This document shows, piece after piece, positions 1 to 64,000 of a stretch of DNA of 64,000 nt. The notes beneath the pieces are model-generated. The model did no database searches, was not told where the DNA came from, and worked only from the letters and a program-made list of their open reading frames with translations. This DNA is from Piscinibacter sp. GTDB taxonomy: Bacteria > Pseudomonadota > Gammaproteobacteria > Burkholderiales > Burkholderiaceae_C. The stretch lies in the NCBI GenBank assembly GCA_017983795.1, contig JAGOAS010000023.1, forward strand, positions 1 through 64,000, in the 5' to 3' direction. Position 1 is the first letter of the stretch, and the number at the start of each line of letters is the position of its first letter. The position numbers and the translations under genes were made by a program.

Positions 1-165
1 CAGCTTGAGGGCCTGCAAACCCTCAGCGATACTGTTCCCACTCGGCTGTCGGCAGTAGCCCGCTGAGTACCGCGCATCTCAGCTCTCTCCGGGCTGTGGA
101 CTTACACCATGCGCTGGGACGCGACCCCACAGCGCCCTGCCGCCCAGTCCGATTCGATTCAGCGC
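1..165. other. Left edge, no gene recognised
   Basis: No reading frame here resembles a known protein and no tRNA fold is seen. It lies downstream of the sensor kinase stop codon. A partner response regulator, if one exists, would have to lie beyond the left edge. Confidence 0.4.
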
Positions 166-1575
166 TCAAGCCACCGTCGCGCGCAAGCTCGCTTCCAGCA
201 CGAGGCCCGGTCGCTGCTCGCCGGGCCTCGCTGCCTTGAGCACCAGGTCCCCACCGAACGCCCACACGCGCTCCTTGATGCCCGCCAGCCCATTGCCGCG
301 TCGCAGCGCGGCCTGCGCATCGGCGAGGCCGACGCCGTCGTCGGCCACCGACCACTGCATCGCCTCGCTGCCCTCGGGCCAGCGCAGCGTGATGGTCACC
401 ACGCTCGCGCCGGCGTGGCGTGCCACGTTGGTCAGCGCCTCCTGGCTGATGCGGTACAGCGCCAGCGCGAGCTCGCGCGGCATGCTGCGATCGCGCGCGG
501 CCTCGATGGCGAGTTCGACGCGCAGCGCGCCGCTGGCACTGCGGCGCCAGCCTTCGGCGAGGCCCTGCAGCAGTTCGGCCAGCGTGACCACGCTCACCGC
601 GCCCTCGCCCGGCTCGACGCCGGCCAGCGGCTGCAGCCGCGCCAGCAGGCCGCGCACGTCGCCCTGCACGGCGGCGCATTGTTCGAGCATGCCCTGCACG
701 ACCGGTTGCACGTCGGGCAGATCCTTCAGCCGCTGTGCGAGCCAGGCCGCGTCGACGCGGATCGCGGTGAGGCGCTGGCCGAATTCGTCGTGCAGCTCGC
801 GCGACAGGCGCATGCGCTCCTCCTCCTGCAGCGACTGCACCTTGTGGCCGAGCAGGCGGCGCTCGGCCTGGGCCGCGTCGAGCGCCGCGCCGAGCGAGCG
901 CAGCGCGGCGGCGATCTGCTCGAGCTCGCCGATCGGCATGGTGGGCATGGCGCGCGCCGCCGCGGTCTCGCCGGCCTGGATGCGCCCGATCGCGCTGAGC
1001 ATGCCCTCCAGCGGCCGGAATGCCGAGCGCACGTTCCAGCGCAGCACCACCAGCATCACGATCAGGCCCGCCACCAGCACGCCGAGCAGGCTGCCGAGGT
1101 AGACCACCGCCTCGCGGCGCTCGCTGTCGGGCTGCGCGGCCAGCGTGAGGATCCACGGCAGCTTGCCAGGGCGCGGCAGCATCCAGGTCACCGGCTCGAT
1201 GGCCAGGCCAGGCCGCCAGCGCCGGTGCCAGTCGGTCAGCGTCTCCACCACGATGGAGTTCGTGGGCTCGGGCAGGCGGCCGACGATCAGGCGGCCGGTG
1301 CCGTCGCGCAGCGAGAGCGAGAGGTGGCGCAGCGGCGTCTCGTCGTCGCGCGCGGCGAGCACGGCCACCAGCTGCGCATCGCTCAGCTCGCCGGCGCGCG
1401 CCAGGCGCTCCATGGTCGCGGCCAGCGACATCGCGGCGCGCACCTCGCCGTCGATGTCGGCATCGGTGCGCGCGAGCCCGAGCGCGATGGCCGCGAGCAG
1501 CGTCAGCGCCGCCACCGCGAGCGCGCGCCGCATCACGCGGCGCGGCAGGTCGAGCGGAACGCGCGCTGAGCTCAC
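166..1575 (-). CDS. NarX/DegS-type sensor histidine kinase
   Basis: Membrane sensor kinase of 469 residues. One membrane segment lies at about 14-36, a periplasmic sensing region at about 37-155 and a second membrane segment at about 158-180, followed by a HAMP-like linker. The HisKA_3 phospho-acceptor box reads RELHDEFGQRL with His262. A HATPase domain follows with an N box (ALTNVARHAGA) and G boxes (VADDGVGL, GNGLAGIKERV). This class normally phosphorylates a NarL/LuxR-type response regulator, but none is in the window. Start is GTG at 1575, 7 nt after the stop of the preceding exported-protein gene, so the two are probably co-transcribed. Its place downstream of a PQQ dehydrogenase suggests, as inference only, a role in controlling alcohol oxidation, as kinases do next to exaA in pseudomonads. 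Confidence 0.9.
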   Translation of the reverse strand: MSSARVPLDLPRRVMRRALAVAALTLLAAIALGLARTDADIDGEVRAAMSLAATMERLARAGELSDAQLVAVLAARDDETPLRHLSLSLRDGTGRLIVGRLPEPTNSIVVETLTDWHRRWRPGLAIEPVTWMLPRPGKLPWILTLAAQPDSERREAVVYLGSLLGVLVAGLIVMLVVLRWNVRSAFRPLEGMLSAIGRIQAGETAAARAMPTMPIGELEQIAAALRSLGAALDAAQAERRLLGHKVQSLQEEERMRLSRELHDEFGQRLTAIRVDAAWLAQRLKDLPDVQPVVQGMLEQCAAVQGDVRGLLARLQPLAGVEPGEGAVSVVTLAELLQGLAEGWRRSASGALRVELAIEAARDRSMPRELALALYRISQEALTNVARHAGASVVTITLRWPEGSEAMQWSVADDGVGLADAQAALRRGNGLAGIKERVWAFGGDLVLKAARPGEQRPGLVLEASLRATVA

Positions 1576-1582
1576 CGCCGCT

Positions 1583-2275
1583 TCACAGGTCGTACCAGGC
1601 CAGCCCCAGCACGATGCCGCTGCCGCGCAACTCGTCGCTGCGCACGCGCTGCCAGGCGATGTCGAGCGCCAGACGCTCGCGCTTGATCCAGTGGCGCACG
1701 CCGGCGTGCAGCAGCCGGCCCTCGCGATCGCGCGCGGCTTCCGCGAACAGCGAGGTGCGCCGCCACACCTCGCGCTCGGCGGCGATCACCCCGGTGAAGA
1801 CGCGGCGCTCTTCCTTCGGCTTGGCCACGCCGAGGTTGAGGTGCAGGAGGCTCTTGCTCGCCTCGTCGAGCTGCAGCGTCAGCGGCAAGCTCAGCGAGGT
1901 GGCGGCATGCGTCCAGGGGCCGCCCTCGGGCCGCTCCATGTCCAGCGCCAGCACCACGCCCCAGCCCCAGCCCTCGCGCGCGATACGGTTGAACAGGTGC
2001 TTGAACTCGATCTCGATCTCATGGCCGTTGCCGCGGTCGCGGTCGAGCACGCGGCGGAATTCGGCCTGCAGCGAGTTGTCGGGGCTGAACGCGTATTCGG
2101 GCGCGATGGTGAAGCTCTTCTGGTGCCCGGCCTGGCGGACCCAATTTTCCACCGCCCAGACCTGCTCCTCGTCCTCCTCGGCGGCGCCGCTGTTGGCGAC
2201 GATGTAGGGGCGGTCGGCCGCGCGGCAGGCGATGGCGAAGACAGCGAGGCACAGGGCGAGGAGGAATCGGCTCAT
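1583..2275 (-). CDS. Unrecognised exported protein
   Basis: Protein of 230 residues that I do not recognise. A clear Sec signal peptide (MSRFLLALCLAVFAIACRA, cleavage near residue 20) is followed by a soluble or beta-rich region with alternating charged and hydrophobic residues, as in small outer-membrane or periplasmic proteins. The ATG at 2275 was chosen because it places the signal peptide at the N-terminus; a longer in-frame extension would bury it. The gene lies between a quinoprotein dehydrogenase, with a terminator between them, and a sensor kinase 7 nt downstream. A role in sensing or envelope support for the kinase is possible but unproven. Confidence 0.7.
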   Translation of the reverse strand: MSRFLLALCLAVFAIACRAADRPYIVANSGAAEEDEEQVWAVENWVRQAGHQKSFTIAPEYAFSPDNSLQAEFRRVLDRDRGNGHEIEIEFKHLFNRIAREGWGWGVVLALDMERPEGGPWTHAATSLSLPLTLQLDEASKSLLHLNLGVAKPKEERRVFTGVIAAEREVWRRTSLFAEAARDREGRLLHAGVRHWIKRERLALDIAWQRVRSDELRGSGIVLGLAWYDL

Positions 2276-2292
2276 GCGTTCATCGTGCCATG

Positions 2293-2330
2293 AAAGAGAA
2301 ACGCCACGCCCGCATGCGCGGAGCGTGGCG
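2293..2330 (-). terminator. Rho-independent terminator of the PQQ dehydrogenase gene
   Basis: Minus-strand hairpin with an 8-bp perfect stem (2302-2309 with 2323-2330, CGCCACGC/GCGTGGCG). An inner CCGC/GCGG stem closes an ATGC loop. On the minus strand it is followed by a T-rich tract (TTTCTCTTT, 2301-2293). It lies about 105 nt past the dehydrogenase stop and just before the next gene, so it should end or attenuate that transcript. Confidence 0.75.
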
Positions 2331-2434
2331 AAAGTTGTCGACGGATGCGAATCGCGGGACGGCTCCAGTGTGGCGCCGCCCGCGCCGTCTGTCCCGGGAA
2401 TGCTTCCCGACACAGCGGCGCGTCGATCAGACGG

Positions 2435-4174
2435 TCACTTCATCAGCTTGAACACCCACACCGAGCCGCCTTGCTCGAGGTAGTTGACCTTCTTGGCCAC
2501 GTCGCCGCCCCACAGCGGCACCGCACCGCCCCAGCCCGAGACCACAGCGACGAACTGCTCGCCCTTGTCTTCCCAGGTGATCGGGGGCGCGACCACGCCC
2601 GAGCCGGTCTGGAACTTCCAGACGATCTTGCCGGTCTTGGCGTCGGCGGCCTGCAGGAAGCCTTCCGGCGTGCCCCACCACACGAGGTTGCCGCCGGTGG
2701 TCAGCACGCCGCCCCACAGCGGCGCGTTGTTGGGCGCTTCCCAGACGATCTTGCCGCTCTTCGGGTCGATGGCGCGCAGCGCGCCGATCGGGCCGTCGGA
2801 GAGCGTCTTGATCGTGAAGCCGGCGCCCAGGTAGGCCGCGCCCTTCTTGTAGGTGATGGGCTCGTTCCAGATCTCCATGCCCCACTCGTTGGACGGCACG
2901 TAGAACAGCTTGGTCTCCGGCGAGTAGGCCATCGGCATCTGGTTCTTGCCGCCCAGGAAGCTCGGCGCGGCGAACACCGATTTGCCCTTGGCCGCATCCG
3001 CACCCGCGGTCGGGTCGCCCGGGCGGTTCTCCGGCACGTAGTTGGGCCGGCCGGTCTTCAGGTCGATGCCGGTGGCCCAGGTGATCTTCTTGACGAAGGG
3101 GAAGGCGTTCTCGAGCTTGCCGTTCTTCGCGTCGATCACGTAGAAGAAGCCGTTGCGGTCGGCCTTGCCGCCGAGGATCTTGCCGCCGTCCTCGTAGGTG
3201 ACGAACTCGTTGACGCCGTCGAAGTCCCAGCCGTCGTTGGGCGTGGTCTGGTAGTGCCAGACGATCTGGCCGGTCTTCACGTCGATGGCGACGGTGGAGC
3301 AGCTGAACAGGTTGTCGCCCTTGCGCAGGTGGCTGTTCCAGGGCGCCGGGTTGCCGGTGCCGAAGTAGGCGAGGCCCGTCTTGGCGTTGTAGGTGCCGCC
3401 CAGCCAGGTGGCCGCGCCGCCGGTCTTCCACAGGTCGCCCGGCCAGCTCTTGCCGGCCGTGCCGGAGATGCCGTTCTCCTTCTTGTTGCCGTCCTTGTCG
3501 AAGGTGTAGCCCATGTGGCCTTCCACCGTCGGGCGCACCCAGACCAGCGCGCCGGTCTTGGGGTTGCGCGCCTCGACGCGGCCGACGATGCCGAACTCGC
3601 CGCCGGACACGCCGGTCAGCAGCAGGCCATTGGCGATCAGCGGCGCGGCCGAGGCGGAGTAGCCGGCGGCGTAGTCGTCGATCTTCTCCTTCCACACCAC
3701 GTCGCCGCTCTTCTGGTCGAGCGCGACCAGCTGCGCGTCGAGCGTCGCGAAGATCACCAGGTTGTCGTACAGCGCGGCGCCGCGGTTGATCACGTCGCAG
3801 CAGGGCATGATGCCGTCGGGCAGGCGGTGCTCGTACTTCCAGAGCTTCTGGCCGGTCTTGGCGTCGAGCGCGTAGAGGCGCGAGTACGAGGCGGTCACGA
3901 ACATCACGCCGTCGTGGATCAGCGGCTGCGATTCCTGGCCGCGCTGCTTCTCGCCGCCGAAGGAGAACGACCACACCGGCGTGAGGCGGCCGATGGTCGA
4001 GGCATTGATCTGCTTGAGCGGCGAGTAGCGCTGGCCCTGCTGGCCGATGCCCCAGGAGACGACGTCGCCCGGGGTCTTCGCGTCGTCTTCGATCATCTTG
4101 TCGGTCACCGCCGACTGGGCACTCATCGTGCCCAGCGCCAGCGCGACCCAAACGGTCAGTTGCTTGATTCGCAT
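2435..4174 (-). CDS. PQQ-dependent alcohol dehydrogenase, lanthanide (XoxF/PedH) type
   Basis: Periplasmic quinoprotein of 579 residues that oxidises primary alcohols and passes electrons to a c-type cytochrome. The signal peptide ends near SAQSA (residue 22). Eight-bladed propeller features are present, with repeated AxDxKTGK..W tryptophan-docking motifs. The adjacent cysteine pair is C125-C126 (PCCDVINRG). Metal-ligand regions are SGGEFG (Glu193) and GTGNPAPWN, and the active-site motif is NDGWDFDG with Asp317 and Asp319. The second Asp, two residues after the catalytic one, is the published hallmark of lanthanide-dependent enzymes; calcium MxaF has Ala there. The start has a strong GAGGAG ribosome site. 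No cytochrome or PQQ synthesis gene is nearby, but relay genes lie just upstream. The alcohol substrate cannot be read from sequence. Confidence 0.93.
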
Positions 4175-4406
4175 CCTTGTCTCCTCGAGGGTTTGAGAGA
4201 TCCGGGAAGCGGACGCCTGCCGCTCCTCCGGCTATCGCTTGGGCAACATGCGTGCCAGTGGCCGGGGCGGGCGGAAACGCCGCTGCGGGGCCCGGATCCC
4301 GCCCCGGCTTCAGGGTTTCCCCCGCGCGTTGTGCCAGCGCGGAGCAGTCTTCCCGCGTCGCGCTGACACAGGCACACTCAGCCCGTTTTCCGAATGGGAG
4401 CACACC
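4175..4406. promoter_or_regulatory. Divergent intergenic region between quinoprotein and tail-tube genes
   Basis: A 232-bp gap between divergent genes that must carry promoters for both directions. I see the ribosome site of the dehydrogenase (GAGGAG just before 4174) and of the tail-tube gene (GGGAG at 4396-4400), but no convincing -35/-10 pair. Confidence 0.4.
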
Positions 4407-4859
4407 ATGGCCACGCAGCGCGAGCGCCCCTACAACCGCTTCAACTTTCTCGTCGACCTGGGCGACGGCAACACCGAGGGCCCCGACGCCGGCTTCGCCG
4501 AGGTCAGCGGCCTCGGGATGCAGCTGGAGGTGATCGAATACCGCAACGGCAACTCGCGCGAGAACGAGCCCATGAAGATCACCGGCCTGGCGCGCGTGGG
4601 CGACGTGACGCTGCGCCGCGGGCTGATCGGCTCGCTCAAGCTCTACCACTGGATCAACCAGATCCGCAACGGCGACACCAACGCGCTGCGCACCGTCACC
4701 ATCCAGCTGCAGAACGAAGACCACACGGCGACCGTGCAAACCTGGAAGCTGCTGCGCGCGCGCATCGTCAAGCACGTGAGCGGCCCCTTCAACGCCAAGG
4801 GCGGCGACGTGGCGATGGAAGAGATGGTGCTGGCCTTCGAGCGGCTGGAGCTCGAATGA
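4407..4859 (+). CDS. Phage tail tube-like protein (T4 gp19/TIGR02241 type)
   Basis: Protein of 150 residues in the conserved phage-tail-region family that includes inner-tube subunits of contractile tails and of extracellular contractile injection systems (Afp1/Pvc1-like). Family features are the N-terminal PYNRFNFLVDLGDG, the FAEVSGLGMQLEVIEYRNG segment, the R..GLIGSLKLYHWINQIR region, and a C-terminal EEMVLAFERLELE strand. The ATG at 4407 has GGGAG 6 nt upstream. It overlaps the next gene by 4 nt. No sheath, baseplate, spike, ATPase or lysis gene is in the window, so this is an orphan tube pair here. It could be a relic of a particle locus or have been recruited for another job. Confidence 0.85.
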   Translation: MATQRERPYNRFNFLVDLGDGNTEGPDAGFAEVSGLGMQLEVIEYRNGNSRENEPMKITGLARVGDVTLRRGLIGSLKLYHWINQIRNGDTNALRTVTIQLQNEDHTATVQTWKLLRARIVKHVSGPFNAKGGDVAMEEMVLAFERLELE

Positions 4860-5266
4860 GCGGCCAGGACGCGCGGCCCGTGATTGGCAACCATTTCCGC
4901 GTCGAGATCGTCGACGGCAACGGCCACGCCACGGAAGTCGGCTGCTCGGAAGTGGTATTTCCCGCGCTGGCCGTGCACGCCGATGCGCAATCGCCGCCGG
5001 CCGAGGAACGGCTGGTGCTGCGCCGCGCCGCCAACGGCGACCGCGTGCTGCACGACTGGTGGGCCAAGGCCTGCAACGGGCGTGCGCCGCGGCGCCGCAG
5101 CGTGCGCGTGACCCTGCTCGCGCCCGACCACGAGCGCGCCGTCAAGCGCTGGCGCTTTCGCAACGCGCGGCCGACGAGCCTGCACTACTCGCCGCTGGAC
5201 GCGATGGGCAATGCGCTGGTGATGGAGTCGCTGGCGGTCGCCTTCGACAGCGTCGAGATCGAGTAG
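4856..5266 (+). CDS. Second tail tube-like protein (gp19/TIGR02241 type)
   Basis: Protein of 136 residues and a divergent paralogue of the preceding gene: NHFRVEIVDGNGHATEVGCSEV aligns with its strand-strand start, and a C-terminal MESLAVAFDSVEIE aligns with its EEMVLAFERLELE end. It has more basic residues in the middle (RAPRRRSVRV) than its partner. The start ATG overlaps the upstream stop (ATGA at 4856-4859), so translation is coupled. In injection systems two or three tube paralogues are usual, one often forming the tube tip or baseplate link; that role is inference. It ends only 4 nt before the convergent hydrolase gene. Confidence 0.75.
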   Translation: MSGQDARPVIGNHFRVEIVDGNGHATEVGCSEVVFPALAVHADAQSPPAEERLVLRRAANGDRVLHDWWAKACNGRAPRRRSVRVTLLAPDHERAVKRWRFRNARPTSLHYSPLDAMGNALVMESLAVAFDSVEIE

Positions 5267-5270
5267 TCGG

Positions 5271-6224
5271 TTAGGGCGTGCCGCCCTTCAGCACCGCGCG
5301 CTCGTAGCGCGGATAGAGATGCGCCACGTTGCGCGTGTACTCGGTGCCGAAAGCGGCCCAGGCGCGAAACTCGGCCGGCACCTCGCTGCGCAGCACCTCG
5401 TTCATCTCGGCGCCCTGCTCCGCCAGCTGGCGGAAGCGGCCGTCGATCCACTGCAGGTAGCGCTGCGTCTGCCCCACCGCGCTCGCATCCGCGCGCACCG
5501 GGCCGTGGCTGGGCACCAGCGTCTTGACGGGCAGCGCGGCGAAGGCGCGCAGGCTCTGCAGCCAGGGGCCCACCTGCGCATGCGGCGTGGTCGGGATGCG
5601 CTGCGCGAATACCAGCCCGCCGGCGAACACCACACCGCTGGTCTTGTCCACCAGCACCAGATCACTGTCGGTGTGGCCGCGGTACTCGCGCAGCTCCATG
5701 TCGCGGCTGCCGATGTGCAGCGGCCCGAGCGCCACGGTGCCGGTGGGCAGCACCGCCTCGGTGCCGCGCATCCAGTCGCCGCACAGGCGATAGAGGTTGT
5801 CTTCGTAGGCCTTGGCCTCGCGCGCCATGCCGGCGCGCGTGGCATCGGTGGCCAGGCGCGGCACGTCGGCAAACGCCTGGTTGCCGAGGAAGTAGTCGGG
5901 GTGCAGGTTGAGGTGGATCACCTGCACCACCGGCTCGCTCGTGGTCTTGGCGATCAGCGCGCGCAGCTGCTCGCCGTAGCGCCTGGACGGCCCCGTGTTG
6001 ATCACCAGCACGCCGCTGCCGGTGGCGATGAAGCCGGTGTTGATGATGTTGCAGCCGTTGGCCGGCGTGAAATCGGCGTTGGCGCCCTCCACCACCCACA
6101 CGCCGGGCGCCAGCGCGCGCGCCGCCAGGCCGTAGTCGAGCCGTCCCAGGTCGACGCGCGGCGTGCCCTGCGCGAGCGGGTTGGCGAAGGCGGCCAGCAG
6201 CAGCGAGGCGAGCAGCGCCTTCAT
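5271..6224 (-). CDS. Quinoprotein relay-type metallo-beta-lactamase-fold hydrolase
   Basis: Exported protein of 317 residues (signal MKALLASLLLAAFANPLAQG) with a metallo-beta-lactamase fold. It resembles the family annotated as quinoprotein relay system zinc metallohydrolase 1, related to SoxH. Metal-site regions are NLHPDYFLGN, the RGHTDSD loop and LVPSHGPV. The first motif lacks two of the usual histidines of HxHxDH (Asn and Tyr instead), so metal loading may differ. The start ATG at 6224 overlaps the stop of the SoxYZ-like gene by 4 nt (ATGA), which ties the two functionally. The substrate is unknown; family context suggests a sulfur-linked step that accompanies PQQ dehydrogenases. Confidence 0.82.
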   Translation of the reverse strand: MKALLASLLLAAFANPLAQGTPRVDLGRLDYGLAARALAPGVWVVEGANADFTPANGCNIINTGFIATGSGVLVINTGPSRRYGEQLRALIAKTTSEPVVQVIHLNLHPDYFLGNQAFADVPRLATDATRAGMAREAKAYEDNLYRLCGDWMRGTEAVLPTGTVALGPLHIGSRDMELREYRGHTDSDLVLVDKTSGVVFAGGLVFAQRIPTTPHAQVGPWLQSLRAFAALPVKTLVPSHGPVRADASAVGQTQRYLQWIDGRFRQLAEQGAEMNEVLRSEVPAEFRAWAAFGTEYTRNVAHLYPRYERAVLKGGTP

Positions 6225-7006
6225 TCGATGCGCCCGTCGATGCGGTTGCCGTTGTTGTCGGTGCCAGTGAGGCGCAGGCCGCCGGCCACCCGGCCGGGGA
6301 AATCGAAGCTGAATACCGGGTTCTCGCTCACCGGCTCGAAGGTGGCCAGGCGCAGCAGCTCGCGGCCCTGCTCGTCGCGCACGGCGAGCCTGTTGACGTA
6401 GAAGGCCGGAATGCCGCCGACCAGGCCGGTGTCCATCGGGTGCATCACCATCACGCGCAGCCGCGAGGCGTTCTCGCCGCCCACCGGGCTGCTGGCGAAC
6501 AGCTTGCCGCGCGCCTGGCCCAGCGTCTGCGTCCAGCTGCCGTCCTTGCGCGTGGCGCCGGACACGGTGCAGCCGCCGCCCGACGAATCGACCTGCGTGC
6601 CGCCGACGTGCCAGACGCCGTCTTTCGTGCGCGCCGCGGCGCGCACCGGGCTGGCCTGCTCGAGCTTGAAGCGCAGGCCCAGGCTGGCGAGCGTGGCCAG
6701 CGGCTGGTACTCGAGCACCTTGCGGATCGGGTTGCGGTCGACGAAGACGACGATGGTCTCGACCTCGGGCAGGCCCAGCGCCGAGACGCTGATCGGCACG
6801 TTCATCGGGTCCTCGGCGAAGGCCGGGCCGCGCACCTGCACGCGCTCGTCGAACACCACCTTGGCCGTGCCGAAGAACTCGCGCTTCAGGTCGGGCCATT
6901 GCAGCGAGCCGAAGGGGTCGTCGAGCGCATCGGCGTGGGCGGCGCCGCACGCGAGGTTCGCGGCGAGCAGGGTCAGGACGGCACGGCGGCTCGGCATGCC
7001 CGGCAT
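6221..7006 (-). CDS. Quinoprotein dehydrogenase-associated SoxYZ-like carrier
   Basis: Exported fusion protein of 261 residues. The N-terminal signal contains SRRAVLTLL, a Tat-like twin arginine as in SoxY, and ends near HADA. A SoxY-like domain (about 30-160) carries Cys146 in SSGGGCTVSG, the counterpart of the SoxY swinging-arm cysteine. A SoxZ-like domain follows (about 165-261, ending FDFPGRVAGGLRLTGTDNNG). In Sox systems the cysteine carries sulfur intermediates; in this subfamily the partner is a quinoprotein dehydrogenase and the cargo is not established. It is translationally coupled to the downstream hydrolase. The ATG at 7006 was chosen; the ATG at 6997 is also possible. Confidence 0.82.
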   Translation of the reverse strand: MPGMPSRRAVLTLLAANLACGAAHADALDDPFGSLQWPDLKREFFGTAKVVFDERVQVRGPAFAEDPMNVPISVSALGLPEVETIVVFVDRNPIRKVLEYQPLATLASLGLRFKLEQASPVRAAARTKDGVWHVGGTQVDSSGGGCTVSGATRKDGSWTQTLGQARGKLFASSPVGGENASRLRVMVMHPMDTGLVGGIPAFYVNRLAVRDEQGRELLRLATFEPVSENPVFSFDFPGRVAGGLRLTGTDNNGNRIDGRIE

Positions 7007-7077
7007 CGTGGCCGGGTGCGCGCGGCGCTTCCAGTCAGGGGGAACCCCCGGCACTGCGCCAGAACGGATCAGCGCGC

Positions 7078-7518
7078 TCAGCCCAGGGAGTCGTTCACCT
7101 GCTCGTTGAACTCGGCCAGGCTCACCGCCGCGCCGATCTCGCGCGGCATCGCGTCGCGCGCCGAGAAGACGCCGAGCAGGGTGTTGCCCTCGCCGACCAC
7201 CGGCAGGTGGCGGAAGCCGCGCTCGAGCATGATCAGCACGGCGTCCTCGACCTTGGTATTGGGGCCGATGCAGCGCGGGTTGGGCGTCATCACGCCGGCC
7301 AGCGTGGTCTTGGACGGATCGACCGCCTTGGCGAGCACGCGCGTCATCAGGTCGCGCTCGGTGACGATGCCCAGCAGCTGCGTGCCCGCGCCCACCACCA
7401 GCACGCTGCCGCAGTTGGCGCGCGTCATCACGCAAGCGGCCTCGTGCACGCTGGCGCTCGGCGGCAGGCTCACGAGCAGCCGACGCGGCATCGACTGGTA
7501 CACGGTGCGTTGGGTCAT
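7078..7518 (-). CDS. CBS-domain pair protein
   Basis: Cytosolic protein of 146 residues made of two CBS repeats: about 10-65, with LLGIVTERDLMTRV, and about 75-130, with LLGVFSARDAM. Such pairs bind adenosyl nucleotides (AMP, ATP, NAD) and act as regulators. A very strong ribosome site (GAGGAGGAG) precedes the ATG. It follows the oxidoreductase beta subunit gene by 26 nt in the same direction and is likely the last gene of that operon. That suggests energy- or NAD-status control of the enzyme; this is inference. Confidence 0.88.
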   Translation of the reverse strand: MTQRTVYQSMPRRLLVSLPPSASVHEAACVMTRANCGSVLVVGAGTQLLGIVTERDLMTRVLAKAVDPSKTTLAGVMTPNPRCIGPNTKVEDAVLIMLERGFRHLPVVGEGNTLLGVFSARDAMPREIGAAVSLAEFNEQVNDSLG

Positions 7519-7544
7519 GGCAGCTCCTCCTCTGGCGCGCGGCT

Positions 7545-8596
<1,052 letters not shown>

Positions 8597-8600
<4 letters not shown>

Positions 8601-10414
8601 GCGAATTCCTTCTTCCAGACCGTCGCCTTGCGGATCGCGCCGGCGATGAAGCGTGCGGTGATCGGCGTGCCGTCGAAGTGCAGCACGCGCACCAGCTTGG
8701 CGGGGTCGACGCCGAGTTCGTTGACGAGCAGCGTCTGCATCTGCCCGTCGCGGTTCTGCTCGACCACGAATACCTTCTCGTGCGCCGCGATGAACTCCGG
8801 CACCGAATCCGGGAAGGGGAAGGCGCGCAGCCGCATCGCGTCGAGCATCACGCCCTCGTGCGCGAGCACTTCCAGCGCCTCGTGCATGGCCGGGCTGGTC
8901 GAGCCGAAGTAGATGACGCCCAGGCGCGTCGGCTTGGCCGCCGGGTGCAGCACCGGCTGCGGCACCAGCGCGGCCGCGGTGCGGAACTTGCGCAGCAGCC
9001 GCTCCATGTTGTAGATGTAGTCGGGGCCGCGCTCGGAGTAGCGCGCATAGGCGTCGCGCGTGGTGCCGCGCGTGAAGTAGGCGCCCTTGCTCGGGTGCGT
9101 GCCGGGCAGCGTGCGCCAGGGGATGCCGTCGCCGTCCACGTCCTTGTAGCGGCCGAAGTCGCGGCCGGCCTCGAGCTCTTCGGCGCTCATGACCTTGCCG
9201 CGGTCGTAGGCGCGCGCCTCGTCCCAGGCGAAGGGCTCGCACAGGCGCTGGTTCATGCCGATGTCGAGGTCGGTCATCACGAATACCGGCGTCTGCAGGC
9301 GGTCGGCGAGGTCGAGCGCCGCGGCGGCATGCTCGAAGCATTCGTGCGGGTCTTCCGGCAGCAGCAGCACGTGCTTGGTGTCGCCGTGCGAGGCATAGGC
9401 GCTCGACAGCAGATCGGCCTGCTGCGTGCGCGTGGGCATGCCGGTGGAGGGGCCGCCGCGCTGCACGTCGATGATGGTCACCGGGATCTCGGCGAAGTAG
9501 GCGAGGCCGATGAACTCCGTCATCAGCGAGACGCCCGGGCCCGAGGTCGCGGTGAAGGCGCGCGCGCCGTTCCAGCCGGCGCCGACGACCATGCCGATCG
9601 AGGCGATCTCGTCCTCGGCCTGCACGATGGCGAAGCGGTGCTGGCCGGTGGCGGGGTCGACGCGGTATTTCTCGCAGTATTTCTGGAACGATTCGGCCAC
9701 CGACGACGAGGGCGTGATCGGGTACCAGGCCGCCACGGTCGCGCCGCCGTACACGCAGCCGAGCGCCGCGGCGGAGTTGCCGTCGACGAAGATGCGCTCG
9801 CCCACCTTGTCGGCCCGGCGCACGCGCAGGCCGACCGTGAGGCCGCTGGCCGTCGCCCAGTCGCGCCCGAGGTTCAGGGCCTGCACGTTCGCGCCGAGCA
9901 GCCGCTCCTTGCCGCGGTACTGCTCGGCGAAGAGCTTCTCGAACACGCCCACGTCCATGTCGAGCAGCACCGACAGCACGCCGACGTAGATGATGTTCTT
10001 GAACAGCTGGCGCTGGCGCGGATCCGCATAGGCCTGGTTCGCGATTTCCGTCAGCGGCACGGCGATCACCTGCACGTCCTCGCGGAAGGCGGCCGGCGGC
10101 AGCGCGCGCGTGCTGTCGTAGAGCAGGTAGCCGCCGGGCTCGATCTCGGCCACGTCGGCGTCCCAGGTCTGCGGGTTCATCGCCACCATCATGTCCACGC
10201 CGCCGCGCCGGCCCGACCAGCCGCTCTCGCACACCCGCGCCTCGTACCAGGTCGGCAGGCCCTGGATGTTGCTCGGGAAGATGTTGCGCGGCGCCACCGG
10301 CACGCCCATGCGGATGACCGCCTTGGCGAACAGCTCGTTGGCCGAGGCCGACCCCGAGCCGTTGACGTTGGCGAACTTGATGACGAAATCGTTGACCGCC
10401 TCGATGCGCTTCAT
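8597..10414 (-). CDS. korA: 2-oxoacid:acceptor oxidoreductase, fused gamma-alpha subunit
   Basis: Subunit of 605 residues. The N-terminal gamma domain (about 1-190, FANVNGSGSASANELFAKAV and RRGGVDMMVAMN) is fused to the alpha domain (about 215-600, with AAWYPITPSSSVAE and ATSGPGVSLMTEFIG). The gamma-alpha fusion is typical of 2-oxoglutarate and related oxidoreductases of aerobic or facultative bacteria. It overlaps the preceding flavoprotein gene by 4 nt (ATGA) and the following beta gene by 4 nt (GTGA). Stoichiometric coupling of all three is therefore likely. Confidence 0.92.
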
Positions 10415-12249
10415 GCAGTGACTTTCGGCTGGTTCGGGGCATCGGCGGTGGCGTCGCGGCAGCGCGGCCCCGCCTGCGTGGTGTGCAGCAGCATCTTCTG
10501 CATGTCCCAGGCGCCGGTGGGGCAGCGCTCGGCGCACAGGCCGCAGTGCAGGCAGACGTCTTCATCCTTCACCATCACGCGGCCGCTCTTCAGCGAGGTC
10601 GAGACGTAGAGATCCTGCGCCAGGTTGGTGGCCGGCGCCTTCAGCCGCGTGCGCAGGTCGGCTTCCTCGCCCGGCGCGGTGAAGGTGATGCAGTCCATCG
10701 GGCAGATGTCGACGCAGCCGTCGCACTCGATGCAGGTGTCGCGGTTGAACACCGTCTGCACGTCGCAGTTCAGGCAGCGCTGCGCCTCGCGCCAGGCGGT
10801 GGCTTCGTCGAAGCCGAGCTCGACCTCGATCTTGATGCTCTGCAGCGCCCGCTCGGCCGCCGCCCAGGGCACCTTGTTGCGCGCGGCGATCGAGATGTCG
10901 TTGTCGTAGCTCCACTCGTGGATGCCCATCTTCTGCGACATCAGGTTGGCATGCGCCACCGGGCGCGTGGCCGGGTCTTCGCCGTTGAGCAGCCGGTCGA
11001 TCGACACCGCGGCCTCGTGGCCGTGCGCGACGGCGGTGATGATGTTCTTCGGGCCGAAGGCCGCGTCGCCGCCGAAGAAGACGTTGGGCAGCGTCGATTG
11101 GTGCGTGCTCGCGTCGAGCACCGGCAGGCCGTGCTTGTCGAAGCTGATGCCGCAGTCGCGCTCGATCCACGGGAAGGCGTTCTCCTGGCCGATCGCCACC
11201 AGCACCGTGTCGGCGGCGACGAACAGGTCGGGCTCGCCGGTGGCCACCAGGCTGCGCCGGCCTTTCGCGTCGTACTCGGCCTTGACGCGCTCGAACTCCA
11301 TGCCGCTGAGCCTGCCACCTTCGTGCACCACGCGCCGCGGCACCAGGAAGTTGTGGATCTCCACGCCCTCGTGCAGCGCGTCTTCCTTCTCCCAGGGCGA
11401 GGCCTTCATCTCGTCGAAGCCGCTGCGCACGATCACCTTGACGTCCTTGCCGCCCAGGCGCTTGGCCGAGCGGCAGCAGTCCATCGCGGTGTTGCCGCCG
11501 CCCAGCACGATGACGCGCTCGCCCACGCTCGAGACGTGGCCGAAGGAGACCGAGGCCAGCCAGTCGATGCCGATGTGGATGTGCGCTGCGGCCTCCGCGC
11601 GGCCCGGCACCTCGAGCTCGCGGCCGCGCGGCGCGCCGCAGCCGACGAAGACGGCATCGAAGCCGTCGCGCAGCACGCCGCGCATCGAGTCGACGCGCTG
11701 GCCGCTGCGGAAGCTCACGCCGAGGTCGAGCACGCGCTGCGTCTCCTCGTCGATCACCGACTCGGGCAGGCGGAACTTCGGGATCTGCGAGCGCATGAAG
11801 CCGCCGGCCTTGGCCTCGCCCTCGTAGACAACCACCTCGTAGCCGAGCGGCGCGAGATCACGCGCCACCGTCAGCGAGGCCGGCCCCGCGCCGATGCAGG
11901 CGACGCGGCGGCCGTTGGGCGCGGCGCGCACGGGCAGGCGGCCGTCGAGATCGCCCTTGTGATCGGCCGCCACGCGCTTCAAGCGGCAGATCGCCACGGG
12001 TTCGGGCTTGTCGCCGTTGTTCTCCTCGACGCGGCCGCGCCGGCAGGCGGGCTCGCAGGGTCGGTCGCAGGTGCGGCCGAGGATGCCGGGGAAGACGTTC
12101 GACACCCAGTTGATCATGTAGGCGTCGGTGTAGCGGCCCTGGGCGATCAGCCGGATGTATTCCGGCACGGGGGTGTGGGCCGGGCACGCCCACTGGCAGT
12201 CGACGACCTTGTGGAAGTAGGCCGGACCGGCTCGATCGGTGAGTTGCAA
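10411..12249 (-). CDS. korC: NAD(P)/FAD/FeS oxidoreductase subunit (GltD-like, KorC type)
   Basis: Protein of 612 residues. An N-terminal cysteine-rich FeS domain (CQWACPAHTPVPEYI; GRTCDRPCEPACRRG) is followed by an FAD-binding Rossmann motif (VACIGAGPASLTVA) and an NAD(P)-binding motif (VIVLGGGNTAMDCC). Two C-terminal 4Fe-4S motifs are CIECDGCVDICP and CLHCGLCAERCP. It looks like the small subunit of glutamate synthase with extra ferredoxin domains. It probably links the 2-oxoacid oxidoreductase to NAD(P), as in the three-subunit 2-oxoglutarate:NADP oxidoreductase described in the Azoarcus/Thauera group. It is first in the operon, and its stop overlaps korA. Confidence 0.88.
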   Translation of the reverse strand: MQLTDRAGPAYFHKVVDCQWACPAHTPVPEYIRLIAQGRYTDAYMINWVSNVFPGILGRTCDRPCEPACRRGRVEENNGDKPEPVAICRLKRVAADHKGDLDGRLPVRAAPNGRRVACIGAGPASLTVARDLAPLGYEVVVYEGEAKAGGFMRSQIPKFRLPESVIDEETQRVLDLGVSFRSGQRVDSMRGVLRDGFDAVFVGCGAPRGRELEVPGRAEAAAHIHIGIDWLASVSFGHVSSVGERVIVLGGGNTAMDCCRSAKRLGGKDVKVIVRSGFDEMKASPWEKEDALHEGVEIHNFLVPRRVVHEGGRLSGMEFERVKAEYDAKGRRSLVATGEPDLFVAADTVLVAIGQENAFPWIERDCGISFDKHGLPVLDASTHQSTLPNVFFGGDAAFGPKNIITAVAHGHEAAVSIDRLLNGEDPATRPVAHANLMSQKMGIHEWSYDNDISIAARNKVPWAAAERALQSIKIEVELGFDEATAWREAQRCLNCDVQTVFNRDTCIECDGCVDICPMDCITFTAPGEEADLRTRLKAPATNLAQDLYVSTSLKSGRVMVKDEDVCLHCGLCAERCPTGAWDMQKMLLHTTQAGPRCRDATADAPNQPKVTA

Positions 12250-12424
12250 GCGCGTCTCCTGGAGCAGCGCGGCCCGGCCTGCGCCGGGTACCGCCGCGCC
12301 AGTCTAGGCACGAGGGCGCAGCCGGCGCTACGGGCAAACGCGGAGATACCCATGCGATTTGCGTGGCATCAAGGCAGCGCCGATAGTCATGCAGGGCCGG
12401 CGCCCGGCCGGCTGGAGTTCAGGC
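12250..12424. promoter_or_regulatory. Divergent intergenic region korC / methyltransferase
   Basis: A gap of 175 bp between divergent genes that must hold the korCAB promoter. Only the ribosome site GGAG at 12414-12417 for the plus-strand gene is clear; no convincing promoter boxes are seen. Confidence 0.35.
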
Positions 12425-13243
12425 ATGAACCCGATGGATGTCGACCGTTCCTTCACCGGCTCCATCCCGCAGCTCTACGAGCAGCTGCTGGTGCCGCTGA
12501 TCTTCGCGCCCTATGCCGACGATCTTGCGCGCCGTGCCGCGGCCCTGCGCCCGGCCTCGGTGCTGGAGCTCGCGGCCGGCACCGGCGTCGTCACGCGCGC
12601 GCTCTCGCGTGCCCTGCCGGCCGAAGCGGGCATCGTCGCCAGCGACCTGAACCAGCCCATGCTCGACCACGCGGCGACGATCGGCACGGCGCGGCCGGTG
12701 CGCTGGCAGCAGGCCGACGCGCTCGAGCTGCCCTTCGCGGACGGCGCCTTCGACCTCGTGGTCTGCCAGTTCGGCGTGATGTTCTTCGCCGACAAGCCGC
12801 GCGCCTTCGCCGAGGCGCGCCGCGTGCTGCGCAAAGGCGGCACGCTGCTGTTCAGCGCCTGGGACCGCATCGAAGTGAACGAGCTGGCGCATGAAGTCAG
12901 CCTCGCCCTGGAAACGCTGTTCCCCGCCGACCCGCCGCGCTTCATGGCCCGCACGCCGCACGGCTACCACGACAAGGCACGCATCGCCGCCGACCTGGCA
13001 CAAGGCGGCTTCGCCTCGGCCATGCAGTTGGACACCGTCGCGGCGCGCAGCATCGCCGCCTCGGCGCGCGAGCCCGCCGTCGACTATTGCCAGGGCACGC
13101 CCTGGCGCAACGAGATCGAGGCGCGCAGCCCGCCGGGGCTCAATGCGGCCACGCAAGGCGCCACCGAGGCGATCGAGCGGCGCTTCGGCAACGGGCGCAT
13201 CGACGCGGCCATCCAGGCCCACGTCGTGGCCATCGTCAAGTGA
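12425..13243 (+). CDS. Class I SAM-dependent methyltransferase
   Basis: Cytosolic methyltransferase of 272 residues of the UbiE/Methyltransf_11 type. SAM-binding motif I is VLELAAGTGVVTRAL (about 43-57), followed by the acidic motif around SDLNQPML and motif IV FDLVVCQFGVMFFADK. The ATG at 12425 has GGAG 7 nt upstream. Both neighbours lie on the opposite strand, so the gene appears monocistronic. The substrate is not evident. Confidence 0.85.
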   Translation: MNPMDVDRSFTGSIPQLYEQLLVPLIFAPYADDLARRAAALRPASVLELAAGTGVVTRALSRALPAEAGIVASDLNQPMLDHAATIGTARPVRWQQADALELPFADGAFDLVVCQFGVMFFADKPRAFAEARRVLRKGGTLLFSAWDRIEVNELAHEVSLALETLFPADPPRFMARTPHGYHDKARIAADLAQGGFASAMQLDTVAARSIAASAREPAVDYCQGTPWRNEIEARSPPGLNAATQGATEAIERRFGNGRIDAAIQAHVVAIVK

Positions 13244-13246
13244 GCG

Positions 13247-14260
13247 TCAGGAGCGCGCGCCGCAGACGCCCGCGGCGCCCGAGGACTCCGGCAGCGCCGA
13301 GCCCTCCTTCTTCTGCACCAGCGCCACGCCGTTCTTCACGGCGACGATCTCGGCGACGATGGCCACCGCGATCTCGGCCGGCGACTTGCCGCCGAGGTCG
13401 AGCCCGATCGGGCCGTGCAGCCGGGCGATCTCGGCCGGGGTGAGGTCGAACATCGCCAGCCGCTCCTTGCGCTTGGCGGTGTTGCCGCGCGAGCCCAGCG
13501 CGCCGATGTAGAAGGCCGGCGACTTGAGCGCCTCCAGCAGCACCATGTCGTCGAGCTTGGGATCGTGCGTCACCGCGACCACCGCGCTGTGCGGGTCGAG
13601 CTGCAGCTCGGTGACGAGGTCGTCGGGCATGGCCTTGCTGAAGGTCGTATTCGGAATGTCCCAGGTGAGGTGGTATTCCTCGCGCGGGTCGCAGCAGGTC
13701 ACCTCGAAATCCAGCATCAGCGCCATCTGCGCGACGGCGCGCGAGAGCTGGCCGGCGCCGATGATCAGCAGCCGCCAGCGCGGGCCGAACAGCGCGCGCA
13801 ACTGCCGCCCGTCGAAGACGAAGGCCTCGCCGCGCGCCGCGGGCTCGATGCTGACGATGCCGGTGGCCAGATCGAGCCGGCGCGCCACCAGTTCGTGACG
13901 CGCCGTGCGCGCGAGGATGTCGTCGACCCAGGCGATGTCGAGCAGCGGCTCCTGAACGAGGCGCAGGTTGCCGCCGCAGGGCAGGCCGAAGCGGGCCGCC
14001 TCTTCCTTGGTGACGCCGTAGCTGATCAGCGCCGGCTTGGCGACGCGCTCGCCGTGGCGCACGCGGTCGATGAGGTCGTCCTCGACGCAACCGCCCGAGA
14101 CGGAACCGACGACGAGGCCGTCGTCACGCATGGCCAGCAGCGCGCCCGGCGGGCGCGGTGCCGAGCCCCAGGTCTCGATCACCGTCACCAGCCAGGCGGC
14201 GTGGCCGGCGGCGCGCCAGTCGCGCGCCTGCTGCAGCACCTGGAGATCGAGACTGTCCAT
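13247..14260 (-). CDS. XdhC/CoxI family molybdoenzyme maturation protein
   Basis: Protein of 337 residues with the N-terminal XdhC_CoxI domain (VSGGCVEDDLIDRV; FGLPCGGNLRLV, whose Cys is the proposed molybdenum-cofactor contact) and a C-terminal Rossmann domain (LLIIGAGQLSRAVAQMA; GALGSRGNTAKRKERL). Family members sulfurate or insert the Mo-cofactor of xanthine-dehydrogenase-type enzymes. It is the last gene of the cox cluster here, 14 nt after coxG. The start at 14260 fits that spacing. Its 3' end nearly abuts the convergent methyltransferase gene. Confidence 0.9.
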   Translation of the reverse strand: MDSLDLQVLQQARDWRAAGHAAWLVTVIETWGSAPRPPGALLAMRDDGLVVGSVSGGCVEDDLIDRVRHGERVAKPALISYGVTKEEAARFGLPCGGNLRLVQEPLLDIAWVDDILARTARHELVARRLDLATGIVSIEPAARGEAFVFDGRQLRALFGPRWRLLIIGAGQLSRAVAQMALMLDFEVTCCDPREEYHLTWDIPNTTFSKAMPDDLVTELQLDPHSAVVAVTHDPKLDDMVLLEALKSPAFYIGALGSRGNTAKRKERLAMFDLTPAEIARLHGPIGLDLGGKSPAEIAVAIVAEIVAVKNGVALVQKKEGSALPESSGAAGVCGARS

Positions 14261-14274
14261 GAAAACCTGCTCCT

Positions 14275-14835
14275 CTATCGCTTGAGCCACCAGATCGCCA
14301 CGATGAGCACCACCGCGGCGGCGATCCACCACACCCGCTTGCTGCCGCCCGCGGCCGGTGCCGCCTCGGCCTCGGCCGCCGCGCCTTCGGCCGGCGGCGG
14401 CGCCACCTGGGCCTCGAAGGCGGCGAAGAAATCCTCGGTGATCTTGGCCGCGGCCGCATCGATCAGCCGCGAGCCCACCTGCGCCATCTTGCCACCGACC
14501 TGGGCACGCGCAAGGTAGCCGAGCCGGGTTGCCCCTGCTTCCGGTGTGAGTTGCACGTCGGCCGAGCCCTTGCCGAAGCCGGCCACGCCGCCCTGGCCGT
14601 CGAAGTGGAGGGTGTAGCTGGCCGGCGGCTTCACGTCGCTCATCTTCAGGTTGCCCTTGAACTTGGCCGACACCGGGCCGACACGCACCGCCACCAGGGC
14701 GGTGAAGGCATCGTCGCCGCTGCGTTCGAGCGATTCGCAGCCGGCGATGCAGGCCTTCAGGATTTCGGGGTCGTTCAGGCCGGCCCAGACTTTCTCGATG
14801 GGGGCGGGGATGAGACGTTCGCCTTTGAGTTCCAT
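14275..14835 (-). CDS. coxG: CoxG, SRPBCC-domain membrane anchor
   Basis: Protein of 186 residues. A START/SRPBCC domain (about 1-145, MELKGERLIPAPIEKVWAGL, FKGNLKMSDV, GGKMAQVGSRLID) is followed by an Ala/Pro/Glu linker and one C-terminal membrane helix (WWIAAAVVLIVAIWWLK). In Oligotropha CoxG recruits CO dehydrogenase to the membrane. It lies 8 nt after coxE and 14 nt before the XdhC-family gene, in one operon. Confidence 0.9.
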   Translation of the reverse strand: MELKGERLIPAPIEKVWAGLNDPEILKACIAGCESLERSGDDAFTALVAVRVGPVSAKFKGNLKMSDVKPPASYTLHFDGQGGVAGFGKGSADVQLTPEAGATRLGYLARAQVGGKMAQVGSRLIDAAAAKITEDFFAAFEAQVAPPPAEGAAAEAEAAPAAGGSKRVWWIAAAVVLIVAIWWLKR

Positions 14836-14843
14836 GTGAGGCT

Positions 14844-16022
14844 TCAGTGCAGCAAGGTGGAAGGGTTGAGCGCCGGCTTCCTCAGGGCCTGGGCCAGATC
14901 GGCGAGGCTGGCGAGGTTGTGCACCGGCAGGAAACGATCGACATGCGCGAGCAGCGTGCGGATGCCCGCCGCGCGCGGCTCGAAGCCGGCGAAGCGCAGC
15001 AGCGGATTGAGCCAGACGAGCTGGTGCGCCATGCGGTGCAGTTGCGCGGCGGCCTGCGCCAGCGCGCCGCTGTCGTCGCGCTCGAGCCCGTCGCTGACGA
15101 GCAGCACGGCGGCGTTGCCGCCGAGCACGCGGCGCGCCCAGCGGCGGTTGAACTCGTCCAGGCTGGTGGCGATGCGCGTGCCGCCCTTCCAGTCGTGCAC
15201 GAGTTCGTCGGCCATCTTCAGCGCGACATCGGGGTCGCGCTGGCGCAGGCAGCGCGTGATGTTGGTGAGCCGCGTGCCGAAGACGAAGGTGTGCACCTTC
15301 AGATGCCGGCGCGTCAGGCCGTGCACGTAGTGCAGGAAGAGCCGCGAGTAGCGCTCCATCGAGCCGGAGATGTCGATCAGCACCACCAGCGGCGGCAGCT
15401 CGCGGCGCGGCTGCGTGAAGGCCGGGCTGAGCGTGTGCGGCTGGCGCGCCATGCCCTGCAGCATGCGGCGCAGATCGAGCGTGCCGCGCGCGCTGGCCTC
15501 GTGGCGGCGGCGCTTGACCGGCAGCACCGGCAGCGGCGCCTGTTCGGCCAGCTTCTTGGCCATCTCGTACTCGGCCGTGGTCATGCTCTCGAAGTCGGCC
15601 TGCGCGAGGCGCTCGCGCTCGGAGAAGCTGAGTTCTGTCTCGAAGCGGATCTCGTCCTGGGCCGCCGGGTTCTCGGGCGGCGCCTCTCGTTTAGGCGCCG
15701 GTGCCGCCAGCGCCTCGGCGAGCCGGTTGGCGCGCGGCGGGTTCTGCTTCTCGCCACGGCCCTGCACCTTGGGTAGCAGCAGGTACATCATCTGCTCGAG
15801 CAGCTTGGGGTCGCGGAAGAAGGCGTCGAAGGCGGCGTCGAAGATGGTCTGCTGCTCGTGGCGCTCGAGCATGACGGCGGCGAGTGCGGCGCGCACGTCT
15901 TCCCTGCGTTCCAGGCCGACCGCTTCCACCGCGGCGATGGCGGCGAGCACACGGTCCGGCCCCACGGCCATGCCGGTGTCGCGCAGGATGCGCGAGAAGT
16001 GAACTAGGTTCTCGGCGAGCAT
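14844..16022 (-). CDS. coxE: CoxE, von Willebrand A-domain protein
   Basis: Protein of 392 residues. The N-terminal half is helical; the C-terminal VWA domain has an intact MIDAS motif (VVLIDISGSMERYS) and a later TRIA..LDEFN segment. CoxD and CoxE act together as a MoxR-type ATPase/VWA pair in assembling the copper-sulfur-molybdenum or related active site of CO-dehydrogenase-type enzymes. The ATG at 16022 was chosen as the first Met with family-like sequence after it. It is separated from coxD by 390 bp holding a palindromic repeat, which breaks the usual tight spacing. Confidence 0.9.
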   Translation of the reverse strand: MLAENLVHFSRILRDTGMAVGPDRVLAAIAAVEAVGLERREDVRAALAAVMLERHEQQTIFDAAFDAFFRDPKLLEQMMYLLLPKVQGRGEKQNPPRANRLAEALAAPAPKREAPPENPAAQDEIRFETELSFSERERLAQADFESMTTAEYEMAKKLAEQAPLPVLPVKRRRHEASARGTLDLRRMLQGMARQPHTLSPAFTQPRRELPPLVVLIDISGSMERYSRLFLHYVHGLTRRHLKVHTFVFGTRLTNITRCLRQRDPDVALKMADELVHDWKGGTRIATSLDEFNRRWARRVLGGNAAVLLVSDGLERDDSGALAQAAAQLHRMAHQLVWLNPLLRFAGFEPRAAGIRTLLAHVDRFLPVHNLASLADLAQALRKPALNPSTLLH

Positions 16023-16412
16023 CTCTATGCGTGCCTCTGGTGGTGCGCCAGGGCGGTGGGGGCACCTGCGTTCTCCGGCCCGCTCTCGCGGGCGACCACT
16101 GAGCCAGGCCACCCCAGCCTCGTCAACACCGCATTCGGTTCGTCACGGCCTTGGGTACCGCGAATAGGGCCGGCGCCCGCAGGCACCCCCGCCACCCTGC
16201 ACCCTCGCTCGTTGACTGCCGCCAGGCCGCATGCCGCCTTTGGTGTGGGCGAGTAGTCGGGGTATGCCTGCCGCGACAAACAACCGTTCGCCCTGAGCAG
16301 GGGACTGAGCTTGTCGAAGGCCCCGTGTCGAAGGGGCTGAATGGCGGCTCGCCATGAGGGCTTCGACAAGCTCAGCCCGAACGGAGCAGTAGGGCGGATC
16401 TCGCTTCTCATC
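16023..16412. other. 390-bp spacer inside the cox cluster
   Basis: No gene is supported here. The coxD-proximal part holds the inverted repeat listed separately; 16023-16283 shows nothing recognisable. Because the cox genes on both sides point the same way, this spacer either carries a promoter for coxE-coxG or is simply a repeat insertion that the transcript reads through. Confidence 0.5.
16284..16384. repeat. REP-like inverted repeat (imperfect palindrome)
   Basis: Two inverted arms with the core CTGAGCTTGTCGAAG (left, around 16305-16319) and CTTCGACAAGCTCAG (right, 16361-16375). They are flanked by CCGTTCG at 16284-16290 and CGAACGG at 16378-16384. Sequences built on TTCGACAAGCTCAG are familiar as dispersed intergenic palindromes in several GC-rich proteobacteria. 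The unit could fold in RNA and stabilise or attenuate the cox transcript. Confidence 0.75.
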
Positions 16413-17342
16413 TCAATCCAGCAAAGCCCGAGCCTTCAACTCGTCGAGGATCTTCGCCGTATCCCCGCCCCCCATGCGCGCAATGTCGTCCTGGTACTTG
16501 AGCAGCACGCCCAACGTGTCGTGCACCGTCGCCGGGTCGAGGCGCATGGCGTTGAGCGCCACCAGCGCGTTGGTCCAGTCGATGGTCTCGGCCACGCCCG
16601 GGGCCTTGAAGAGATCGAGCGTGCGCATGCGCTGCACGAACTCCACCGCCTGGCGATAGAGGCGCTCGGAGGCGCCCGGCGCCTTGCGGCGCACGATGGC
16701 TAGCTCGCGCTCGACGTCGGGAAACTCGACCCAGTGGTACAGGCAGCGGCGCTTCAGCGCATCGTGGATCTCGCGCGTGCGGTTGCTGGTGATGATGGTG
16801 ATCGGCGGCGCGCTCGCCTTCACCGCGCCGAGCTCGGGAATGGTGATCTGGTTCTCGGCCAGCACCTCGAGCAGGAAGGCATCGAAGGGCTCGTCGGCGC
16901 GATCGAGTTCGTCGATCAGCAGAACGGGGGAGCGCGGCTGCGTCAGCGCCTGCAGCAAGGGGCGCTCGATCAGCATCGCGCGCGAGTACAGGCTGTGCGC
17001 GAGGCGGTCGCGGTCGGCGTCGTCGTGGATCGCGTGCGCGGCTTCGGCGAGGCGGATCTCCACCATCTGCCGCGCCACGTTCCATTCGTAGGCGGTCTGC
17101 GCCACGTCCAGGCCTTCGTAGCACTGCAGGCGCAGCAGCGTGGTGTTCAGCGCCGCAGCCAGCGTCTTGGCGAGCTCGGTCTTGCCGACGCCGGGCTCGC
17201 CTTCGAGGAAGAGCGGCCGGCGCAGCTTCAGCGCGAGGAACAACGCGGTGGCGAGCCGCCGGTCGCAGAGGTAGTTCTGCGCGGCGAGCAGCTCGACCAC
17301 CGCGTCGACGGACGCGGGCAGGTGCAGCTCGGTCGTGTCCAA
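16413..17342 (-). CDS. coxD: CoxD, MoxR-family AAA+ ATPase
   Basis: ATPase of 309 residues with Walker A GEPGVGKTELA, Walker B VLLIDELDRAD and sensor segment ITIITSNRTREI. In Oligotropha CoxD is the chaperone needed to mature the CO dehydrogenase active site; it pairs with the VWA protein CoxE. The only start compatible with the in-frame upstream stop is TTG at 17342, 9 nt after the coxM stop and without a clear ribosome site. Translation probably depends on coupling to coxM. Confidence 0.9.
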   Translation of the reverse strand: MDTTELHLPASVDAVVELLAAQNYLCDRRLATALFLALKLRRPLFLEGEPGVGKTELAKTLAAALNTTLLRLQCYEGLDVAQTAYEWNVARQMVEIRLAEAAHAIHDDADRDRLAHSLYSRAMLIERPLLQALTQPRSPVLLIDELDRADEPFDAFLLEVLAENQITIPELGAVKASAPPITIITSNRTREIHDALKRRCLYHWVEFPDVERELAIVRRKAPGASERLYRQAVEFVQRMRTLDLFKAPGVAETIDWTNALVALNAMRLDPATVHDTLGVLLKYQDDIARMGGGDTAKILDELKARALLD

Positions 17343-17351
17343 GCCGAGCGC

Positions 17352-18146
17352 TCAGCGCGCCAGCGCCGCGGCCACCGCGCGCGAGGCCATCACGCTGATC
17401 ATCACGGCGCGGTAGGCGGCCGAGCCGTGCAGATCGGCGTTCAGGCCGTCGGCACTCAGCTTCACCGCCTTGGCGGCCTCGGGCGTGAAGCTCCTGGCCA
17501 GCGCATCTTCCAGCGGCTTGCAGCGGAATACGCTGCTCGCCGCGCCGGTGACGGCCACGCGCACCCCGCCCGCCGTCTGCGCCACGAATACGCCCACCAG
17601 CGCGAAGCGCGAGGCCGGCTGCTTGTACTTCACGTAGGCGGCGCGCTGCGCCGGCGGGAAGCTCACCGCGGTGATCAGCTCGCCGGGCTTGAGCGCCGTC
17701 TCGTACAGGCCCTTGAAGAAGTCGTCGGCCGCGATGCTGCGCTGGTTGGTCTTGATCGTCGCGGCCAGGCCCAGCACGCCGGCCGGGTAGTCGGCCGCCG
17801 GGTCGGCGTTGGCGATCGAGCCGCCCAGGGTGCCCATGTTGCGCACCATCGGGTCGGCGATGCCGCCGGCCAGCTCGGCCAGCGCGGGGATGGTCTTCCT
17901 CACCTCGGCCGAGGCGGCGACGCTGGCGTGCGTGCTCATCGCGCCGATCACGACCGCGCCGCCCTCGAGCCTGATGCCCTTGAGCTCGGCGATGCCGCCG
18001 AGATCGACGAGGCGCTCGCTGGACGACAGGCGCAGCTTCATCGCCTGCACCAGGCTCTGGCCGCCGGCGAGGTAGCGCGCGTCGCCCTGCAGGGCCGCAG
18101 CCGCCGCGGCGGCATTGGCGGGACGTTGATAGTCGAAGGTATACAT
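17352..18146 (-). CDS. coxM: CoxM-type FAD subunit of aerobic CO dehydrogenase family
   Basis: FAD-binding subunit of 264 residues. FAD motifs are YLAGGQSLVQAM (about 25-36) and NMGTLGGSIANADPAAD (about 102-118). It transfers electrons from the FeS subunit to the acceptor (quinone or other). Ribosome site GAGGAG lies before the ATG at 18146, 10 nt after coxL. The gene order small-large-medium is that of form II enzymes. Confidence 0.92.
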   Translation of the reverse strand: MYTFDYQRPANAAAAAAALQGDARYLAGGQSLVQAMKLRLSSSERLVDLGGIAELKGIRLEGGAVVIGAMSTHASVAASAEVRKTIPALAELAGGIADPMVRNMGTLGGSIANADPAADYPAGVLGLAATIKTNQRSIAADDFFKGLYETALKPGELITAVSFPPAQRAAYVKYKQPASRFALVGVFVAQTAGGVRVAVTGAASSVFRCKPLEDALARSFTPEAAKAVKLSADGLNADLHGSAAYRAVMISVMASRAVAAALAR

Positions 18147-18156
18147 GTGCGTCTCC

Positions 18157-20514
<2,358 letters not shown>

Positions 20515-20524
20515 GTGTCTCTCC

Positions 20525-21007
20525 TCAGGCCGCCGCCCCGGCCTTGCCGCTCTGGCAATGCTGGATGGCGCGCACGATGTTGTGATAGCCCGTGCAGCGA
20601 CAGATGTTGCCTTCCAGGCCCTCGCGGATCTCGGCCTCGCTGGCGCCGGGCTTGTCCTTCAGCAGGTTCACCGCCGACATCACCATGCCCGGCGTGCAGA
20701 AGCCGCACTGCAGGCCGTGGCACTCGCGGAAGGCGGCCTGCATCGGGTGCAGTTCGCCGTTCTTCGTCGCCAGCCCTTCGATGGTGGTGATCTCGGCGCC
20801 CTGCGCCTGCACGGCCAGCATCGAGCACGACTTCACCGCGCGGCCGTTCAGGTGCACGGTGCAGGCGCCGCACTGCGCGGTGTCGCAGCCCACGTGCGTG
20901 CCGGTGAGTTGCAGGTGCTCGCGGATCAGCTGCACGAGCAGCGTGCGCTGGTCCACGTTCACCGTCACGGCCTTGCCGTTGACGGTCAGGGAAATGGGAA
21001 CGCTCAC
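20525..21007 (-). CDS. coxS: CoxS-type [2Fe-2S] subunit
   Basis: Small subunit of 160 residues with two [2Fe-2S] domains. The plant-type N-terminal cluster has [12 protein letters not shown] plus a later Cys (KSCSML). The C-terminal all-helical cluster has QCGFCTPGM and [15 protein letters not shown]. It shuttles electrons from the molybdenum centre to FAD. Start is GTG at 21007 with GAGGAG 6 nt upstream. It is first in the cox operon, with a 455-bp upstream region. Confidence 0.93.
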
Positions 21008-21462
21008 GGTTGTCTCCTCGAGGGGCGTACCACCGCGCCATGCGGCAGCGACGCGACCATTCTTCGAGGCGTGCCCGACCCTGCAAAGCGCAGGGCTTCC
21101 CTTATGAGCGGGCGTGCATAGCCGGTGTGGGGCGCCGTGCGTCGATCGGAGCGGCAAGGGCCGTGCGGGCCGCCCGCGGCGCTTCGATGAGGCGGTCGGC
21201 TGGCGCCGACTGCGCTGCGGTGCTCGGTCTCGCGGCCCCGCCGCGGAACTCACTACGCGAGCTGCGTTCAGACACCCGCGGCGAGCATGAAGACGAGGCG
21301 CGCGAGTACGCGCGCGGGCCGCGAGCCCTGCGCTCCTCGCCGCCTCATAGGCGCGCCGCGGGCGACCCGCACGGCCCTTGCTGAACCTACGGTGACATGC
21401 CCGCTACGCGCCTGCCGCGCCCGCGCATCAGGGCGCGGCGATGAAGGCCAGCGCGCGCTTCA
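21008..21462. other. 455-bp intergenic region upstream of coxS
   Basis: It should contain the cox operon promoter at its left end and the tup transcript end at its right end. No gene is supported. Its centre is the 228-bp inverted-repeat element listed separately. No clear -35/-10 pair is recognised upstream of coxS. Confidence 0.45.
21154..21381. repeat. 228-bp element with long terminal inverted repeats
   Basis: Arms 21154-21182 and 21353-21381 are inverted copies matching at 28 of 29 positions (cores GGGCCGTGCGGG and CCCGCACGGCCC, one mismatch next to the core). A second matched block (ATGAGGCGG, 21187-21195, with its complement at about 21340-21348) extends the arms inward. The interior (about 145 bp) has no credible gene and no transposase. 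No obvious target duplication flanks it. It could be a MITE-like remnant, a dispersed repeat, or a large folded RNA/bidirectional terminator. Confidence 0.7.
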
Positions 21463-22281
21463 TCACCTGGCGTTGGCGTTCGGGAAGAACAGCTGCTCGC
21501 CGCCGATCTTGTAGTCGGCGATCGCCTGCTGGCCGGCCGGTGACACCACCCAGTCGGCGAAGGCCTGGGCCAGCTCCTTCTTGACGTGCGGGTGCCTGGC
21601 CGGGTTCACGACGATCACGCCGTACTGGTTGAACAGGCGCTTGTCGCCCTCGACCAGCACGGCGAGATCGGCGCGGTTCTTGAACGACAGCCAGGTGCCG
21701 CGGTCGGCCAGCACGTAGGCGCCGGTGGAGGCCGCGATGTTCAGCGCCGGGCCCATGCCGCAGCCGCATTCCTTGTAGCCGGCCAGCGTGGGCTTGTCGA
21801 AGCCGGCCGCCTTCCAGTAGCGCAGTTCGGCGGCATGCGTGCCGCTCTTGTCGCCGCGCGAGACGAACTCCGACTTGGACGCGGCCAGCTTCTTCAGCGC
21901 CTCGATCACGTCGCGGCCCTTCACGCCGGCCGGATCGTCCTTCGGGCCGACGACGACGAAATCGTTGTACATCACCGGCCGGCGCTCCAGGCCCCAGCCT
22001 TCGGCGACGAACTTCTCCTCGGCCGCCTGGTCGTGCACGAAGACGATGTCGGCATCGCCGCGGCGCGCCGTGTCGAGCGCCTGGCCGGTGCCCTGCGCCA
22101 CCACGCGGATGTCGATGCCGCTGGCCTTCTTGAAGGCCGGCAGCAGGTGGCCGAACAGGCCGGACTGCTCGGTGCTGGTGGTCGAGGACATCACGATGAA
22201 CTTGTCCTGCGCCTGCGCGGCGAAGGCCAGCAGCGCTGCGGCGGCGAAGGCCAGAAAGCGAGAGCGGGTGCGAAGGGTCAT
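21463..22281 (-). CDS. tupA: Tungstate-type ABC transporter substrate-binding protein
   Basis: Periplasmic binding protein of 272 residues with a signal peptide ending AAQAQ. Oxyanion-binding features typical of TupA are SSTTSTEQSGLF near the mature N-terminus and RGDKSGTHAAELRYW in the middle. It captures tungstate (possibly molybdate) for TupBC. The ATG at 22281 has AAAGGAG and overlaps the ATPase stop by 4 nt. It is the last gene of the order B-C-A. Confidence 0.9.
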   Translation of the reverse strand: MTLRTRSRFLAFAAAALLAFAAQAQDKFIVMSSTTSTEQSGLFGHLLPAFKKASGIDIRVVAQGTGQALDTARRGDADIVFVHDQAAEEKFVAEGWGLERRPVMYNDFVVVGPKDDPAGVKGRDVIEALKKLAASKSEFVSRGDKSGTHAAELRYWKAAGFDKPTLAGYKECGCGMGPALNIAASTGAYVLADRGTWLSFKNRADLAVLVEGDKRLFNQYGVIVVNPARHPHVKKELAQAFADWVVSPAGQQAIADYKIGGEQLFFPNANAR

Positions 22282-22958
22282 GCCATTTCTCCTTTGACGA
22301 ATTGCCGGGCGCGCCCTTGCAGCGCGCCGTCGAAGAACTGCGCGGTCGGCAGGTCGGCGTGGATCTCGCCGTCCTCCAGGTAGACCACGCGGGAAGCCAG
22401 GCGCTTGGCCTGGCCGAGGTTGTGGGTGCTCATCACCAGCGTCATGCCGTCGGCGGCGAAGCCGGCCAGCAGCGCCTCGACCTCCTTCTTGGCCGTCGGG
22501 TCGAGGCTGGCGGTGGGCTCGTCGAGGAAGAGCAGCGTGGGCTGCACGGCCCAGGCGCGCGCGATCGCCAGGCGCTGCTGCTGCCCGCCGGAGAGCGCCC
22601 GTGCCGGGCGCTCCTCGAGCCCCTGCAGCGCGACGCGCGCCAGCGCGGCGGCGCAGCGCTCGTTCCACTGCGCGCGCGGCACGCCGGACAGCCACAGCGC
22701 GAGGCGCAGGTTGTTGCGCACCGACAGGCGCATCATGAACGGGCGCTGGAACACCATGGCCTGGCGCTGCGCCTGCGGCCCGACGGTGCGCGTGCCCTGC
22801 ATGCGCAGCAGGCCGTGCATGGCGCGCAGCAAGGTGGTCTTGCCCGAGCCGTTGGGGCCGACCAGCGCGATCAGTTCGCCTCGCGCGACCGAGATCGACA
22901 CCTGCCTGAGCGCCTGCACCTGGCCGAAGCGCACCGAGACATCGCGCAGGTACAGCAT
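22278..22958 (-). CDS. tupC: Tungstate ABC transporter ATPase
   Basis: ATPase of 226 residues with Walker A GPNGSGKTTLLRA (about 35-47), signature ALSGGQQQRLAIA, Walker B LLFLDEPTASLD and the switch His in STHNLGQA. It energises tungstate import. It overlaps tupB by one base (TGATG) and tupA by four (ATGA). Confidence 0.9.
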   Translation of the reverse strand: MLYLRDVSVRFGQVQALRQVSISVARGELIALVGPNGSGKTTLLRAMHGLLRMQGTRTVGPQAQRQAMVFQRPFMMRLSVRNNLRLALWLSGVPRAQWNERCAAALARVALQGLEERPARALSGGQQQRLAIARAWAVQPTLLFLDEPTASLDPTAKKEVEALLAGFAADGMTLVMSTHNLGQAKRLASRVVYLEDGEIHADLPTAQFFDGALQGRARQFVKGEMA

Positions 22959-23671
22959 CAGCGCACCCCCGCCAGCGCCGAGCCGTGGCCGCGCTGTGCG
23001 AAGCCGATGAACAGGTTGACGACGCCCACCACCGCGAGCAGCACGATGCCCAGCGCCATCGCCAGCGGCAGGTCGCCCTTGCTGGTCTCGAGCGCGATGC
23101 TGGTGGTCATCACGCGCGTGACGCCGGCGATGTTGCCGCCGACGATCATCACCGCGCCCACCTCGGCGATGGCGCGGCCGAAGGCGGCGATCAGGATGGT
23201 CAGCACCGCCCAGCGGTCGTGCAGCAGCATCAGCAGCGCGCAGGCCATCGGGCCCGCGCCCATCGAGCGCAGCTGGTCGCCGCCGTCGCGCAGCGAATCA
23301 CCGACCAGCTGGCGCGTCAGCGCGGCGATCACCGGCAGCACCAGGATGGTCTGCGCGATCACCATCGCCGTGGGCGTGAAGAGGATGCCCCAGGAACCCA
23401 GCGGGCCGCCGCGCGAGAGCAGCAGGTACACGATCAGCCCGACCACCACCGAGGGCAGGGCCAGCAGCGTGTTGAGCAGCCAGATCAGCGCGCGATGGCC
23501 GGGGAAGCGCGCCACGGCGAGCCAGGCGCCCAGCGCCAGCCCGACGCCGGCGGCGGCCAGGCAGGCCGTGCCGCTGACCTGCAGCGACAAGGCCACGGTG
23601 TGAAGCAGGACGGCATCGGCATGGACGATCAGCTCGGCGGCGGTTTCGAAGCTCTCTGCGAAGGCACTCAT
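22958..23671 (-). CDS. tupB: Tungstate ABC transporter permease
   Basis: Inner-membrane permease of 237 residues with about five or six hydrophobic helices and the EAA-like cytoplasmic loop (AAFGRAIAEVGAVMIVGGNI) that docks the ATPase. It is homologous to TupB/ModB-type permeases. The start ATG at 23671 was chosen over an upstream in-frame Met because it lies right before the first hydrophobic region. It is first in the tupBCA operon, 64 bp from the divergent regulator gene. Confidence 0.9.
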   Translation of the reverse strand: MSAFAESFETAAELIVHADAVLLHTVALSLQVSGTACLAAAGVGLALGAWLAVARFPGHRALIWLLNTLLALPSVVVGLIVYLLLSRGGPLGSWGILFTPTAMVIAQTILVLPVIAALTRQLVGDSLRDGGDQLRSMGAGPMACALLMLLHDRWAVLTILIAAFGRAIAEVGAVMIVGGNIAGVTRVMTTSIALETSKGDLPLAMALGIVLLAVVGVVNLFIGFAQRGHGSALAGVR

Positions 23672-23735
23672 CCAACATCTCTCATACTCGGAGCATTCTC
23701 CCCGCCGACCGGCGCCAACGACCATATGAATCGAC
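23672..23735. promoter_or_regulatory. Short divergent promoter region tupB / ModE-like regulator
   Basis: Only 64 bp separate the divergent starts, so both promoters and any operator of the regulator must overlap here. An AT-richer patch with CATATG lies near 23723-23728. The arrangement is typical of a regulator controlling the transporter operon and itself. Confidence 0.5.
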
Positions 23736-24833
23736 ATGCATAGGGTGCACCTGACCTACACGCTGGGCGGCGAGCGCTCGCCGCAGCGTGATCTGCACCA
23801 TCCGCTGATGGCCATGCTCGCCGCGGTGCACGACACCGGCTCGATCAGCGCCGCGGCGCGCGCGCTCGGCCTCTCCTACCGCCACGTGTGGGGCGAGCTC
23901 AAGCGCTGGGAAGGCGAGCTGGGCCAGGAACTGGTGATCTGGATGAAGGGCCAGGCCGCGCTGCTCTCGCCCTTCGGCGAGAAGCTGCTGTGGGCCGAGC
24001 GGCGCGCGCAGGCGCGCCTCGCGCCGCAGATCGAGGCGCTGCGCGGCGAGCTCGAGCAGGCCTTCGCGGTGGCCTTCGACGCCAGCGCCGGCGTGATCCC
24101 GATGACCGCCAGCCACGACGACGCCCTGCCGCTGCTGCGCGCGCTGGCGCAGTCGCAGCACAAGCTGCACCTGGACATCCAGTTCACCGGCAGCGTCGAC
24201 GCGCTGGCCGCGCTCAACGACGGGCGCTGCCTGATGGCCGGCTTCCATGCCTTGACGGAATCGCCGCTGCGCTCGCCCACCGCCAGGGTCTACCGCGCCA
24301 TGCTCAAGCCCGGTCACCACAAGCTGGTGAGCTTCGCTCGCCGCAGGCAGGGGCTGATCGTGGCGCCCGGCAACCCGCTGGCCCTCGCGTCGCTGGCCGA
24401 CCTGTGCCGCAAGGGCGTGCGCTTCGCCAACCGCACGCGCGGCAGCGGCACGCGCGTGGTGCTGGACGAACTGCTGGCGGCGCAGAAGATCCCGCTCGAA
24501 GCGCTGCACGAGACGGCGCAGCCCGAACCCTCGCACCGCGCCGCCGCCGAGGCGGTGGCCAGCGGCAGCGCCGATGCGGCCTTCGGCATCGAAGCCGCGG
24601 CGCGCGCGCGCGGGCTGGAGTTCGTGCCGCTGGCGCGCGAGCTCTATTTCCTCGTCACGCTGCAGCATGCGCTCGACCAGCCGGCGGTGAAGACCCTGCT
24701 CGGCCTGCTGCGCAGCGGGGCCTGGCGCGCGCAGCTCAACGCCCTGCCCGGCTATGCCGCGGAGAACAGCGGCGAGGTGCTGTCGCTGCGCCGCGTGCTG
24801 CCCTGGTGGAGCTACCGCACGCCCAAGCGCTGA
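23736..24833 (+). CDS. ModE-like HTH regulator with periplasmic-binding-type ligand domain
   Basis: Regulator of 365 residues. The N-terminal winged helix of ModE/LysR type (about 20-85, MAMLAAVHDTGSISAAARAL and SYRHVWGELKRWE) is fused to a PBP-like domain (about 100-330, GVIPMTASHDDALPLL, TRGSGTRVVLDELL, ASGSADAAFGIEAAAR). The same architecture occurs in one-component regulators of tungstate/molybdate or molybdopterin genes. It is divergent from tupBCA, so it probably senses tungstate/molybdate or a Mo/W-cofactor state; that is inference. Its 3' end overlaps the convergent alkB gene by 22 bp. Confidence 0.85.
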   Translation: MHRVHLTYTLGGERSPQRDLHHPLMAMLAAVHDTGSISAAARALGLSYRHVWGELKRWEGELGQELVIWMKGQAALLSPFGEKLLWAERRAQARLAPQIEALRGELEQAFAVAFDASAGVIPMTASHDDALPLLRALAQSQHKLHLDIQFTGSVDALAALNDGRCLMAGFHALTESPLRSPTARVYRAMLKPGHHKLVSFARRRQGLIVAPGNPLALASLADLCRKGVRFANRTRGSGTRVVLDELLAAQKIPLEALHETAQPEPSHRAAAEAVASGSADAAFGIEAAARARGLEFVPLARELYFLVTLQHALDQPAVKTLLGLLRSGAWRAQLNALPGYAAENSGEVLSLRRVLPWWSYRTPKR

Positions 24834-26017
24834 GGCGCGTACTGCGCTTCGAGGCGCGATCGCGCGCGCGGGTCGACGTTCACCTTGCCGAGATCGCCCT
24901 GCACGTGCGGCAGGGCGAGCAGCCTGGCATCCATCACGCGGAACCACCAGCGCGGGAAGTAGGCCATGGTGAACACGCCGAAGTAGCCCGAGGGCAGCTG
25001 CGGCAGGTCGGGAAAGTGGCGCAGGCTCTGGTAGCGCCGCGAGGGGTTGGCGTGGTGGTCGGAGTGGCGCTGCAGGTGGAACAGCGCGAGGTTGGTCACC
25101 AGGTGGTTGGTATTCCACGAGTGCCGCGGCTGCGGCGGTTCGTACTCGCCGTTGGCCTGCTTCGCGCGCAGCAGGCCGTAGTGCTCGACGTAGTTGGCCG
25201 AGGTGAGCTGCCACCACGCCACCGCGTTGTGGATGGCGAGGAAGACGATCATCGCCGGCCCGAAGGCGGCGATCAGCCCGAGCTGCAGCACGGCGCTGAC
25301 CGCGTAGGACTGCAGCATGGTGTTGCGCCGGTTCCAGGGCGAGAAGCCCAGCGACATGAGCCGTTGCGACTCCAGCGCCCAGGCGCGCCGCATGCCGCCG
25401 GGCAGCTCGCGCAGCGCGAAGCGGTAGATGCTCTCGCCCATGCGCGCGCTGGCATGGTCCTCCGGCGTCGACACCCAGCGATGGTGGCCGCGACCGTGCT
25501 CGACCGTGAAGTGTCCATAGGCCGGCACGGCGAGGATCAGCTTCGCCAGCCACTGCTCGAAAGCGTTGTGCTTGTGGCCCAGCTCGTGGCCGGTGGTCAG
25601 CCCCATGCCCGAGTTGGCGCCGGCCGCATAGGCGAGGATGACGAACGCCCACCACGGCAGCGCCTGCGTGCCGGCCCACCACGCGCACACGATCAGCGTG
25701 AGGAAGTACAGCGGCACGCTCAGCCAGGTCAGCCAGCGGTAGTAGGTGTCGGCTTCGAGCTGCGGCACCACCACCTCGGGCGGGTTGTTGCGGTCTTCGC
25801 CGATCAGCGCGTCGAGCAGCGGCATCAGCCCGTAGCCGATCACGAGCGGCGCGGCCAGCATCGCCGGCTTGCCGGTGAGCGCGTGCAGCGCCACGCCGAC
25901 CAGCGGCACCAGCGGGTAGACCACCGAGAGCAGCCAGGCTAGGCGCTTGCCGTCGCGCCACTGCACGCGCTGCCCGTCGGCCGTGGTCGCGCTGTAGGTG
26001 ACGGCGAGCAGGCCCAT
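24812..26017 (-). CDS. alkB: AlkB-type alkane 1-monooxygenase
   Basis: Integral-membrane non-heme di-iron hydroxylase of 401 residues that converts n-alkanes to 1-alkanols using rubredoxin. All histidine boxes are present: HELGHK (144-149), EHGRGHH (173-179) and a C-terminal RHSDHH, plus the AlkB signature NYVEHYGL. Several hydrophobic helices are visible in the N-terminal half. It has no fused rubredoxin, and no rubredoxin or reductase gene lies in the window. The stop lies inside the 3' end of the convergent regulator gene. Confidence 0.95.
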   Translation of the reverse strand: MGLLAVTYSATTADGQRVQWRDGKRLAWLLSVVYPLVPLVGVALHALTGKPAMLAAPLVIGYGLMPLLDALIGEDRNNPPEVVVPQLEADTYYRWLTWLSVPLYFLTLIVCAWWAGTQALPWWAFVILAYAAGANSGMGLTTGHELGHKHNAFEQWLAKLILAVPAYGHFTVEHGRGHHRWVSTPEDHASARMGESIYRFALRELPGGMRRAWALESQRLMSLGFSPWNRRNTMLQSYAVSAVLQLGLIAAFGPAMIVFLAIHNAVAWWQLTSANYVEHYGLLRAKQANGEYEPPQPRHSWNTNHLVTNLALFHLQRHSDHHANPSRRYQSLRHFPDLPQLPSGYFGVFTMAYFPRWWFRVMDARLLALPHVQGDLGKVNVDPRARSRLEAQYAPQRLGVR

Positions 26018-26037
26018 GCGTCCGCTCCCGAACGCGG

Positions 26038-27264
26038 CTACAGCGCGCAGCTCCTGAAGCCGCAGAACAGCTCGTCGCGGTCGGGCAGCGCGAAGTGGCG
26101 GAACTTGGCACTGCGCACGCGCGAGCGCGTCGCGAACGAGGCGCCGCGCAGCACCTTGTGCGTGCCGAAGGCGGCCTGCGAATACTCGCGCAGCGGGCCG
26201 GGCGCGAAGCCCGGGTAGGGGCGGAAGGTGGTGGCCGTCCACTCCCACACGTCGCCCCAGCGCAAGCCGCGGCTCGCGCCCTGGTGCGCCGCCGCCTCCC
26301 ACTCCACCTCGCTGGGCAGGCGCCGCCCGGCCCAGCGGCACCAGGCATCGGCCTCGTACCAGGCCAGGTGCATGGCCGGCTGCGCCATCGGCACGCGCAT
26401 CAGCTTGCCGAAGCGCTGCGCCAGCACGCCGTGACGCAGCTGGTCGACGTGGCGCGGCGAGCGCCGCCCCTCGCGCTGCAGCCACTCCCAGCCCTGCGGG
26501 TGCCAGAACTGCTGCGCGTCGTAGCCGCCGTCTTCGACGAACTGCGCGAACTGCTGCCAGCTGACCGGCTGCGCATCGATCTCGAACTCGGGCAGCTCGA
26601 CCTCGTGCACCCACTTCTCGTTGTCGAATACGAAGCCGCCCGGCTCGCAGCCCAGCGGCCAGCGCGTGGCCGGGAACAGCAGCGCATCGCGCGCATTCAC
26701 CGCCGCCGGCGCGGTGAGCAGGCCGGACTCGAAGCCCAGCGTCTGGCTCATCTGCGCGAACAGCTCGCCGCGCAGGTCTTCGTGGAAGAGCGCGAGGCGG
26801 TAGAAGTAGAGCGCGTCGTCGTCGTCCTCGGGCGTGGCCTCGAGCAGCTCGAGCGTGGTTTCGAGCGTGTCGACGAGGTATTGCCGCGCCGCCTGCAGCT
26901 CGGGCAGGTCGACGCGCCAGCGTGCCGCGTGCGATACCTCGGCGGGATCGAAGCAGCGGTCGGCGTCGCTGAGGATGGAGGGCAGGCGCGCCTGCGAGGG
27001 ATCGCAGCGCGCGCCGCGTTGGCGCTGCACGTTGCGCGCGATCCAGCGCTCCTGGAACCAGCCGAGGTGACCCAGCTCCCACAGCGGCGGGCTCAGGTCG
27101 ATCTGCTGCGGCACCACCAGCTCGCTCGACGCGAGCGCGCGCTCGAAGGCGGCGATCCAGCGCAGCGTGTGGTTGCGCGAGTCCATCAAGGCCAGCGAGA
27201 GCAGCTCGCGCCCCGCGCGGCGCATGCGCGCGGAGTCGATGGCGGGAGCTTCGATGTCGAGCAC
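26038..27264 (-). CDS. EgtB/SenA-family non-heme iron C-S or C-Se bond-forming enzyme
   Basis: Protein of about 408 residues. A DinB-like N-terminal domain has metal-binding His residues (ELGHLGWFQERW; LALFHEDLRGE). A C-terminal formylglycine-synthase-like domain follows (VSWQQFAQFVEDGGYD, WCRWAGRRLPSEVEWE, VLRGASFATR). Family members join hercynine to a sulfur (ergothioneine, EgtB) or selenium (selenoneine, SenA) donor. Neither EgtD nor SenB/SenC genes are adjacent, so the branch is open. Start set at GTG 27264; ATG at 27225 is an alternative. It lies 20 nt upstream of alkB in the same direction and may be co-transcribed. Confidence 0.8.
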   Translation of the reverse strand: MLDIEAPAIDSARMRRAGRELLSLALMDSRNHTLRWIAAFERALASSELVVPQQIDLSPPLWELGHLGWFQERWIARNVQRQRGARCDPSQARLPSILSDADRCFDPAEVSHAARWRVDLPELQAARQYLVDTLETTLELLEATPEDDDDALYFYRLALFHEDLRGELFAQMSQTLGFESGLLTAPAAVNARDALLFPATRWPLGCEPGGFVFDNEKWVHEVELPEFEIDAQPVSWQQFAQFVEDGGYDAQQFWHPQGWEWLQREGRRSPRHVDQLRHGVLAQRFGKLMRVPMAQPAMHLAWYEADAWCRWAGRRLPSEVEWEAAAHQGASRGLRWGDVWEWTATTFRPYPGFAPGPLREYSQAAFGTHKVLRGASFATRSRVRSAKFRHFALPDRDELFCGFRSCAL

Positions 27265-27353
27265 GGCGGACCTCGCTGCGAAGGCATTGTGACACCGCAG
27301 CGCACCCCGGCGGAAACCGCGCCGCGCTGCTATTCTTGCCGCCCTTCGCACCC

Positions 27354-27770
27354 ATGGCCGGCATCCACATCACCGACATCGAGGCCGCCATCAACTGGTG
27401 GCGCGCACGCTCGCCTTCCATCGACGGCATCAGCGCCTGCGCCGAAGTGCGCGCGCTGGCCGAGGTCTACGGCACGATGGTGTGGCAGCACGAGCTGCAG
27501 CTCGACGAAGACCTGCTCGAAGGCCGCGCACGCGAGGCCTGGCTGGCCTGGTACCGCAGCACGCCCGACACACCCTGCATCGCGATCTGCTCGACCAGCC
27601 AGGGCGACGAGGTCTGCAAGGGCTGCGGCCGCAGCTTCGACGAGGTGCAGCACTGGACGGTGATGAGCCCCGCCGAGAAGCGCGCCACCTGGCGGCGCAT
27701 CACCATGGAAGGCACGGCCTGGCGCTTCAACCGCTATGCCGAGCGCGGCGCCGACGAGGCGGCCGCGTGA
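27354..27770 (+). CDS. DUF3717-DUF1289 fusion protein
   Basis: Small protein of 138 residues. The N-terminus (IHITDIEAAINWWRAR, about 4-60) matches DUF3717. The C-terminal half matches DUF1289, a cysteine-rich putative FeS or zinc motif (PCIAICSTSQGDEVCKGCGR, then MSPAEKRATWRRI). Function is unknown. It overlaps the next gene by 4 nt (GTGA), so expression with the MATE exporter is likely. Confidence 0.8.
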   Translation: MAGIHITDIEAAINWWRARSPSIDGISACAEVRALAEVYGTMVWQHELQLDEDLLEGRAREAWLAWYRSTPDTPCIAICSTSQGDEVCKGCGRSFDEVQHWTVMSPAEKRATWRRITMEGTAWRFNRYAERGADEAAA

Positions 27771-29152
27771 GCCGGCTCGGCCGCGTCGTCGGCAGCGCGA
27801 AGCGCATCGCCCCGCTGGCCTGGCCGGTATTCATCGGCCAGGTGGCGGTGCTCGCCTTCTCCACCGTCGACACCATGATGGCCGCGCGCGCCGGCGCCAC
27901 CGACCTGGCCGCGCTGGCGATCGGCGGCGCCGCCTACATCACCGTGTTCATCGGCCTGATGGGCATCGTGCTGGCGGTGAGCCCGATCGCCGGGCAGCTC
28001 TACGGCGCGCAGCACTACGAGGCCTGCGGCGCGCAGCTGCACCAGGCGATGTGGCTGGCGCTCGCGCTCTCGGTGCCGGGCTGCCTGCTGCTGCTGTTTC
28101 CGCAGCCCTTTCTCGATCTCGCGCGCGCCTCGCCCGAGGTATCGATCAAGGTGCGCGGCCATCTCGCCGCGCTCGCCGTGGCGCTGCCGCCGGCGCTGAT
28201 CTTCACCGCCTTCCGCGGCTTCAACACCGCGGTGTCGCGGCCCAAGATCGTGATGGCGCTGCAGCTCGGCGCGCTGCTGGCGAAGGTGCCGCTCACCGCG
28301 CTGTTCGTCTTCGGTGCCGGCGCCCTGCCCGGCTTCGGCGCGCCCGGCTGCGGCATGGCCACGGCGCTGTGCATGCTGGGGCAGCTCGCCGCGGTGTGGC
28401 TGATCCTGCGGCGCGACCCGTTCTACCAGCGCTTCCACATCGGCGACCGCTTCTCCAGCCCGCACCGCGGCAGCCTGCTGGCGCTGCTGCGCCTGGGCAT
28501 CCCGATGGGCGGCTCGATCATGATCGAGGTGACCGGCTTCACCTTCATGGCCTTCTTCATCTCGCGCATCGGCGCCACGCCGGTGGCCGGCCACCAGATC
28601 GCGGTGAACCTGGTCTCGCTGATGTTCATGATGCCGCTGGCCATCGCCAATGCCTCGAGCACGCTGGTGGCGCAGCGCATCGGCGCGGGCGATCCGAGCG
28701 ACGCGCACCGCATCGGCTGGCACGGCGTGGAGATCGGCGTGGCCATCGCGGCGGCGATGGGCAGCTCGGTCTACCTGCTGCGCGAAGGCATCGTCGGCCT
28801 CTACACCCGCGATGCCGCGGTGATCGCCGCCGCGCTGCCGCTGCTCGCCTGGGTGGCGGTGTTCCACGTCGCCGACGCCGCGCAGGCCATCGCCGGCTTC
28901 GTGCTGCGCGCCTACCGCATCGCGGTGGTGCCGCTGGTGATCTACGCGCTGGCCATCTGGGGCGTGGGCCTGGCCGGTGGCTATACGGTGGCCTTCGACC
29001 TCACCGGGCTCACGCCGCCCGCGCTGAAGGGCGCGGTGGGCATGTGGTCGGCGGCGACGGCGGGGCTGGTCGTCGCCGGCACCGGCATGTGCGGCTTCCT
29101 GGCCTGGATGATCCGGCGCGAGGCTTCCTCGCGCCGTGTGCTCGCAGCCTAG
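27767..29152 (+). CDS. MATE-family cation/drug antiporter
   Basis: Multidrug and toxic compound exporter of 461 residues with about 12 predicted helices in two homologous halves (PVFIGQVAVLAFSTVDTMMA near the start; RLGIPMGGSIMIEVTGF in the second half, with GHQIAVNLVSL). It probably uses a proton or sodium gradient. Start is GTG at 27767 overlapping the previous stop. Its stop codon overlaps that of the convergent amidohydrolase (CTAG at 29149-29152). Confidence 0.92.
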   Translation: MSRLGRVVGSAKRIAPLAWPVFIGQVAVLAFSTVDTMMAARAGATDLAALAIGGAAYITVFIGLMGIVLAVSPIAGQLYGAQHYEACGAQLHQAMWLALALSVPGCLLLLFPQPFLDLARASPEVSIKVRGHLAALAVALPPALIFTAFRGFNTAVSRPKIVMALQLGALLAKVPLTALFVFGAGALPGFGAPGCGMATALCMLGQLAAVWLILRRDPFYQRFHIGDRFSSPHRGSLLALLRLGIPMGGSIMIEVTGFTFMAFFISRIGATPVAGHQIAVNLVSLMFMMPLAIANASSTLVAQRIGAGDPSDAHRIGWHGVEIGVAIAAAMGSSVYLLREGIVGLYTRDAAVIAAALPLLAWVAVFHVADAAQAIAGFVLRAYRIAVVPLVIYALAIWGVGLAGGYTVAFDLTGLTPPALKGAVGMWSAATAGLVVAGTGMCGFLAWMIRREASSRRVLAA

Positions 29153-31053
29153 TGCACGTGGCGCTCGCGGTTGCGGGCGTTGAGCAGGTGCATGCGGCCG
29201 ACACCCGCGCGCGCCGCCGCCGGCGCCACGCTGGCGAAGGGCGCGTCGGACCAGACCACGCGGCCGCCGACCACCGTCAGCAGCACCTGGGTGAACGCCA
29301 GCTCGTCATCGGCCACCTCCATGAAGTTGCGGTCCAGCACGATCAGGTCGGCATACTTGCCGAGTTCGATCGAGCCGACCTGCCTGTCCATGCGCAGCTG
29401 CGTCGCCGAATTCATCGTGATCGAGCGCAGCGCCAGGTTGCGCGGCAGCAGCGGGTCGTCGTTCAGGCGGCCCGCGTAGTCCGGGCCGAAGCTGGCCGGG
29501 TGATCGGGGTTGCCGCGCCGCAGCACGCCCACCGAGAGGTTGTAGAAATAGGCCATCGGGTCGACCGGCCAGTCGCTGCCGTAGGCGATCGTGGCGCCGG
29601 CGTTCATCAGGCTGCCCTCGGGTTCCATGCGCGCGTAGCGCTCGGGGCCGATCTGGTCTTTCACCGCCTCGATCGAATACGGCGCCTGCTGCGCCCACTG
29701 GTACGACATCACCGGGAACACGCCGAGCGCCTTGAAGCGCGGGTAGTCGGCCGGATCGACCAGCTCGTCGTGCGCGATCGCGCCGCGGAAGCCGGCCCCC
29801 TGCTGCTGGCGCGCATAGGCCATCGCGTCGAGCGCGCGCCGCACCGCGGCGTCGCCGATCGCGTGCACGTGCGGGTCGAAGCCGGCCTTGACGGCGGCGT
29901 CGACGGCCGCGTTCAGCGCGTCCTGCGAGAAATAGAGCTGGCCGGTCGACGTGCCCGCGACCCAGTTCGGCGCGCCCGGCGTGCCGGCGTCGACGAGGTA
30001 GGGCGCGAGCACGCCGGCCGTCTGCGCCGGCGCCTGCAGCACGCCGTCGAGGAAGAACTTGACGTGCCGCACCTGCACCACCGGCGCCGGCTTGTCGCTC
30101 GCCCGGCTGTAGCGCTCGGCCACCGCCTTCACGGCCGCCATCGCAGCAGCCGGATCGGCCGCCTGCGCGGGGTCGATCAGCATCGCGAACTGCGCGCGCG
30201 CCGTCAGCTCGCCGCCGTCAGCCAGCGTCGAGAAGGCCTTGACCTCGTTCTCGTTGCTCAGCGCGTCCATGAAGCTGGTGACGCCCTGGCGGTTCAGCAG
30301 GTCGAGCGCGATGCGCGCATGCTGGGCGCGCTCGGCATCGGTGGGCTGCGGCACGGCGCGCTCGACCAGATCGACCGCCAGATCCTCGAAGATGCCGCTC
30401 GGCTCGCCCTGCGCGTCGTGCGCGATGCTGCCGCCCGCCGGGTTCGGCGTGTCGCGCGTGACGCCGGCCAGCGCCAGCGCGCGGCTGTTGGCCAGCAGCG
30501 TGTGGTGGTCGATCGAGGTGATGGCGATCGGCCGTGCGGTGCGCAGCGTGTCGAGGTCGGCGCGCGTCGGGTCGCGGTCGCGCGTGCTCATGGCCTGGCG
30601 GTCCCAGTTGACCACCTCGAGCCAGCCGCCGGGCTCCTGGTCGGCGCTGGCGTCGAGGCAGGCCTGCAGCTTCACGTTCATGGCCGCCACGGTGAGCGGC
30701 AGGAAGTCCAGGCTGCACTTCAGCGTGGCCGCGCCGCCCTGCAGCGGATGCACGTGGCCGTCGACCAGGCCCGGCATCAGCATGCGGCCGCCGAGGTCGA
30801 CGACGCGCGTGTGGGCGTCGGTGTAGCGCTCGGCGCCGGCGTTGCTGCCGACGTAGGCGATGCGCCCGTTGCGCACGGCCACCGCCTCGGCGACGCTGTC
30901 GTTCGCGTCGACGGTATAGATGTAGCCATGGTTCAGCACCAGGTCGGCGGGCTCGGGGCCGCCGCCGCCGCAGGCCACCAATGCCGCCGCGGCAGCGCCG
31001 AAGGCGGCCAGTGCGGCTGCGCCACGGCGCGGGAGAGCAGGAACAACGCGCAT
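29149..31053 (-). CDS. Lipoprotein amidohydrolase of the YtcJ type
   Basis: Metal-dependent hydrolase of 634 residues with a lipoprotein signal (lipobox LVAC at about 25-28), which puts it at an envelope membrane and is unusual for this mostly cytosolic family. Amidohydrolase_3 features are DGHVHP metal ligands, VKFFLDG (probable metal-bridging Lys), DPHVHAIGDAA and YGSDWPVDP (catalytic Asp). A strong GGAGG ribosome site precedes the ATG. It lies 37 nt after the agmatinase gene, probably in one operon. A guanidino or amide substrate is plausible but unproven. Confidence 0.88.
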   Translation of the reverse strand: MRVVPALPRRGAAALAAFGAAAAALVACGGGGPEPADLVLNHGYIYTVDANDSVAEAVAVRNGRIAYVGSNAGAERYTDAHTRVVDLGGRMLMPGLVDGHVHPLQGGAATLKCSLDFLPLTVAAMNVKLQACLDASADQEPGGWLEVVNWDRQAMSTRDRDPTRADLDTLRTARPIAITSIDHHTLLANSRALALAGVTRDTPNPAGGSIAHDAQGEPSGIFEDLAVDLVERAVPQPTDAERAQHARIALDLLNRQGVTSFMDALSNENEVKAFSTLADGGELTARAQFAMLIDPAQAADPAAAMAAVKAVAERYSRASDKPAPVVQVRHVKFFLDGVLQAPAQTAGVLAPYLVDAGTPGAPNWVAGTSTGQLYFSQDALNAAVDAAVKAGFDPHVHAIGDAAVRRALDAMAYARQQQGAGFRGAIAHDELVDPADYPRFKALGVFPVMSYQWAQQAPYSIEAVKDQIGPERYARMEPEGSLMNAGATIAYGSDWPVDPMAYFYNLSVGVLRRGNPDHPASFGPDYAGRLNDDPLLPRNLALRSITMNSATQLRMDRQVGSIELGKYADLIVLDRNFMEVADDELAFTQVLLTVVGGRVVWSDAPFASVAPAAARAGVGRMHLLNARNRERHVH

Positions 31054-31090
31054 GCAGGAACCTCCTCGTTGAAGTGAAGGGAACGTGTCG

Positions 31091-32032
31091 TCAGCGGGAA
31101 AGGCGCGCGGCAGCCATGCGGCCGGCCAGATAGGTCCAGACGAAAGTCGCCGCGGCGCAAGAGGTCAGCTCGGCGTGGTCGTAGGGCGGCGCGACCTCGA
31201 CGCAGTCCATGCCGACGAAGTCGAGGTCGGCCAGGTCTTCGAGCAGGGTCAGCACCTGCGCCGTCGTCAGCCCGCCGGGCTCGGGCGTGCCGGTGCCGGG
31301 CGCGAAGGCGGGGTCGAGGCAGTCGATGTCCAGGCTCAGGTAGACCGGCGGCTGGCCGTGCGCGGCGAGGCGCTGGCGGATCGTGCCGACCAGCTCGGCG
31401 AGCTGCGCGCTGCTCTCGCGGCCGCGCAGGTCGCGCGCCGTGCAGACCAGGCCGCCGCGCGCGCTCACGTATTCGCGCGCCTCGCGCTCGGCAGCCGAGC
31501 GGATGCCGATCTGCGTGAAGCACGCATCGACCACCAGCCCTTCCTGCATCGCCTCGTAGACCCAGGTGCCGTGGCCGCTGGGTTCGCCGAAGTGGTCGCT
31601 CCAGGTGTCGCAGTGGGCGTCGAAGTGGATCACCGCCAGCGGCCGGCCGAGGCGCGCGCGCTGGGCGCGCAGGATCGGCAGCGTCACCGAGTGGTCGCCG
31701 CCCAGCCACACCATGTGGCGCTCGGCCAGCAGCGCCGGCAGCCGTTCGGCCAGCGCGGCGCGCATCGCCTCCAGGCCGGTGTTGGGCAAGGGCAGGTCGC
31801 CGAGGTCGTCGAGCACGCCGGCCGGGCTCAGGTCGAACAGCGGATGCGTGCCGTCGCACAGCATGTGGCTGGCTTCGCGGATGGCGCGCGGGCCGAAGCG
31901 CGCGCCGGGGCGGTTGGTGGTCGAGCCGTCCCAGGCCAGGCCGGCGAGGCCGAAGGGGCGTGGCGGCACATCGGGCCGGGGGCCGGGCACCTTCAGGAAG
32001 GTCGATGCGGAGAGAAAGGCGAAATCGCTCAT
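31091..32032 (-). CDS. Agmatinase/ureohydrolase family enzyme
   Basis: Mn-dependent ureohydrolase of 313 residues. All binuclear Mn motifs are present: GGDHSVTLP, FDAHCDTW and SLDIDCLDPAFAPGTG. It splits a guanidino compound into an amine and urea; agmatine is the default, but guanidinobutyrate and similar substrates are common for this family in Burkholderiales. It is divergent from a LysR regulator with an 84-bp gap and upstream of the amidohydrolase. Confidence 0.9.
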   Translation of the reverse strand: MSDFAFLSASTFLKVPGPRPDVPPRPFGLAGLAWDGSTTNRPGARFGPRAIREASHMLCDGTHPLFDLSPAGVLDDLGDLPLPNTGLEAMRAALAERLPALLAERHMVWLGGDHSVTLPILRAQRARLGRPLAVIHFDAHCDTWSDHFGEPSGHGTWVYEAMQEGLVVDACFTQIGIRSAAEREAREYVSARGGLVCTARDLRGRESSAQLAELVGTIRQRLAAHGQPPVYLSLDIDCLDPAFAPGTGTPEPGGLTTAQVLTLLEDLADLDFVGMDCVEVAPPYDHAELTSCAAATFVWTYLAGRMAAARLSR

Positions 32033-32116
32033 GGGCAGGAACCAGGGGAAGACGAGGAGTGCGTGGCCATAATCCGCGCGACGACCTCAGGCTAGCCAAC
32101 CGCCCCCTTCGCTTGA

Positions 32117-33133
32117 ATGACCTCGCGCGCAAGTTCACTTGAAGCCCGCACCCGGTTTGCCGGCGATGCCGCACGGCAGTTGGCCTCGGTCAGCGATGCC
32201 GAGTTGCGCCTGCTGCGCGTCTTCTGCGTGGTGGTCGCGGCCGGCGGCCTCTCGGCGGCCACGGCCGATCTGCAGGTCGACCTCTCCACGGTGAGCCGGC
32301 AGATCAAGGAACTCGAGGAACGCGTCGGCGCGCGGCTCGCACAGCGCGGCCGCGGCGGCTTTGCGCTCACGCCCGCCGGCCAGCAACTGCATGAGGTGGC
32401 GCTGCGCCTGTTCGGCGCGCTGCAGTCCTTCCACGACGACCTGGCCGGCCTCGCGCGACCCTCCGGCCCGCTGCTGCGGCTGGGCATCGTCGATGCGCTG
32501 CTGACGGCGCCGGGCGCCCCGCTGGCGAGCGCGCTCGCCGCCTGCGCGCGCGCCATGCCGGGCCTGCAGGTGCAGTTGCAGACGCTGCGGCCGATCGAGA
32601 TCGAGCGCCGCATCCTGGCCGGCGAGCTCGAGGCCGGCATCGTCGCCGCGCGCGCGCCGGCCGCTGGGCTGGTGCATCAATGCCTGTATGCCGAGCCGAA
32701 CAGCGTCTACGTCGGCCCGGGGCACCCATGGCACGGCGCGGCGGGCAGCCGCGTCAGCGATGCCGATCTGGGCCAGGCCGAATGGGTCGTCGACCCGTAT
32801 TCGGCCGACCTGCCGCACCCGGCCGTGGCCGGCGCCATCACGGGCCGGCGCGGCGCGACAACGCACGCCGACAGCATCGAAGGCGTTGCGCTGCTGGTTG
32901 CCAGCGGCCGCTACGCGGGCCTGCTGCCCGATCACCTGGTGCAGGGCTGCGCCGCACTCGCCGGGCTACACCGCGTGCGGCCCGAGCGCTTCAGCTACAC
33001 GCAGGACATCGTGCTGACGATGCGCCGCGGCAAGGCCAGCGCGCTGCTGCGGCTGCTGGCGCGCGAGCTCGCGGCTGCCACCGCAAACTCTAGAGCGCGC
33101 AGGAAACCGGCTTCGCGCCCAGCGCCTGCGTGA
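32117..33133 (+). CDS. LysR-family transcriptional regulator
   Basis: Regulator of 338 residues. The winged HTH (about 28-88, LRLLRVFCVVVAAGGLSAAT, STVSRQIKELEERVG, FALTPAGQQL) is followed by a LysR substrate-binding domain. It starts at ATG 32117 without an obvious ribosome site. It is divergent from the agmatinase operon and is the natural candidate to control it. The 3' end overlaps the convergent ybaK gene by 44 bp. Confidence 0.9.
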   Translation: MTSRASSLEARTRFAGDAARQLASVSDAELRLLRVFCVVVAAGGLSAATADLQVDLSTVSRQIKELEERVGARLAQRGRGGFALTPAGQQLHEVALRLFGALQSFHDDLAGLARPSGPLLRLGIVDALLTAPGAPLASALAACARAMPGLQVQLQTLRPIEIERRILAGELEAGIVAARAPAAGLVHQCLYAEPNSVYVGPGHPWHGAAGSRVSDADLGQAEWVVDPYSADLPHPAVAGAITGRRGATTHADSIEGVALLVASGRYAGLLPDHLVQGCAALAGLHRVRPERFSYTQDIVLTMRRGKASALLRLLARELAAATANSRARRKPASRPAPA

Positions 33134-33578
33134 GCACGGCCGGCTCGATGCCGACGAGATAACCGCGCCGCCCGCCGTTGATGCAGATGCGCGGCAGCGC
33201 GAGCACCGTCTCCTCCACGAATACCGGCATGGCCTTGCGCGTGCCGAAGGGCGAGGTGCCGCCCACCTGATAGCCGCTGTGGCGCTGCGCCACCTCGGGC
33301 GTGCAGGGCTCGACCGACTTCGCGCCGATGGCGCGCGCGAGGTTCTTGGTGCTCACCTGCTTGTCGCCATGCATCAGCACGATCAGCGGCTCGCGCTTCT
33401 CGTCCTGCATCACCAGCGTCTTCACCACCGCGTGCTCGTCGACGCCGAGCTTCCTGGCCGATTCGGCCGTGCCGCCGTGCTCCACGTACTCGTAGACATG
33501 TTCGCTGAAGACGATGCCGCGCTCGCGCAGCCAGGCGGTCGCGGGGGTCTCGCTGACGTGCTTGTCCTTCTTCGCCAT
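33090..33578 (-). CDS. ybaK: YbaK/EbsC-type aminoacyl-tRNA deacylase
   Basis: Protein of 162 residues of the Cys-tRNA(Pro) deacylase family, which hydrolyses mischarged tRNA in trans. Conserved features are KTLVMQDEKREPLIVLMHGD, the central Lys in DKQVSTKNLARAIGAK, GYQVGGTSPFG and the C-terminal INGGRRGYLVGI. It lies 26 nt after the acetyltransferase gene in the same direction. Confidence 0.92.
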   Translation of the reverse strand: MAKKDKHVSETPATAWLRERGIVFSEHVYEYVEHGGTAESARKLGVDEHAVVKTLVMQDEKREPLIVLMHGDKQVSTKNLARAIGAKSVEPCTPEVAQRHSGYQVGGTSPFGTRKAMPVFVEETVLALPRICINGGRRGYLVGIEPAVLTQALGAKPVSCAL

Positions 33579-33604
33579 GGCGGCGGATTGTGCCTCCCGC
33601 CCCC

Positions 33605-34156
33605 TCAGCGCCGGATCAGTTCGCCGGCCAGCAGCCCCCAGGCATCGACGTCGTAGACGCGCCCCTTGGCCGCCCAGCGCTGGCGCAAGCGGCCCTCGCG
33701 GATGAAACCCAGCGAACCGAGCAGCGCGCCCGAAGCCGCGTTGGCCGGGTCGACCTCGGCCTCGAAGCGGCGCACGATGCCGGCATCGAACAGCGCCGCG
33801 CACACGGCCTGCAGCGCCTCGCGCATCAGCCCCCGGCCCCAGTGCGCGCGGCCCAGCACGTAGCCGATTTCGGCGCGCGCACTGGCGGCTTCCATGCGGA
33901 AGATCAGCACGCTGCCCACCGCCTCGTCGCTCGCGCGCAGCGCCGCCACATACTGGCGCGCCGTGCCGCCGGCCTCGAGCGTGCGCATGCGCTGCAGCCA
34001 GGCCTGGCCGTCGGCGAGCGAGCCCCACTGCGGATAGGGCAGGAAGCTCACCGTCTGCGCATCGCCGTTGACCGCCAGCAGCGCGGGCAGGTCGCGCTCC
34101 TCCACCGGCCGCACGAGCAGGCGCGGCGCCTCGAAACGATCGGGCAGCAGCAGCAT
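33605..34156 (-). CDS. GNAT acetyltransferase (RimJ/RimL-like)
   Basis: Acetyltransferase of 183 residues with the Acetyltransf_3 pattern: N-terminal RLLVRPVEERDLPALL, the acetyl-CoA loop around IGYVLGRAHWGRGLMREAL, and GSLGFIREGRLRQRW. Members modify N-terminal amines of proteins or small amines. A GTG three bases upstream (34159) is an alternative start. It follows the rhomboid gene by 5 nt. Confidence 0.88.
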   Translation of the reverse strand: MLLLPDRFEAPRLLVRPVEERDLPALLAVNGDAQTVSFLPYPQWGSLADGQAWLQRMRTLEAGGTARQYVAALRASDEAVGSVLIFRMEAASARAEIGYVLGRAHWGRGLMREALQAVCAALFDAGIVRRFEAEVDPANAASGALLGSLGFIREGRLRQRWAAKGRVYDVDAWGLLAGELIRR

Positions 34157-34161
34157 CACGC

Positions 34162-34785
34162 TCAACCCAGCCAGGTGGAAATCGCGCGGCCCAGCGAGCC
34201 CGGCACGGCGAGCGCCATGAATACCAGCCCGGCCACCGCGCCGGCCGCATGCGCGTCGTGGTTGATGCGCCCGATGCCGCTGCGCCCGGCCAGCACGCTG
34301 TAGGCGAGGTAGCCGACCGCGAACAGCGGCGCCGGAATCGGGAACGGAATCGGCAGGATGAGCAGCGAGGAGCCCGGGTTCACCACGATCGCCGCGAACA
34401 CCACCGCGAGGATCGCCCCCGAGGCACCGAGGCTGGAGTAGCCCGGCTGAGCGCGGTGGATCGCCCAGGTGGCCAGGCTGCTGGCGAGCAGGCCGAAGGC
34501 GTAGAGCAGCACGAAGGCCGGTGTGCCCAACTCGCGTTCCAGATCGAAGCCGAAGGCCCAGAAGCTGAAGGCGTTGAAGAGCAGGTGCGCCAGGTCGGCA
34601 TGGATGAAGCCGCTGGTGACCAGCGTGTGCCACTGGCGCTGCGGCACCAGGTCGTAAGGCCGCAGCAGGTGCCGCTCGATGAGCTGCGGCATGCCGTTGA
34701 GCGCCAGCAGGCTGACGATGGCGATGACCGCGAGGATGAGCGTCGCCGCCGGCGCGCCCGAGAAAGGTTCGAGGGTTTCATGCAT
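34162..34785 (-). CDS. Rhomboid-family intramembrane serine protease
   Basis: Membrane protein of 207 residues with six predicted helices and the rhomboid catalytic dyad: Ser122 in LGASGAIL and His179 in [22 protein letters not shown] gives the helix-2 histidines and asparagine. It cleaves substrates within the membrane. The ATG at 34785 was chosen over an upstream start because it precedes the first helix directly. It is first in the series rhomboid-acetyltransferase-ybaK. Confidence 0.92.
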
Positions 34786-34820
34786 GATGGCCCGCACTCT
34801 AACCACAGTCGTGAGCGCCC

Positions 34821-35876
34821 ATGGACGACGGCGGCGGTGACGCGTTGCTCGAAGCCTTCCGCGAGCAGGTGCGCTGGTGCGACAAGCTCGGCTCGCCCTT
34901 CACTGCGCGGCTGCTCGAGTGGCTGGCGGACGACTGGCTGGCCGGCGGCGCGCTGCGCACGCTGCTGCCCACGTGGAGCGCCGGCCCGCCGGGGCAGGAT
35001 CTGGTGCCGCTGCGCCTGGCCGGCGCGCTGCATGCGCTGGCGCTCTCGGGCCGGCATCCGGAACTCGCCGCCGCCTACCCGCCGGCGGCCGCGGCCTTCG
35101 ATGCGCAAGTGCTGGCGCCGCGCCTGCGCCAACTGCTCGTCGACGAAGCGGGGCACCTGCGCGCCACCCTCGCCAGCGCGCCGCAGACCAACGAGGTGAT
35201 GCGCAGCGCCGTGCTGATCGGCGGCTACGCGGCCATCGCCGAAGCCACGCGCCTGCCGCTGGCCCTGCGCGAGATCGGCGCCAGCGCCGGGCTCAACCTG
35301 CTGTGGGATCGCTTCCACTACACGCTGGGCGCGCAGACCTGGGGCGATGCGGCCAGCCCGGTGCACATCACGTCCGACTGGCGCGGCCAACCGCCCACGC
35401 TGCCCGCACGCATCGCCGTGGCCGAGCGGCGCGGCAACGATCTGCGGCCCGTCGCTCTGAGCGACCCGGCCGCGGTGCTGCGCCTGCGCAGCTACGTCTG
35501 GCCCGACCAGGCGGCCCGCGCCGCGCGGCTGCAGGGCGCGATCGCGCTGGCGCAGCGTGATCTGCCCTGCGTCGACGGCGGCGATGCCGCGGCGTGGGTC
35601 GAGCGCGAACTCGCCGCGCCGCGCGCCGGCGTGGCCACGGTGCTGCTGCACTCCATCGTGTGGCAATACCTGCCGGGCGCGACGCGCGAGCGCATCGAAG
35701 CGGCCGTGGCGGCCGCCGCGCAGCGTGCCACGCAGGCCGCCCCGCTCGCCTGGCTGCGCATGGAGTTCTTCGCCAAGGACGCGCCCGCCGAGCTGCGCCT
35801 CACGCTCTGGCCCGAAGGCCGCGAGCGCATCCTCGCGCGCAGCCACCCGCATGGCGAGTGGGTGGAGTGGCTCTGA
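34821..35876 (+). CDS. DUF2332 family protein
   Basis: Soluble protein of 351 residues. Family features are the N-terminal [20 protein letters not shown], the [18 protein letters not shown] and [16 protein letters not shown] segments, and the C-terminal [11 protein letters not shown] and LRMEFF. The region around [10 protein letters not shown] resembles a SAM-methyltransferase glycine motif, but no activity is known. It is divergent from the rhomboid gene with 35 bp between starts. Confidence 0.85.
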
Positions 35877-35885
35877 GTTCCGCTT

Positions 35886-36950
35886 CTATTGCGCCGGGTC
35901 GCGGTGCTTCCAGCGGATCGCGTCGATCTCGGCCAGCAGTTCGGGCGAGAGCGTGGTGCCCCAGGCGGCGAGGTTCTCGTCGAGCTGCGCCGTGGAGGTG
36001 ACGCCGATGATGGTGCTCGCCACGCGCCAGTTCGTGTAGCAGAAGGCCAGCGCCAGCTGCGTCGGCGTGAGGCCGTGCTTGCGCGCCAGCGCGTTGTAGA
36101 GCTTCGCCGCTTCGAGCGCCTCGGGCCGCCCCCAGCGCTGCTTCTTCATCGTCTCGAACATCGCCAGGCGCCCGGGCCGCGTGCTGCCGTGCAGGCCCAC
36201 CTCGTCGTACTTGCCGGTTAGCGCACCGAAGGCGAGCGGCGAGTAGGCCAGCAGCGACACCTGGAGCCGGTGCACCACCTCGTCGAGCCCGTTGTCGAGC
36301 GCGCGGCTGGTGAGCGCGTAGGGGTTCTGCACCGTGGCCACGCGCGGCAGGCCGTGCGCCTCGGCCTGCGCGACGAACTCGGCCACGCCGTAGGGCGATT
36401 CGTTGGACAGGCCCACGTAGCGCACCTTGCCCGCCTTCACCAGCGTGGCCAGCGCCTCGAGCTGGGTGCGGATGCTGCTGACCTCGCGGTCTCTGGTCGG
36501 ATCGAAGTAGATCGCGCCGAGGTTGGCCACGTTGCGCGCCGGCCAGTGGATCTGGTAGAGGTCGATGACCTCGGTGCGCAGGCGCTTGAGGCTGTCGTCG
36601 CAGGCGCCGACGATGTCGGCCGCGCTGAGGTTGGCGCTGCCCTTGCGGATCCAGTCCATGCCGCGCGCCGGCCCGGCCACCTTGGTGGCCAGCACCATCT
36701 TCTGCCGTGCGCCGGGACGAGCCGCGAACCAGCTGCCGATGATGGATTCGGTGGCGCCGAAGGTTTCGCGCTTGGCGGGCACCGAGTACATCTCGGCGGT
36801 GTCGATGAAGTTGACGCCGCGCTCGAGCGCGTGGTCGAGGATGGCGTGCGCCTCGGCCTCGCCGACCTGCTCGCCGAAAGTCATGGTGCCGAGGCAGATG
36901 GGGGTGACGGTGAGGTCGGTGCGGGGGAGCGGGCGGAGGGTGAGGGTCAT
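35886..36950 (-). CDS. Aldo/keto reductase, Tas-like
   Basis: NADPH-dependent reductase of 354 residues. The N-terminal LGTMTFGEQ, catalytic FIDTAEMYS (Asp, Tyr), the central Lys in LATKVAG and the IDLYQIHWP (His) segment complete the tetrad region. The C-terminal STIIGVTSTAQLDENL is the NADPH-binding part. It converts carbonyls to alcohols; the substrate is unknown. Confidence 0.92.
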   Translation of the reverse strand: MTLTLRPLPRTDLTVTPICLGTMTFGEQVGEAEAHAILDHALERGVNFIDTAEMYSVPAKRETFGATESIIGSWFAARPGARQKMVLATKVAGPARGMDWIRKGSANLSAADIVGACDDSLKRLRTEVIDLYQIHWPARNVANLGAIYFDPTRDREVSSIRTQLEALATLVKAGKVRYVGLSNESPYGVAEFVAQAEAHGLPRVATVQNPYALTSRALDNGLDEVVHRLQVSLLAYSPLAFGALTGKYDEVGLHGSTRPGRLAMFETMKKQRWGRPEALEAAKLYNALARKHGLTPTQLALAFCYTNWRVASTIIGVTSTAQLDENLAAWGTTLSPELLAEIDAIRWKHRDPAQ

Positions 36951-36988
36951 GCGTGGGAAGTCTACGCAGTTGGGCAGCGCAGCGCCTG

Positions 36989-37017
36989 GCGACAAAAGGC
37001 ACACGTCACGCTACACT
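36989..37017 (+). promoter_or_regulatory. Possible promoter for a leaderless toxin transcript
   Basis: A weak -35 (GCGACA, 36989-36994) and -10 (TACACT, 37012-37017) are separated by 17 nt. Transcription would begin at about the toxin GTG (37024), and no ribosome site is seen before that GTG. Confidence 0.3.
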
Positions 37018-37023
37018 CGCCGC

Positions 37024-37317
37024 GTGAAGCCGTTCCGGTGGAACCCCGACAAGAACCGCGAGTTGGTCGTGGAGCGCGGCGTTTCGTTCGAGCAAGTCGT
37101 GGTCGCCATCGAGGGTGGTGGCCTGCTGGACGTATTGGCGCATCCCAATACCAAGAAATACCCGCATCAGCGGCTTCTGGTTGTCACCTGGGACGGCTAC
37201 GCCTACTTGGTGCCCTACGTCGAGGAAGACGAGCACTTCTTCCTCAAGACGGTCATCCCCAGCCGGAAGGCGACTCGCGACTACCTCAAGACCGGAGATC
37301 CCGATGACGCAGCCTGA
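37024..37317 (+). CDS. BrnT-like (DUF497-type) toxin
   Basis: Small protein of 97 residues with the BrnT/RelE-fold pattern: FRWNPDKNRELVVERGVSFE at the start, a central strand pair LLVVTWDGYAYLVPYVEE, and an ending FLKTVIPSRKATRDYLK. BrnT proteins are ribonuclease toxins. The start is GTG at 37024 without a clear ribosome site. It overlaps the antitoxin gene by 14 nt, the usual layout for a type II module. The DNA is less GC-rich than its neighbours. Confidence 0.75.
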   Translation: MKPFRWNPDKNRELVVERGVSFEQVVVAIEGGGLLDVLAHPNTKKYPHQRLLVVTWDGYAYLVPYVEEDEHFFLKTVIPSRKATRDYLKTGDPDDAA

Positions 37318-37639
37318 TCCCTTTGACGTTGAGATCATCAAAGCCTACGAAGCAGGCAAGCTGAAGTCGGTCGCCTCCAAGGCGGAACTCAATCGACTGA
37401 AGGCGGCCGCGCGGTCGACGGCCATCAAGGATCGGCGGGTCAACATCCGGCTGTCCGCCGGCGACCTGCAAGACATTCAAGTCAAGGCCCTGGCCGAGGG
37501 CATGCCGTACCAGACGCTGATCGCCAGCATCCTCCACAAGTACGTGACGGGGCGACTCGAGGAGCGCAAGCCCGGTGGTTCGCCTGTGGCGGCCAAGCCC
37601 AAGGCCCCCACTCGTCGCTCGACGCGCAGCGATGTCTAA
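37304..37639 (+). CDS. CopG-like antitoxin partner
   Basis: Protein of 111 residues. RRVNIRLSAGDLQDIQVKAL and EGMPYQTLIASILHKYVTGR form a ribbon-helix-helix DNA-binding region (about 45-85) of the CopG/BrnA antitoxin type. The N-terminal part is a helical extension and the tail is a Lys/Pro/Arg-rich segment. Ribosome site GGAGA is placed before the ATG at 37304, inside the toxin gene. It should bind the toxin and repress the module promoter. Confidence 0.78.
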   Translation: MTQPDPFDVEIIKAYEAGKLKSVASKAELNRLKAAARSTAIKDRRVNIRLSAGDLQDIQVKALAEGMPYQTLIASILHKYVTGRLEERKPGGSPVAAKPKAPTRRSTRSDV

Positions 37640-37709
37640 GCCTTGATTCAAGGTGGACACGCGGCACCGTACCGCGTGAGTCGAACGATAGGACTTGAAG
37701 GAGATGCCG

Positions 37710-38588
37710 GTGGCTGCAAAGGAGAAGAAGGACGAAGGCGCGCAGTTCGTACGGTACTTCGGCCCCTTGCTCGATGCCTTGCGCGGTCTCGGCGGCTCGG
37801 CAAAGGCGGACGAAGCCGTTGATCGCGTGGCCGAGGATCTCAAGGTGCCCGATGAGGTTCTCAACGAGACCTTGCCCTCGGGTGGGTCACGATTTCGAAA
37901 CCAAGTTGCTTGGGCACGCTTCTATCTCGTGCGCGAGGGCCTCATCGACTCTTCGAAGCACGGCGTGTGGAGTCTGACGGAGCAAGGATTCAAAACAAGG
38001 CTCTCCTTCGAGGACGCACGACAACTGTTCCTGAAGTGGGTCAAGATCTTCCAGGAACAGCGCAAGCTGAAGGAGCAGAACGAACCTGTGGCCGAACAGG
38101 TCGCCGAGGGCACGGGCGCGCCCTCCAAGGACTATCGCGAAGAGGTGCTGGAACTTCTTCTGGCCATTCCACCGGCTGGATTTGAGCGCCTCTCTCAGCG
38201 GCTTCTTCGAGAAGCAGGATTCACGCAGGTTGTTGTCACCGGCCAGAGCGGCGACGGCGGCATAGACGGATTCGGAATCCTGCAAGTGAACCCACTCGTT
38301 TCCTTCAAGGTTCTCTTCCAGTGCAAGCGCTACGCAAAGTCCGTGGCGCCATCGCAGGTCAGGGACTTTCGCGGGGCGATGTCGGGAAGGGCGGACAAGG
38401 GGATCATCATCACCACTGGCACGTTCACGGCGGAAGCTCGGCGCGAAGCAACGAGAGACGGCGCACCTCCGATAGAACTGATCGACGGTGAGAAGCTGAT
38501 CGACATGTTGGAGAAGCTGGAACTGGGTCTTCGCGCGGTGACGACCTTCGAGGTAGAGCGTTCGTTCTTCAACGAGTTCAAGGCCTGA
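37710..38588 (+). CDS. mrr: Mrr-type restriction endonuclease (type IV)
   Basis: Nuclease of 292 residues. The N-terminal Mrr_N winged-helix domain (about 10-95) is followed by a catalytic PD-(D/E)XK domain (about 155-270) with GFERLSQRLLREAGF, the acidic GQSGDGGIDGFG and FQCKRYAKS, and then KGIIITTGTF. Mrr enzymes cut DNA bearing foreign methylation. The GTG at 37710 is chosen as start because GAAGGAG (37697-37703) sits 6 nt before it; the ATG at 37704 is too close. Base composition is lower in GC than the surroundings, which suggests acquisition together with the preceding toxin-antitoxin pair. Confidence 0.9.
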   Translation: MAAKEKKDEGAQFVRYFGPLLDALRGLGGSAKADEAVDRVAEDLKVPDEVLNETLPSGGSRFRNQVAWARFYLVREGLIDSSKHGVWSLTEQGFKTRLSFEDARQLFLKWVKIFQEQRKLKEQNEPVAEQVAEGTGAPSKDYREEVLELLLAIPPAGFERLSQRLLREAGFTQVVVTGQSGDGGIDGFGILQVNPLVSFKVLFQCKRYAKSVAPSQVRDFRGAMSGRADKGIIITTGTFTAEARREATRDGAPPIELIDGEKLIDMLEKLELGLRAVTTFEVERSFFNEFKA

Positions 38589-38617
38589 CCCCGAGCGAGG
38601 CACAACGAGGAGGAACC

Positions 38618-38965
38618 GTGAAGACAGTCACTCTTGATGTTCGCGATGCGAAGGCATCCATGGCTGACTTCGCCGGCGCCTGGCGCATCGGCAAGCCGGA
38701 AAGGTCGGCCCGCATCAGCTTCGCGACCCCTGAACTGCTGTGGAAGGTTCTCACCGCCAAGCGCTGGGAGCTGTTGAAGGCCCTTTGCGGCGCGGGCCCG
38801 ATGTCCATCCGCGAAGCGGCACGGCGCGTGGATCGGGACGTCAAGGCGGTCCACGGCGACGTGACGGCACTGCTCAGTGCCGGCGTGCTCGACCGGGCCG
38901 AAGGGGGCGGGATCGTCTTCCCGTACGAGGCCGTCAAGGTCGAGTTCCTGCTGCAGGCTGCTTAG
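38618..38965 (+). CDS. HVO_A0114-like HTH protein, antitoxin-type
   Basis: Protein of 115 residues. The winged HTH (about 40-110, LTAKRWELLKALCGAGPMSI, REAARRVDRDVKAVHGDV, LLSAGVLDRAEGGGIVFPY) matches the MarR-like family often paired with a small DUF6516/TumE-type toxin. No such toxin gene is next to it; the upstream neighbour is mrr (29-nt gap). Start is GTG 38618 with a strong GAGGAGGA ribosome site. It may be an orphan antitoxin or the regulator of mrr. Confidence 0.75.
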   Translation: MKTVTLDVRDAKASMADFAGAWRIGKPERSARISFATPELLWKVLTAKRWELLKALCGAGPMSIREAARRVDRDVKAVHGDVTALLSAGVLDRAEGGGIVFPYEAVKVEFLLQAA

Positions 38966-38988
38966 TGCACACGGGTGACGCCATCGCC

Positions 38989-39543
38989 ATGAAGCCCATG
39001 ACCAAGTCCGAACGCGATCAACTGCTGCGCGCCCTCGAAGCCCGTTTCAAGAAGCGCCCACATCGCCACGCCGGCGTGGCCTGGAGCGATGTGCTGTCGC
39101 GCCTCGAAGCCACACCCGCCGCGCTGAAGACACTCGCCGCGATGGAAGCCTCGGGCGGTGAGCCGGACGTGATCGGCGTGGATGGCGCCAGCGGCCAGAT
39201 CCTCTTCTGCGATTGCGCCGCCGAAAGCCCGGCCGGGCGGCGCAGCCTGCGCTTCGACGACGAGGCGCTGAACGCGCGCAAGGAGAACAAGCCGCAGGGC
39301 AGCGCCGCCGGGATGGCGCGGGCGATGGGCATCGAGTTGCTGTCGGAGGCGCAATACCGCGCGCTGCAGCAGCTCGGCGAGTTCGACCTCAAGACCTCGA
39401 GCTGGATCGCCACGCCCGACGAGTTGCGCGCGCTCGGCGGCGCGCTGTTCTGCGACCGGCGCTACGACCGCGTCTTCGTCTATCACAACGGGGCGCAGTC
39501 CTACTACGCGGCGCGGGGCTTCCGCGGCTTGCTGCGGGTTTGA
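38989..39543 (+). CDS. DUF4256 family protein
   Basis: Cytosolic protein of 184 residues of a widespread family without known function. Conserved parts are LLRALEARFKKRPHRHAGV, GEPDVIGVDGASGQILFCDC, SAAGMARAMGIELLSEAQYR and the C-terminal FVYHNGAQSYYAARGFRGLL. The ATG at 38989 is chosen; a second Met lies three codons on. High GC content returns here, so it marks the edge of the preceding island. Confidence 0.85.
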   Translation: MKPMTKSERDQLLRALEARFKKRPHRHAGVAWSDVLSRLEATPAALKTLAAMEASGGEPDVIGVDGASGQILFCDCAAESPAGRRSLRFDDEALNARKENKPQGSAAGMARAMGIELLSEAQYRALQQLGEFDLKTSSWIATPDELRALGGALFCDRRYDRVFVYHNGAQSYYAARGFRGLLRV

Positions 39544-39552
39544 GTCGGCACT

Positions 39553-39573
39553 GTTTACTGTTTTACAGTAAAC
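39553..39573. promoter_or_regulatory. Perfect palindrome, operator candidate of the DUF2975-Xre operon
   Basis: GTTTACTG (39553-39560) and CAGTAAAC (39566-39573) form an exact 8-bp inverted repeat around TTTTA, in a strikingly AT-rich patch 34 nt before the DUF2975 start. The operon encodes an Xre-type repressor, so an autoregulatory site is likely. A short intrinsic terminator of the upstream gene is the alternative, as a TTTT run follows. Confidence 0.6.
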
Positions 39574-39606
39574 TTTTCTGACTTCACAGCAAGCCAGGAG
39601 TTGACG

Positions 39607-40158
39607 ATGCCCCCACCCGCCTCCCCTCGCCCCCTGCCCGGCTCGTTGGCGCGCGTGGTGCTCGTCGTGCGTGCGCTGTGCCTGCTCGGCTTCGCCACGC
39701 TGCTGGCGGTGCCGTTCTGGTTCTGGCTCTCGCCGGAGAACGTGCTTGCACTCGGGCCGCAGATGGCCGGCGTGCGCGACGTCGTGGTCGACGACCGTGC
39801 GCGCGCCCTGGGCGCGGCGGTGTCGCTGCTGCCCATCGGCATCGGCCTCTACGCGCTGTGGCAGCTGTGGCGCCTGTTCGCCGAGTACGGCGCGGGCCGC
39901 GTATTCGGCCGCGCAGCACTGGCGCGGCTCAAGCGCTTCGCCTGGGCGCTGCTGGCCGCGGCCCTGCTCGCGCCGCTGGTGCGCGCGGCGATGTCGGTGG
40001 TGCTCACGCTAGCCAATCCGCCGGGGCAGCGCCAGCTCGTGCTCGGCCTCTCGTGGGACGACTACCTCGCCGTGCTGCTCGCCGTGGTGCTGATCGCCAT
40101 CGCCACGGTGATGGCCGAGGCGGTGCGCGTCGCGGAAGAGAACGAAGGCTTCGTTTGA
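39607..40158 (+). CDS. DUF2975 membrane protein
   Basis: Membrane protein of 183 residues with four hydrophobic helices (about 16-36, 70-92, 112-135 and 152-172), as in the DUF2975 family. Such genes are regularly followed by a tiny Xre regulator, as here. Function is unknown. The ATG at 39607 has AGGAG 6 nt upstream. Confidence 0.85.
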   Translation: MPPPASPRPLPGSLARVVLVVRALCLLGFATLLAVPFWFWLSPENVLALGPQMAGVRDVVVDDRARALGAAVSLLPIGIGLYALWQLWRLFAEYGAGRVFGRAALARLKRFAWALLAAALLAPLVRAAMSVVLTLANPPGQRQLVLGLSWDDYLAVLLAVVLIAIATVMAEAVRVAEENEGFV

Positions 40159-40171
40159 GCGCGGGGAAGGC

Positions 40172-40399
40172 ATGCCCATCGTCGTCAACCTCGACGTGAT
40201 GCTGGCCCGGCGCAAGATGCGCTCGCGCGAGCTGGCCGAGCGCGTCGGCATCACCGAGCAGAACATCTCGCTGCTCAAGTCGGGCAAGGTGCGCGGCGTT
40301 CGCTTCGACACGCTGGCACGCATCTGCGCCGCGCTCGATTGCCAGCCGGGCGATCTGCTCGAATACCGCAGCGGCCCGGAAGACGAGGCACCGGAGTGA
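40172..40399 (+). CDS. Small Xre-family (YozG-like) regulator
   Basis: Regulator of 75 residues that is almost only a helix-turn-helix: MLARRKMRSRELAERVGITE, NISLLKSGKVRGVRFDTLAR, ICAALDCQPGDLLEY. It is coupled in many genomes with DUF2975 genes. Ribosome site GGGGAAGG precedes the ATG. It overlaps the next gene as GTGA at 40396-40399. The palindrome at 39553-39573 is its most likely target. Confidence 0.9.
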   Translation: MPIVVNLDVMLARRKMRSRELAERVGITEQNISLLKSGKVRGVRFDTLARICAALDCQPGDLLEYRSGPEDEAPE

Positions 40400-40968
40400 A
40401 AGCGCGCCACGCGCGCTCGCGCGTCGTGGTGGCGCTGGCTGTGCTCGCGGCGCACCTCGCGTTGCTGCTGTGGTGGCTGCGCTCCGATCGGCTGTCGCAC
40501 GGCGTGCCGCCGGCGCAGCCACGTGTCGCGGTGCGGCTGATCGCGCTTCCGCCGCTGCCCGCGCCGCGCAGCGAGCCGGCCGTGGCAGCGCGCGAACGCC
40601 ACGCGGCACCGCGCGCGCGGGCGCCGGTGTCGGCGCTGCCCATGCCGAAGTCACCCGAGGCGATCAGCGTCGCGCCGCTCGCCGCCGAAGCGCCGGCCTC
40701 GCAGGCTGTCGCCGAGCCGCCGCCTTCGCTGATGGACGGCGAGGCCACGCGCCGCGCCATCCGCGCCGCGGCGCGCGAGCCCGGCCTCGCCGCGCAGGCC
40801 GGCCGCCAGGGTCCGGCCTTGCGCACGCCCGACGAGCGCCTGGGCGATCAGGTGCAGCAGAGCGCCAAGGGCGATTGCCTGAAGGGCGAGTACCTCGGCG
40901 GCGGCATGGGCCTGCTGAGCCTGCCCTTCCTCGCGGCAGCCGCGCTCAAGGGCGACTGCCGGCGCTGA
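40396..40968 (+). CDS. Unrecognised membrane-anchored Pro/Ala-rich protein
   Basis: Protein of 190 residues. One N-terminal membrane helix (VVVALAVLAAHLALLLWWL, about 10-28) is followed by a long Pro/Ala/Arg-rich linker (about 40-145). A compact C-terminal segment reads CLKGEYLGGGMGLLSLPFLA and ends LKGDCRR, with two Cys that could form a disulfide. The layout recalls TonB-like spanning proteins, but the C-terminal domain is not recognised. Start is GTG overlapping the xre stop. Confidence 0.65.
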   Translation: MKARHARSRVVVALAVLAAHLALLLWWLRSDRLSHGVPPAQPRVAVRLIALPPLPAPRSEPAVAARERHAAPRARAPVSALPMPKSPEAISVAPLAAEAPASQAVAEPPPSLMDGEATRRAIRAAAREPGLAAQAGRQGPALRTPDERLGDQVQQSAKGDCLKGEYLGGGMGLLSLPFLAAAALKGDCRR

Positions 40969-41091
40969 GCAGCGCGGCGCGCGCCTCTGTACTGGCGCTG
41001 CAGGGCTCGCTCTGTACCGGTACGCCTCGGCCGGGCCGGTCCACAATGCCGCGCATGGACGCCGCCACAGCCGCTCACCACCCCTGCCCTC

Positions 41092-42321
41092 ATGCCTGAC
41101 CGCGGCGCCGATTCACGCTACGCCTGGCTGCGCCTGGCCGCCACGCTCGGGCTGATGACCATCGGCTCGGCGGCGATGTACGTGGTCGCCGTGGTGCTGC
41201 CGGCGGTGCAGGCCGAGTTCGGCGTGGCGCGCGCCGACGCTTCGCTGCCCTACACGCTGCTGATGGTCGGCTTCGGCCTGGGCGGCGTGCTGATGGGCCG
41301 CCTCGCCGACCGCTTCGGGGTGATGCTGCCGGTGCTGATCGGCGCGGCGGGCCTGGCCAGCGGCTTCGCGCTCGCCGCGGCGAGCGGCAGCATCCTCGGC
41401 TTCGCGATCGTCTCCGGGCTGCTGCTCGGCTTTCTCGGCAGTTCGGCCACCTTCGCACCGCTGGTGGCCGACACCTCGTTGTGGTTCGTGCGCCGGCGCG
41501 GCATCGCGGTGGCCATCTGCGCCAGCGGCAACTACGTGGCCGGCGCGATCTGGCCGCCCATCGTGCAGCAACTCGTCGAGAGCATCGGCTGGCGCGGCGC
41601 CTACAACACGCTCGCGGTCGTCAGCGCCGTGGTCATGCCGCTGCTCGCGCTGGCGCTGAAAGGCCGCCCGCCGGCGGCGGTGGCCGGCGTCACGCGGGGC
41701 GGGGCGGCGGCGCGGCCTTCCGAGCGGCCCTTCGGCTTCTCGATGAACCAGGCGCAGGCGCTGCTGTGCGTGGCCGGCGTGGCCTGCTGCGTGGCGATGT
41801 CGATGCCGCAGGTGCACATCGTCGCCTACTGCTCAGACCTCGGCTTCGGCGCCGCGCAGGGCGCGCGCATGCTCTCGCTGATGCTGGCGGCCGGCATCGT
41901 CAGCCGGCTCGTCTCGGGGCTGATCTGCGACCGCATCGGCGGCGTGCGCACCCTGCTGCTCGGCTCGGTGCTGCAGGGCACGGCGCTGCTGCTGTTCCTG
42001 CCCTTCGACGGGCTGGGTTCGCTCTACGTGGTGTCGGCGCTGTTCGGCCTGTTCCAGGGCGGCATCGTGCCGAGCTACGCGATCATCGTGCGCGAGCATT
42101 TCCCGCCCGCCGAAGCCGGCGCGCGCGTCGGCACGGTGCTGATGTGCACGCTGTTCGGCATGGCGCTGGGCGGCTGGATGTCGGGCAAGGTGTTCGACCT
42201 GACCGGCTCCTACCACGCCGCCTTCATCAACGGCATCGCCTGGAACCTGCTCAACCTCGGCATCGTGCTGCTGCTGATGTGGGGGCTGCGGCGCCAGCGC
42301 GGCGCAGCGCTGCCGGCCTGA
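41092..42321 (+). CDS. MFS transporter
   Basis: Major facilitator of 409 residues with 12 predicted helices. The loop 2-3 motif GVLMGRLADRFGVM is the MFS signature. NYVAGAIWPPIVQQL in helix 5 and LICDRIGGVRTLLLG in the second half support the same fold. The similarity is to oxalate/formate or monocarboxylate exporter-type families; the substrate is unknown. Confidence 0.88.
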   Translation: MPDRGADSRYAWLRLAATLGLMTIGSAAMYVVAVVLPAVQAEFGVARADASLPYTLLMVGFGLGGVLMGRLADRFGVMLPVLIGAAGLASGFALAAASGSILGFAIVSGLLLGFLGSSATFAPLVADTSLWFVRRRGIAVAICASGNYVAGAIWPPIVQQLVESIGWRGAYNTLAVVSAVVMPLLALALKGRPPAAVAGVTRGGAAARPSERPFGFSMNQAQALLCVAGVACCVAMSMPQVHIVAYCSDLGFGAAQGARMLSLMLAAGIVSRLVSGLICDRIGGVRTLLLGSVLQGTALLLFLPFDGLGSLYVVSALFGLFQGGIVPSYAIIVREHFPPAEAGARVGTVLMCTLFGMALGGWMSGKVFDLTGSYHAAFINGIAWNLLNLGIVLLLMWGLRRQRGAALPA

Positions 42322-42340
42322 CGCGCCGGCGGCTCCCCGC

Positions 42341-43306
42341 TCACAACCAGCCGGCGCGCCGGAAGCGCCAGAACAGGATGCCCGCCGCGCTGGCGATCAG
42401 CGTCAGCGCCATCGGGTAGCCGAAAGCCCATTTCAGCTCGGGCATGTGCTCGAAATTCATGCCCCAGATGCCGGCCAGCGCGGTCGACACGGCGAAGATC
42501 GCCGCCCAGGCGGCGAGCCGCTTGGTGGTTTCCGATTCCTCGATGGTGACCATCGACAGGTTGACCTGGATGGCGGTGCCGATGGTGTCGCGGATGCCGT
42601 CGATCGCGGCGTTGATGCGCGCCAGGTGGTCGTGCACGTCGCGGAAATACTCCTGGCTGCGCGTGCACACCGCCGGCACGCGGCCGCCGTGGAACTTGCC
42701 GGCCACCTCGAGCAGCGGCGCCACCGCATGGCGCAGCACCGTGGCGCGGCGCTTGAGGGCGTAGAGCCGCTCGATATTCGCGCGCGCCTCGCCGTGCTCG
42801 AAGATGCGGCTCTCGATGTCCTCGAGCTCGTTCTCGAGCTCGTCGAGCACCGGGAAGTAGCGGTCCACCACCGCGTCCATCAGCGCGTAGAGCACGAAGC
42901 CCGAGCCCTGGCGCAGGTGCTCGGGCTCGCGCTCGCAGCGCTCGCGCACGCCGAGGAAGCCCTGCTGGCTGTTGTTGCGCACCGAGAGCACGAAGTTCTC
43001 GCCGACGAAGATCGCCACCTCGCCGTTCTCCAGCTCGCCCTCGCGCAGCTCGGGCAGCTTCATCACCACGAACAGCGTGTTGCCGTATTCCTCCACCTTG
43101 GGCCGCTGGTGGCCGTGGCTGGCGTCCTCGACGGCCAGTTCGTGCAGATCGAACTCGCGCTGCATCTGGCGCAGCTCGGCATCGCTGGCGTCGCGCAGCG
43201 CCACCCAGACGAAGCAGCCGGGCTGCAGGATGAAGCGGTCGATGTCCTCGACCGCGATGTCGGCGAGCTTGCGCCCGTCCTGGTAGGCCACGCAGTTGAT
43301 CAGCAT
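42341..43306 (-). CDS. corA: CorA-family divalent metal transporter
   Basis: Mg/Co channel of 321 residues. A long cytosolic N-terminal domain (about 1-255) is followed by two C-terminal helices joined by the CorA signature GMNFEHMPE (canonical GMN). It forms a pentamer. It is 57 nt downstream of the transglutaminase-like gene and is the last in a minus-strand series. Confidence 0.93.
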   Translation of the reverse strand: MLINCVAYQDGRKLADIAVEDIDRFILQPGCFVWVALRDASDAELRQMQREFDLHELAVEDASHGHQRPKVEEYGNTLFVVMKLPELREGELENGEVAIFVGENFVLSVRNNSQQGFLGVRERCEREPEHLRQGSGFVLYALMDAVVDRYFPVLDELENELEDIESRIFEHGEARANIERLYALKRRATVLRHAVAPLLEVAGKFHGGRVPAVCTRSQEYFRDVHDHLARINAAIDGIRDTIGTAIQVNLSMVTIEESETTKRLAAWAAIFAVSTALAGIWGMNFEHMPELKWAFGYPMALTLIASAAGILFWRFRRAGWL

Positions 43307-43363
43307 CGCTCGTCTCCGGTCGCGGGCGGCGATCTTCCCACGAGCGCGGCGGCGCTCAGGCTC

Positions 43364-44047
43364 TCAACGCCGCGTCTCCTTCGCCACGTCGGCGTCGAAG
43401 CTGGCGCCGTTCATCTCGGCCGCGCTGCGCAGCCACAGCGGGTAGTGGGCCTCGAAGTCGGCGACGATGCGATCCAGCGGCATGTCGTCGAATGCGCCAT
43501 GCTGGTTGACGTACTCCATGTGGCGGTTGCCGGCCTTGTCGAAGGGGTGGTAGATCGAGTCGGCGCGGCCGTCGAAATCCAGCGGCAGCAGGCCGAAGCG
43601 CTCGCACAGCGAGAGGTTGAAGGCCGGCGTGGCCTTGACCCAGTGGCCTGCTATCCACAGATCGGTGTAGCCGTGCCAGACGAACAGGTCAGTCTGCACC
43701 ATGCGGCGCAGCCGCTCGGTGCTGAGGTGGTTGCGCACGTCGGCATAACCCACGCGCGCCGGGATGCCGGCGGCGCGCGCCGCGGCGGCCAGCAAGGCCG
43801 CCTTGGGCACGCACCAGCCGTAGCCTTGCGCGAGCACGCTGCTGGCGCGCATGCCCTCGACGCTCAGGTCGATGCGGTAGGGGTCGTAGCGGAAGCCGTC
43901 GCGCACGGCGTAGGTGAGCGCGACGGCGCGCTCGCGGTCGTCGGCGCCGACGGCGTGCTCGCGTGCGAAGGCGATCACGGCCGGGTGGTCGCTGTCGATC
44001 AGCGCGGTGGGGGCGAGGGCGGCGGGGCTGGGCGGCTGGGTCTTCAT
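43364..44047 (-). CDS. Transglutaminase-like cysteine protease-fold protein
   Basis: Protein of 227 residues with a transglutaminase-like core. The nucleophile region is QGYGWCVPKAALLAA (Cys79), the His region is VWHGYTDLWIAGHW (His125), and KATPAFNLSLC gives the position of the acidic third residue, here Asn. Function of this branch is unknown (amidase, protease or peptide ligase). ATG 44047 is preferred to GTG 44053. Confidence 0.82.
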   Translation of the reverse strand: MKTQPPSPAALAPTALIDSDHPAVIAFAREHAVGADDRERAVALTYAVRDGFRYDPYRIDLSVEGMRASSVLAQGYGWCVPKAALLAAAARAAGIPARVGYADVRNHLSTERLRRMVQTDLFVWHGYTDLWIAGHWVKATPAFNLSLCERFGLLPLDFDGRADSIYHPFDKAGNRHMEYVNQHGAFDDMPLDRIVADFEAHYPLWLRSAAEMNGASFDADVAKETRR

Positions 44048-44117
44048 GTGCACAGTGTGCCTGCAACGGCAAGACCGCGCTGTCGCGCAGGCGGCGTCGG
44101 CGAAGGCGAGCAGCCGC

Positions 44118-45824
44118 TCAGGAAGCAGCCGTAGCGCGGGCGCGCTCCTCCTCCTGCAGGCGCAGCAGCTTGCGCTGCACCTTGCCGGTGGTGGTCATGG
44201 GCAGCGCGGCGATGAATTCGATCTCCTTCGGGTACTCGTAGGGCGCCAGCTTGCCGCGCACGTGGCGCTGCAAGTCCTCCACCAGCGCATCGCCCGGCGC
44301 GAAGCCCGGCGCCAGCACCACGTAGGCCTTGACCACGGCGCCGCGCTCGCGGTCGGGCTTGGGCACGACGGCGGCATTCGCCACCGCGGAGTGCTTGACG
44401 AGGCAGTTCTCCACCTCGCTCGGCCCGATGCGATAGCCCGCTGCCTTGAAGACGTCGTCGCTGCGGCCCTGGTACCAGAGGTAGCCGTCGCCATCCATCA
44501 CCGCGGTGTCGCCGGTGCGGCACCAGGAGTCCGCCGGGTCACCGGTGAATTTGGCGCGCGTGGCGTCCTCGTTCTTCCAGTAGCCGAGGAAGAACACCGG
44601 GTCGGGATGGCCGTGCACGTCGCGCCGGTGCACCGCCACGTCGCCCGGCGTGCCGCGCGGGCATTCGCGGCCGTCGTCGTCGATCACCGCGATACGGTGG
44701 CCGGGGTAGGCGCGGCCCATGCTGCCCGGGCGCGCCGGCCAGCCGGGATGCGCGCGCCCGCTCGCATCGACGAAGCGGCCGCAGTTGCCGACGATGTAGT
44801 TGATCTCGGTCTGGCCGAACATCTCGTTGACCACCACGCCCAGCGCATCGCGGCACCAGGCGAACACCGTGTCGCCCACCGCCTCGCCGGCGCTCATGAT
44901 GGCGCGCAGCTTCAGCGCGTAGCGCTCGCGCGGCCGCGGCACCGCCTTCAGCATCGCCTTCAGCGCGGTGGGGAAGAGGAAGGTGTGCGTGACGCCATGG
45001 CGCGCCATCAGCTCGAGCGCGCGCTCGGGCCCGAAGCGGCCCTGGTAGGCGACGATCTCGCGGCCGAAGTAGAGCGTGGGCAGCAAGGCATCCATCAAGC
45101 CCCCGGTCCAGGCCCAGTCGGCCGGCGACCAGAACACCGCATCGTCCTGAGGAAACCAGTTCTGGCTGCAGACGAAGCCGCTCAGGTTGCCGATCAGCGC
45201 GCGGTGCGGAATCAGCGCGCCCTTGGGCGGGCCGGTGGTGCCGCTGGTGTAGATCAGCACGGCCGCTTCGTCGGCCTTCGTTCTCACGGCCGTGAAGGCG
45301 GCTCGCTCGGCGGCGAGTGCGGCATCCCAGTCGATGTCGCCCAGGCCCGCGGCCTCGCCCACGGCGATCACGCTGCGCAGCTCGGGGCACTGCGGCCGCG
45401 CGGTGCGCAGGTTGGCGATGGCGCTCTCGTCGACGATGGCCGCCACCGCCTCGCTGTGCTGCAGGCGGTAGGCCAGCGCGTCGGGCCCGAACAGCATGGA
45501 CAGCGGCATCGCCACCGCGCCGAGCTGGTAGACGGCCATGTTGGCCACCGCCGTCTCGAAGCGCTGCGGCATCACGATGGCGACGCGGTCGCCGCGCTGT
45601 ACGCCCAGGCGTCGCAGCGCGTTCGAGAGCCGGTCGGCATTGGCCTGCAGATCACGGTAGCTGAATTCCGCGCAGCGCCCGTCTTCGTGCTCGTAGCGGA
45701 TCGCCACCGCCTGCGGCGTCTCGCGCGCCCAGCGCGTGGCGCAGGCCGCGGCGATGTTGAAGTGCTCGGGAACGCTCCAGCGCAAGCCGCGGTGCAGGGC
45801 CGCGTAGTGATCGATCGAATCCAT
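44118..45824 (-). CDS. Acyl-CoA synthetase (AMP-forming), ACSM/medium-chain type
   Basis: Ligase of 568 residues that activates a carboxylic acid with ATP and CoA. Motifs are P-loop-like YTSGTTGPPKGAL, NEMFGQTEIN, adenylate binding SWCRTGDTAVMDGDGYLWY followed by GRSDDVFKAAGYRI, and a C-terminal catalytic Lys in TTTGKVQRKLL. It is probably medium-chain or branched acid specific; the substrate is unproven. It lies 41 nt after the acetyltransferase gene. Confidence 0.9.
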   Translation of the reverse strand: MDSIDHYAALHRGLRWSVPEHFNIAAACATRWARETPQAVAIRYEHEDGRCAEFSYRDLQANADRLSNALRRLGVQRGDRVAIVMPQRFETAVANMAVYQLGAVAMPLSMLFGPDALAYRLQHSEAVAAIVDESAIANLRTARPQCPELRSVIAVGEAAGLGDIDWDAALAAERAAFTAVRTKADEAAVLIYTSGTTGPPKGALIPHRALIGNLSGFVCSQNWFPQDDAVFWSPADWAWTGGLMDALLPTLYFGREIVAYQGRFGPERALELMARHGVTHTFLFPTALKAMLKAVPRPRERYALKLRAIMSAGEAVGDTVFAWCRDALGVVVNEMFGQTEINYIVGNCGRFVDASGRAHPGWPARPGSMGRAYPGHRIAVIDDDGRECPRGTPGDVAVHRRDVHGHPDPVFFLGYWKNEDATRAKFTGDPADSWCRTGDTAVMDGDGYLWYQGRSDDVFKAAGYRIGPSEVENCLVKHSAVANAAVVPKPDRERGAVVKAYVVLAPGFAPGDALVEDLQRHVRGKLAPYEYPKEIEFIAALPMTTTGKVQRKLLRLQEEERARATAAS

Positions 45825-45865
45825 GCGCGCGAGCCTAAGCGCGCGATGGCGCGCGCCGCATCGGG

Positions 45866-46357
45866 TCAAGCCCCGAAGCGCTGCAGCGCGTCACCGGTGA
45901 TGCGGCAGATGCGCCAGTCGGGCAGCACCGTCGCGCCCATCTTCTCGTAGAAGCGGATCGCGTTGCTGTTCCAGTCGAGCACGCTCCACTCGAAGCGGCC
46001 GTAGCCGCGCTCCACGGCGATCGCGGCCAGGCGCGACAGCAGCGCCTCGCCGATGCCGCGGCCGCGCAGCGCGGGGCGCACGTAGATGTCTTCCAGGTAC
46101 AGCCCCGGCTTGGACAGAAAGGTCGAGAAATTGGTGAAGAAGAGCGCGAAGCCCACCACCTCGCCATCGAGCTGCGCCACCTGCGCCTCCACCACGGGCC
46201 GCTCGCCGAACAGGTGCGGGTGCAGCGTCTCGGGCGTCACCTGCAGCAGGTGGCTCAGCTTCTCGAACTCGGCCAGTTCGCGGATCAGGCCGACGATGGC
46301 GTTCACGTCGCGCGGCTCGGCGGCGCGCAGCAAATAGTCTTGGGTGCGGTCGTTCAT
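45866..46357 (-). CDS. GNAT acetyltransferase, diamine/thialysine type
   Basis: Acetyltransferase of 163 residues similar to the SSAT/SAT2 group: RAAEPRDVNAIVGLIRELAE, FFTNFSTFLSKPGLYLEDIY, VRPALRGRGIGEALLSRLA (acetyl-CoA loop) and WNSNAIRFYEKMGA. Likely acceptors are polyamines or thialysine-like amines. It starts a minus-strand series with the acyl-CoA synthetase. Confidence 0.88.
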   Translation of the reverse strand: MNDRTQDYLLRAAEPRDVNAIVGLIRELAEFEKLSHLLQVTPETLHPHLFGERPVVEAQVAQLDGEVVGFALFFTNFSTFLSKPGLYLEDIYVRPALRGRGIGEALLSRLAAIAVERGYGRFEWSVLDWNSNAIRFYEKMGATVLPDWRICRITGDALQRFGA

Positions 46358-46416
46358 GCGAGCGATTGTCGCGGCACGGACAGCGCCGCGCCGCGATTGA
46401 GCCTAGAGTGCGGTGC

Positions 46417-47337
46417 ATGAGTGCTCCCGTCTACAAACCGCGCCGCAGCGCGCGCAGCCTGTTCGTCGATGTGCGCGGCCTGCGCTACCACCTGCTCGCC
46501 TGGGGCGATGCCTCGCTCGTCACGCCCGAACGCCCGCCCCTGGTGCTGCTGCACGGCTGGATGGACGTGGCCGCCTCGTTCCAGTTCATGGTCGATGCGC
46601 TCGAGGCCGAGCGCTACGTGATCGCGGCCGACTGGCGCGGCTTCGGCCTCAGCGAGGCCGGCGGCAGCGACAGCTACTGGCTGCCCGACTACCTCGGCGA
46701 CCTCGATGCCCTGCTCGACCACCCCGAGCTCGGCCTGGCCGGGCGCAGCGTCGACCTGCTCGGCCACAGCATGGGCGGCAACGTGGTGATGCTGTACGCC
46801 GGCATCCGGCCGGAGCGCATCCGCCGGCTGATCAACCTGGAAGGCTTCGGCATGCCGGCCACCGTGGCCGAGCAGGCGCCCAAGCGCTATCGCCAGTGGC
46901 TCGACGAGTTGAAGGAGCCGGCGCGGCTCAAGCCCTACGACAGCCTCGCCGACGTGGCGGCGCGGCTGCGCAAGACCAACCCGCGGCTGCCCGAGGACAA
47001 GGCGGCTTGGCTGGCGCCGCACTGGTCACGCCAGGACGAGAGCGGGCAGTGGCAGATCCTCGGCGACCCGGCGCACAAGCGCGTCAACCCGCAGCTCTAC
47101 CGCGTCGACGAGGTGCTGGCCTGCTGGCGGCAGATCGCCGCGCCGCTGCTGTGGGTGCAGGGCGACGGCACCGAGATGGAGAAGTGGTGGGGCCACCGCT
47201 ACCCGCGCAGCGAGTTCGAGACGCGCCTGGCCGCGGTGCCGAAGGTGGAGCGCCACGTGCTCGCGCCGGCCGGGCACATGCTGCACCACGACCAGCCGGA
47301 GGCGCTGGCGCGGCGACTGGAGAGTTTTCTCGGCTGA
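46417..47337 (+). CDS. Alpha/beta-fold hydrolase
   Basis: Hydrolase of 306 residues with the oxyanion-hole LLHGWMD, nucleophile elbow GHSMGG (Ser118) and C-terminal His in PAGHMLHHDQP. The likely substrate is an ester or epoxide; not determinable here. It is divergent from the acetyltransferase gene. Confidence 0.88.
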   Translation: MSAPVYKPRRSARSLFVDVRGLRYHLLAWGDASLVTPERPPLVLLHGWMDVAASFQFMVDALEAERYVIAADWRGFGLSEAGGSDSYWLPDYLGDLDALLDHPELGLAGRSVDLLGHSMGGNVVMLYAGIRPERIRRLINLEGFGMPATVAEQAPKRYRQWLDELKEPARLKPYDSLADVAARLRKTNPRLPEDKAAWLAPHWSRQDESGQWQILGDPAHKRVNPQLYRVDEVLACWRQIAAPLLWVQGDGTEMEKWWGHRYPRSEFETRLAAVPKVERHVLAPAGHMLHHDQPEALARRLESFLG

Positions 47338-47370
47338 GGGGCGGGCGCGCGCCGCGACCTGCTCAGGCGT

Positions 47371-48426
47371 TCATTCATCGCCGCCTTGCCGAAGCTCGCT
47401 TTCAATCGCACCCAGTTCGCTTTCCAGTTCCTCCACCGTAGGCAGGCTGGTGACGAGTGGCTCCGGCAGGGCGCGCACCAGTTGGTACTCGGCCACGCCG
47501 ATGGGCTTGTCGATGCCGGACAGTGCATATTCGGCCACGGTGCGCTTCTTGGTCTTGCACAGCAACAGGCCGATGGTGGGCCTGTCGTCGGGCGCCTTGA
47601 CCTGCCTGTCCACTGCCGCCAGGTAGAAGTTCAGTTGCCCGGCGTGTTCCGGCTTGAAGGCCGCGGCCTTCAGCTCCACCACCACGTAGCACTTCAGCCG
47701 CGTGTGATAGAAGAGCAGGTCGATGAAGAACTCATCGCCTTCGACTTCCAACCGGAACTGGCGGCCGATGAAGGCAAAGCCGCTGCCCAGTTCCAGCAGG
47801 AATCTGGTGATGTGGCGCACCAGCGCATTTTCGATGTCGCGCTCATGCGCCGCGTCGCCCAGACCCAGAAAGTCGAACAGGTACGGGTCTTTCAGCGTCT
47901 CGTGCGCCAGTTCCGAATGCGGTGCCGGCAGGCGGGTGCCGAAGTTGGTGACGGCCTGCCCCTGCCGTTCATGCAGCCGGTTGCGGATGTTGAGTTCCAG
48001 CGTGGTGCGCGACCAGCCTTCGGCGCGTGCCTGCTCCGCGTAGCGCAAGCGCAAGGCCGGATCCTTGAGCTTGTCGAGCAGGGTGCAGAGGTGGAACCAC
48101 GGCAATTGTGCAGCGAGCTGCTGCACAAAGTCGGGGTCCGGCCACGCCTCGGCAAAGGCCCGCATGTATTTGAGATTGCGCGCCGAAAAGCCCTTCATCT
48201 CCGGGAAGGCTTCGCGCAGATCGCGCGCCAGCCGCTCGATGACCTTGCTGCCCCAGCCTTGGGCCGACTGGCGCTGCAGGATGTCTCGGCCGATCTGCCA
48301 GTACAGCCGGATCAGTTCTGCATTGGCGGCCAGCGCCGCGCGCTGGCGGGCAGCCACCACGCGCGCCCTGATGTCCGCCAGCCACTCGGCATAGTCGGTC
48401 GGCATCGCGGCGATGCTCTTGCTCAT
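47371..48426 (-). CDS. DUF1016 (YhcG) PD-(D/E)XK nuclease-domain protein
   Basis: Protein of 351 residues. The N-terminal DUF1016 helical part (LIRLYWQIGRDILQRQ, GFSARNLKYMRAFAEAWPD) is followed by a C-terminal nuclease fold with FIGRQFRLEVEGDEFFIDLL and the VVELKAAAFKP motif. Such genes often accompany type I restriction systems, but no hsd genes are near. It could be a stand-alone defence or RNA/DNA nuclease. Confidence 0.88.
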   Translation of the reverse strand: MSKSIAAMPTDYAEWLADIRARVVAARQRAALAANAELIRLYWQIGRDILQRQSAQGWGSKVIERLARDLREAFPEMKGFSARNLKYMRAFAEAWPDPDFVQQLAAQLPWFHLCTLLDKLKDPALRLRYAEQARAEGWSRTTLELNIRNRLHERQGQAVTNFGTRLPAPHSELAHETLKDPYLFDFLGLGDAAHERDIENALVRHITRFLLELGSGFAFIGRQFRLEVEGDEFFIDLLFYHTRLKCYVVVELKAAAFKPEHAGQLNFYLAAVDRQVKAPDDRPTIGLLLCKTKKRTVAEYALSGIDKPIGVAEYQLVRALPEPLVTSLPTVEELESELGAIESELRQGGDE

Positions 48427-48548
48427 GCGTATCCCTCCCGTCGCCGCGTTGGAAGCTGCTGCGTCACCTGCAACCATTGTCGCCTGTGCGCCCGGCCTCC
48501 ATGCCGGAGCCGAAGGGTGCAGAGCCGGGTCGAAGCGATGCGCCGCGC

Positions 48549-49058
48549 TCAGCGCCGCATGCCCAGCGCGCGCCGCACCATCTGCGCGGCGGATTCGCCC
48601 TTGACGCGCTCGACCTCGTCGACGAGGCGCTGCGCCACTTCGCGCAGGCCTTCCACGCCGTTGGCCTTCTCGATCTCGAGGGCGAACTTGTAGCCCTTGA
48701 ACAGGCCGAGTTGCTCCTTGGAGAGCGCGTTCAGGCTGTCGTAGAGCTCACGGTAGCTGAGCGCGCCCTCTTCCGCCTGGGCGGGCTCGGGCGCGGCAGG
48801 CTCCGCGGCGGGAGCAGGGGCAGGCGCGGCCGCCGGTGCCGCCGCAGCCCGCGCGCGGCCGGCCTCGGCGACCAGGCCCGCGTCGAGCAGCAGCGTGATG
48901 TCGGCCTGCGTGGCGCCCTGCACCATGGCCAGGAGCTGATCGGCGCTGCGCGTGCCGTCGGCGAGAACGAGCAGCGTGCGCGCATGGCGCGGCAGCGCAT
49001 GCGAGCGGTCGCGTATCTCCGCGACACCGGCTTCCGTCTTCGCTAGGGCACTCGGCAC
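48549..49058 (-). CDS. Unrecognised cytosolic protein with Ala/Pro linker
   Basis: Protein of 169 residues. The N-terminal part (about 1-65) has a winged-helix-like pattern (ALPRHARTLLVLADGTRSAD, LLDAGLVAEAG). An Ala/Pro linker (about 70-95) follows, then a helical C-terminal part (YRELYDSLNALSKEQLGLFK, VAQRLVDEVERVKGE). Start is GTG 49058 with AGGAG 5 nt upstream. No family is recognised. Confidence 0.7.
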   Translation of the reverse strand: MPSALAKTEAGVAEIRDRSHALPRHARTLLVLADGTRSADQLLAMVQGATQADITLLLDAGLVAEAGRARAAAAPAAAPAPAPAAEPAAPEPAQAEEGALSYRELYDSLNALSKEQLGLFKGYKFALEIEKANGVEGLREVAQRLVDEVERVKGESAAQMVRRALGMRR

Positions 49059-49229
49059 TGTGACTCCTGTTCGTGACTGGCTCGCCGACCTGACGCCGGC
49101 TTGACGCAGGCGGGACTATGGTCGAGAAATGCGCATCATTGGGTGATGCCGGTCACATTTCGGCGGACTTGGTGCACACAACTCCAATCTCGGTGCGGCT
49201 CGGCCGTTGACACAGCAGCCGGGCCGCGC

Positions 49230-51320
49230 TCAGGCCGCATCGTCGGGCCTGCGGATCGCATCCACCCAGGCCGAGGCCGCCAACGGCGCCGGCGTCGCCA
49301 GGCTGGTGCCGATGGCCACGACAAAGGCCACCGGCACGCCGAATACGCCGGCGCAGTTGGCCTGGATGCCCCACCACAGCGGCTCGGGCGTGGCATCGCC
49401 GAACCAGGCGCCGAGCAGCGGGTCGCGAGTGGCGAGGTAGTAGAGCGTCACGCCCAGGCCCGCGAGCATGCCGGCGCAGGCGCCCCAGCGGTTGGCGCGC
49501 TTCCACAGCACGCCCAGCACGAGCGCCGGGAACAGCGTCGCCGCGGCGATCGAGAATACCGGCGTCACGAGGTGCAGGATGGTCGCCGGCTTGCGCGTGG
49601 CGATGTAGGCGGCCAGCAGGGCCACCACCATCAACACCACCTTGGAGATCGCCACGCGCCGCGTCGGCGATGCGCCGGGGTCGATCAGGCTGAAATACAG
49701 ATCGTGCGTGAGCGCGTTGGAGGTGGTCAGCAGCAGGCCGTCGGCGGTGGACAGCGCCGCCGCCAGCGCGCCCGCCGCCACCAGGCAGCTGACGACGAAG
49801 GGCATGCCGCCGATGTCCGGCGCGGCCAGCACGAGGATGTCGCCGTTGATGCGCAGCTCGCCGAGCTGCAGGATGCCGTCGCGATTCAGGTCGACCACCG
49901 AGAGCAGCGAGGGGTCGACGCGCGACCATTCGACGATCCATGCCGGCAGCCGGTCGAAGCGCATCCCGACAACGCCGCTGAAGACCTCGACCTTGAGCAG
50001 CAGCGCCAGCACCGGCGCGCTGACGTAGACCAGCACGATGAACAGCACCGCCCAGGTGACCGACTGGCGCGCCGCGCGCACCGTGGGCGTGGTGTAGAAG
50101 CGCGCCAGGATGTGCGGCATGCCGGCGGTGCCCGCCATCAGGCAGAACACCAGCGCGATGAAGTTGATGCGCGAGTTCTCGAAGGAATCGCGCTCGGCGC
50201 CGGTGCCGTCCGGGTCGGCGCCGAAGGGCTGCGCGTGCACCGGCATGCCGCCCAGCCGCGCGGCGCGTTCTGCGGCCTGGCGGCGCGCGCGTTCCCAGGT
50301 CTCGCGCGCCGTGGCGACGTCCGGCGGCACGGCGTGCAGGCGGCGCTCGATGGCGTGGATCTCGCGCACCGGCGCCTTGGCGGTGATCGCCTCGGAAAGC
50401 TGGCGCTGCAGCGCCGCGCGCTCCTGCGCCAGCGAGCGCTCCGGATCCTGCAGCAGCTGCTCGTAGCGCGCCGCCTCGGCGCGGTAGGCTTCCATCACCT
50501 GCCGCTCGGCCGCGTCGTCCCGCAGCTGCCGCTCGCGCTCGGCGAGCTTGTGGACCTGCACCGCCGCGGCCACCTGCGGCAGCGGGATGCCGGTCTGCTT
50601 GAACGACAGCCACACCACCGGCAGCAGGAAGGCGACCAGCATCACCGCGTACTGCGCCACCTGCGTCCAGGTGACGGCGCGCATGCCGCCGAGGAAGGAG
50701 CACACCAGGATGCCGCCCAGGCCGACCAGCACGCCGAGCTCGAAGGCGAAGCCGGTCAGGCGCGAGGTGATGAGGCCGACGCCGTAGATCTGCGCCACCA
50801 CGTAGATGAAGCAGATCAGCGCGCACACCGCGAGACCGACCACGCGCACCAGCCAGCCGCCGTAGCGCTCGGCGAGGAAGTCGGGAATGGTGTATTGGCC
50901 GAAGCGGCGCAGGTAGGGCGCCAGGGCGAAGGCGATCAGGCAGAAGCCGCCAGTCCAACCGATCACGTAGGCCAGGCCGCCGAAGCCGGTCACGTAGAGG
51001 ATGCCGGTCAGGCTCATGAACGAGGCCACGCTCATCCAGTCGGCGCCGATGGCCATGCCGTTGTAGACCGCCGGCACGCGCCGGCCCGCCACGTAGTAGT
51101 CGGCCGGCTGCATGGTGCGCGCGGCCAGCCCGATGCCGGCGTACACCACCACCGGCCCGAGCAGGAAGACCGCCGCGATCCAGCGCCGCGACAGGCCGAG
51201 GCGCTCGAGCGCGAACATCGCGGCGATGAAGACGGCGAAGGCTGCACCGGCGGCGAGGTAGCGCCGGTCGATGCGGCGCCGGGCGAGCGCGGAGGCCGCG
51301 TCGGCCTCGGCGCCCGTCAT
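49230..51320 (-). CDS. Sodium/solute symporter, VC_2705 type, large subunit
   Basis: Symporter of 696 residues of the SSS family, related to acetate and proline carriers. The sodium-symporter core shows ADYYVAGRRVPAVYNGMAIG and SWMSV-like helix 1 elements, QYTIPDFLAERYGG and GTAGMPHILARFYT. A long charged insert lies between helices (about 240-365, rich in Glu/Arg/Gln, probably coiled coil). A Ca-binding EF-hand-like loop (VVDLNRDGILQLGEL) lies in another loop. It overlaps the small subunit gene by 4 nt. Substrate is probably a short organic acid. Confidence 0.9.
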   Translation of the reverse strand: MTGAEADAASALARRRIDRRYLAAGAAFAVFIAAMFALERLGLSRRWIAAVFLLGPVVVYAGIGLAARTMQPADYYVAGRRVPAVYNGMAIGADWMSVASFMSLTGILYVTGFGGLAYVIGWTGGFCLIAFALAPYLRRFGQYTIPDFLAERYGGWLVRVVGLAVCALICFIYVVAQIYGVGLITSRLTGFAFELGVLVGLGGILVCSFLGGMRAVTWTQVAQYAVMLVAFLLPVVWLSFKQTGIPLPQVAAAVQVHKLAERERQLRDDAAERQVMEAYRAEAARYEQLLQDPERSLAQERAALQRQLSEAITAKAPVREIHAIERRLHAVPPDVATARETWERARRQAAERAARLGGMPVHAQPFGADPDGTGAERDSFENSRINFIALVFCLMAGTAGMPHILARFYTTPTVRAARQSVTWAVLFIVLVYVSAPVLALLLKVEVFSGVVGMRFDRLPAWIVEWSRVDPSLLSVVDLNRDGILQLGELRINGDILVLAAPDIGGMPFVVSCLVAAGALAAALSTADGLLLTTSNALTHDLYFSLIDPGASPTRRVAISKVVLMVVALLAAYIATRKPATILHLVTPVFSIAAATLFPALVLGVLWKRANRWGACAGMLAGLGVTLYYLATRDPLLGAWFGDATPEPLWWGIQANCAGVFGVPVAFVVAIGTSLATPAPLAASAWVDAIRRPDDAA

Positions 51321-51589
51321 TCGACCCGCCCTTCGCGGCGCTCGCGGTCGAGCCCGTCGAGGAGGCGCTCGTAGCGCCACACCAGCAGCACGAAGGCCAC
51401 CGGCGCGAGCTGCGCGCAGATCCAGAACACCAGCGGCGCGCCGAACAGATCCACGTCGAGCTGGCGCGCGAACAGCAGCGGCGCCAGCCAGACCGCCAGC
51501 CAGAGCGCCGAGAGCACCAGCGCCACGCGCCGGCTCGCGCGCCAGTGGCGGGCATCGGCGGCAGCGGACGGGCTGTGCGGTTCGGTCAT
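51317..51589 (-). CDS. DUF4212 small subunit of the sodium/solute symporter
   Basis: Small membrane protein of 90 residues with two helices (about 17-39 and 46-66). This DUF4212 type is always found next to VC_2705-like symporters. The ATG at 51589 is chosen; an in-frame start 9 codons upstream exists. It overlaps the large subunit gene as ATGA. Confidence 0.85.
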   Translation of the reverse strand: MTEPHSPSAAADARHWRASRRVALVLSALWLAVWLAPLLFARQLDVDLFGAPLVFWICAQLAPVAFVLLVWRYERLLDGLDRERREGRVE

Positions 51590-51691
51590 CGGCGGCGCGA
51601 AGGGCGTTGCAGGCATTGTTGCCCAGTTCCAGCCCGCCCCGCCCCAGGGACAGCCCCATGCCAAAATGCATGCCTTTGCCGGAACCTCGCC

Positions 51692-52796
51692 ATGGACATC
51701 GAACGCATCAACCAGATCGGCAACTCGCTGGCCGACCTGACTTCGCGCACCGAAGCGCTCCGGAGGTATCTTTGACTACGACCGCAAGGCATTGCGGCTG
51801 AACGAGGTCAACGCGGCGCTCGAGAACCCGAACGTCTGGAACGACCCGAAGCGCGCCCAGGAGCTGGGCCGCGAGAAGAAGACGCTGGACACCGTGGTCG
51901 GCACCATCGACCACTTGGCGAGCAACCTCGCCGACAACACCGAGCTGTACGACATGTCGAAGGCCGATGCGGACTTCGACGGCCTGGCCGCGATCGAGGC
52001 CGAGGCGGCCACGCTGCGCGAGACGGTGGAACAGCTCGAGTTCCGCCGCATGTTCAACAACCCGGCCGATCCGAGCAACTGCTTCATCGACATCCAGGCC
52101 GGCGCCGGCGGCACCGAGGCCTGCGACTGGGCTTCGATGCTGCTGCGCCAGTACCTCAAGTACTGCGAGCGCAAGGGCTTCAAGACCGAGGTGATGGAAG
52201 AGACCGAGGGCGACGTGGCGGGCATCCGCAGCGCCACCATCAAGGTCGAGGGCGAATACGCCTTCGGCCTGCTGCGCACCGAGACCGGCGTGCACCGCCT
52301 GGTGCGCAAGAGCCCCTTCGATTCCTCGGGCGGGCGGCACACCTCGTTCGCCAGCCTGTTCGTCTACCCCGAGGTCGACGACTCGATCGAGATCGAGATC
52401 AACCCGGCCGACGTGCGCACCGACACCTTCCGCGCCAGCGGCGCGGGCGGCCAGCACATCAACAAGACCGACTCGGCGGTGCGCCTGACGCACATCCCGA
52501 CCGGCATCGTGGTGCAGTGCCAGAACGACCGCTCGCAGCACCGCAACCGCGACGAGGCCTGGCAGATGCTGCGCTCGCGCCTCTATGAGCACGAGATGCG
52601 CAAGCAGATGGCCGAGCAGCAGAAGCTCGAGGACAGCAAGACCGACGTCGGCTGGGGCCACCAGATCCGCAGCTACGTGCTCGACCAGAGCCGCATCAAG
52701 GATCTGCGCACCAACGTCGAGATCAGCAACACGCAGAAGGTGCTCGACGGCGATCTCGATGCCTTCATCGAGGCCAGCCTCAAGCAGGGCGTGTGA
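51692..52796 (+). CDS. prfB: Peptide chain release factor 2, with programmed +1 frameshift
   Basis: Release factor 2 of 367 residues, which reads UGA and UAA. The gene is split by an in-frame TGA after codon 27 and needs a +1 shift to continue from 51774. The second part carries the stop-recognition motif [16 protein letters not shown] and the catalytic GGQ loop [15 protein letters not shown]. When RF2 is scarce ribosomes shift and make more. Coordinates span both frames. Confidence 0.97.
51761..51776 (+). promoter_or_regulatory. prfB +1 frameshift site
   Basis: The stretch CGGAGGTATCTTTGAC combines an internal Shine-Dalgarno (GGAGG) three bases before the slippery CTT codon and a TGA stop followed by C, the classical RF2 autoregulation cassette. 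Frame zero ends at 51773-51775. Confidence 0.97.
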
Positions 52797-52800
52797 CGTC

Positions 52801-53472
52801 GTGGGCGGCGTGCGCGGCTTCCTGTTCGACCTCGACGGCACGCTGATCGACAGCATGCCGCACCACCACGACGCGTGGGTGGCGTGGCATGCGCGGCGCG
52901 GGCTGAGCCTGGACGCCGACGCCTTCTTCGCCGCCACCGCCGGCCGCGCCAACGACGAGATCCTGGCCGCGATGTTCCCGGCCGCCACGCCCGCCGAGCG
53001 GGTGGTGATGGCCGACGAGAAGGAGCGGCTCTACCGCGAGATCGCCGCGCAGCACCTGAAGCTGATCGAAGGCGCGCAGGCCTTCGTCGAGCGCGCCCGC
53101 GCGCAAGGGCTGCGCCTCGCGGTGTGCACCGCGTCGACACCGGAGAACATGGCGCTGGCCTTCGCGCGCTTCCCGATCCGTGACTGGGTCGAGACGGTGG
53201 TCAGCCCGGCCGACGGCCTGCGCGGCAAGCCGCACCCGGACATCTTTCTCGAAGCGGCGCGCCGCCTCGGCCTCGCGCCGGCGCAGTGCCTCGTCTTCGA
53301 GGATGCGCCGCTGGGCATCGAGGCCGCGCGCCGTGCCGGCATGGGCGCGGTGGCGCTCACCACCACGCTGAACGCCGCGGCGTTCGCCGGATATTCCAAC
53401 CTGCTCGCGAGCGCGCCGGATTTCCGCGCGCTCGATCCCTTGTCCTTGACGAAAGAAGACCACCATGCGTGA
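52801..53472 (+). CDS. HAD-family phosphatase (beta-phosphoglucomutase-like)
   Basis: Phosphatase of 223 residues with HAD motif I FDLDGTLIDSMPH, motif II AVCTAST, and motif III/IV GKPHPDIFLEA with FEDAPLGIEAARRAGM. It acts on a small sugar- or nucleotide-phosphate. Start is GTG 52801, 5 nt after the prfB stop; the stop overlaps the pepN start by 8 nt. It is probably in the prfB-pepN transcript. Confidence 0.9.
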   Translation: MGGVRGFLFDLDGTLIDSMPHHHDAWVAWHARRGLSLDADAFFAATAGRANDEILAAMFPAATPAERVVMADEKERLYREIAAQHLKLIEGAQAFVERARAQGLRLAVCTASTPENMALAFARFPIRDWVETVVSPADGLRGKPHPDIFLEAARRLGLAPAQCLVFEDAPLGIEAARRAGMGAVALTTTLNAAAFAGYSNLLASAPDFRALDPLSLTKEDHHA

Positions 53473-56134
53473 AGGCATTGCCCAGGCCGTCCAGCGCGCC
53501 GACTACGCCGCGCCCGCCTACTGGATCCGCAGCGTCGAGCTGACCTTCGACCTCGACCCGCTGCGCACCATCGTCGCCAGCCGCATGGCGGTGCAACGCA
53601 ATGCCGCCGGCGGGCCGCTGCGCCTGCACGGCGAGGACATCGAGCCGCTGCGCGTGCTGGCCAACGGGCAGAGCGTGTCCTTCCGCGTCGAGGGCAACGA
53701 GCTCGTCATCGACAATCCGCCCGAGGGTGACTTCACGCTCGAGATCCGCAACACCTGCGCGCCCGAGAAGAATACCCAGCTGTCGGGCCTCTACACCTCG
53801 GGCGGCGGCTTCTTCACGCAGTGCGAGGCCGAGGGCTTTCGCCGCATCACCTACTTCCTCGACCGCCCCGACGTGATGGCGGTATTCACCGTCACGCTGC
53901 GCGCCAACAAGTCGCGCTACCCGGTGCTGCTGTCCAACGGCAACCTGGTCGAGCAGGGCGAACTCGACAACGGCCGCCACTACGCCAAGTGGCACGACCC
54001 CTTCCCGAAACCGAGCTACCTGTTCGCGCTGGTCGCGGCCGACCTGGTGGCGCGCGAGCAGCACGTGCGCACGCGCTCGGGCAAGAACCACCTGCTGCAG
54101 GTGTGGGTGCGGCGCGGCGACCTCGACAAGACCGAGCACGCGATGAATTCGCTGATCGCCTCGGTGGTGTGGGACGAGGCGCGCTTCGCGCTGCCGCTCG
54201 ACCTGGAGCGCTTCATGATCGTCGCCGTCGGCGACTTCAACATGGGCGCGATGGAGAACAAGGGCCTGAACATCTTCAACACGAAGTACGTTCTGGCCAA
54301 CCCCGCCACCGCCACCGACGCCGACTTCGCCGACATCGAGAGCGTGGTCGGCCACGAGTATTTCCACAACTGGACGGGCAACCGCATCACCTGCCGCGAC
54401 TGGTTCCAGCTCAGCCTGAAGGAAGGCCTGACGGTCTTCCGCGACCAGGAATTCAGCATGGACATGGCCGGCAGTGCGAGCGCGCGCGCCGTCAAGCGCA
54501 TCCTCGACGTGCGCATGCTGCGCGAGCGCCAGTTCCCCGAGGACGCCGGCACCATGGCGCACCCGGTGCGGCCCGACGCGTACGTCGCCATCGACAACTT
54601 CTACACCGCCACCGTCTACGAGAAGGGCGCCGAGGTCGTGCGCATGATGCAGACGCTGGTCGGCCGCGCCGGCTTCGCCAAGGGCATGTCGCTCTACTTC
54701 GAGCGCCACGACGGCCAGGCCGTCACCTGCGACGACTTCGCGCAGGCCATCGCCGATGCCAACCCCGGCAGCGAGCTCGCACGCACGCTGCCGCAGTTCA
54801 AGCGCTGGTACGCGCAGGCCGGCACGCCGCACGTCACCGCCCGCGGCCGCTGGGACGCGCCCACGCGCACCTACACGCTCTCGCTCGAGCAGCACAGCCT
54901 GCCCACGCCCGGCCAGAGCGACAAGCAGCCCTTCGTGATCCCGGTGGCGATGGGCCTGCTCGACCGCGACGGCACGCCGATCGCGCTGCGCCTGGAAGAC
55001 GAGAGCGCCGACAAGGCCGCGCCCGAGCGGGTTCTGGTGCTCGAGGAGGCGCGCGCCTTCTACACCTTCGTCGACGTCGAGCGCGAGCCGGTGCCTTCGC
55101 TGCTGCGCCACTTCTCGGCGCCGGTGCGGCTGTTCGACGGCCTCTCCGAGACCGAGCTGCTGGTGCTGCTGGCGCACGACAGCGACCCCTTCAACCGCTG
55201 GGAAGCCGGCCAGCGCCTGGCGCTGCACCGCCTCACCGCGGCGGCGAAGGACGGCCACGCGCTGCACCTCGACGCCGCCTTCGTCGAGGCCATGCGCGGC
55301 GTGCTGCGCCACGAGACGCTGGACCCGGCCTTCAAGGAGCTGGTGCTGACGCCGCCCACCGAGACCTACGTCGCCGAGCAGCTCGACCACGTCGACCCGC
55401 AGCGCGTGCACGCGGCGCGCGAGGCGATGGTGCTGCAGCTCGCGCGCGAGCTGCGCGCCGACTGGGAATGGGCCTGGGAGACGCACCAGGTGCGTGAGGC
55501 CTATTCGCCGCAGCCGGCGCAGGCCGGACGGCGCGCGCTGGCCAACCTGGCGCTGGCCATGCTGTGCCTGGACGCCACCACGCGCGGCGACGTGATCTGG
55601 CAGGGCAAGGCCTACCAGCGCTTCAAGGACGCCGGCAACATGACCGACCGCCAGGGCGCGCTGTGGGCGCTGCTGGCCTCGCACTCGGAGATGGCTGACC
55701 TCGCGCTGCAGCGCTTCCACGACCAGTTCCGCGCCGACCCGCTGGTCATCGACAAGTGGTTCGCGCTGCAGGCCGCCGCGCCGGAGCGCGACGGCCGCGT
55801 GTTCGCGCGCGTGAAGGCGCTGCTCAAGCACCCCGACTTCACGCTCGCCAACCCGAACCGGGCGCGCAGCCTGGTGCGCACGCTGTGCAGCGACAACCCG
55901 GCCGCCTTCCACCGCGCCGATGCCGCCGGCTACGTGTTCTGGGCCGAGCGCGTGGTCGAGCTCGACGCCTTCAACCCGCAGCTGGCTTCGCGTGTGGCGC
56001 GCGCGCTGGACCGCTGGGCGACGCTGGCCGAGCCCTACAAGAGCGCCGCGCGCGAGGCGATCTCGCGCGTGGCCGCGCGCACCGACCTGTCCGACGACGT
56101 GCGCGAAGTCGTCACCCGTGCCCTGGAGTCCTGA
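53465..56134 (+). CDS. pepN: Aminopeptidase N
   Basis: M1-family zinc aminopeptidase of 889 residues that removes N-terminal residues from peptides. It has the GAMEN exopeptidase motif (MGAMENKGLN, about 260), and zinc ligands His297, His301 and Glu320 in HEYFHNWTGNRITC and SLKEG, at the same numbers as in E. coli PepN. The length matches the family. Confidence 0.97.
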   Translation: MREGIAQAVQRADYAAPAYWIRSVELTFDLDPLRTIVASRMAVQRNAAGGPLRLHGEDIEPLRVLANGQSVSFRVEGNELVIDNPPEGDFTLEIRNTCAPEKNTQLSGLYTSGGGFFTQCEAEGFRRITYFLDRPDVMAVFTVTLRANKSRYPVLLSNGNLVEQGELDNGRHYAKWHDPFPKPSYLFALVAADLVAREQHVRTRSGKNHLLQVWVRRGDLDKTEHAMNSLIASVVWDEARFALPLDLERFMIVAVGDFNMGAMENKGLNIFNTKYVLANPATATDADFADIESVVGHEYFHNWTGNRITCRDWFQLSLKEGLTVFRDQEFSMDMAGSASARAVKRILDVRMLRERQFPEDAGTMAHPVRPDAYVAIDNFYTATVYEKGAEVVRMMQTLVGRAGFAKGMSLYFERHDGQAVTCDDFAQAIADANPGSELARTLPQFKRWYAQAGTPHVTARGRWDAPTRTYTLSLEQHSLPTPGQSDKQPFVIPVAMGLLDRDGTPIALRLEDESADKAAPERVLVLEEARAFYTFVDVEREPVPSLLRHFSAPVRLFDGLSETELLVLLAHDSDPFNRWEAGQRLALHRLTAAAKDGHALHLDAAFVEAMRGVLRHETLDPAFKELVLTPPTETYVAEQLDHVDPQRVHAAREAMVLQLARELRADWEWAWETHQVREAYSPQPAQAGRRALANLALAMLCLDATTRGDVIWQGKAYQRFKDAGNMTDRQGALWALLASHSEMADLALQRFHDQFRADPLVIDKWFALQAAAPERDGRVFARVKALLKHPDFTLANPNRARSLVRTLCSDNPAAFHRADAAGYVFWAERVVELDAFNPQLASRVARALDRWATLAEPYKSAAREAISRVAARTDLSDDVREVVTRALES

Positions 56135-56137
56135 ACC

Positions 56138-57148
56138 GTGTCCCGCAACATCAGCCTCACGCAGTACCTCGTCGAACAGCAACGCGAGCACGGCCGCATC
56201 ACGCCGCCGCTGCGGCTGCTGCTGGAGACCGTCGCTCGCGCCTGCAAGCGCATCGCCATCTCGGTCAACAAGGGCGCGCTCGGCGACGTGCTCGGCACCG
56301 CCCACACCGAGAACGTGCAGGGCGAGGTGCAGAAGAAGCTCGACGTCATCGCCAACGAGGTGCTGATCGAGGCCAACGTCTGGGGCGGCCACCTCGCCGC
56401 CATGGCCAGCGAGGAGATGGACACCATCTCGGTGGTGCCCGACCGCTATCCGCAGGGCGAGTACCTGCTGCTGTTCGACCCGCTCGACGGCTCGAGCAAC
56501 ATCGACGTCAACGTGTCGATCGGCACCATCTTCTCGGTGCTGCGCAAGGTCACCAACAACCGCGGCGTCAGCGAGGACGACTTCCTGCAGCCGGGCAAGC
56601 AGCAGGCTGCGGCCGGCTACTGCGTCTACGGCCCGCAGACCACGCTCGTGCTGACGGTGGGCGACGGCGTCGCGATGTTCACGCTCGACCGCGAGATGGG
56701 CTCCTGGGTGCTCACCGAAGACCAGGTGCAGGTGCCGGCCGACACCAAGGAATTCGCCATCAACATGAGCAACATGCGCCACTGGGCGCCGCCGGTGAAG
56801 CGCTACATCGACGAGTGCCTGGCCGGCAAGGAGGGCGCGCGCGGCAAGGACTTCAACATGCGCTGGGTGGCCAGCATGGTGGCCGACGTGCACCGCATCC
56901 TGACGCGCGGCGGCGTCTTCATGTACCCCTGGGACAAGCGCGAGCCCGAGAAGCTCGGCAAGCTGCGCCTGCTCTACGAGGCCAACCCGATGAGCTTCCT
57001 CATCGAGCAGGCCGGCGGCGCCGCCACCAACGGCACGCAGCGCATCCTCGACATCGTGCCCTCCAAGCTGCACGAGCGCGTCAGCGTGGTGCTGGGCTCG
57101 AAGAACGAGGTCGACCGCGTCACGGCCTACCACCGCGAAGCGGCCTGA
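56138..57148 (+). CDS. fbp: Class I fructose-1,6-bisphosphatase
   Basis: Enzyme of 336 residues for gluconeogenesis and, in autotrophs, the Calvin cycle. Conserved metal and sugar sites are [15 protein letters not shown] and the C-terminal [15 protein letters not shown]. Start is GTG 56138, 3 nt after the pepN stop. No Calvin-cycle genes are nearby, so a gluconeogenic role is the simple reading. Confidence 0.97.
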
Positions 57149-57161
57149 GCCGCCGACGCCG

Positions 57162-57830
57162 ATGGGCCAGCTCTACCTCGTCCGCCACGGCCAGGCCTCG
57201 TTCGGCAGCGACGACTACGACCGCCTGAGCGATCTCGGCCGCCGCCAGTGCCTGCGCCTGGGCGAGTTCTTCCGCGAATCCGGCGTCGTCTTCGAGGCCG
57301 CGCTGACCGGCACGCTCAAGCGCCAGCTCGATTCGCTCGCGAGCATCGCCCAGGGCATGCAGATGGCGCCCGAGGCGCAATCCTGGCCCGGCCTGAACGA
57401 GTACAACGGCGATGCGCTGGTGGCCGCGCTGAACCCGCCGCCGCTGCCGCCGCTGACCAGCGACGAAGGCGCGCGCGCGCATTTCCGGCTGCTGCGCGAG
57501 GGGCTGCTGGCCTGGATGGAGGGCCGCACGCAGCCGCAGGGCATGCCGCGCCACGCCGACTTCGTGGCCGGCGTGCGCGACGCGCTCGACCACGTGCGCG
57601 CCAACCACGAGGGCGCGGTGCTGATCGTCTCCAGCGGCGGCCCGATCGCCACCGCAGTGGCCGAGGTGCTGGGCGTGCCCAAGGCGACGGCGATCGATCT
57701 CAACATGCGCATCCGCAACAGCGCGGTGACCGAGTTCGTCTTCAGCGAGAAGCGCCATTCGCTGCTCAGCTTCAACACCCTGCCCCACCTGCAAGGCCCG
57801 GCCCACGCCGGCTGGATCACCTACAGCTGA
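57162..57830 (+). CDS. Histidine phosphatase family protein
   Basis: Protein of 222 residues of the phosphoglycerate-mutase-like superfamily. The catalytic motif is YLVRHGQASFG (His at residue 9) and the second catalytic His would lie around VSSGGPIATA, where the usual GH is replaced by GG. That substitution is seen in a subset of the superfamily and makes the activity uncertain. It ends 24 nt before the tRNA gene and shares the region with its promoter. Confidence 0.85.
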   Translation: MGQLYLVRHGQASFGSDDYDRLSDLGRRQCLRLGEFFRESGVVFEAALTGTLKRQLDSLASIAQGMQMAPEAQSWPGLNEYNGDALVAALNPPPLPPLTSDEGARAHFRLLREGLLAWMEGRTQPQGMPRHADFVAGVRDALDHVRANHEGAVLIVSSGGPIATAVAEVLGVPKATAIDLNMRIRNSAVTEFVFSEKRHSLLSFNTLPHLQGPAHAGWITYS

Positions 57831-57837
57831 GCCTGGC

Positions 57838-57843
57838 TATAAT
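57838..57843 (+). promoter_or_regulatory. -10 box of the tRNA-Thr promoter
   Basis: A perfect TATAAT lies 12 nt before the tRNA start. The -35 would fall in the end of the upstream gene around 57815-57820 (GATCAC), which is weak. GC-rich sequence after TATAAT resembles a stringent discriminator. Confidence 0.75.
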
Positions 57844-57854
57844 GGCGGGCTTCC

Positions 57855-57930
57855 GCCGGTGTAGCTCAGTTGGTAGAGCAGCGCATTCGTAATGCGAAGG
57901 TCGAGGGTTCGACTCCTTTCACCGGCACCA
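57855..57930 (+). tRNA. tRNA-Thr (anticodon CGU)
   Basis: Typical 76-nt tRNA with encoded CCA. The 7-bp acceptor stem pairs GCCGGTG with CACCGGC. The D arm is GCTC..GAGC, the anticodon loop TTCGTAA gives CGT (threonine ACG codons), and the T arm carries GGTTCGACTCC. It lies between a perfect TATAAT and a strong terminator. No integrase or attachment repeat follows it. Confidence 0.97.
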
Positions 57931-57935
57931 TCTCT

Positions 57936-57963
57936 CCAGGGCCCGCCAGTGCGCGGGCCCTGG
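57936..57963 (+). terminator. Rho-independent terminator after tRNA-Thr
   Basis: A perfect 11-bp stem (CCAGGGCCCGC, 57936-57946, with GCGGGCCCTGG, 57953-57963) closes a 6-nt loop and begins 6 nt after the tRNA CCA. The T-tract after it is short, and a second small hairpin (GGCCCTTTCGGGCC) follows. Confidence 0.8.
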
Positions 57964-57989
57964 CCCTTTCGGGCCAGCCCTCCGCGCGC

Positions 57990-58823
57990 TCAGCCCTCCT
58001 CGGAGCCGCCCTCGCGCGGCTCCGCATAGAAGAACACGCCGAAGCGCGCGCGCTGGCCTTGCAGGGCCGGCAGACCGGCGTCGGCGCGCGATTGCGCGGT
58101 CGTGTGCAGCTTCTGCAGCACGCGCTTCATCTCGGAGCGGCACAGCGCATGGAGCGCGGCGCTCGACGCTTCGCTGAGCTGGTCCATCACGACGGCACGC
58201 TCGAAGAAGCGGCCCTCGCCGACCAGGTTGGCGACCGCCGCCGCGGCGTGGTCGTGCAGGTTGGCGGCGAGGATCTCGCCCATCAGCTCGGGGTCGCCGC
58301 GCGGCACGAAGCCGTCGGCGAGCAGTTGCACGCCCTCGTCGCGCTCCTCGGCGATGCCCAGGCGCACCAGTTCGTCGAGCACGGCGCGCGGGCGCACGTC
58401 GCGGCTGACGGAGTGCACCAACTCATCGAAGCTCGGTGCCGCGCGGGCAGGCGCGACGGCCGCACCCTGCGGCCCGCGCGGCAGCAGGCGCGGGCGGCCC
58501 TGCCGATCGCGCCAGCGGCGCTCGCCCAGCCAGCGCCCGACCACGTCGACCGCGACGCTGGGCGGCCGGCCGCCGCGCTCGGCCGCGCCGGCCACGCTGC
58601 GCACGTTGTGCCGGTGCAGGCCGGACAGCAGCGACAGCGCGCTGTCGGTCTCCGGCCGCCCCTGGCGCTGTAGTTCGCGCCGCGCCTCGTCGAGAAAGAC
58701 GCGCTTGAGCGCCGCCGCCAGCGCGCCGTAGCCCACGCCGCGCTGGATCAGCAGGCGCACCAGCGGCCGCAGCACGTGCAGCACCTGCTCGAGCGCCCGC
58801 CCCTCGCCCAGCGGCGAGCTCAC
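57990..58823 (-). CDS. DUF6502 family protein
   Basis: Protein of 277 residues in a family common in Burkholderiales and without known function. The N-terminal helical part (LHVLRPLVRLLIQRGVGYGALAAALKRVF) is followed by a winged-helix-like middle (ETDSALSLLSGLHRHNVRSV) and a C-terminal helical domain. Start at GTG 58823 has a G-run 8 nt upstream; the exact start is uncertain. The nearly HTH-like middle suggests DNA binding, as inference. Confidence 0.75.
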   Translation of the reverse strand: MSSPLGEGRALEQVLHVLRPLVRLLIQRGVGYGALAAALKRVFLDEARRELQRQGRPETDSALSLLSGLHRHNVRSVAGAAERGGRPPSVAVDVVGRWLGERRWRDRQGRPRLLPRGPQGAAVAPARAAPSFDELVHSVSRDVRPRAVLDELVRLGIAEERDEGVQLLADGFVPRGDPELMGEILAANLHDHAAAAVANLVGEGRFFERAVVMDQLSEASSAALHALCRSEMKRVLQKLHTTAQSRADAGLPALQGQRARFGVFFYAEPREGGSEEG

Positions 58824-58866
58824 CCGCGGCACCCCCCCAAGATTTCCGGTTGACGATGCGAACTCA

Positions 58867-58885
58867 TGTGGACTAATTTTCCACA
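58867..58885. promoter_or_regulatory. Inverted repeat upstream of the LuxR-type regulator
   Basis: TGTGGA (58867-58872) and TCCACA (58880-58885) are a perfect 6-bp inverted repeat around the 7-bp CTAATTT, the only AT-rich patch in a short divergent promoter between DUF6502 and the regulator. It may be an operator. Confidence 0.5.
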
Positions 58886-58896
58886 ACCACAGCCGG

Positions 58897-61518
58897 ATGG
58901 CAAGATTCGCCGTGATCACCCTCCATCGGGATGCCCGCCCGCAAGGCGACGCCGGCGATTCGACACCGCCGCTGCTCGAGCGCGAGCCCCAGCTGCTGCG
59001 CCTGCAGCAGGGCTGGGCGCGCGTCGCCGCGGGCGACAGCGGGGTCTGTGCGCTCGTCGGCGGCGATGCCGGCATCGGCAAGACGACGCTGGCGCAGGCC
59101 TTCGCGCGCACGCTGCCGCCCGGTGCGACGCTGCTGCAGGCCGGCTGCGAGGCGCTCTACTCGCCGCGTCCCCTGGGGCCCTGGCTGGATCTGGCCGCGC
59201 GCTTCCCGCCGCCGCTGGAGCGCGCACTGCTGCAGGCGCAGGGCGCGGCCGCGCCCTTCGGCGAGTTGCTGCGCCACTTCCGCGAACTGCGCGCACCCGC
59301 GCTGCTGGTGGTGGAAGACGTGCACTGGGCCGACACCGGCAGCCTGGAGCTGCTGCACTACCTGGGGCGACGCATGCGCGAGCTGCGCCTGATGCTGCTG
59401 CTGACCTACCGCCACGCCGGCCTCGATGCCGAGCACCCGCTGCAGCGCGTGCTGGGCGAGCTGCCGCCCGCCACCACGCTGCGGCTGCAGCTGGCGCCGC
59501 TGTCGCTGCAGGCGGTGGCGCGGCTGGCACGCGGCCGCTCGCGCAGCGCCGAAGCGGTATTCGCCTCCAGCGGCGGCAATCCGTTCTACGTGTCCGAGCT
59601 GCTGGCCGTGCCCGAAGGCCTGCCGCAATCGGTGCGCGACGCGGTGCTGGCCGATCTGGCGCGCCTGCCCGCCGCCGCGCGCGCGCTGGCGCAATGGGTC
59701 AGCCTGTTCCCCGGGCGCGTCGAGCGTGTGCTGCTGGCCGCGCTGCTCGCGCCCGATGCCGCAGCGCTGGATGCGGCCCTCGCCTCCGGCCTGCTGGTGG
59801 CCGACGGGGCGGCGCTGGCCTTCCGCCGCGAGATCGCGCGCGAGGCGGTCTACGCGTCGCTGCCGGCGGCGCAGCGCGCCGAGCGGCACGCCGCCATCCA
59901 TGCTGCGCTGGCCGGTGCGGGCGACGTCGACATCGCCCGGTGCGTGCACCACGCCGAAGCCGCCGGGCTGGACGCCGAAGTCGCCGCACTGGCGCCGCGC
60001 GCCGCCGCGCTGGCCTCGGCACGCGGCGCGCACCGCGAGGCGGCACGCCTCTACGCGCTCGCGCTGGCGCTGGGCGCCACGCTCGCCGCGCCCGCACGCG
60101 CCACGCTGCTGGAGGCGCTCGCCGACGAATCCATGCTGATCAACCGGCACGGCGACGCGATCCGCGCGCGCGAGCGCTCGCTCGCGATCCATGCCGAACG
60201 CCACGACGCCCTGCGCAGCGGCGCCAACCTGCGCGCGCTGGCGCGGCTGCACTGGTTCGATGCCGGCCTGTGCGGCGTCGCCATGCGCCTGGCGCAGCAG
60301 GCCATCGACACGCTCGAGCCGCTGCCGCCCTCGCGCGAGCTGGCCCTGGCCTTCAGCACCATGTCGCACCTGTGCCTGGTCGGGGAGGACATGCGCTCGG
60401 CCCAGCTGTGGGGCCTGCGCGCCATCGAGCTGGCCGAGGCGATCGACGACGCCGAATCGTTGTGCCACGCGCTCAACAACGTCGGCTGCGCGCGCCTGCG
60501 CCTGCGCGACGACGCGCTCGCCTGGGATCGGCTGGCGCGCAGCCTGGAGCTGGCGCTGCAGCACGGCCTGGCCATCGACGCGGCGCGCGCCTACAACAAC
60601 CTGTTCATCCTCAGCGTGGTGCTCCACGACTTCGAGCCCGGGCTGCGCTGGGCCGAGGCCGGCATCGCCTTCTGCGAGGAGCATGGGCTGGACGTCTTCA
60701 ACGTGCGCATCCGCATCCGCCGCGCCTTCGCGCGCATCGTGATGGGCCAATGGGATCTGGCCGACGCCGACCTGGCGGTGGTCGCCGAGCGCCATTCGCC
60801 CTCGGCGATGGAAGCGGCGACGCTGGATTTCGTCGCCGCGCTGCTGGCGCTGCGGCGCGGCGCGGAAGGCGCAGCGCAGCGCCTGGCCGAGGCGGTGCAG
60901 GCGATGCACGCGCACCACGTCGAGATCTGGTTCATCACCACCGCCGCCGCGCTCGCCGAAGCGGCCTGGCTGGCCGGCGACGATGCGGCGCTGATCGCCG
61001 CGGCGCAGCCGGCGCTGCAGGCCCAGCTGGCGATCGGCGACCACTGGCGCAGCGGCGAACTCGCCGTCTGGCTGCACAGCGCCGGCGTCGATCCCGACCT
61101 CGACGGCATCGAGCTGCCCGCGCCCTACGCGCACGAACTCGCCGGCCGCTGGCGCGAGGCCGCGGCCGAGTGGCAGCGCCTGGGCTGCCCCTACGACCGC
61201 GCGCTGGCGCTGGCCGGCAGCGACGACGAGGACGCGCTGCGCGAGGCGCTGGCGGAATTCGAGCGCCTCGGCGCCCTGCCCGCGGCGCAGCGGCTGCGTG
61301 GGCTGCTGCGCGAGCGCGGCGTGCGCGGCGTGCCGCGCGGCCCGCAGCCGCGCACCCGCGACGATCCGCTCGGCCTGACCACGCGCGAGCGCGAGGTCTT
61401 CGCGCTGCTGCGCCAGGGCCTGAGCAACGCGACCATCGCCGCGCGGCTGCACCGCTCGGAGCGCACCGTCGAACACCATGTCGCCGCCGCGCCGCCGGTC
61501 ACTTATCCGCGCTCGTGA
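58897..61518 (+). CDS. AAA-type LuxR-family regulator, C-terminally truncated
   Basis: Large MalT/LAL-type regulator of 873 residues. The N-terminal AAA domain (about 25-270) has Walker A VGGDAGIGKTTLAQA and Walker B ALLVVEDVHWAD. A long helical repeat region (TPR-like, about 330-780) follows, then a LuxR-type HTH at the C-terminus (LTTREREVFALLRQGLSNAT, IAARLHRSERTVEHHVAA). The HTH stops right after the recognition helix: the usual KLxVxxRxxAV dimerisation helix is replaced by a short unrelated tail (APPVTYPRS). The stop lies inside the convergent neighbour, which suggests a deletion or fusion junction. Confidence 0.88.
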   Translation: MARFAVITLHRDARPQGDAGDSTPPLLEREPQLLRLQQGWARVAAGDSGVCALVGGDAGIGKTTLAQAFARTLPPGATLLQAGCEALYSPRPLGPWLDLAARFPPPLERALLQAQGAAAPFGELLRHFRELRAPALLVVEDVHWADTGSLELLHYLGRRMRELRLMLLLTYRHAGLDAEHPLQRVLGELPPATTLRLQLAPLSLQAVARLARGRSRSAEAVFASSGGNPFYVSELLAVPEGLPQSVRDAVLADLARLPAAARALAQWVSLFPGRVERVLLAALLAPDAAALDAALASGLLVADGAALAFRREIAREAVYASLPAAQRAERHAAIHAALAGAGDVDIARCVHHAEAAGLDAEVAALAPRAAALASARGAHREAARLYALALALGATLAAPARATLLEALADESMLINRHGDAIRARERSLAIHAERHDALRSGANLRALARLHWFDAGLCGVAMRLAQQAIDTLEPLPPSRELALAFSTMSHLCLVGEDMRSAQLWGLRAIELAEAIDDAESLCHALNNVGCARLRLRDDALAWDRLARSLELALQHGLAIDAARAYNNLFILSVVLHDFEPGLRWAEAGIAFCEEHGLDVFNVRIRIRRAFARIVMGQWDLADADLAVVAERHSPSAMEAATLDFVAALLALRRGAEGAAQRLAEAVQAMHAHHVEIWFITTAAALAEAAWLAGDDAALIAAAQPALQAQLAIGDHWRSGELAVWLHSAGVDPDLDGIELPAPYAHELAGRWREAAAEWQRLGCPYDRALALAGSDDEDALREALAEFERLGALPAAQRLRGLLRERGVRGVPRGPQPRTRDDPLGLTTREREVFALLRQGLSNATIAARLHRSERTVEHHVAAAPPVTYPRS

Positions 61519-61924
61519 TGGTGTGCGGGTAGGTGTGGGCGTCGCTGCAGGCGTAGGTGCGCGTCACCCACTTCGAGGTCTCGGGTGGCCCGTAGCCGTC
61601 GCCGCTGCCGCTGTTGTCGTTCTTGTATTCGATCGCCGTCTCGGTGACGACGACGCCGGTGGCGGCGTTGCCGAGCTTCTGGCTCTTCCAGGTCTCCTTC
61701 TCGCCGTTGGCGGCGAGCTTGCGGTTGTCCAGGCCTTCGGTAAACACCTTCTCGCCGCCGACCTTGGTCTTGTATTTGAACTTCAGCACCTTGATGGAGG
61801 CCGGCTTGTCGTTGGTGACGATGACGTCCGGCTTGCAGGCTAGGCCCGCGGCCCCGGCCGGCACGGCGGCGATCACGCTGCAGGCGAGCACGGCGCAGCG
61901 TGCGATTTGCTTCGTGGTGGACAT
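61499..61924 (-). CDS. Small secreted protein, unrecognised
   Basis: Protein of 141 residues with a signal peptide (MSTTKQIARCAVLACSVIAA, cleavage near VPAGAAG). The mature part is Lys- and Gly-rich with two Cys (ACKPDV and YACSDAHTY) that could form a disulfide. ATG 61924 has AAAGGAG. Its 3' end overlaps the truncated regulator gene by 20 bp, so the convergent pair was probably joined by the same rearrangement. No family is recognised. Confidence 0.7.
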   Translation of the reverse strand: MSTTKQIARCAVLACSVIAAVPAGAAGLACKPDVIVTNDKPASIKVLKFKYKTKVGGEKVFTEGLDNRKLAANGEKETWKSQKLGNAATGVVVTETAIEYKNDNSGSGDGYGPPETSKWVTRTYACSDAHTYPHTITSADK

Positions 61925-62112
61925 GAGGAACTCCTTTGCATCGGATGGAGGAAGGTGAAGCAAGGCTAGGCGGCGCACGGCGCGCATGACTGGGTACTGC
62001 CACGCGTTTTTCGACACGCTGCAGCGTGAAAGCGATTTGGGTACCCGTACCCATGCGGCGGCGCGCCGGCTTGCCTAGGGTTCCGGGCATGACCACTGCA
62101 CGGAGAGCCGCC

Positions 62113-62697
62113 ATGCCTCATTCCGCCACCGCGTCCACCCCCCTCTACGGCCAGGCGCTCTACGGCCAGAGCCCCGAGGGCACGCCGCTCACGGCCGGCG
62201 TCTTCAACGAGCACGAGGTGCGCGCCGCCGCCGGCGTGACGATGGCGCTGGGCACGGCGGCCTTCGTCTTCGCCTACTTCGCCAAGGTCTACCTGCCCAT
62301 CCAGGTGGTGACGACGCTGTTCTTCATCGAATTCCTGGTGCGCGTGGTGGCCGGCTTCCAGTACAGCCCGGTGCGCTGGGCGGTGCGCTGGATGACGCGC
62401 CGGCGCGAGCCCGAGTGGGCCTCGGCCAAGCCCAAGCGCTTCGCCTGGTCGCTCGGCCTGGTGATGGCCTTCGCGATGATGATCATCACCAACAGCGGCA
62501 TCCGCGGCACGCTGCCGCTCACGATCTGCCTGCTGTGCATCACGCTGATGTGGCTCGAGTCGGTACTCGGCATGTGCGTCGGCTGCGAGCTGCACGGCTT
62601 CCTGGTGCGGCGCGGCTGGGCGAAGAAGGATCCCGCCTACGAGGTGTGCGCGCACGGCGCCTGCACCATCGGCACGCGCCGCGGGGCAGGCTCGTGA
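62113..62697 (+). CDS. DUF4395 membrane protein
   Basis: Membrane protein of 194 residues with four predicted helices (about 40-60, 62-80, 110-130, 135-155), a DUF4395 family feature. A conserved cysteine motif follows the last helix (GMCVGCELHGFLVRRG), and two more Cys lie in the tail (VCAHGACTI). The Cys pattern suggests redox or metal/sulfur transport linked to the next gene, a class V aminotransferase, whose GTG start overlaps this stop codon (GTGA). Confidence 0.8.
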   Translation: MPHSATASTPLYGQALYGQSPEGTPLTAGVFNEHEVRAAAGVTMALGTAAFVFAYFAKVYLPIQVVTTLFFIEFLVRVVAGFQYSPVRWAVRWMTRRREPEWASAKPKRFAWSLGLVMAFAMMIITNSGIRGTLPLTICLLCITLMWLESVLGMCVGCELHGFLVRRGWAKKDPAYEVCAHGACTIGTRRGAGS

Positions 62698-64000
62698 ACC
62701 TGCTGCTCGAGGCGCACGGCCCGCGCATCGCCGGTCGCACGCCCTGGGTGGTCGGCGCGGAGCAGCGCGTTCCGGTGCTCGACGGCACGCTGCGCCGCTA
62801 CGTCAACCTCGACAACGCGGCCAGCACGCCGGCGCTGCGCGAGGTGATGGAGACGGTCGGCGAGTTCATGCACTGGTATTCGTCGGTGCATCGCGGCGCC
62901 GGCTTCAAGAGCCGCGTGGCCACGCAGGCCTACGAGGACGCGCGCCGCATCGCGCTCGACTTCGTCGGCGCCGACCCGCGCTCGCATGTCGCAATCTTCG
63001 GCAAGAACACGACCGAGGCGATCAACAAGCTGGCCGCGCGCTTCGGCTTCGGCGCCGGCGACGTCGTGCTGGCCTCGCAGCTCGAGCACCACAGCAACGA
63101 CCTGCCCTGGCGCGCCCACGCGCGGGTCGAGCACGTGCGTGCCGATGCGCTCGGCCGCCTCGACGAAGCGCACCTCGGGCAGCTGCTCGCGCGCGAGGCC
63201 GGGCGGGTGCGGCTGGTGGCGATCACCGGTGGCTCGAACGTCACCGGCCACATGCCCGACATCCACCGCATCGCCGCGACGGCGCATGCGGCCGGCGCGC
63301 AGATCTTCGTCGACTGCGCGCAGCTGGCGCCGCACCGCGCCATCGCCATGCGCGCGCTCGACGATCCCGCCCACCTCGACTACATCGCGCTCTCGGCGCA
63401 CAAGATGTACGCGCCCTTCGGCAGCGGCGTGCTGATCGGCCGGCGCGACAGCTTCGAGCGCGGCGCACCCGAGCAGCGCGGCGGCGGCACGGTGCTGTTC
63501 GTCTCGCCCGACGAGGTGAGCTGGGCGCCGGCGCCCGAGCGCGACGAGGCCGGTTCGCCCAACGTGGTCGGCGCGGTGGCGCTGGCCGCCGCCATGCAGG
63601 CGCTCGCGCGCCTGGGTATGGAGCTTCTCGCGCAGCACGAGGCGACGCTGACCGCGCATGCGCTGGCGCGGCTGGCGCGCATCCCCGGCCTGCGCGTCTA
63701 TGGCGATGCCGAGCCGGCGCATGCGGGCCAGCGGCTGGGCGTGATCAGCTTCAATCTCGAAGGGCGGCCGCATGCGCTGGTGGCCGCGATGCTCTCGACC
63801 GAGTTCGCCATCGGCGTGCGCAACGGCTGCTTCTGCGCCCATCCCTACCTGGTGCATCTGCTCGGCCTGGACGCAGACGAGATCGGCCGCCGGCGCGCCG
63901 AGATCGCCGCCGGCGACCGCCGCGCGATGCCGGGCATGGTGCGCATCAGCTTCGGCTTCTACAACACGATCGCCGACGTGGACGCGCTCGCCGACGCGCT
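62694..64000 (+). CDS. Class V aminotransferase/cysteine desulfurase-like enzyme (partial)
   Basis: PLP enzyme, open at the right edge after 435 codons. It has the NifS/SufS/CsdA-type fold. Substrate-pocket elements are NLDNAASTPAL and EHHSNDLPWR, and the PLP Lys lies in ALSAHKMYAPFGSGVL. NGCFCAHPYLVHLL holds the mobile-loop cysteines of desulfurases. It may produce persulfide or act on another amino acid. It starts GTG overlapping the DUF4395 stop, so the two are coupled; a sulfur-handling pair is plausible. Confidence 0.85.
   Translation, partial: MNLLLEAHGPRIAGRTPWVVGAEQRVPVLDGTLRRYVNLDNAASTPALREVMETVGEFMHWYSSVHRGAGFKSRVATQAYEDARRIALDFVGADPRSHVAIFGKNTTEAINKLAARFGFGAGDVVLASQLEHHSNDLPWRAHARVEHVRADALGRLDEAHLGQLLAREAGRVRLVAITGGSNVTGHMPDIHRIAATAHAAGAQIFVDCAQLAPHRAIAMRALDDPAHLDYIALSAHKMYAPFGSGVLIGRRDSFERGAPEQRGGGTVLFVSPDEVSWAPAPERDEAGSPNVVGAVALAAAMQALARLGMELLAQHEATLTAHALARLARIPGLRVYGDAEPAHAGQRLGVISFNLEGRPHALVAAMLSTEFAIGVRNGCFCAHPYLVHLLGLDADEIGRRRAEIAAGDRRAMPGMVRISFGFYNTIADVDALADA

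Follow-up and report, generated by a model that had tools for sequence, protein, structure and literature searches.

The first genes of this contig from a Piscinibacter-like Burkholderiales bacterium raise the question of which metal a PQQ-containing alcohol dehydrogenase uses, and whether the genes around it form with it a complete, regulated unit of alcohol oxidation, as a preliminary description of the locus proposed. The window, i.e., the whole stretch of 64,000 nucleotides that was analyzed, begins with the following features:

166..1575, minus strand: membrane sensor histidine kinase with a HisKA_3 domain and two predicted transmembrane segments (around residues 14–37 and 154–184)
1583..2275, minus strand: predicted 12-stranded outer-membrane β-barrel, with its start at 2275, between the dehydrogenase and kinase genes
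2435..4174, minus strand: PedH-type PQQ alcohol dehydrogenase of 579 amino acids, with adjacent Cys125-Cys126
4407..4859, plus strand: T4 gp19-like (tail tube) protein, a lineage-specific insertion in the gap between the helper pair and the dehydrogenase
4856..5266, plus strand: second T4 gp19-like protein
5271..6224, minus strand: MBL-fold "quinoprotein relay system zinc metallohydrolase 1"
6221..6997, minus strand: fused SoxYZ-like carrier

This is very likely a PedH-type locus that combines a probable lanthanide alcohol dehydrogenase with a probable accessory helper pair, the two parts being judged together. Its identity, residues, tree placement, and gene order were computed directly; the arrangement is largely familiar, with some local peculiarities.

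Identity and Metal Ligands of the Dehydrogenase

A profile search placed the dehydrogenase well above the cut-off of TIGR03075 (742.9 bits, cut-off 480). Among proteins of solved structure, it scores highest against PedH from Pseudomonas putida (6zcw and 6zcv, 828 and 827 bits), compared with 653 bits for the calcium-type ExaA (1flg) and 352 bits for XoxF (4mae). Alignment with PedH 6zcw showed that E193, N275, D317, and D319 are the same residues there, and six of six residues checked are identical in the two proteins. The preliminary description had placed Asp317-Phe-Asp319 in this enzyme as the counterpart of an Asp-x-Ala motif in calcium enzymes. D317, F318, and D319 are read at exactly those positions, but the nearest calcium enzymes, which are of the ExaA (PedE) type, carry Asp-x-Ser instead. 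These ethanol dehydrogenases belong to the same methanol/ethanol family and share the Glu, the Asn, the first Asp, and the Cys-Cys pair, deviating at the checked residues only by a Ser at D319.

The Asp-x-Asp motif is not a chance occurrence, because WD[F/Y]D is kept throughout the 88 ortholog rows, which comprise 73 distinct cores and include the window's own row as well as genomes occurring twice. In a tree of 38 rows, the 11 Asp-x-Ser sequences form a single, separate group (support 100/100); the window enzyme lies outside it, with PedH-type rows. The tree bears on this separation from the Asp-x-Ser sequences, and "closest to PedH" refers to bit score. When the dehydrogenase was used as a query, three PQQ dehydrogenases were found in this genome, all of them with Asp-x-Asp. 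The available part of one report describes PedH as lanthanide-requiring and inactive without these metals (PMC5487730). The closest solved relative, the metal-ligand set, and the tree thus bear out the earlier assignment to the lanthanide (PedH) type, and on sequence grounds the enzyme is most likely lanthanide-using.

It is very unlikely that the protein is instead an XoxF-type methanol dehydrogenase. The Asp-x-Asp, Glu, and Asn ligands are indeed common to both, but XoxF chains reached only 352, 350.5, and 347 bits against the 828 bits of PedH, and the dehydrogenase falls outside the XoxF group of the same tree, which has 100/100 support. Moreover, the genome contains a separate XoxF-like enzyme on contig C16, which is 80% identical to the one of Azoarcus KH32C and has cytochrome and XoxJ-like neighbors. 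Equal activity with calcium despite the Asp-x-Asp motif is also improbable; the tie between motif and lanthanides rests on members outside this betaproteobacterial branch, but PedH, with the same ligand set, was inactive in the conditions applied to the calcium-type PedE, as stated in the accessible text of PMC5487730.

The SoxYZ-Like and MBL-Fold Helper Pair

The SoxYZ-like carrier and MBL-fold hydrolase, which the preliminary description had grouped into a relay set, correspond to NCBI's quinoprotein relay families TIGR04557 (223.9 bits, cut-off 140) and TIGR04558 (409.2 bits, cut-off 300), respectively, and the set is real. The two frames share four overlapping bases, and the cysteine of the GGGC motif of the carrier (Cys143 in the window) is present in every one of the 29 homologs whose frame was readable. 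It is true, as was stated earlier, that the biochemistry of the set is not known, but the set itself had already been named and discussed (PMC12997753). In the available text of that source, PP_2677, PP_2678, and pedH of P. putida are listed as the same SoxYZ-like/MBL/dehydrogenase trio, and transposon data from this species revealed minimal effects of the helper genes, under conditions that were REE-deficient.

Alternatively, the two genes might serve sulfur metabolism, and their position next to the dehydrogenase might be coincidental. The SoxYZ-like protein holds SoxY and SoxZ domains, and 6 of 27 helper-pair loci have no PQQ dehydrogenase within the retrieved stretch. Nevertheless, such an enzyme was found within the retrieved stretch in the other 21, and the helper genes pass curated quinoprotein-associated cut-offs, whereas scores against the models for genuine SoxY and SoxZ stay below theirs, which renders this reading unlikely. 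Among the same 27 loci, five (L106, L144, L147, L158, and L163) have only Asp-x-Ser among the dehydrogenase motifs read within the retrieved stretch; L144 has an extra, more distant PQQ-dehydrogenase-like frame. These loci speak against a lanthanide-specific helper pair, which was rejected, and, together with the loci lacking a PQQ dehydrogenase in the retrieved stretch, leave the pair unsupported as a marker of lanthanide use. The pair is also not needed beside the dehydrogenase, since 42 of the 67 loci with at least 2.5 kb upstream (out of 80 related loci) have no MBL gene in position; in the other 25 it lies on the same strand, no more than 4.5 kb from the dehydrogenase, and in 21 of these within 500 bp. 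The pair is divergent in L014 and ~6 kb off in L040.

We propose that the dehydrogenase, which is most likely exported, acts in the periplasm on short alcohols and aldehydes, which it oxidizes using PQQ and, most likely, a light lanthanide ion that would be held by the four ligands named above. Electrons would leave through Cys125-Cys126 for a carrier that is also periplasmic and whose gene lies elsewhere. The SoxYZ-like protein, with its one arm cysteine, and the MBL-fold protein would be co-transcribed and are most likely accessory factors for this enzyme class, keeping the PQQ/disulfide site functional by reactive-sulfur or disulfide-bond handling, a presumed role in upkeep rather than in turnover.

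Altered Metal Motif of the Hydrolase

In the MBL-fold protein, N106-x-H108-x-D110-Y111 replaces HxHxDH. The di-zinc metallo-hydrolase signature, consisting of HxHxDH and two further His residues, is thus incomplete, although both further residues (H184 and H240) are retained. Asn-x-His-x-Asp-Tyr is found in the hydrolase of this lineage, as opposed to His-x-His-x-Asp-His in relatives; one misframed MBL row of 57 (L005) was excluded from both motif classes. Eighteen copies have the canonical H-x-H-x-D-H motif, and because 8 of these (L140–L143, L145, L146, L148, and L150) adjoin an Asp-x-Asp enzyme, the motif tracks lineage rather than metal, and a tie between the Asn/Tyr motif and metal type was ruled out. 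The L050 hydrolase has D-x-H-x-D-Y. In subclass B2 metallo-β-lactamases, too, Asn replaces the first His. When the MBL model was compared by Foldseek, entries for CphA, a member of this subclass, took ranks 4, 6, 7, and 10 at no more than 19% identity, a comparison of fold only that makes no claim of lactamase activity.

Comparison With Named Systems and the Extent of the Unit

The ped cluster of P. putida KT2440, in which PedH is PP_2679, shares the metal-ligand set with the window dehydrogenase and has the same order of SoxYZ-like, MBL hydrolase, and dehydrogenase genes. According to the available portion of PMC12997753, it also has the cytochrome PedF, PedG, and the calcium enzyme PedE. In contrast, the window has the inserted gp19-like pair, and its N-x-H-x-D-Y motif differs from the H-x-H-x-D-H of eight Pseudomonas-like-class copies beside an Asp-x-Asp enzyme, a sample that does not include PP_2678 itself. 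On plasmid AZO_p2 of Azospirillum lipoferum 4B (L105), the SoxYZ-like gene, MBL 1, and an Asp-x-Asp dehydrogenase are likewise consecutive, and the hydrolase has the N-x-H-x-D-Y motif; unlike the window, this locus is flanked by PedF and a PedG-like gene and has no inserted genes.

A downstream kinase was correctly recognized in the preliminary description, but no regulator partner for it was found in the window. The larger claim, that of a single, complete, kinase-regulated unit of lanthanide alcohol oxidation, is unsupported because neither a known electron-acceptor homolog nor a response regulator partner is present in the window. Queries with PedF (including that of Azospirillum), PedG, XoxG, HiPIP, a LuxR-type regulator, and a TonB receptor found no homolog in the window, no PedF was found beside the dehydrogenase, and none of the window's 52 kept frames contains a CxxCH motif. 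Such a unit would agree with the control of pedH in P. putida by PedS2/PedR2, reported in the accessible part of PMC6115532, and with the occurrence of a kinase homolog in 21 of 80 related loci (match over 150 aa, at least 30% identity), 8 of the 80 having kinase, LuxR-type regulator, and TonB receptor homologs together within the retrieved flanks. It is nonetheless unlikely here: genes on the opposite strand interrupt the cluster, ExaC and PqqE are encoded on other contigs of this genome, and in its nearest single-contig relative (G005) the gene beyond the kinase encodes the aldehyde dehydrogenase ExaC and not a response regulator.

Possible Electron Acceptors and Wider Significance

A gene for HiPIP, an iron-sulfur electron carrier, directly follows the dehydrogenase gene in 21 of 75 orthologous loci, and no report of this arrangement was found in the literature searched. 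HiPIP was present in 33 of 50 chosen genomes, including 12 of 29 that lack the adjacent gene. It is not mutually exclusive with PedF, since both lie within the retrieved stretch in L074 and L078. In four stretches of the window's own genome, the PedF query gave only a weak match of 34%, beside the dehydrogenase on contig C8.

A broader reading may tentatively be offered, its parts again taken jointly. The relay hydrolase of Burkholderiales and Azospirillum, with two ligands of its first metal motif changed and N-x-H-x-D-Y strictly kept, could partner the cysteine arm of the SoxYZ-like protein in a mononuclear or non-hydrolytic form. In many of these lineages, the PedH-type enzyme could also pass electrons to the directly downstream HiPIP, where other loci have the cytochrome PedF. 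If true, this would define a branch of lanthanide alcohol oxidation with an accessory chemistry and an electron acceptor of its own. The locus extends PedH-type enzymes and their helper genes to a Burkholderiales branch for which the literature found, represented by the accessible part of a Sphaerotilus report (PMC13300288), treats only XoxF. The motif change and the HiPIP neighbor provide two testable handles, on the SoxYZ/MBL role and on the acceptor of PedH-type enzymes without PedF.

Neighboring Genes

The gp19-like pair and the outer-membrane barrel gene were absent from the preliminary description. The barrel gene had no above-cut-off family match at E ≤ 0.001. Lying on the opposite strand, the gp19-like pair separates the MBL gene from the dehydrogenase and breaks the presumed operon. 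A scan of positions 4100–5400 found no promoter-like and two terminator-like sites (0.8 expected), a result that does not bear on this either way. The second gp19-like protein scored above the Pfam cut-off and below that of TIGR02241. A place for the pair in a working injection system was rejected, as these frames are the sole two PF06841 matches in the genome, in which the sheath family PF04984 had no match at E ≤ 0.001. The pair lies directly upstream of the dehydrogenase in five of eight genomes of the genus, and in G434 and G531 related copies occur amid long frames that resemble sheath and baseplate genes by eye.

Layout of the PedH-Type Locus

The whole locus is a PedH-type locus with an already known helper pair, and what is worth following there is a motif change in its hydrolase and the HiPIP (iron-sulfur electron carrier) gene that neighbors the dehydrogenase at related loci. 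Five genes run in minus-strand order from 7000 to 166, with two plus-strand genes between the second and third:

6221-6997, minus strand, SoxYZ-like gene, first in order
5271-6224, minus strand, MBL-fold gene, second
4856-5266, plus strand, T4-gp19-like gene 2
4407-4859, plus strand, T4-gp19-like gene 1
2435-4174, minus strand, PQQ dehydrogenase, third
1583-2275, minus strand, predicted outer-membrane barrel gene, fourth
166-1575, minus strand, sensor kinase, last

The host genome is 4.24 Mb in size and 99.7% complete, and the window is the initial 64 kb of contig C2. Because it starts at the contig end, anything beyond the kinase lies off the contig. Positions 7078-12249 hold a CBS-domain protein, then frames resembling, by eye only, a two-subunit 2-oxoacid:ferredoxin oxidoreductase and a ferredoxin-containing oxidoreductase.

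The gp19-like pair (4407-5266) provides the only PF06841 members of its genome, where no sheath gene was found. The pair lies upstream of the dehydrogenase in five of eight genus genomes, while other genes fill this space in the remaining relatives examined; it is read as an orphaned, lineage-specific insertion.

A Lanthanide-Type Dehydrogenase

The preliminary description assigned the lanthanide-type motif Asp317-Phe-Asp319 to the dehydrogenase, and these residues are found in frame exactly as claimed. In phmmer searches of the PDB, PedH was the top match (828 and 827 bits), followed by calcium-type ExaA (653 bits) and XoxF (352, 350.5, and 347 bits). PedH has the same residues at E193, N275, D317, D319, C125, and C126, whereas ExaA differs among these six positions solely by Ser at D319. 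In an IQ-TREE phylogeny of 38 rows, the 11 Asp-x-Ser rows formed a single group and the XoxF rows a separate one (support 100/100 for each). The window dehydrogenase was placed with the remaining Asp-x-Asp rows, the order of whose branches is open, nearest to that of Piscinibacter aquaticus (92%); its named near relatives are from Piscinibacter and other Sphaerotilaceae.

Asp-x-Asp was kept in all 88 ortholog rows, which take in the window itself and repeats (73 distinct cores), the middle residue being Phe in 76 and Tyr in 12. Paralogs of ~50% identity that adjoin orthologs in other species carry Asp-Phe-Ser (five rows, four distinct loci). All three PQQ dehydrogenases found in the window's own genome with this query contain Asp-x-Asp, and the third, on contig C8, has a very long branch in the tree. 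In one study, PedH of P. putida was inactive under calcium-enzyme conditions, active with La to Sm, and weakly active with Gd and Tb (PMC5487730).

The Helper Pair and Its Hydrolase Motif

The SoxYZ-like (TIGR04557) and MBL-fold (TIGR04558) genes both score above curated family cut-offs, and the GGGC cysteine of the SoxYZ-like protein is kept in 29 of 29 homologs examined. A second study lists the corresponding pair, PP_2677 and PP_2678, beside pedH, proposes that it helps in maturation, in forming disulfides, or in protecting PQQ, and gives minimal phenotypes in transposon screens under REE-deficient conditions (PMC12997753). Among 80 related loci, 67 have at least 2.5 kb of upstream sequence; a same-strand MBL gene lies within 4.5 kb in 25 of these (within 500 bp in 21), and none does in the other 42. 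A search of 397 genomes put 25 over the cut-off; 24 of these (all but the window's own), together with three plasmids, supplied a wider set of 27 loci with TIGR04558-type genes. The fetched stretch contains an Asp-x-Asp dehydrogenase at 16 of these loci, only an Asp-x-Ser one at five, and no PQQ dehydrogenase at six; because of this split, the helper pair is a quinoprotein accessory and not a lanthanide mark.

The MBL-fold "zinc" hydrolase (5271-6224) has N-x-H-x-D-Y in place of H-x-H-x-D-H, a change conserved within the lineage. At the four motif positions, 57 aligned rows read N-H-D-Y (37), D-H-D-Y (1), or H-H-D-H (18), with one misframed, and both later His residues are present in all 57. 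The N/Y form occurs in all betaproteobacterial rows with readable frames (except locus L050), Azospirillum, and genome G367; Pseudomonas-like-class rows and others carry the canonical form. AlphaFold predicts an ordinary MBL fold for the window protein (pLDDT 94.6), with 8d2z, 6uxu, and CphA as its nearest structures. Asn also occupies the first motif position in CphA-type B2 enzymes.

Electron Acceptors Downstream of the Dehydrogenase

Homologs of PedF (the cytochrome acceptor of the P. putida ped cluster), XoxG-like cytochromes, and HiPIP were absent from the 64-kb window, as was any CxxCH motif from its 52 kept frames. PF01355 (HiPIP) had no match in the whole genome, and a XoxG-like cytochrome is located in the xoxF cluster on contig C16. 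Among 75 related loci with at least 900 bp available downstream, 21 have a HiPIP gene starting 68-209 bp past the dehydrogenase match, for example:

L020:9874-10188, HiPIP gene after a PedH-type dehydrogenase
L064:9829-10119, HiPIP gene after a PedH-type dehydrogenase

Two sample genes clear the PF01355 cut-off of 22 with 77 and 85 bits. Two Ramlibacter loci (L076, L082) have PedF homologs at the place held elsewhere by HiPIP, and a directly downstream HiPIP is a possible alternative electron acceptor of the PedH-type dehydrogenase. Literature searches pairing HiPIP with PedH or with PQQ-dependent alcohol dehydrogenase gave no papers, and those listed by one broader search nowhere contained the HiPIP term.

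The barrel gene (orfX) occupies the HiPIP/PedF place in the window, and no related locus has both orfX and HiPIP directly downstream. It encodes a small unannotated protein (1583-2275) predicted to form an outer-membrane barrel of 12 strands, and 14 full-frame homologs lie beside or near PedH-type genes.

Kinase and Regulatory Genes

The kinase is predicted to span the membrane twice, a periplasmic stretch separating the two segments, and a homolog is present at 21 of the 80 related loci. It occurs together with LuxR-type regulator and TonB-receptor homologs in the fetched flanks of eight of the 80; neither of the latter was found in the 64-kb window, and regulator and receptor homologs (47% and 42%) adjoin xoxF on C16. 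In the nearest single-contig relative (G005), ExaC (932.8 bits, cut-off 900) and then a sigma-54 regulator lie beyond the kinase; in the window's genome, ExaC is on contig C23, whose end lies 3.1 kb away. The xoxF cluster (L165, G000:C16:143000-162900) contains a cytochrome, a XoxJ-like gene, two SoxYZ-like genes, and an MBL gene along with the regulator and TonB-receptor homologs, with pqqE nearby.
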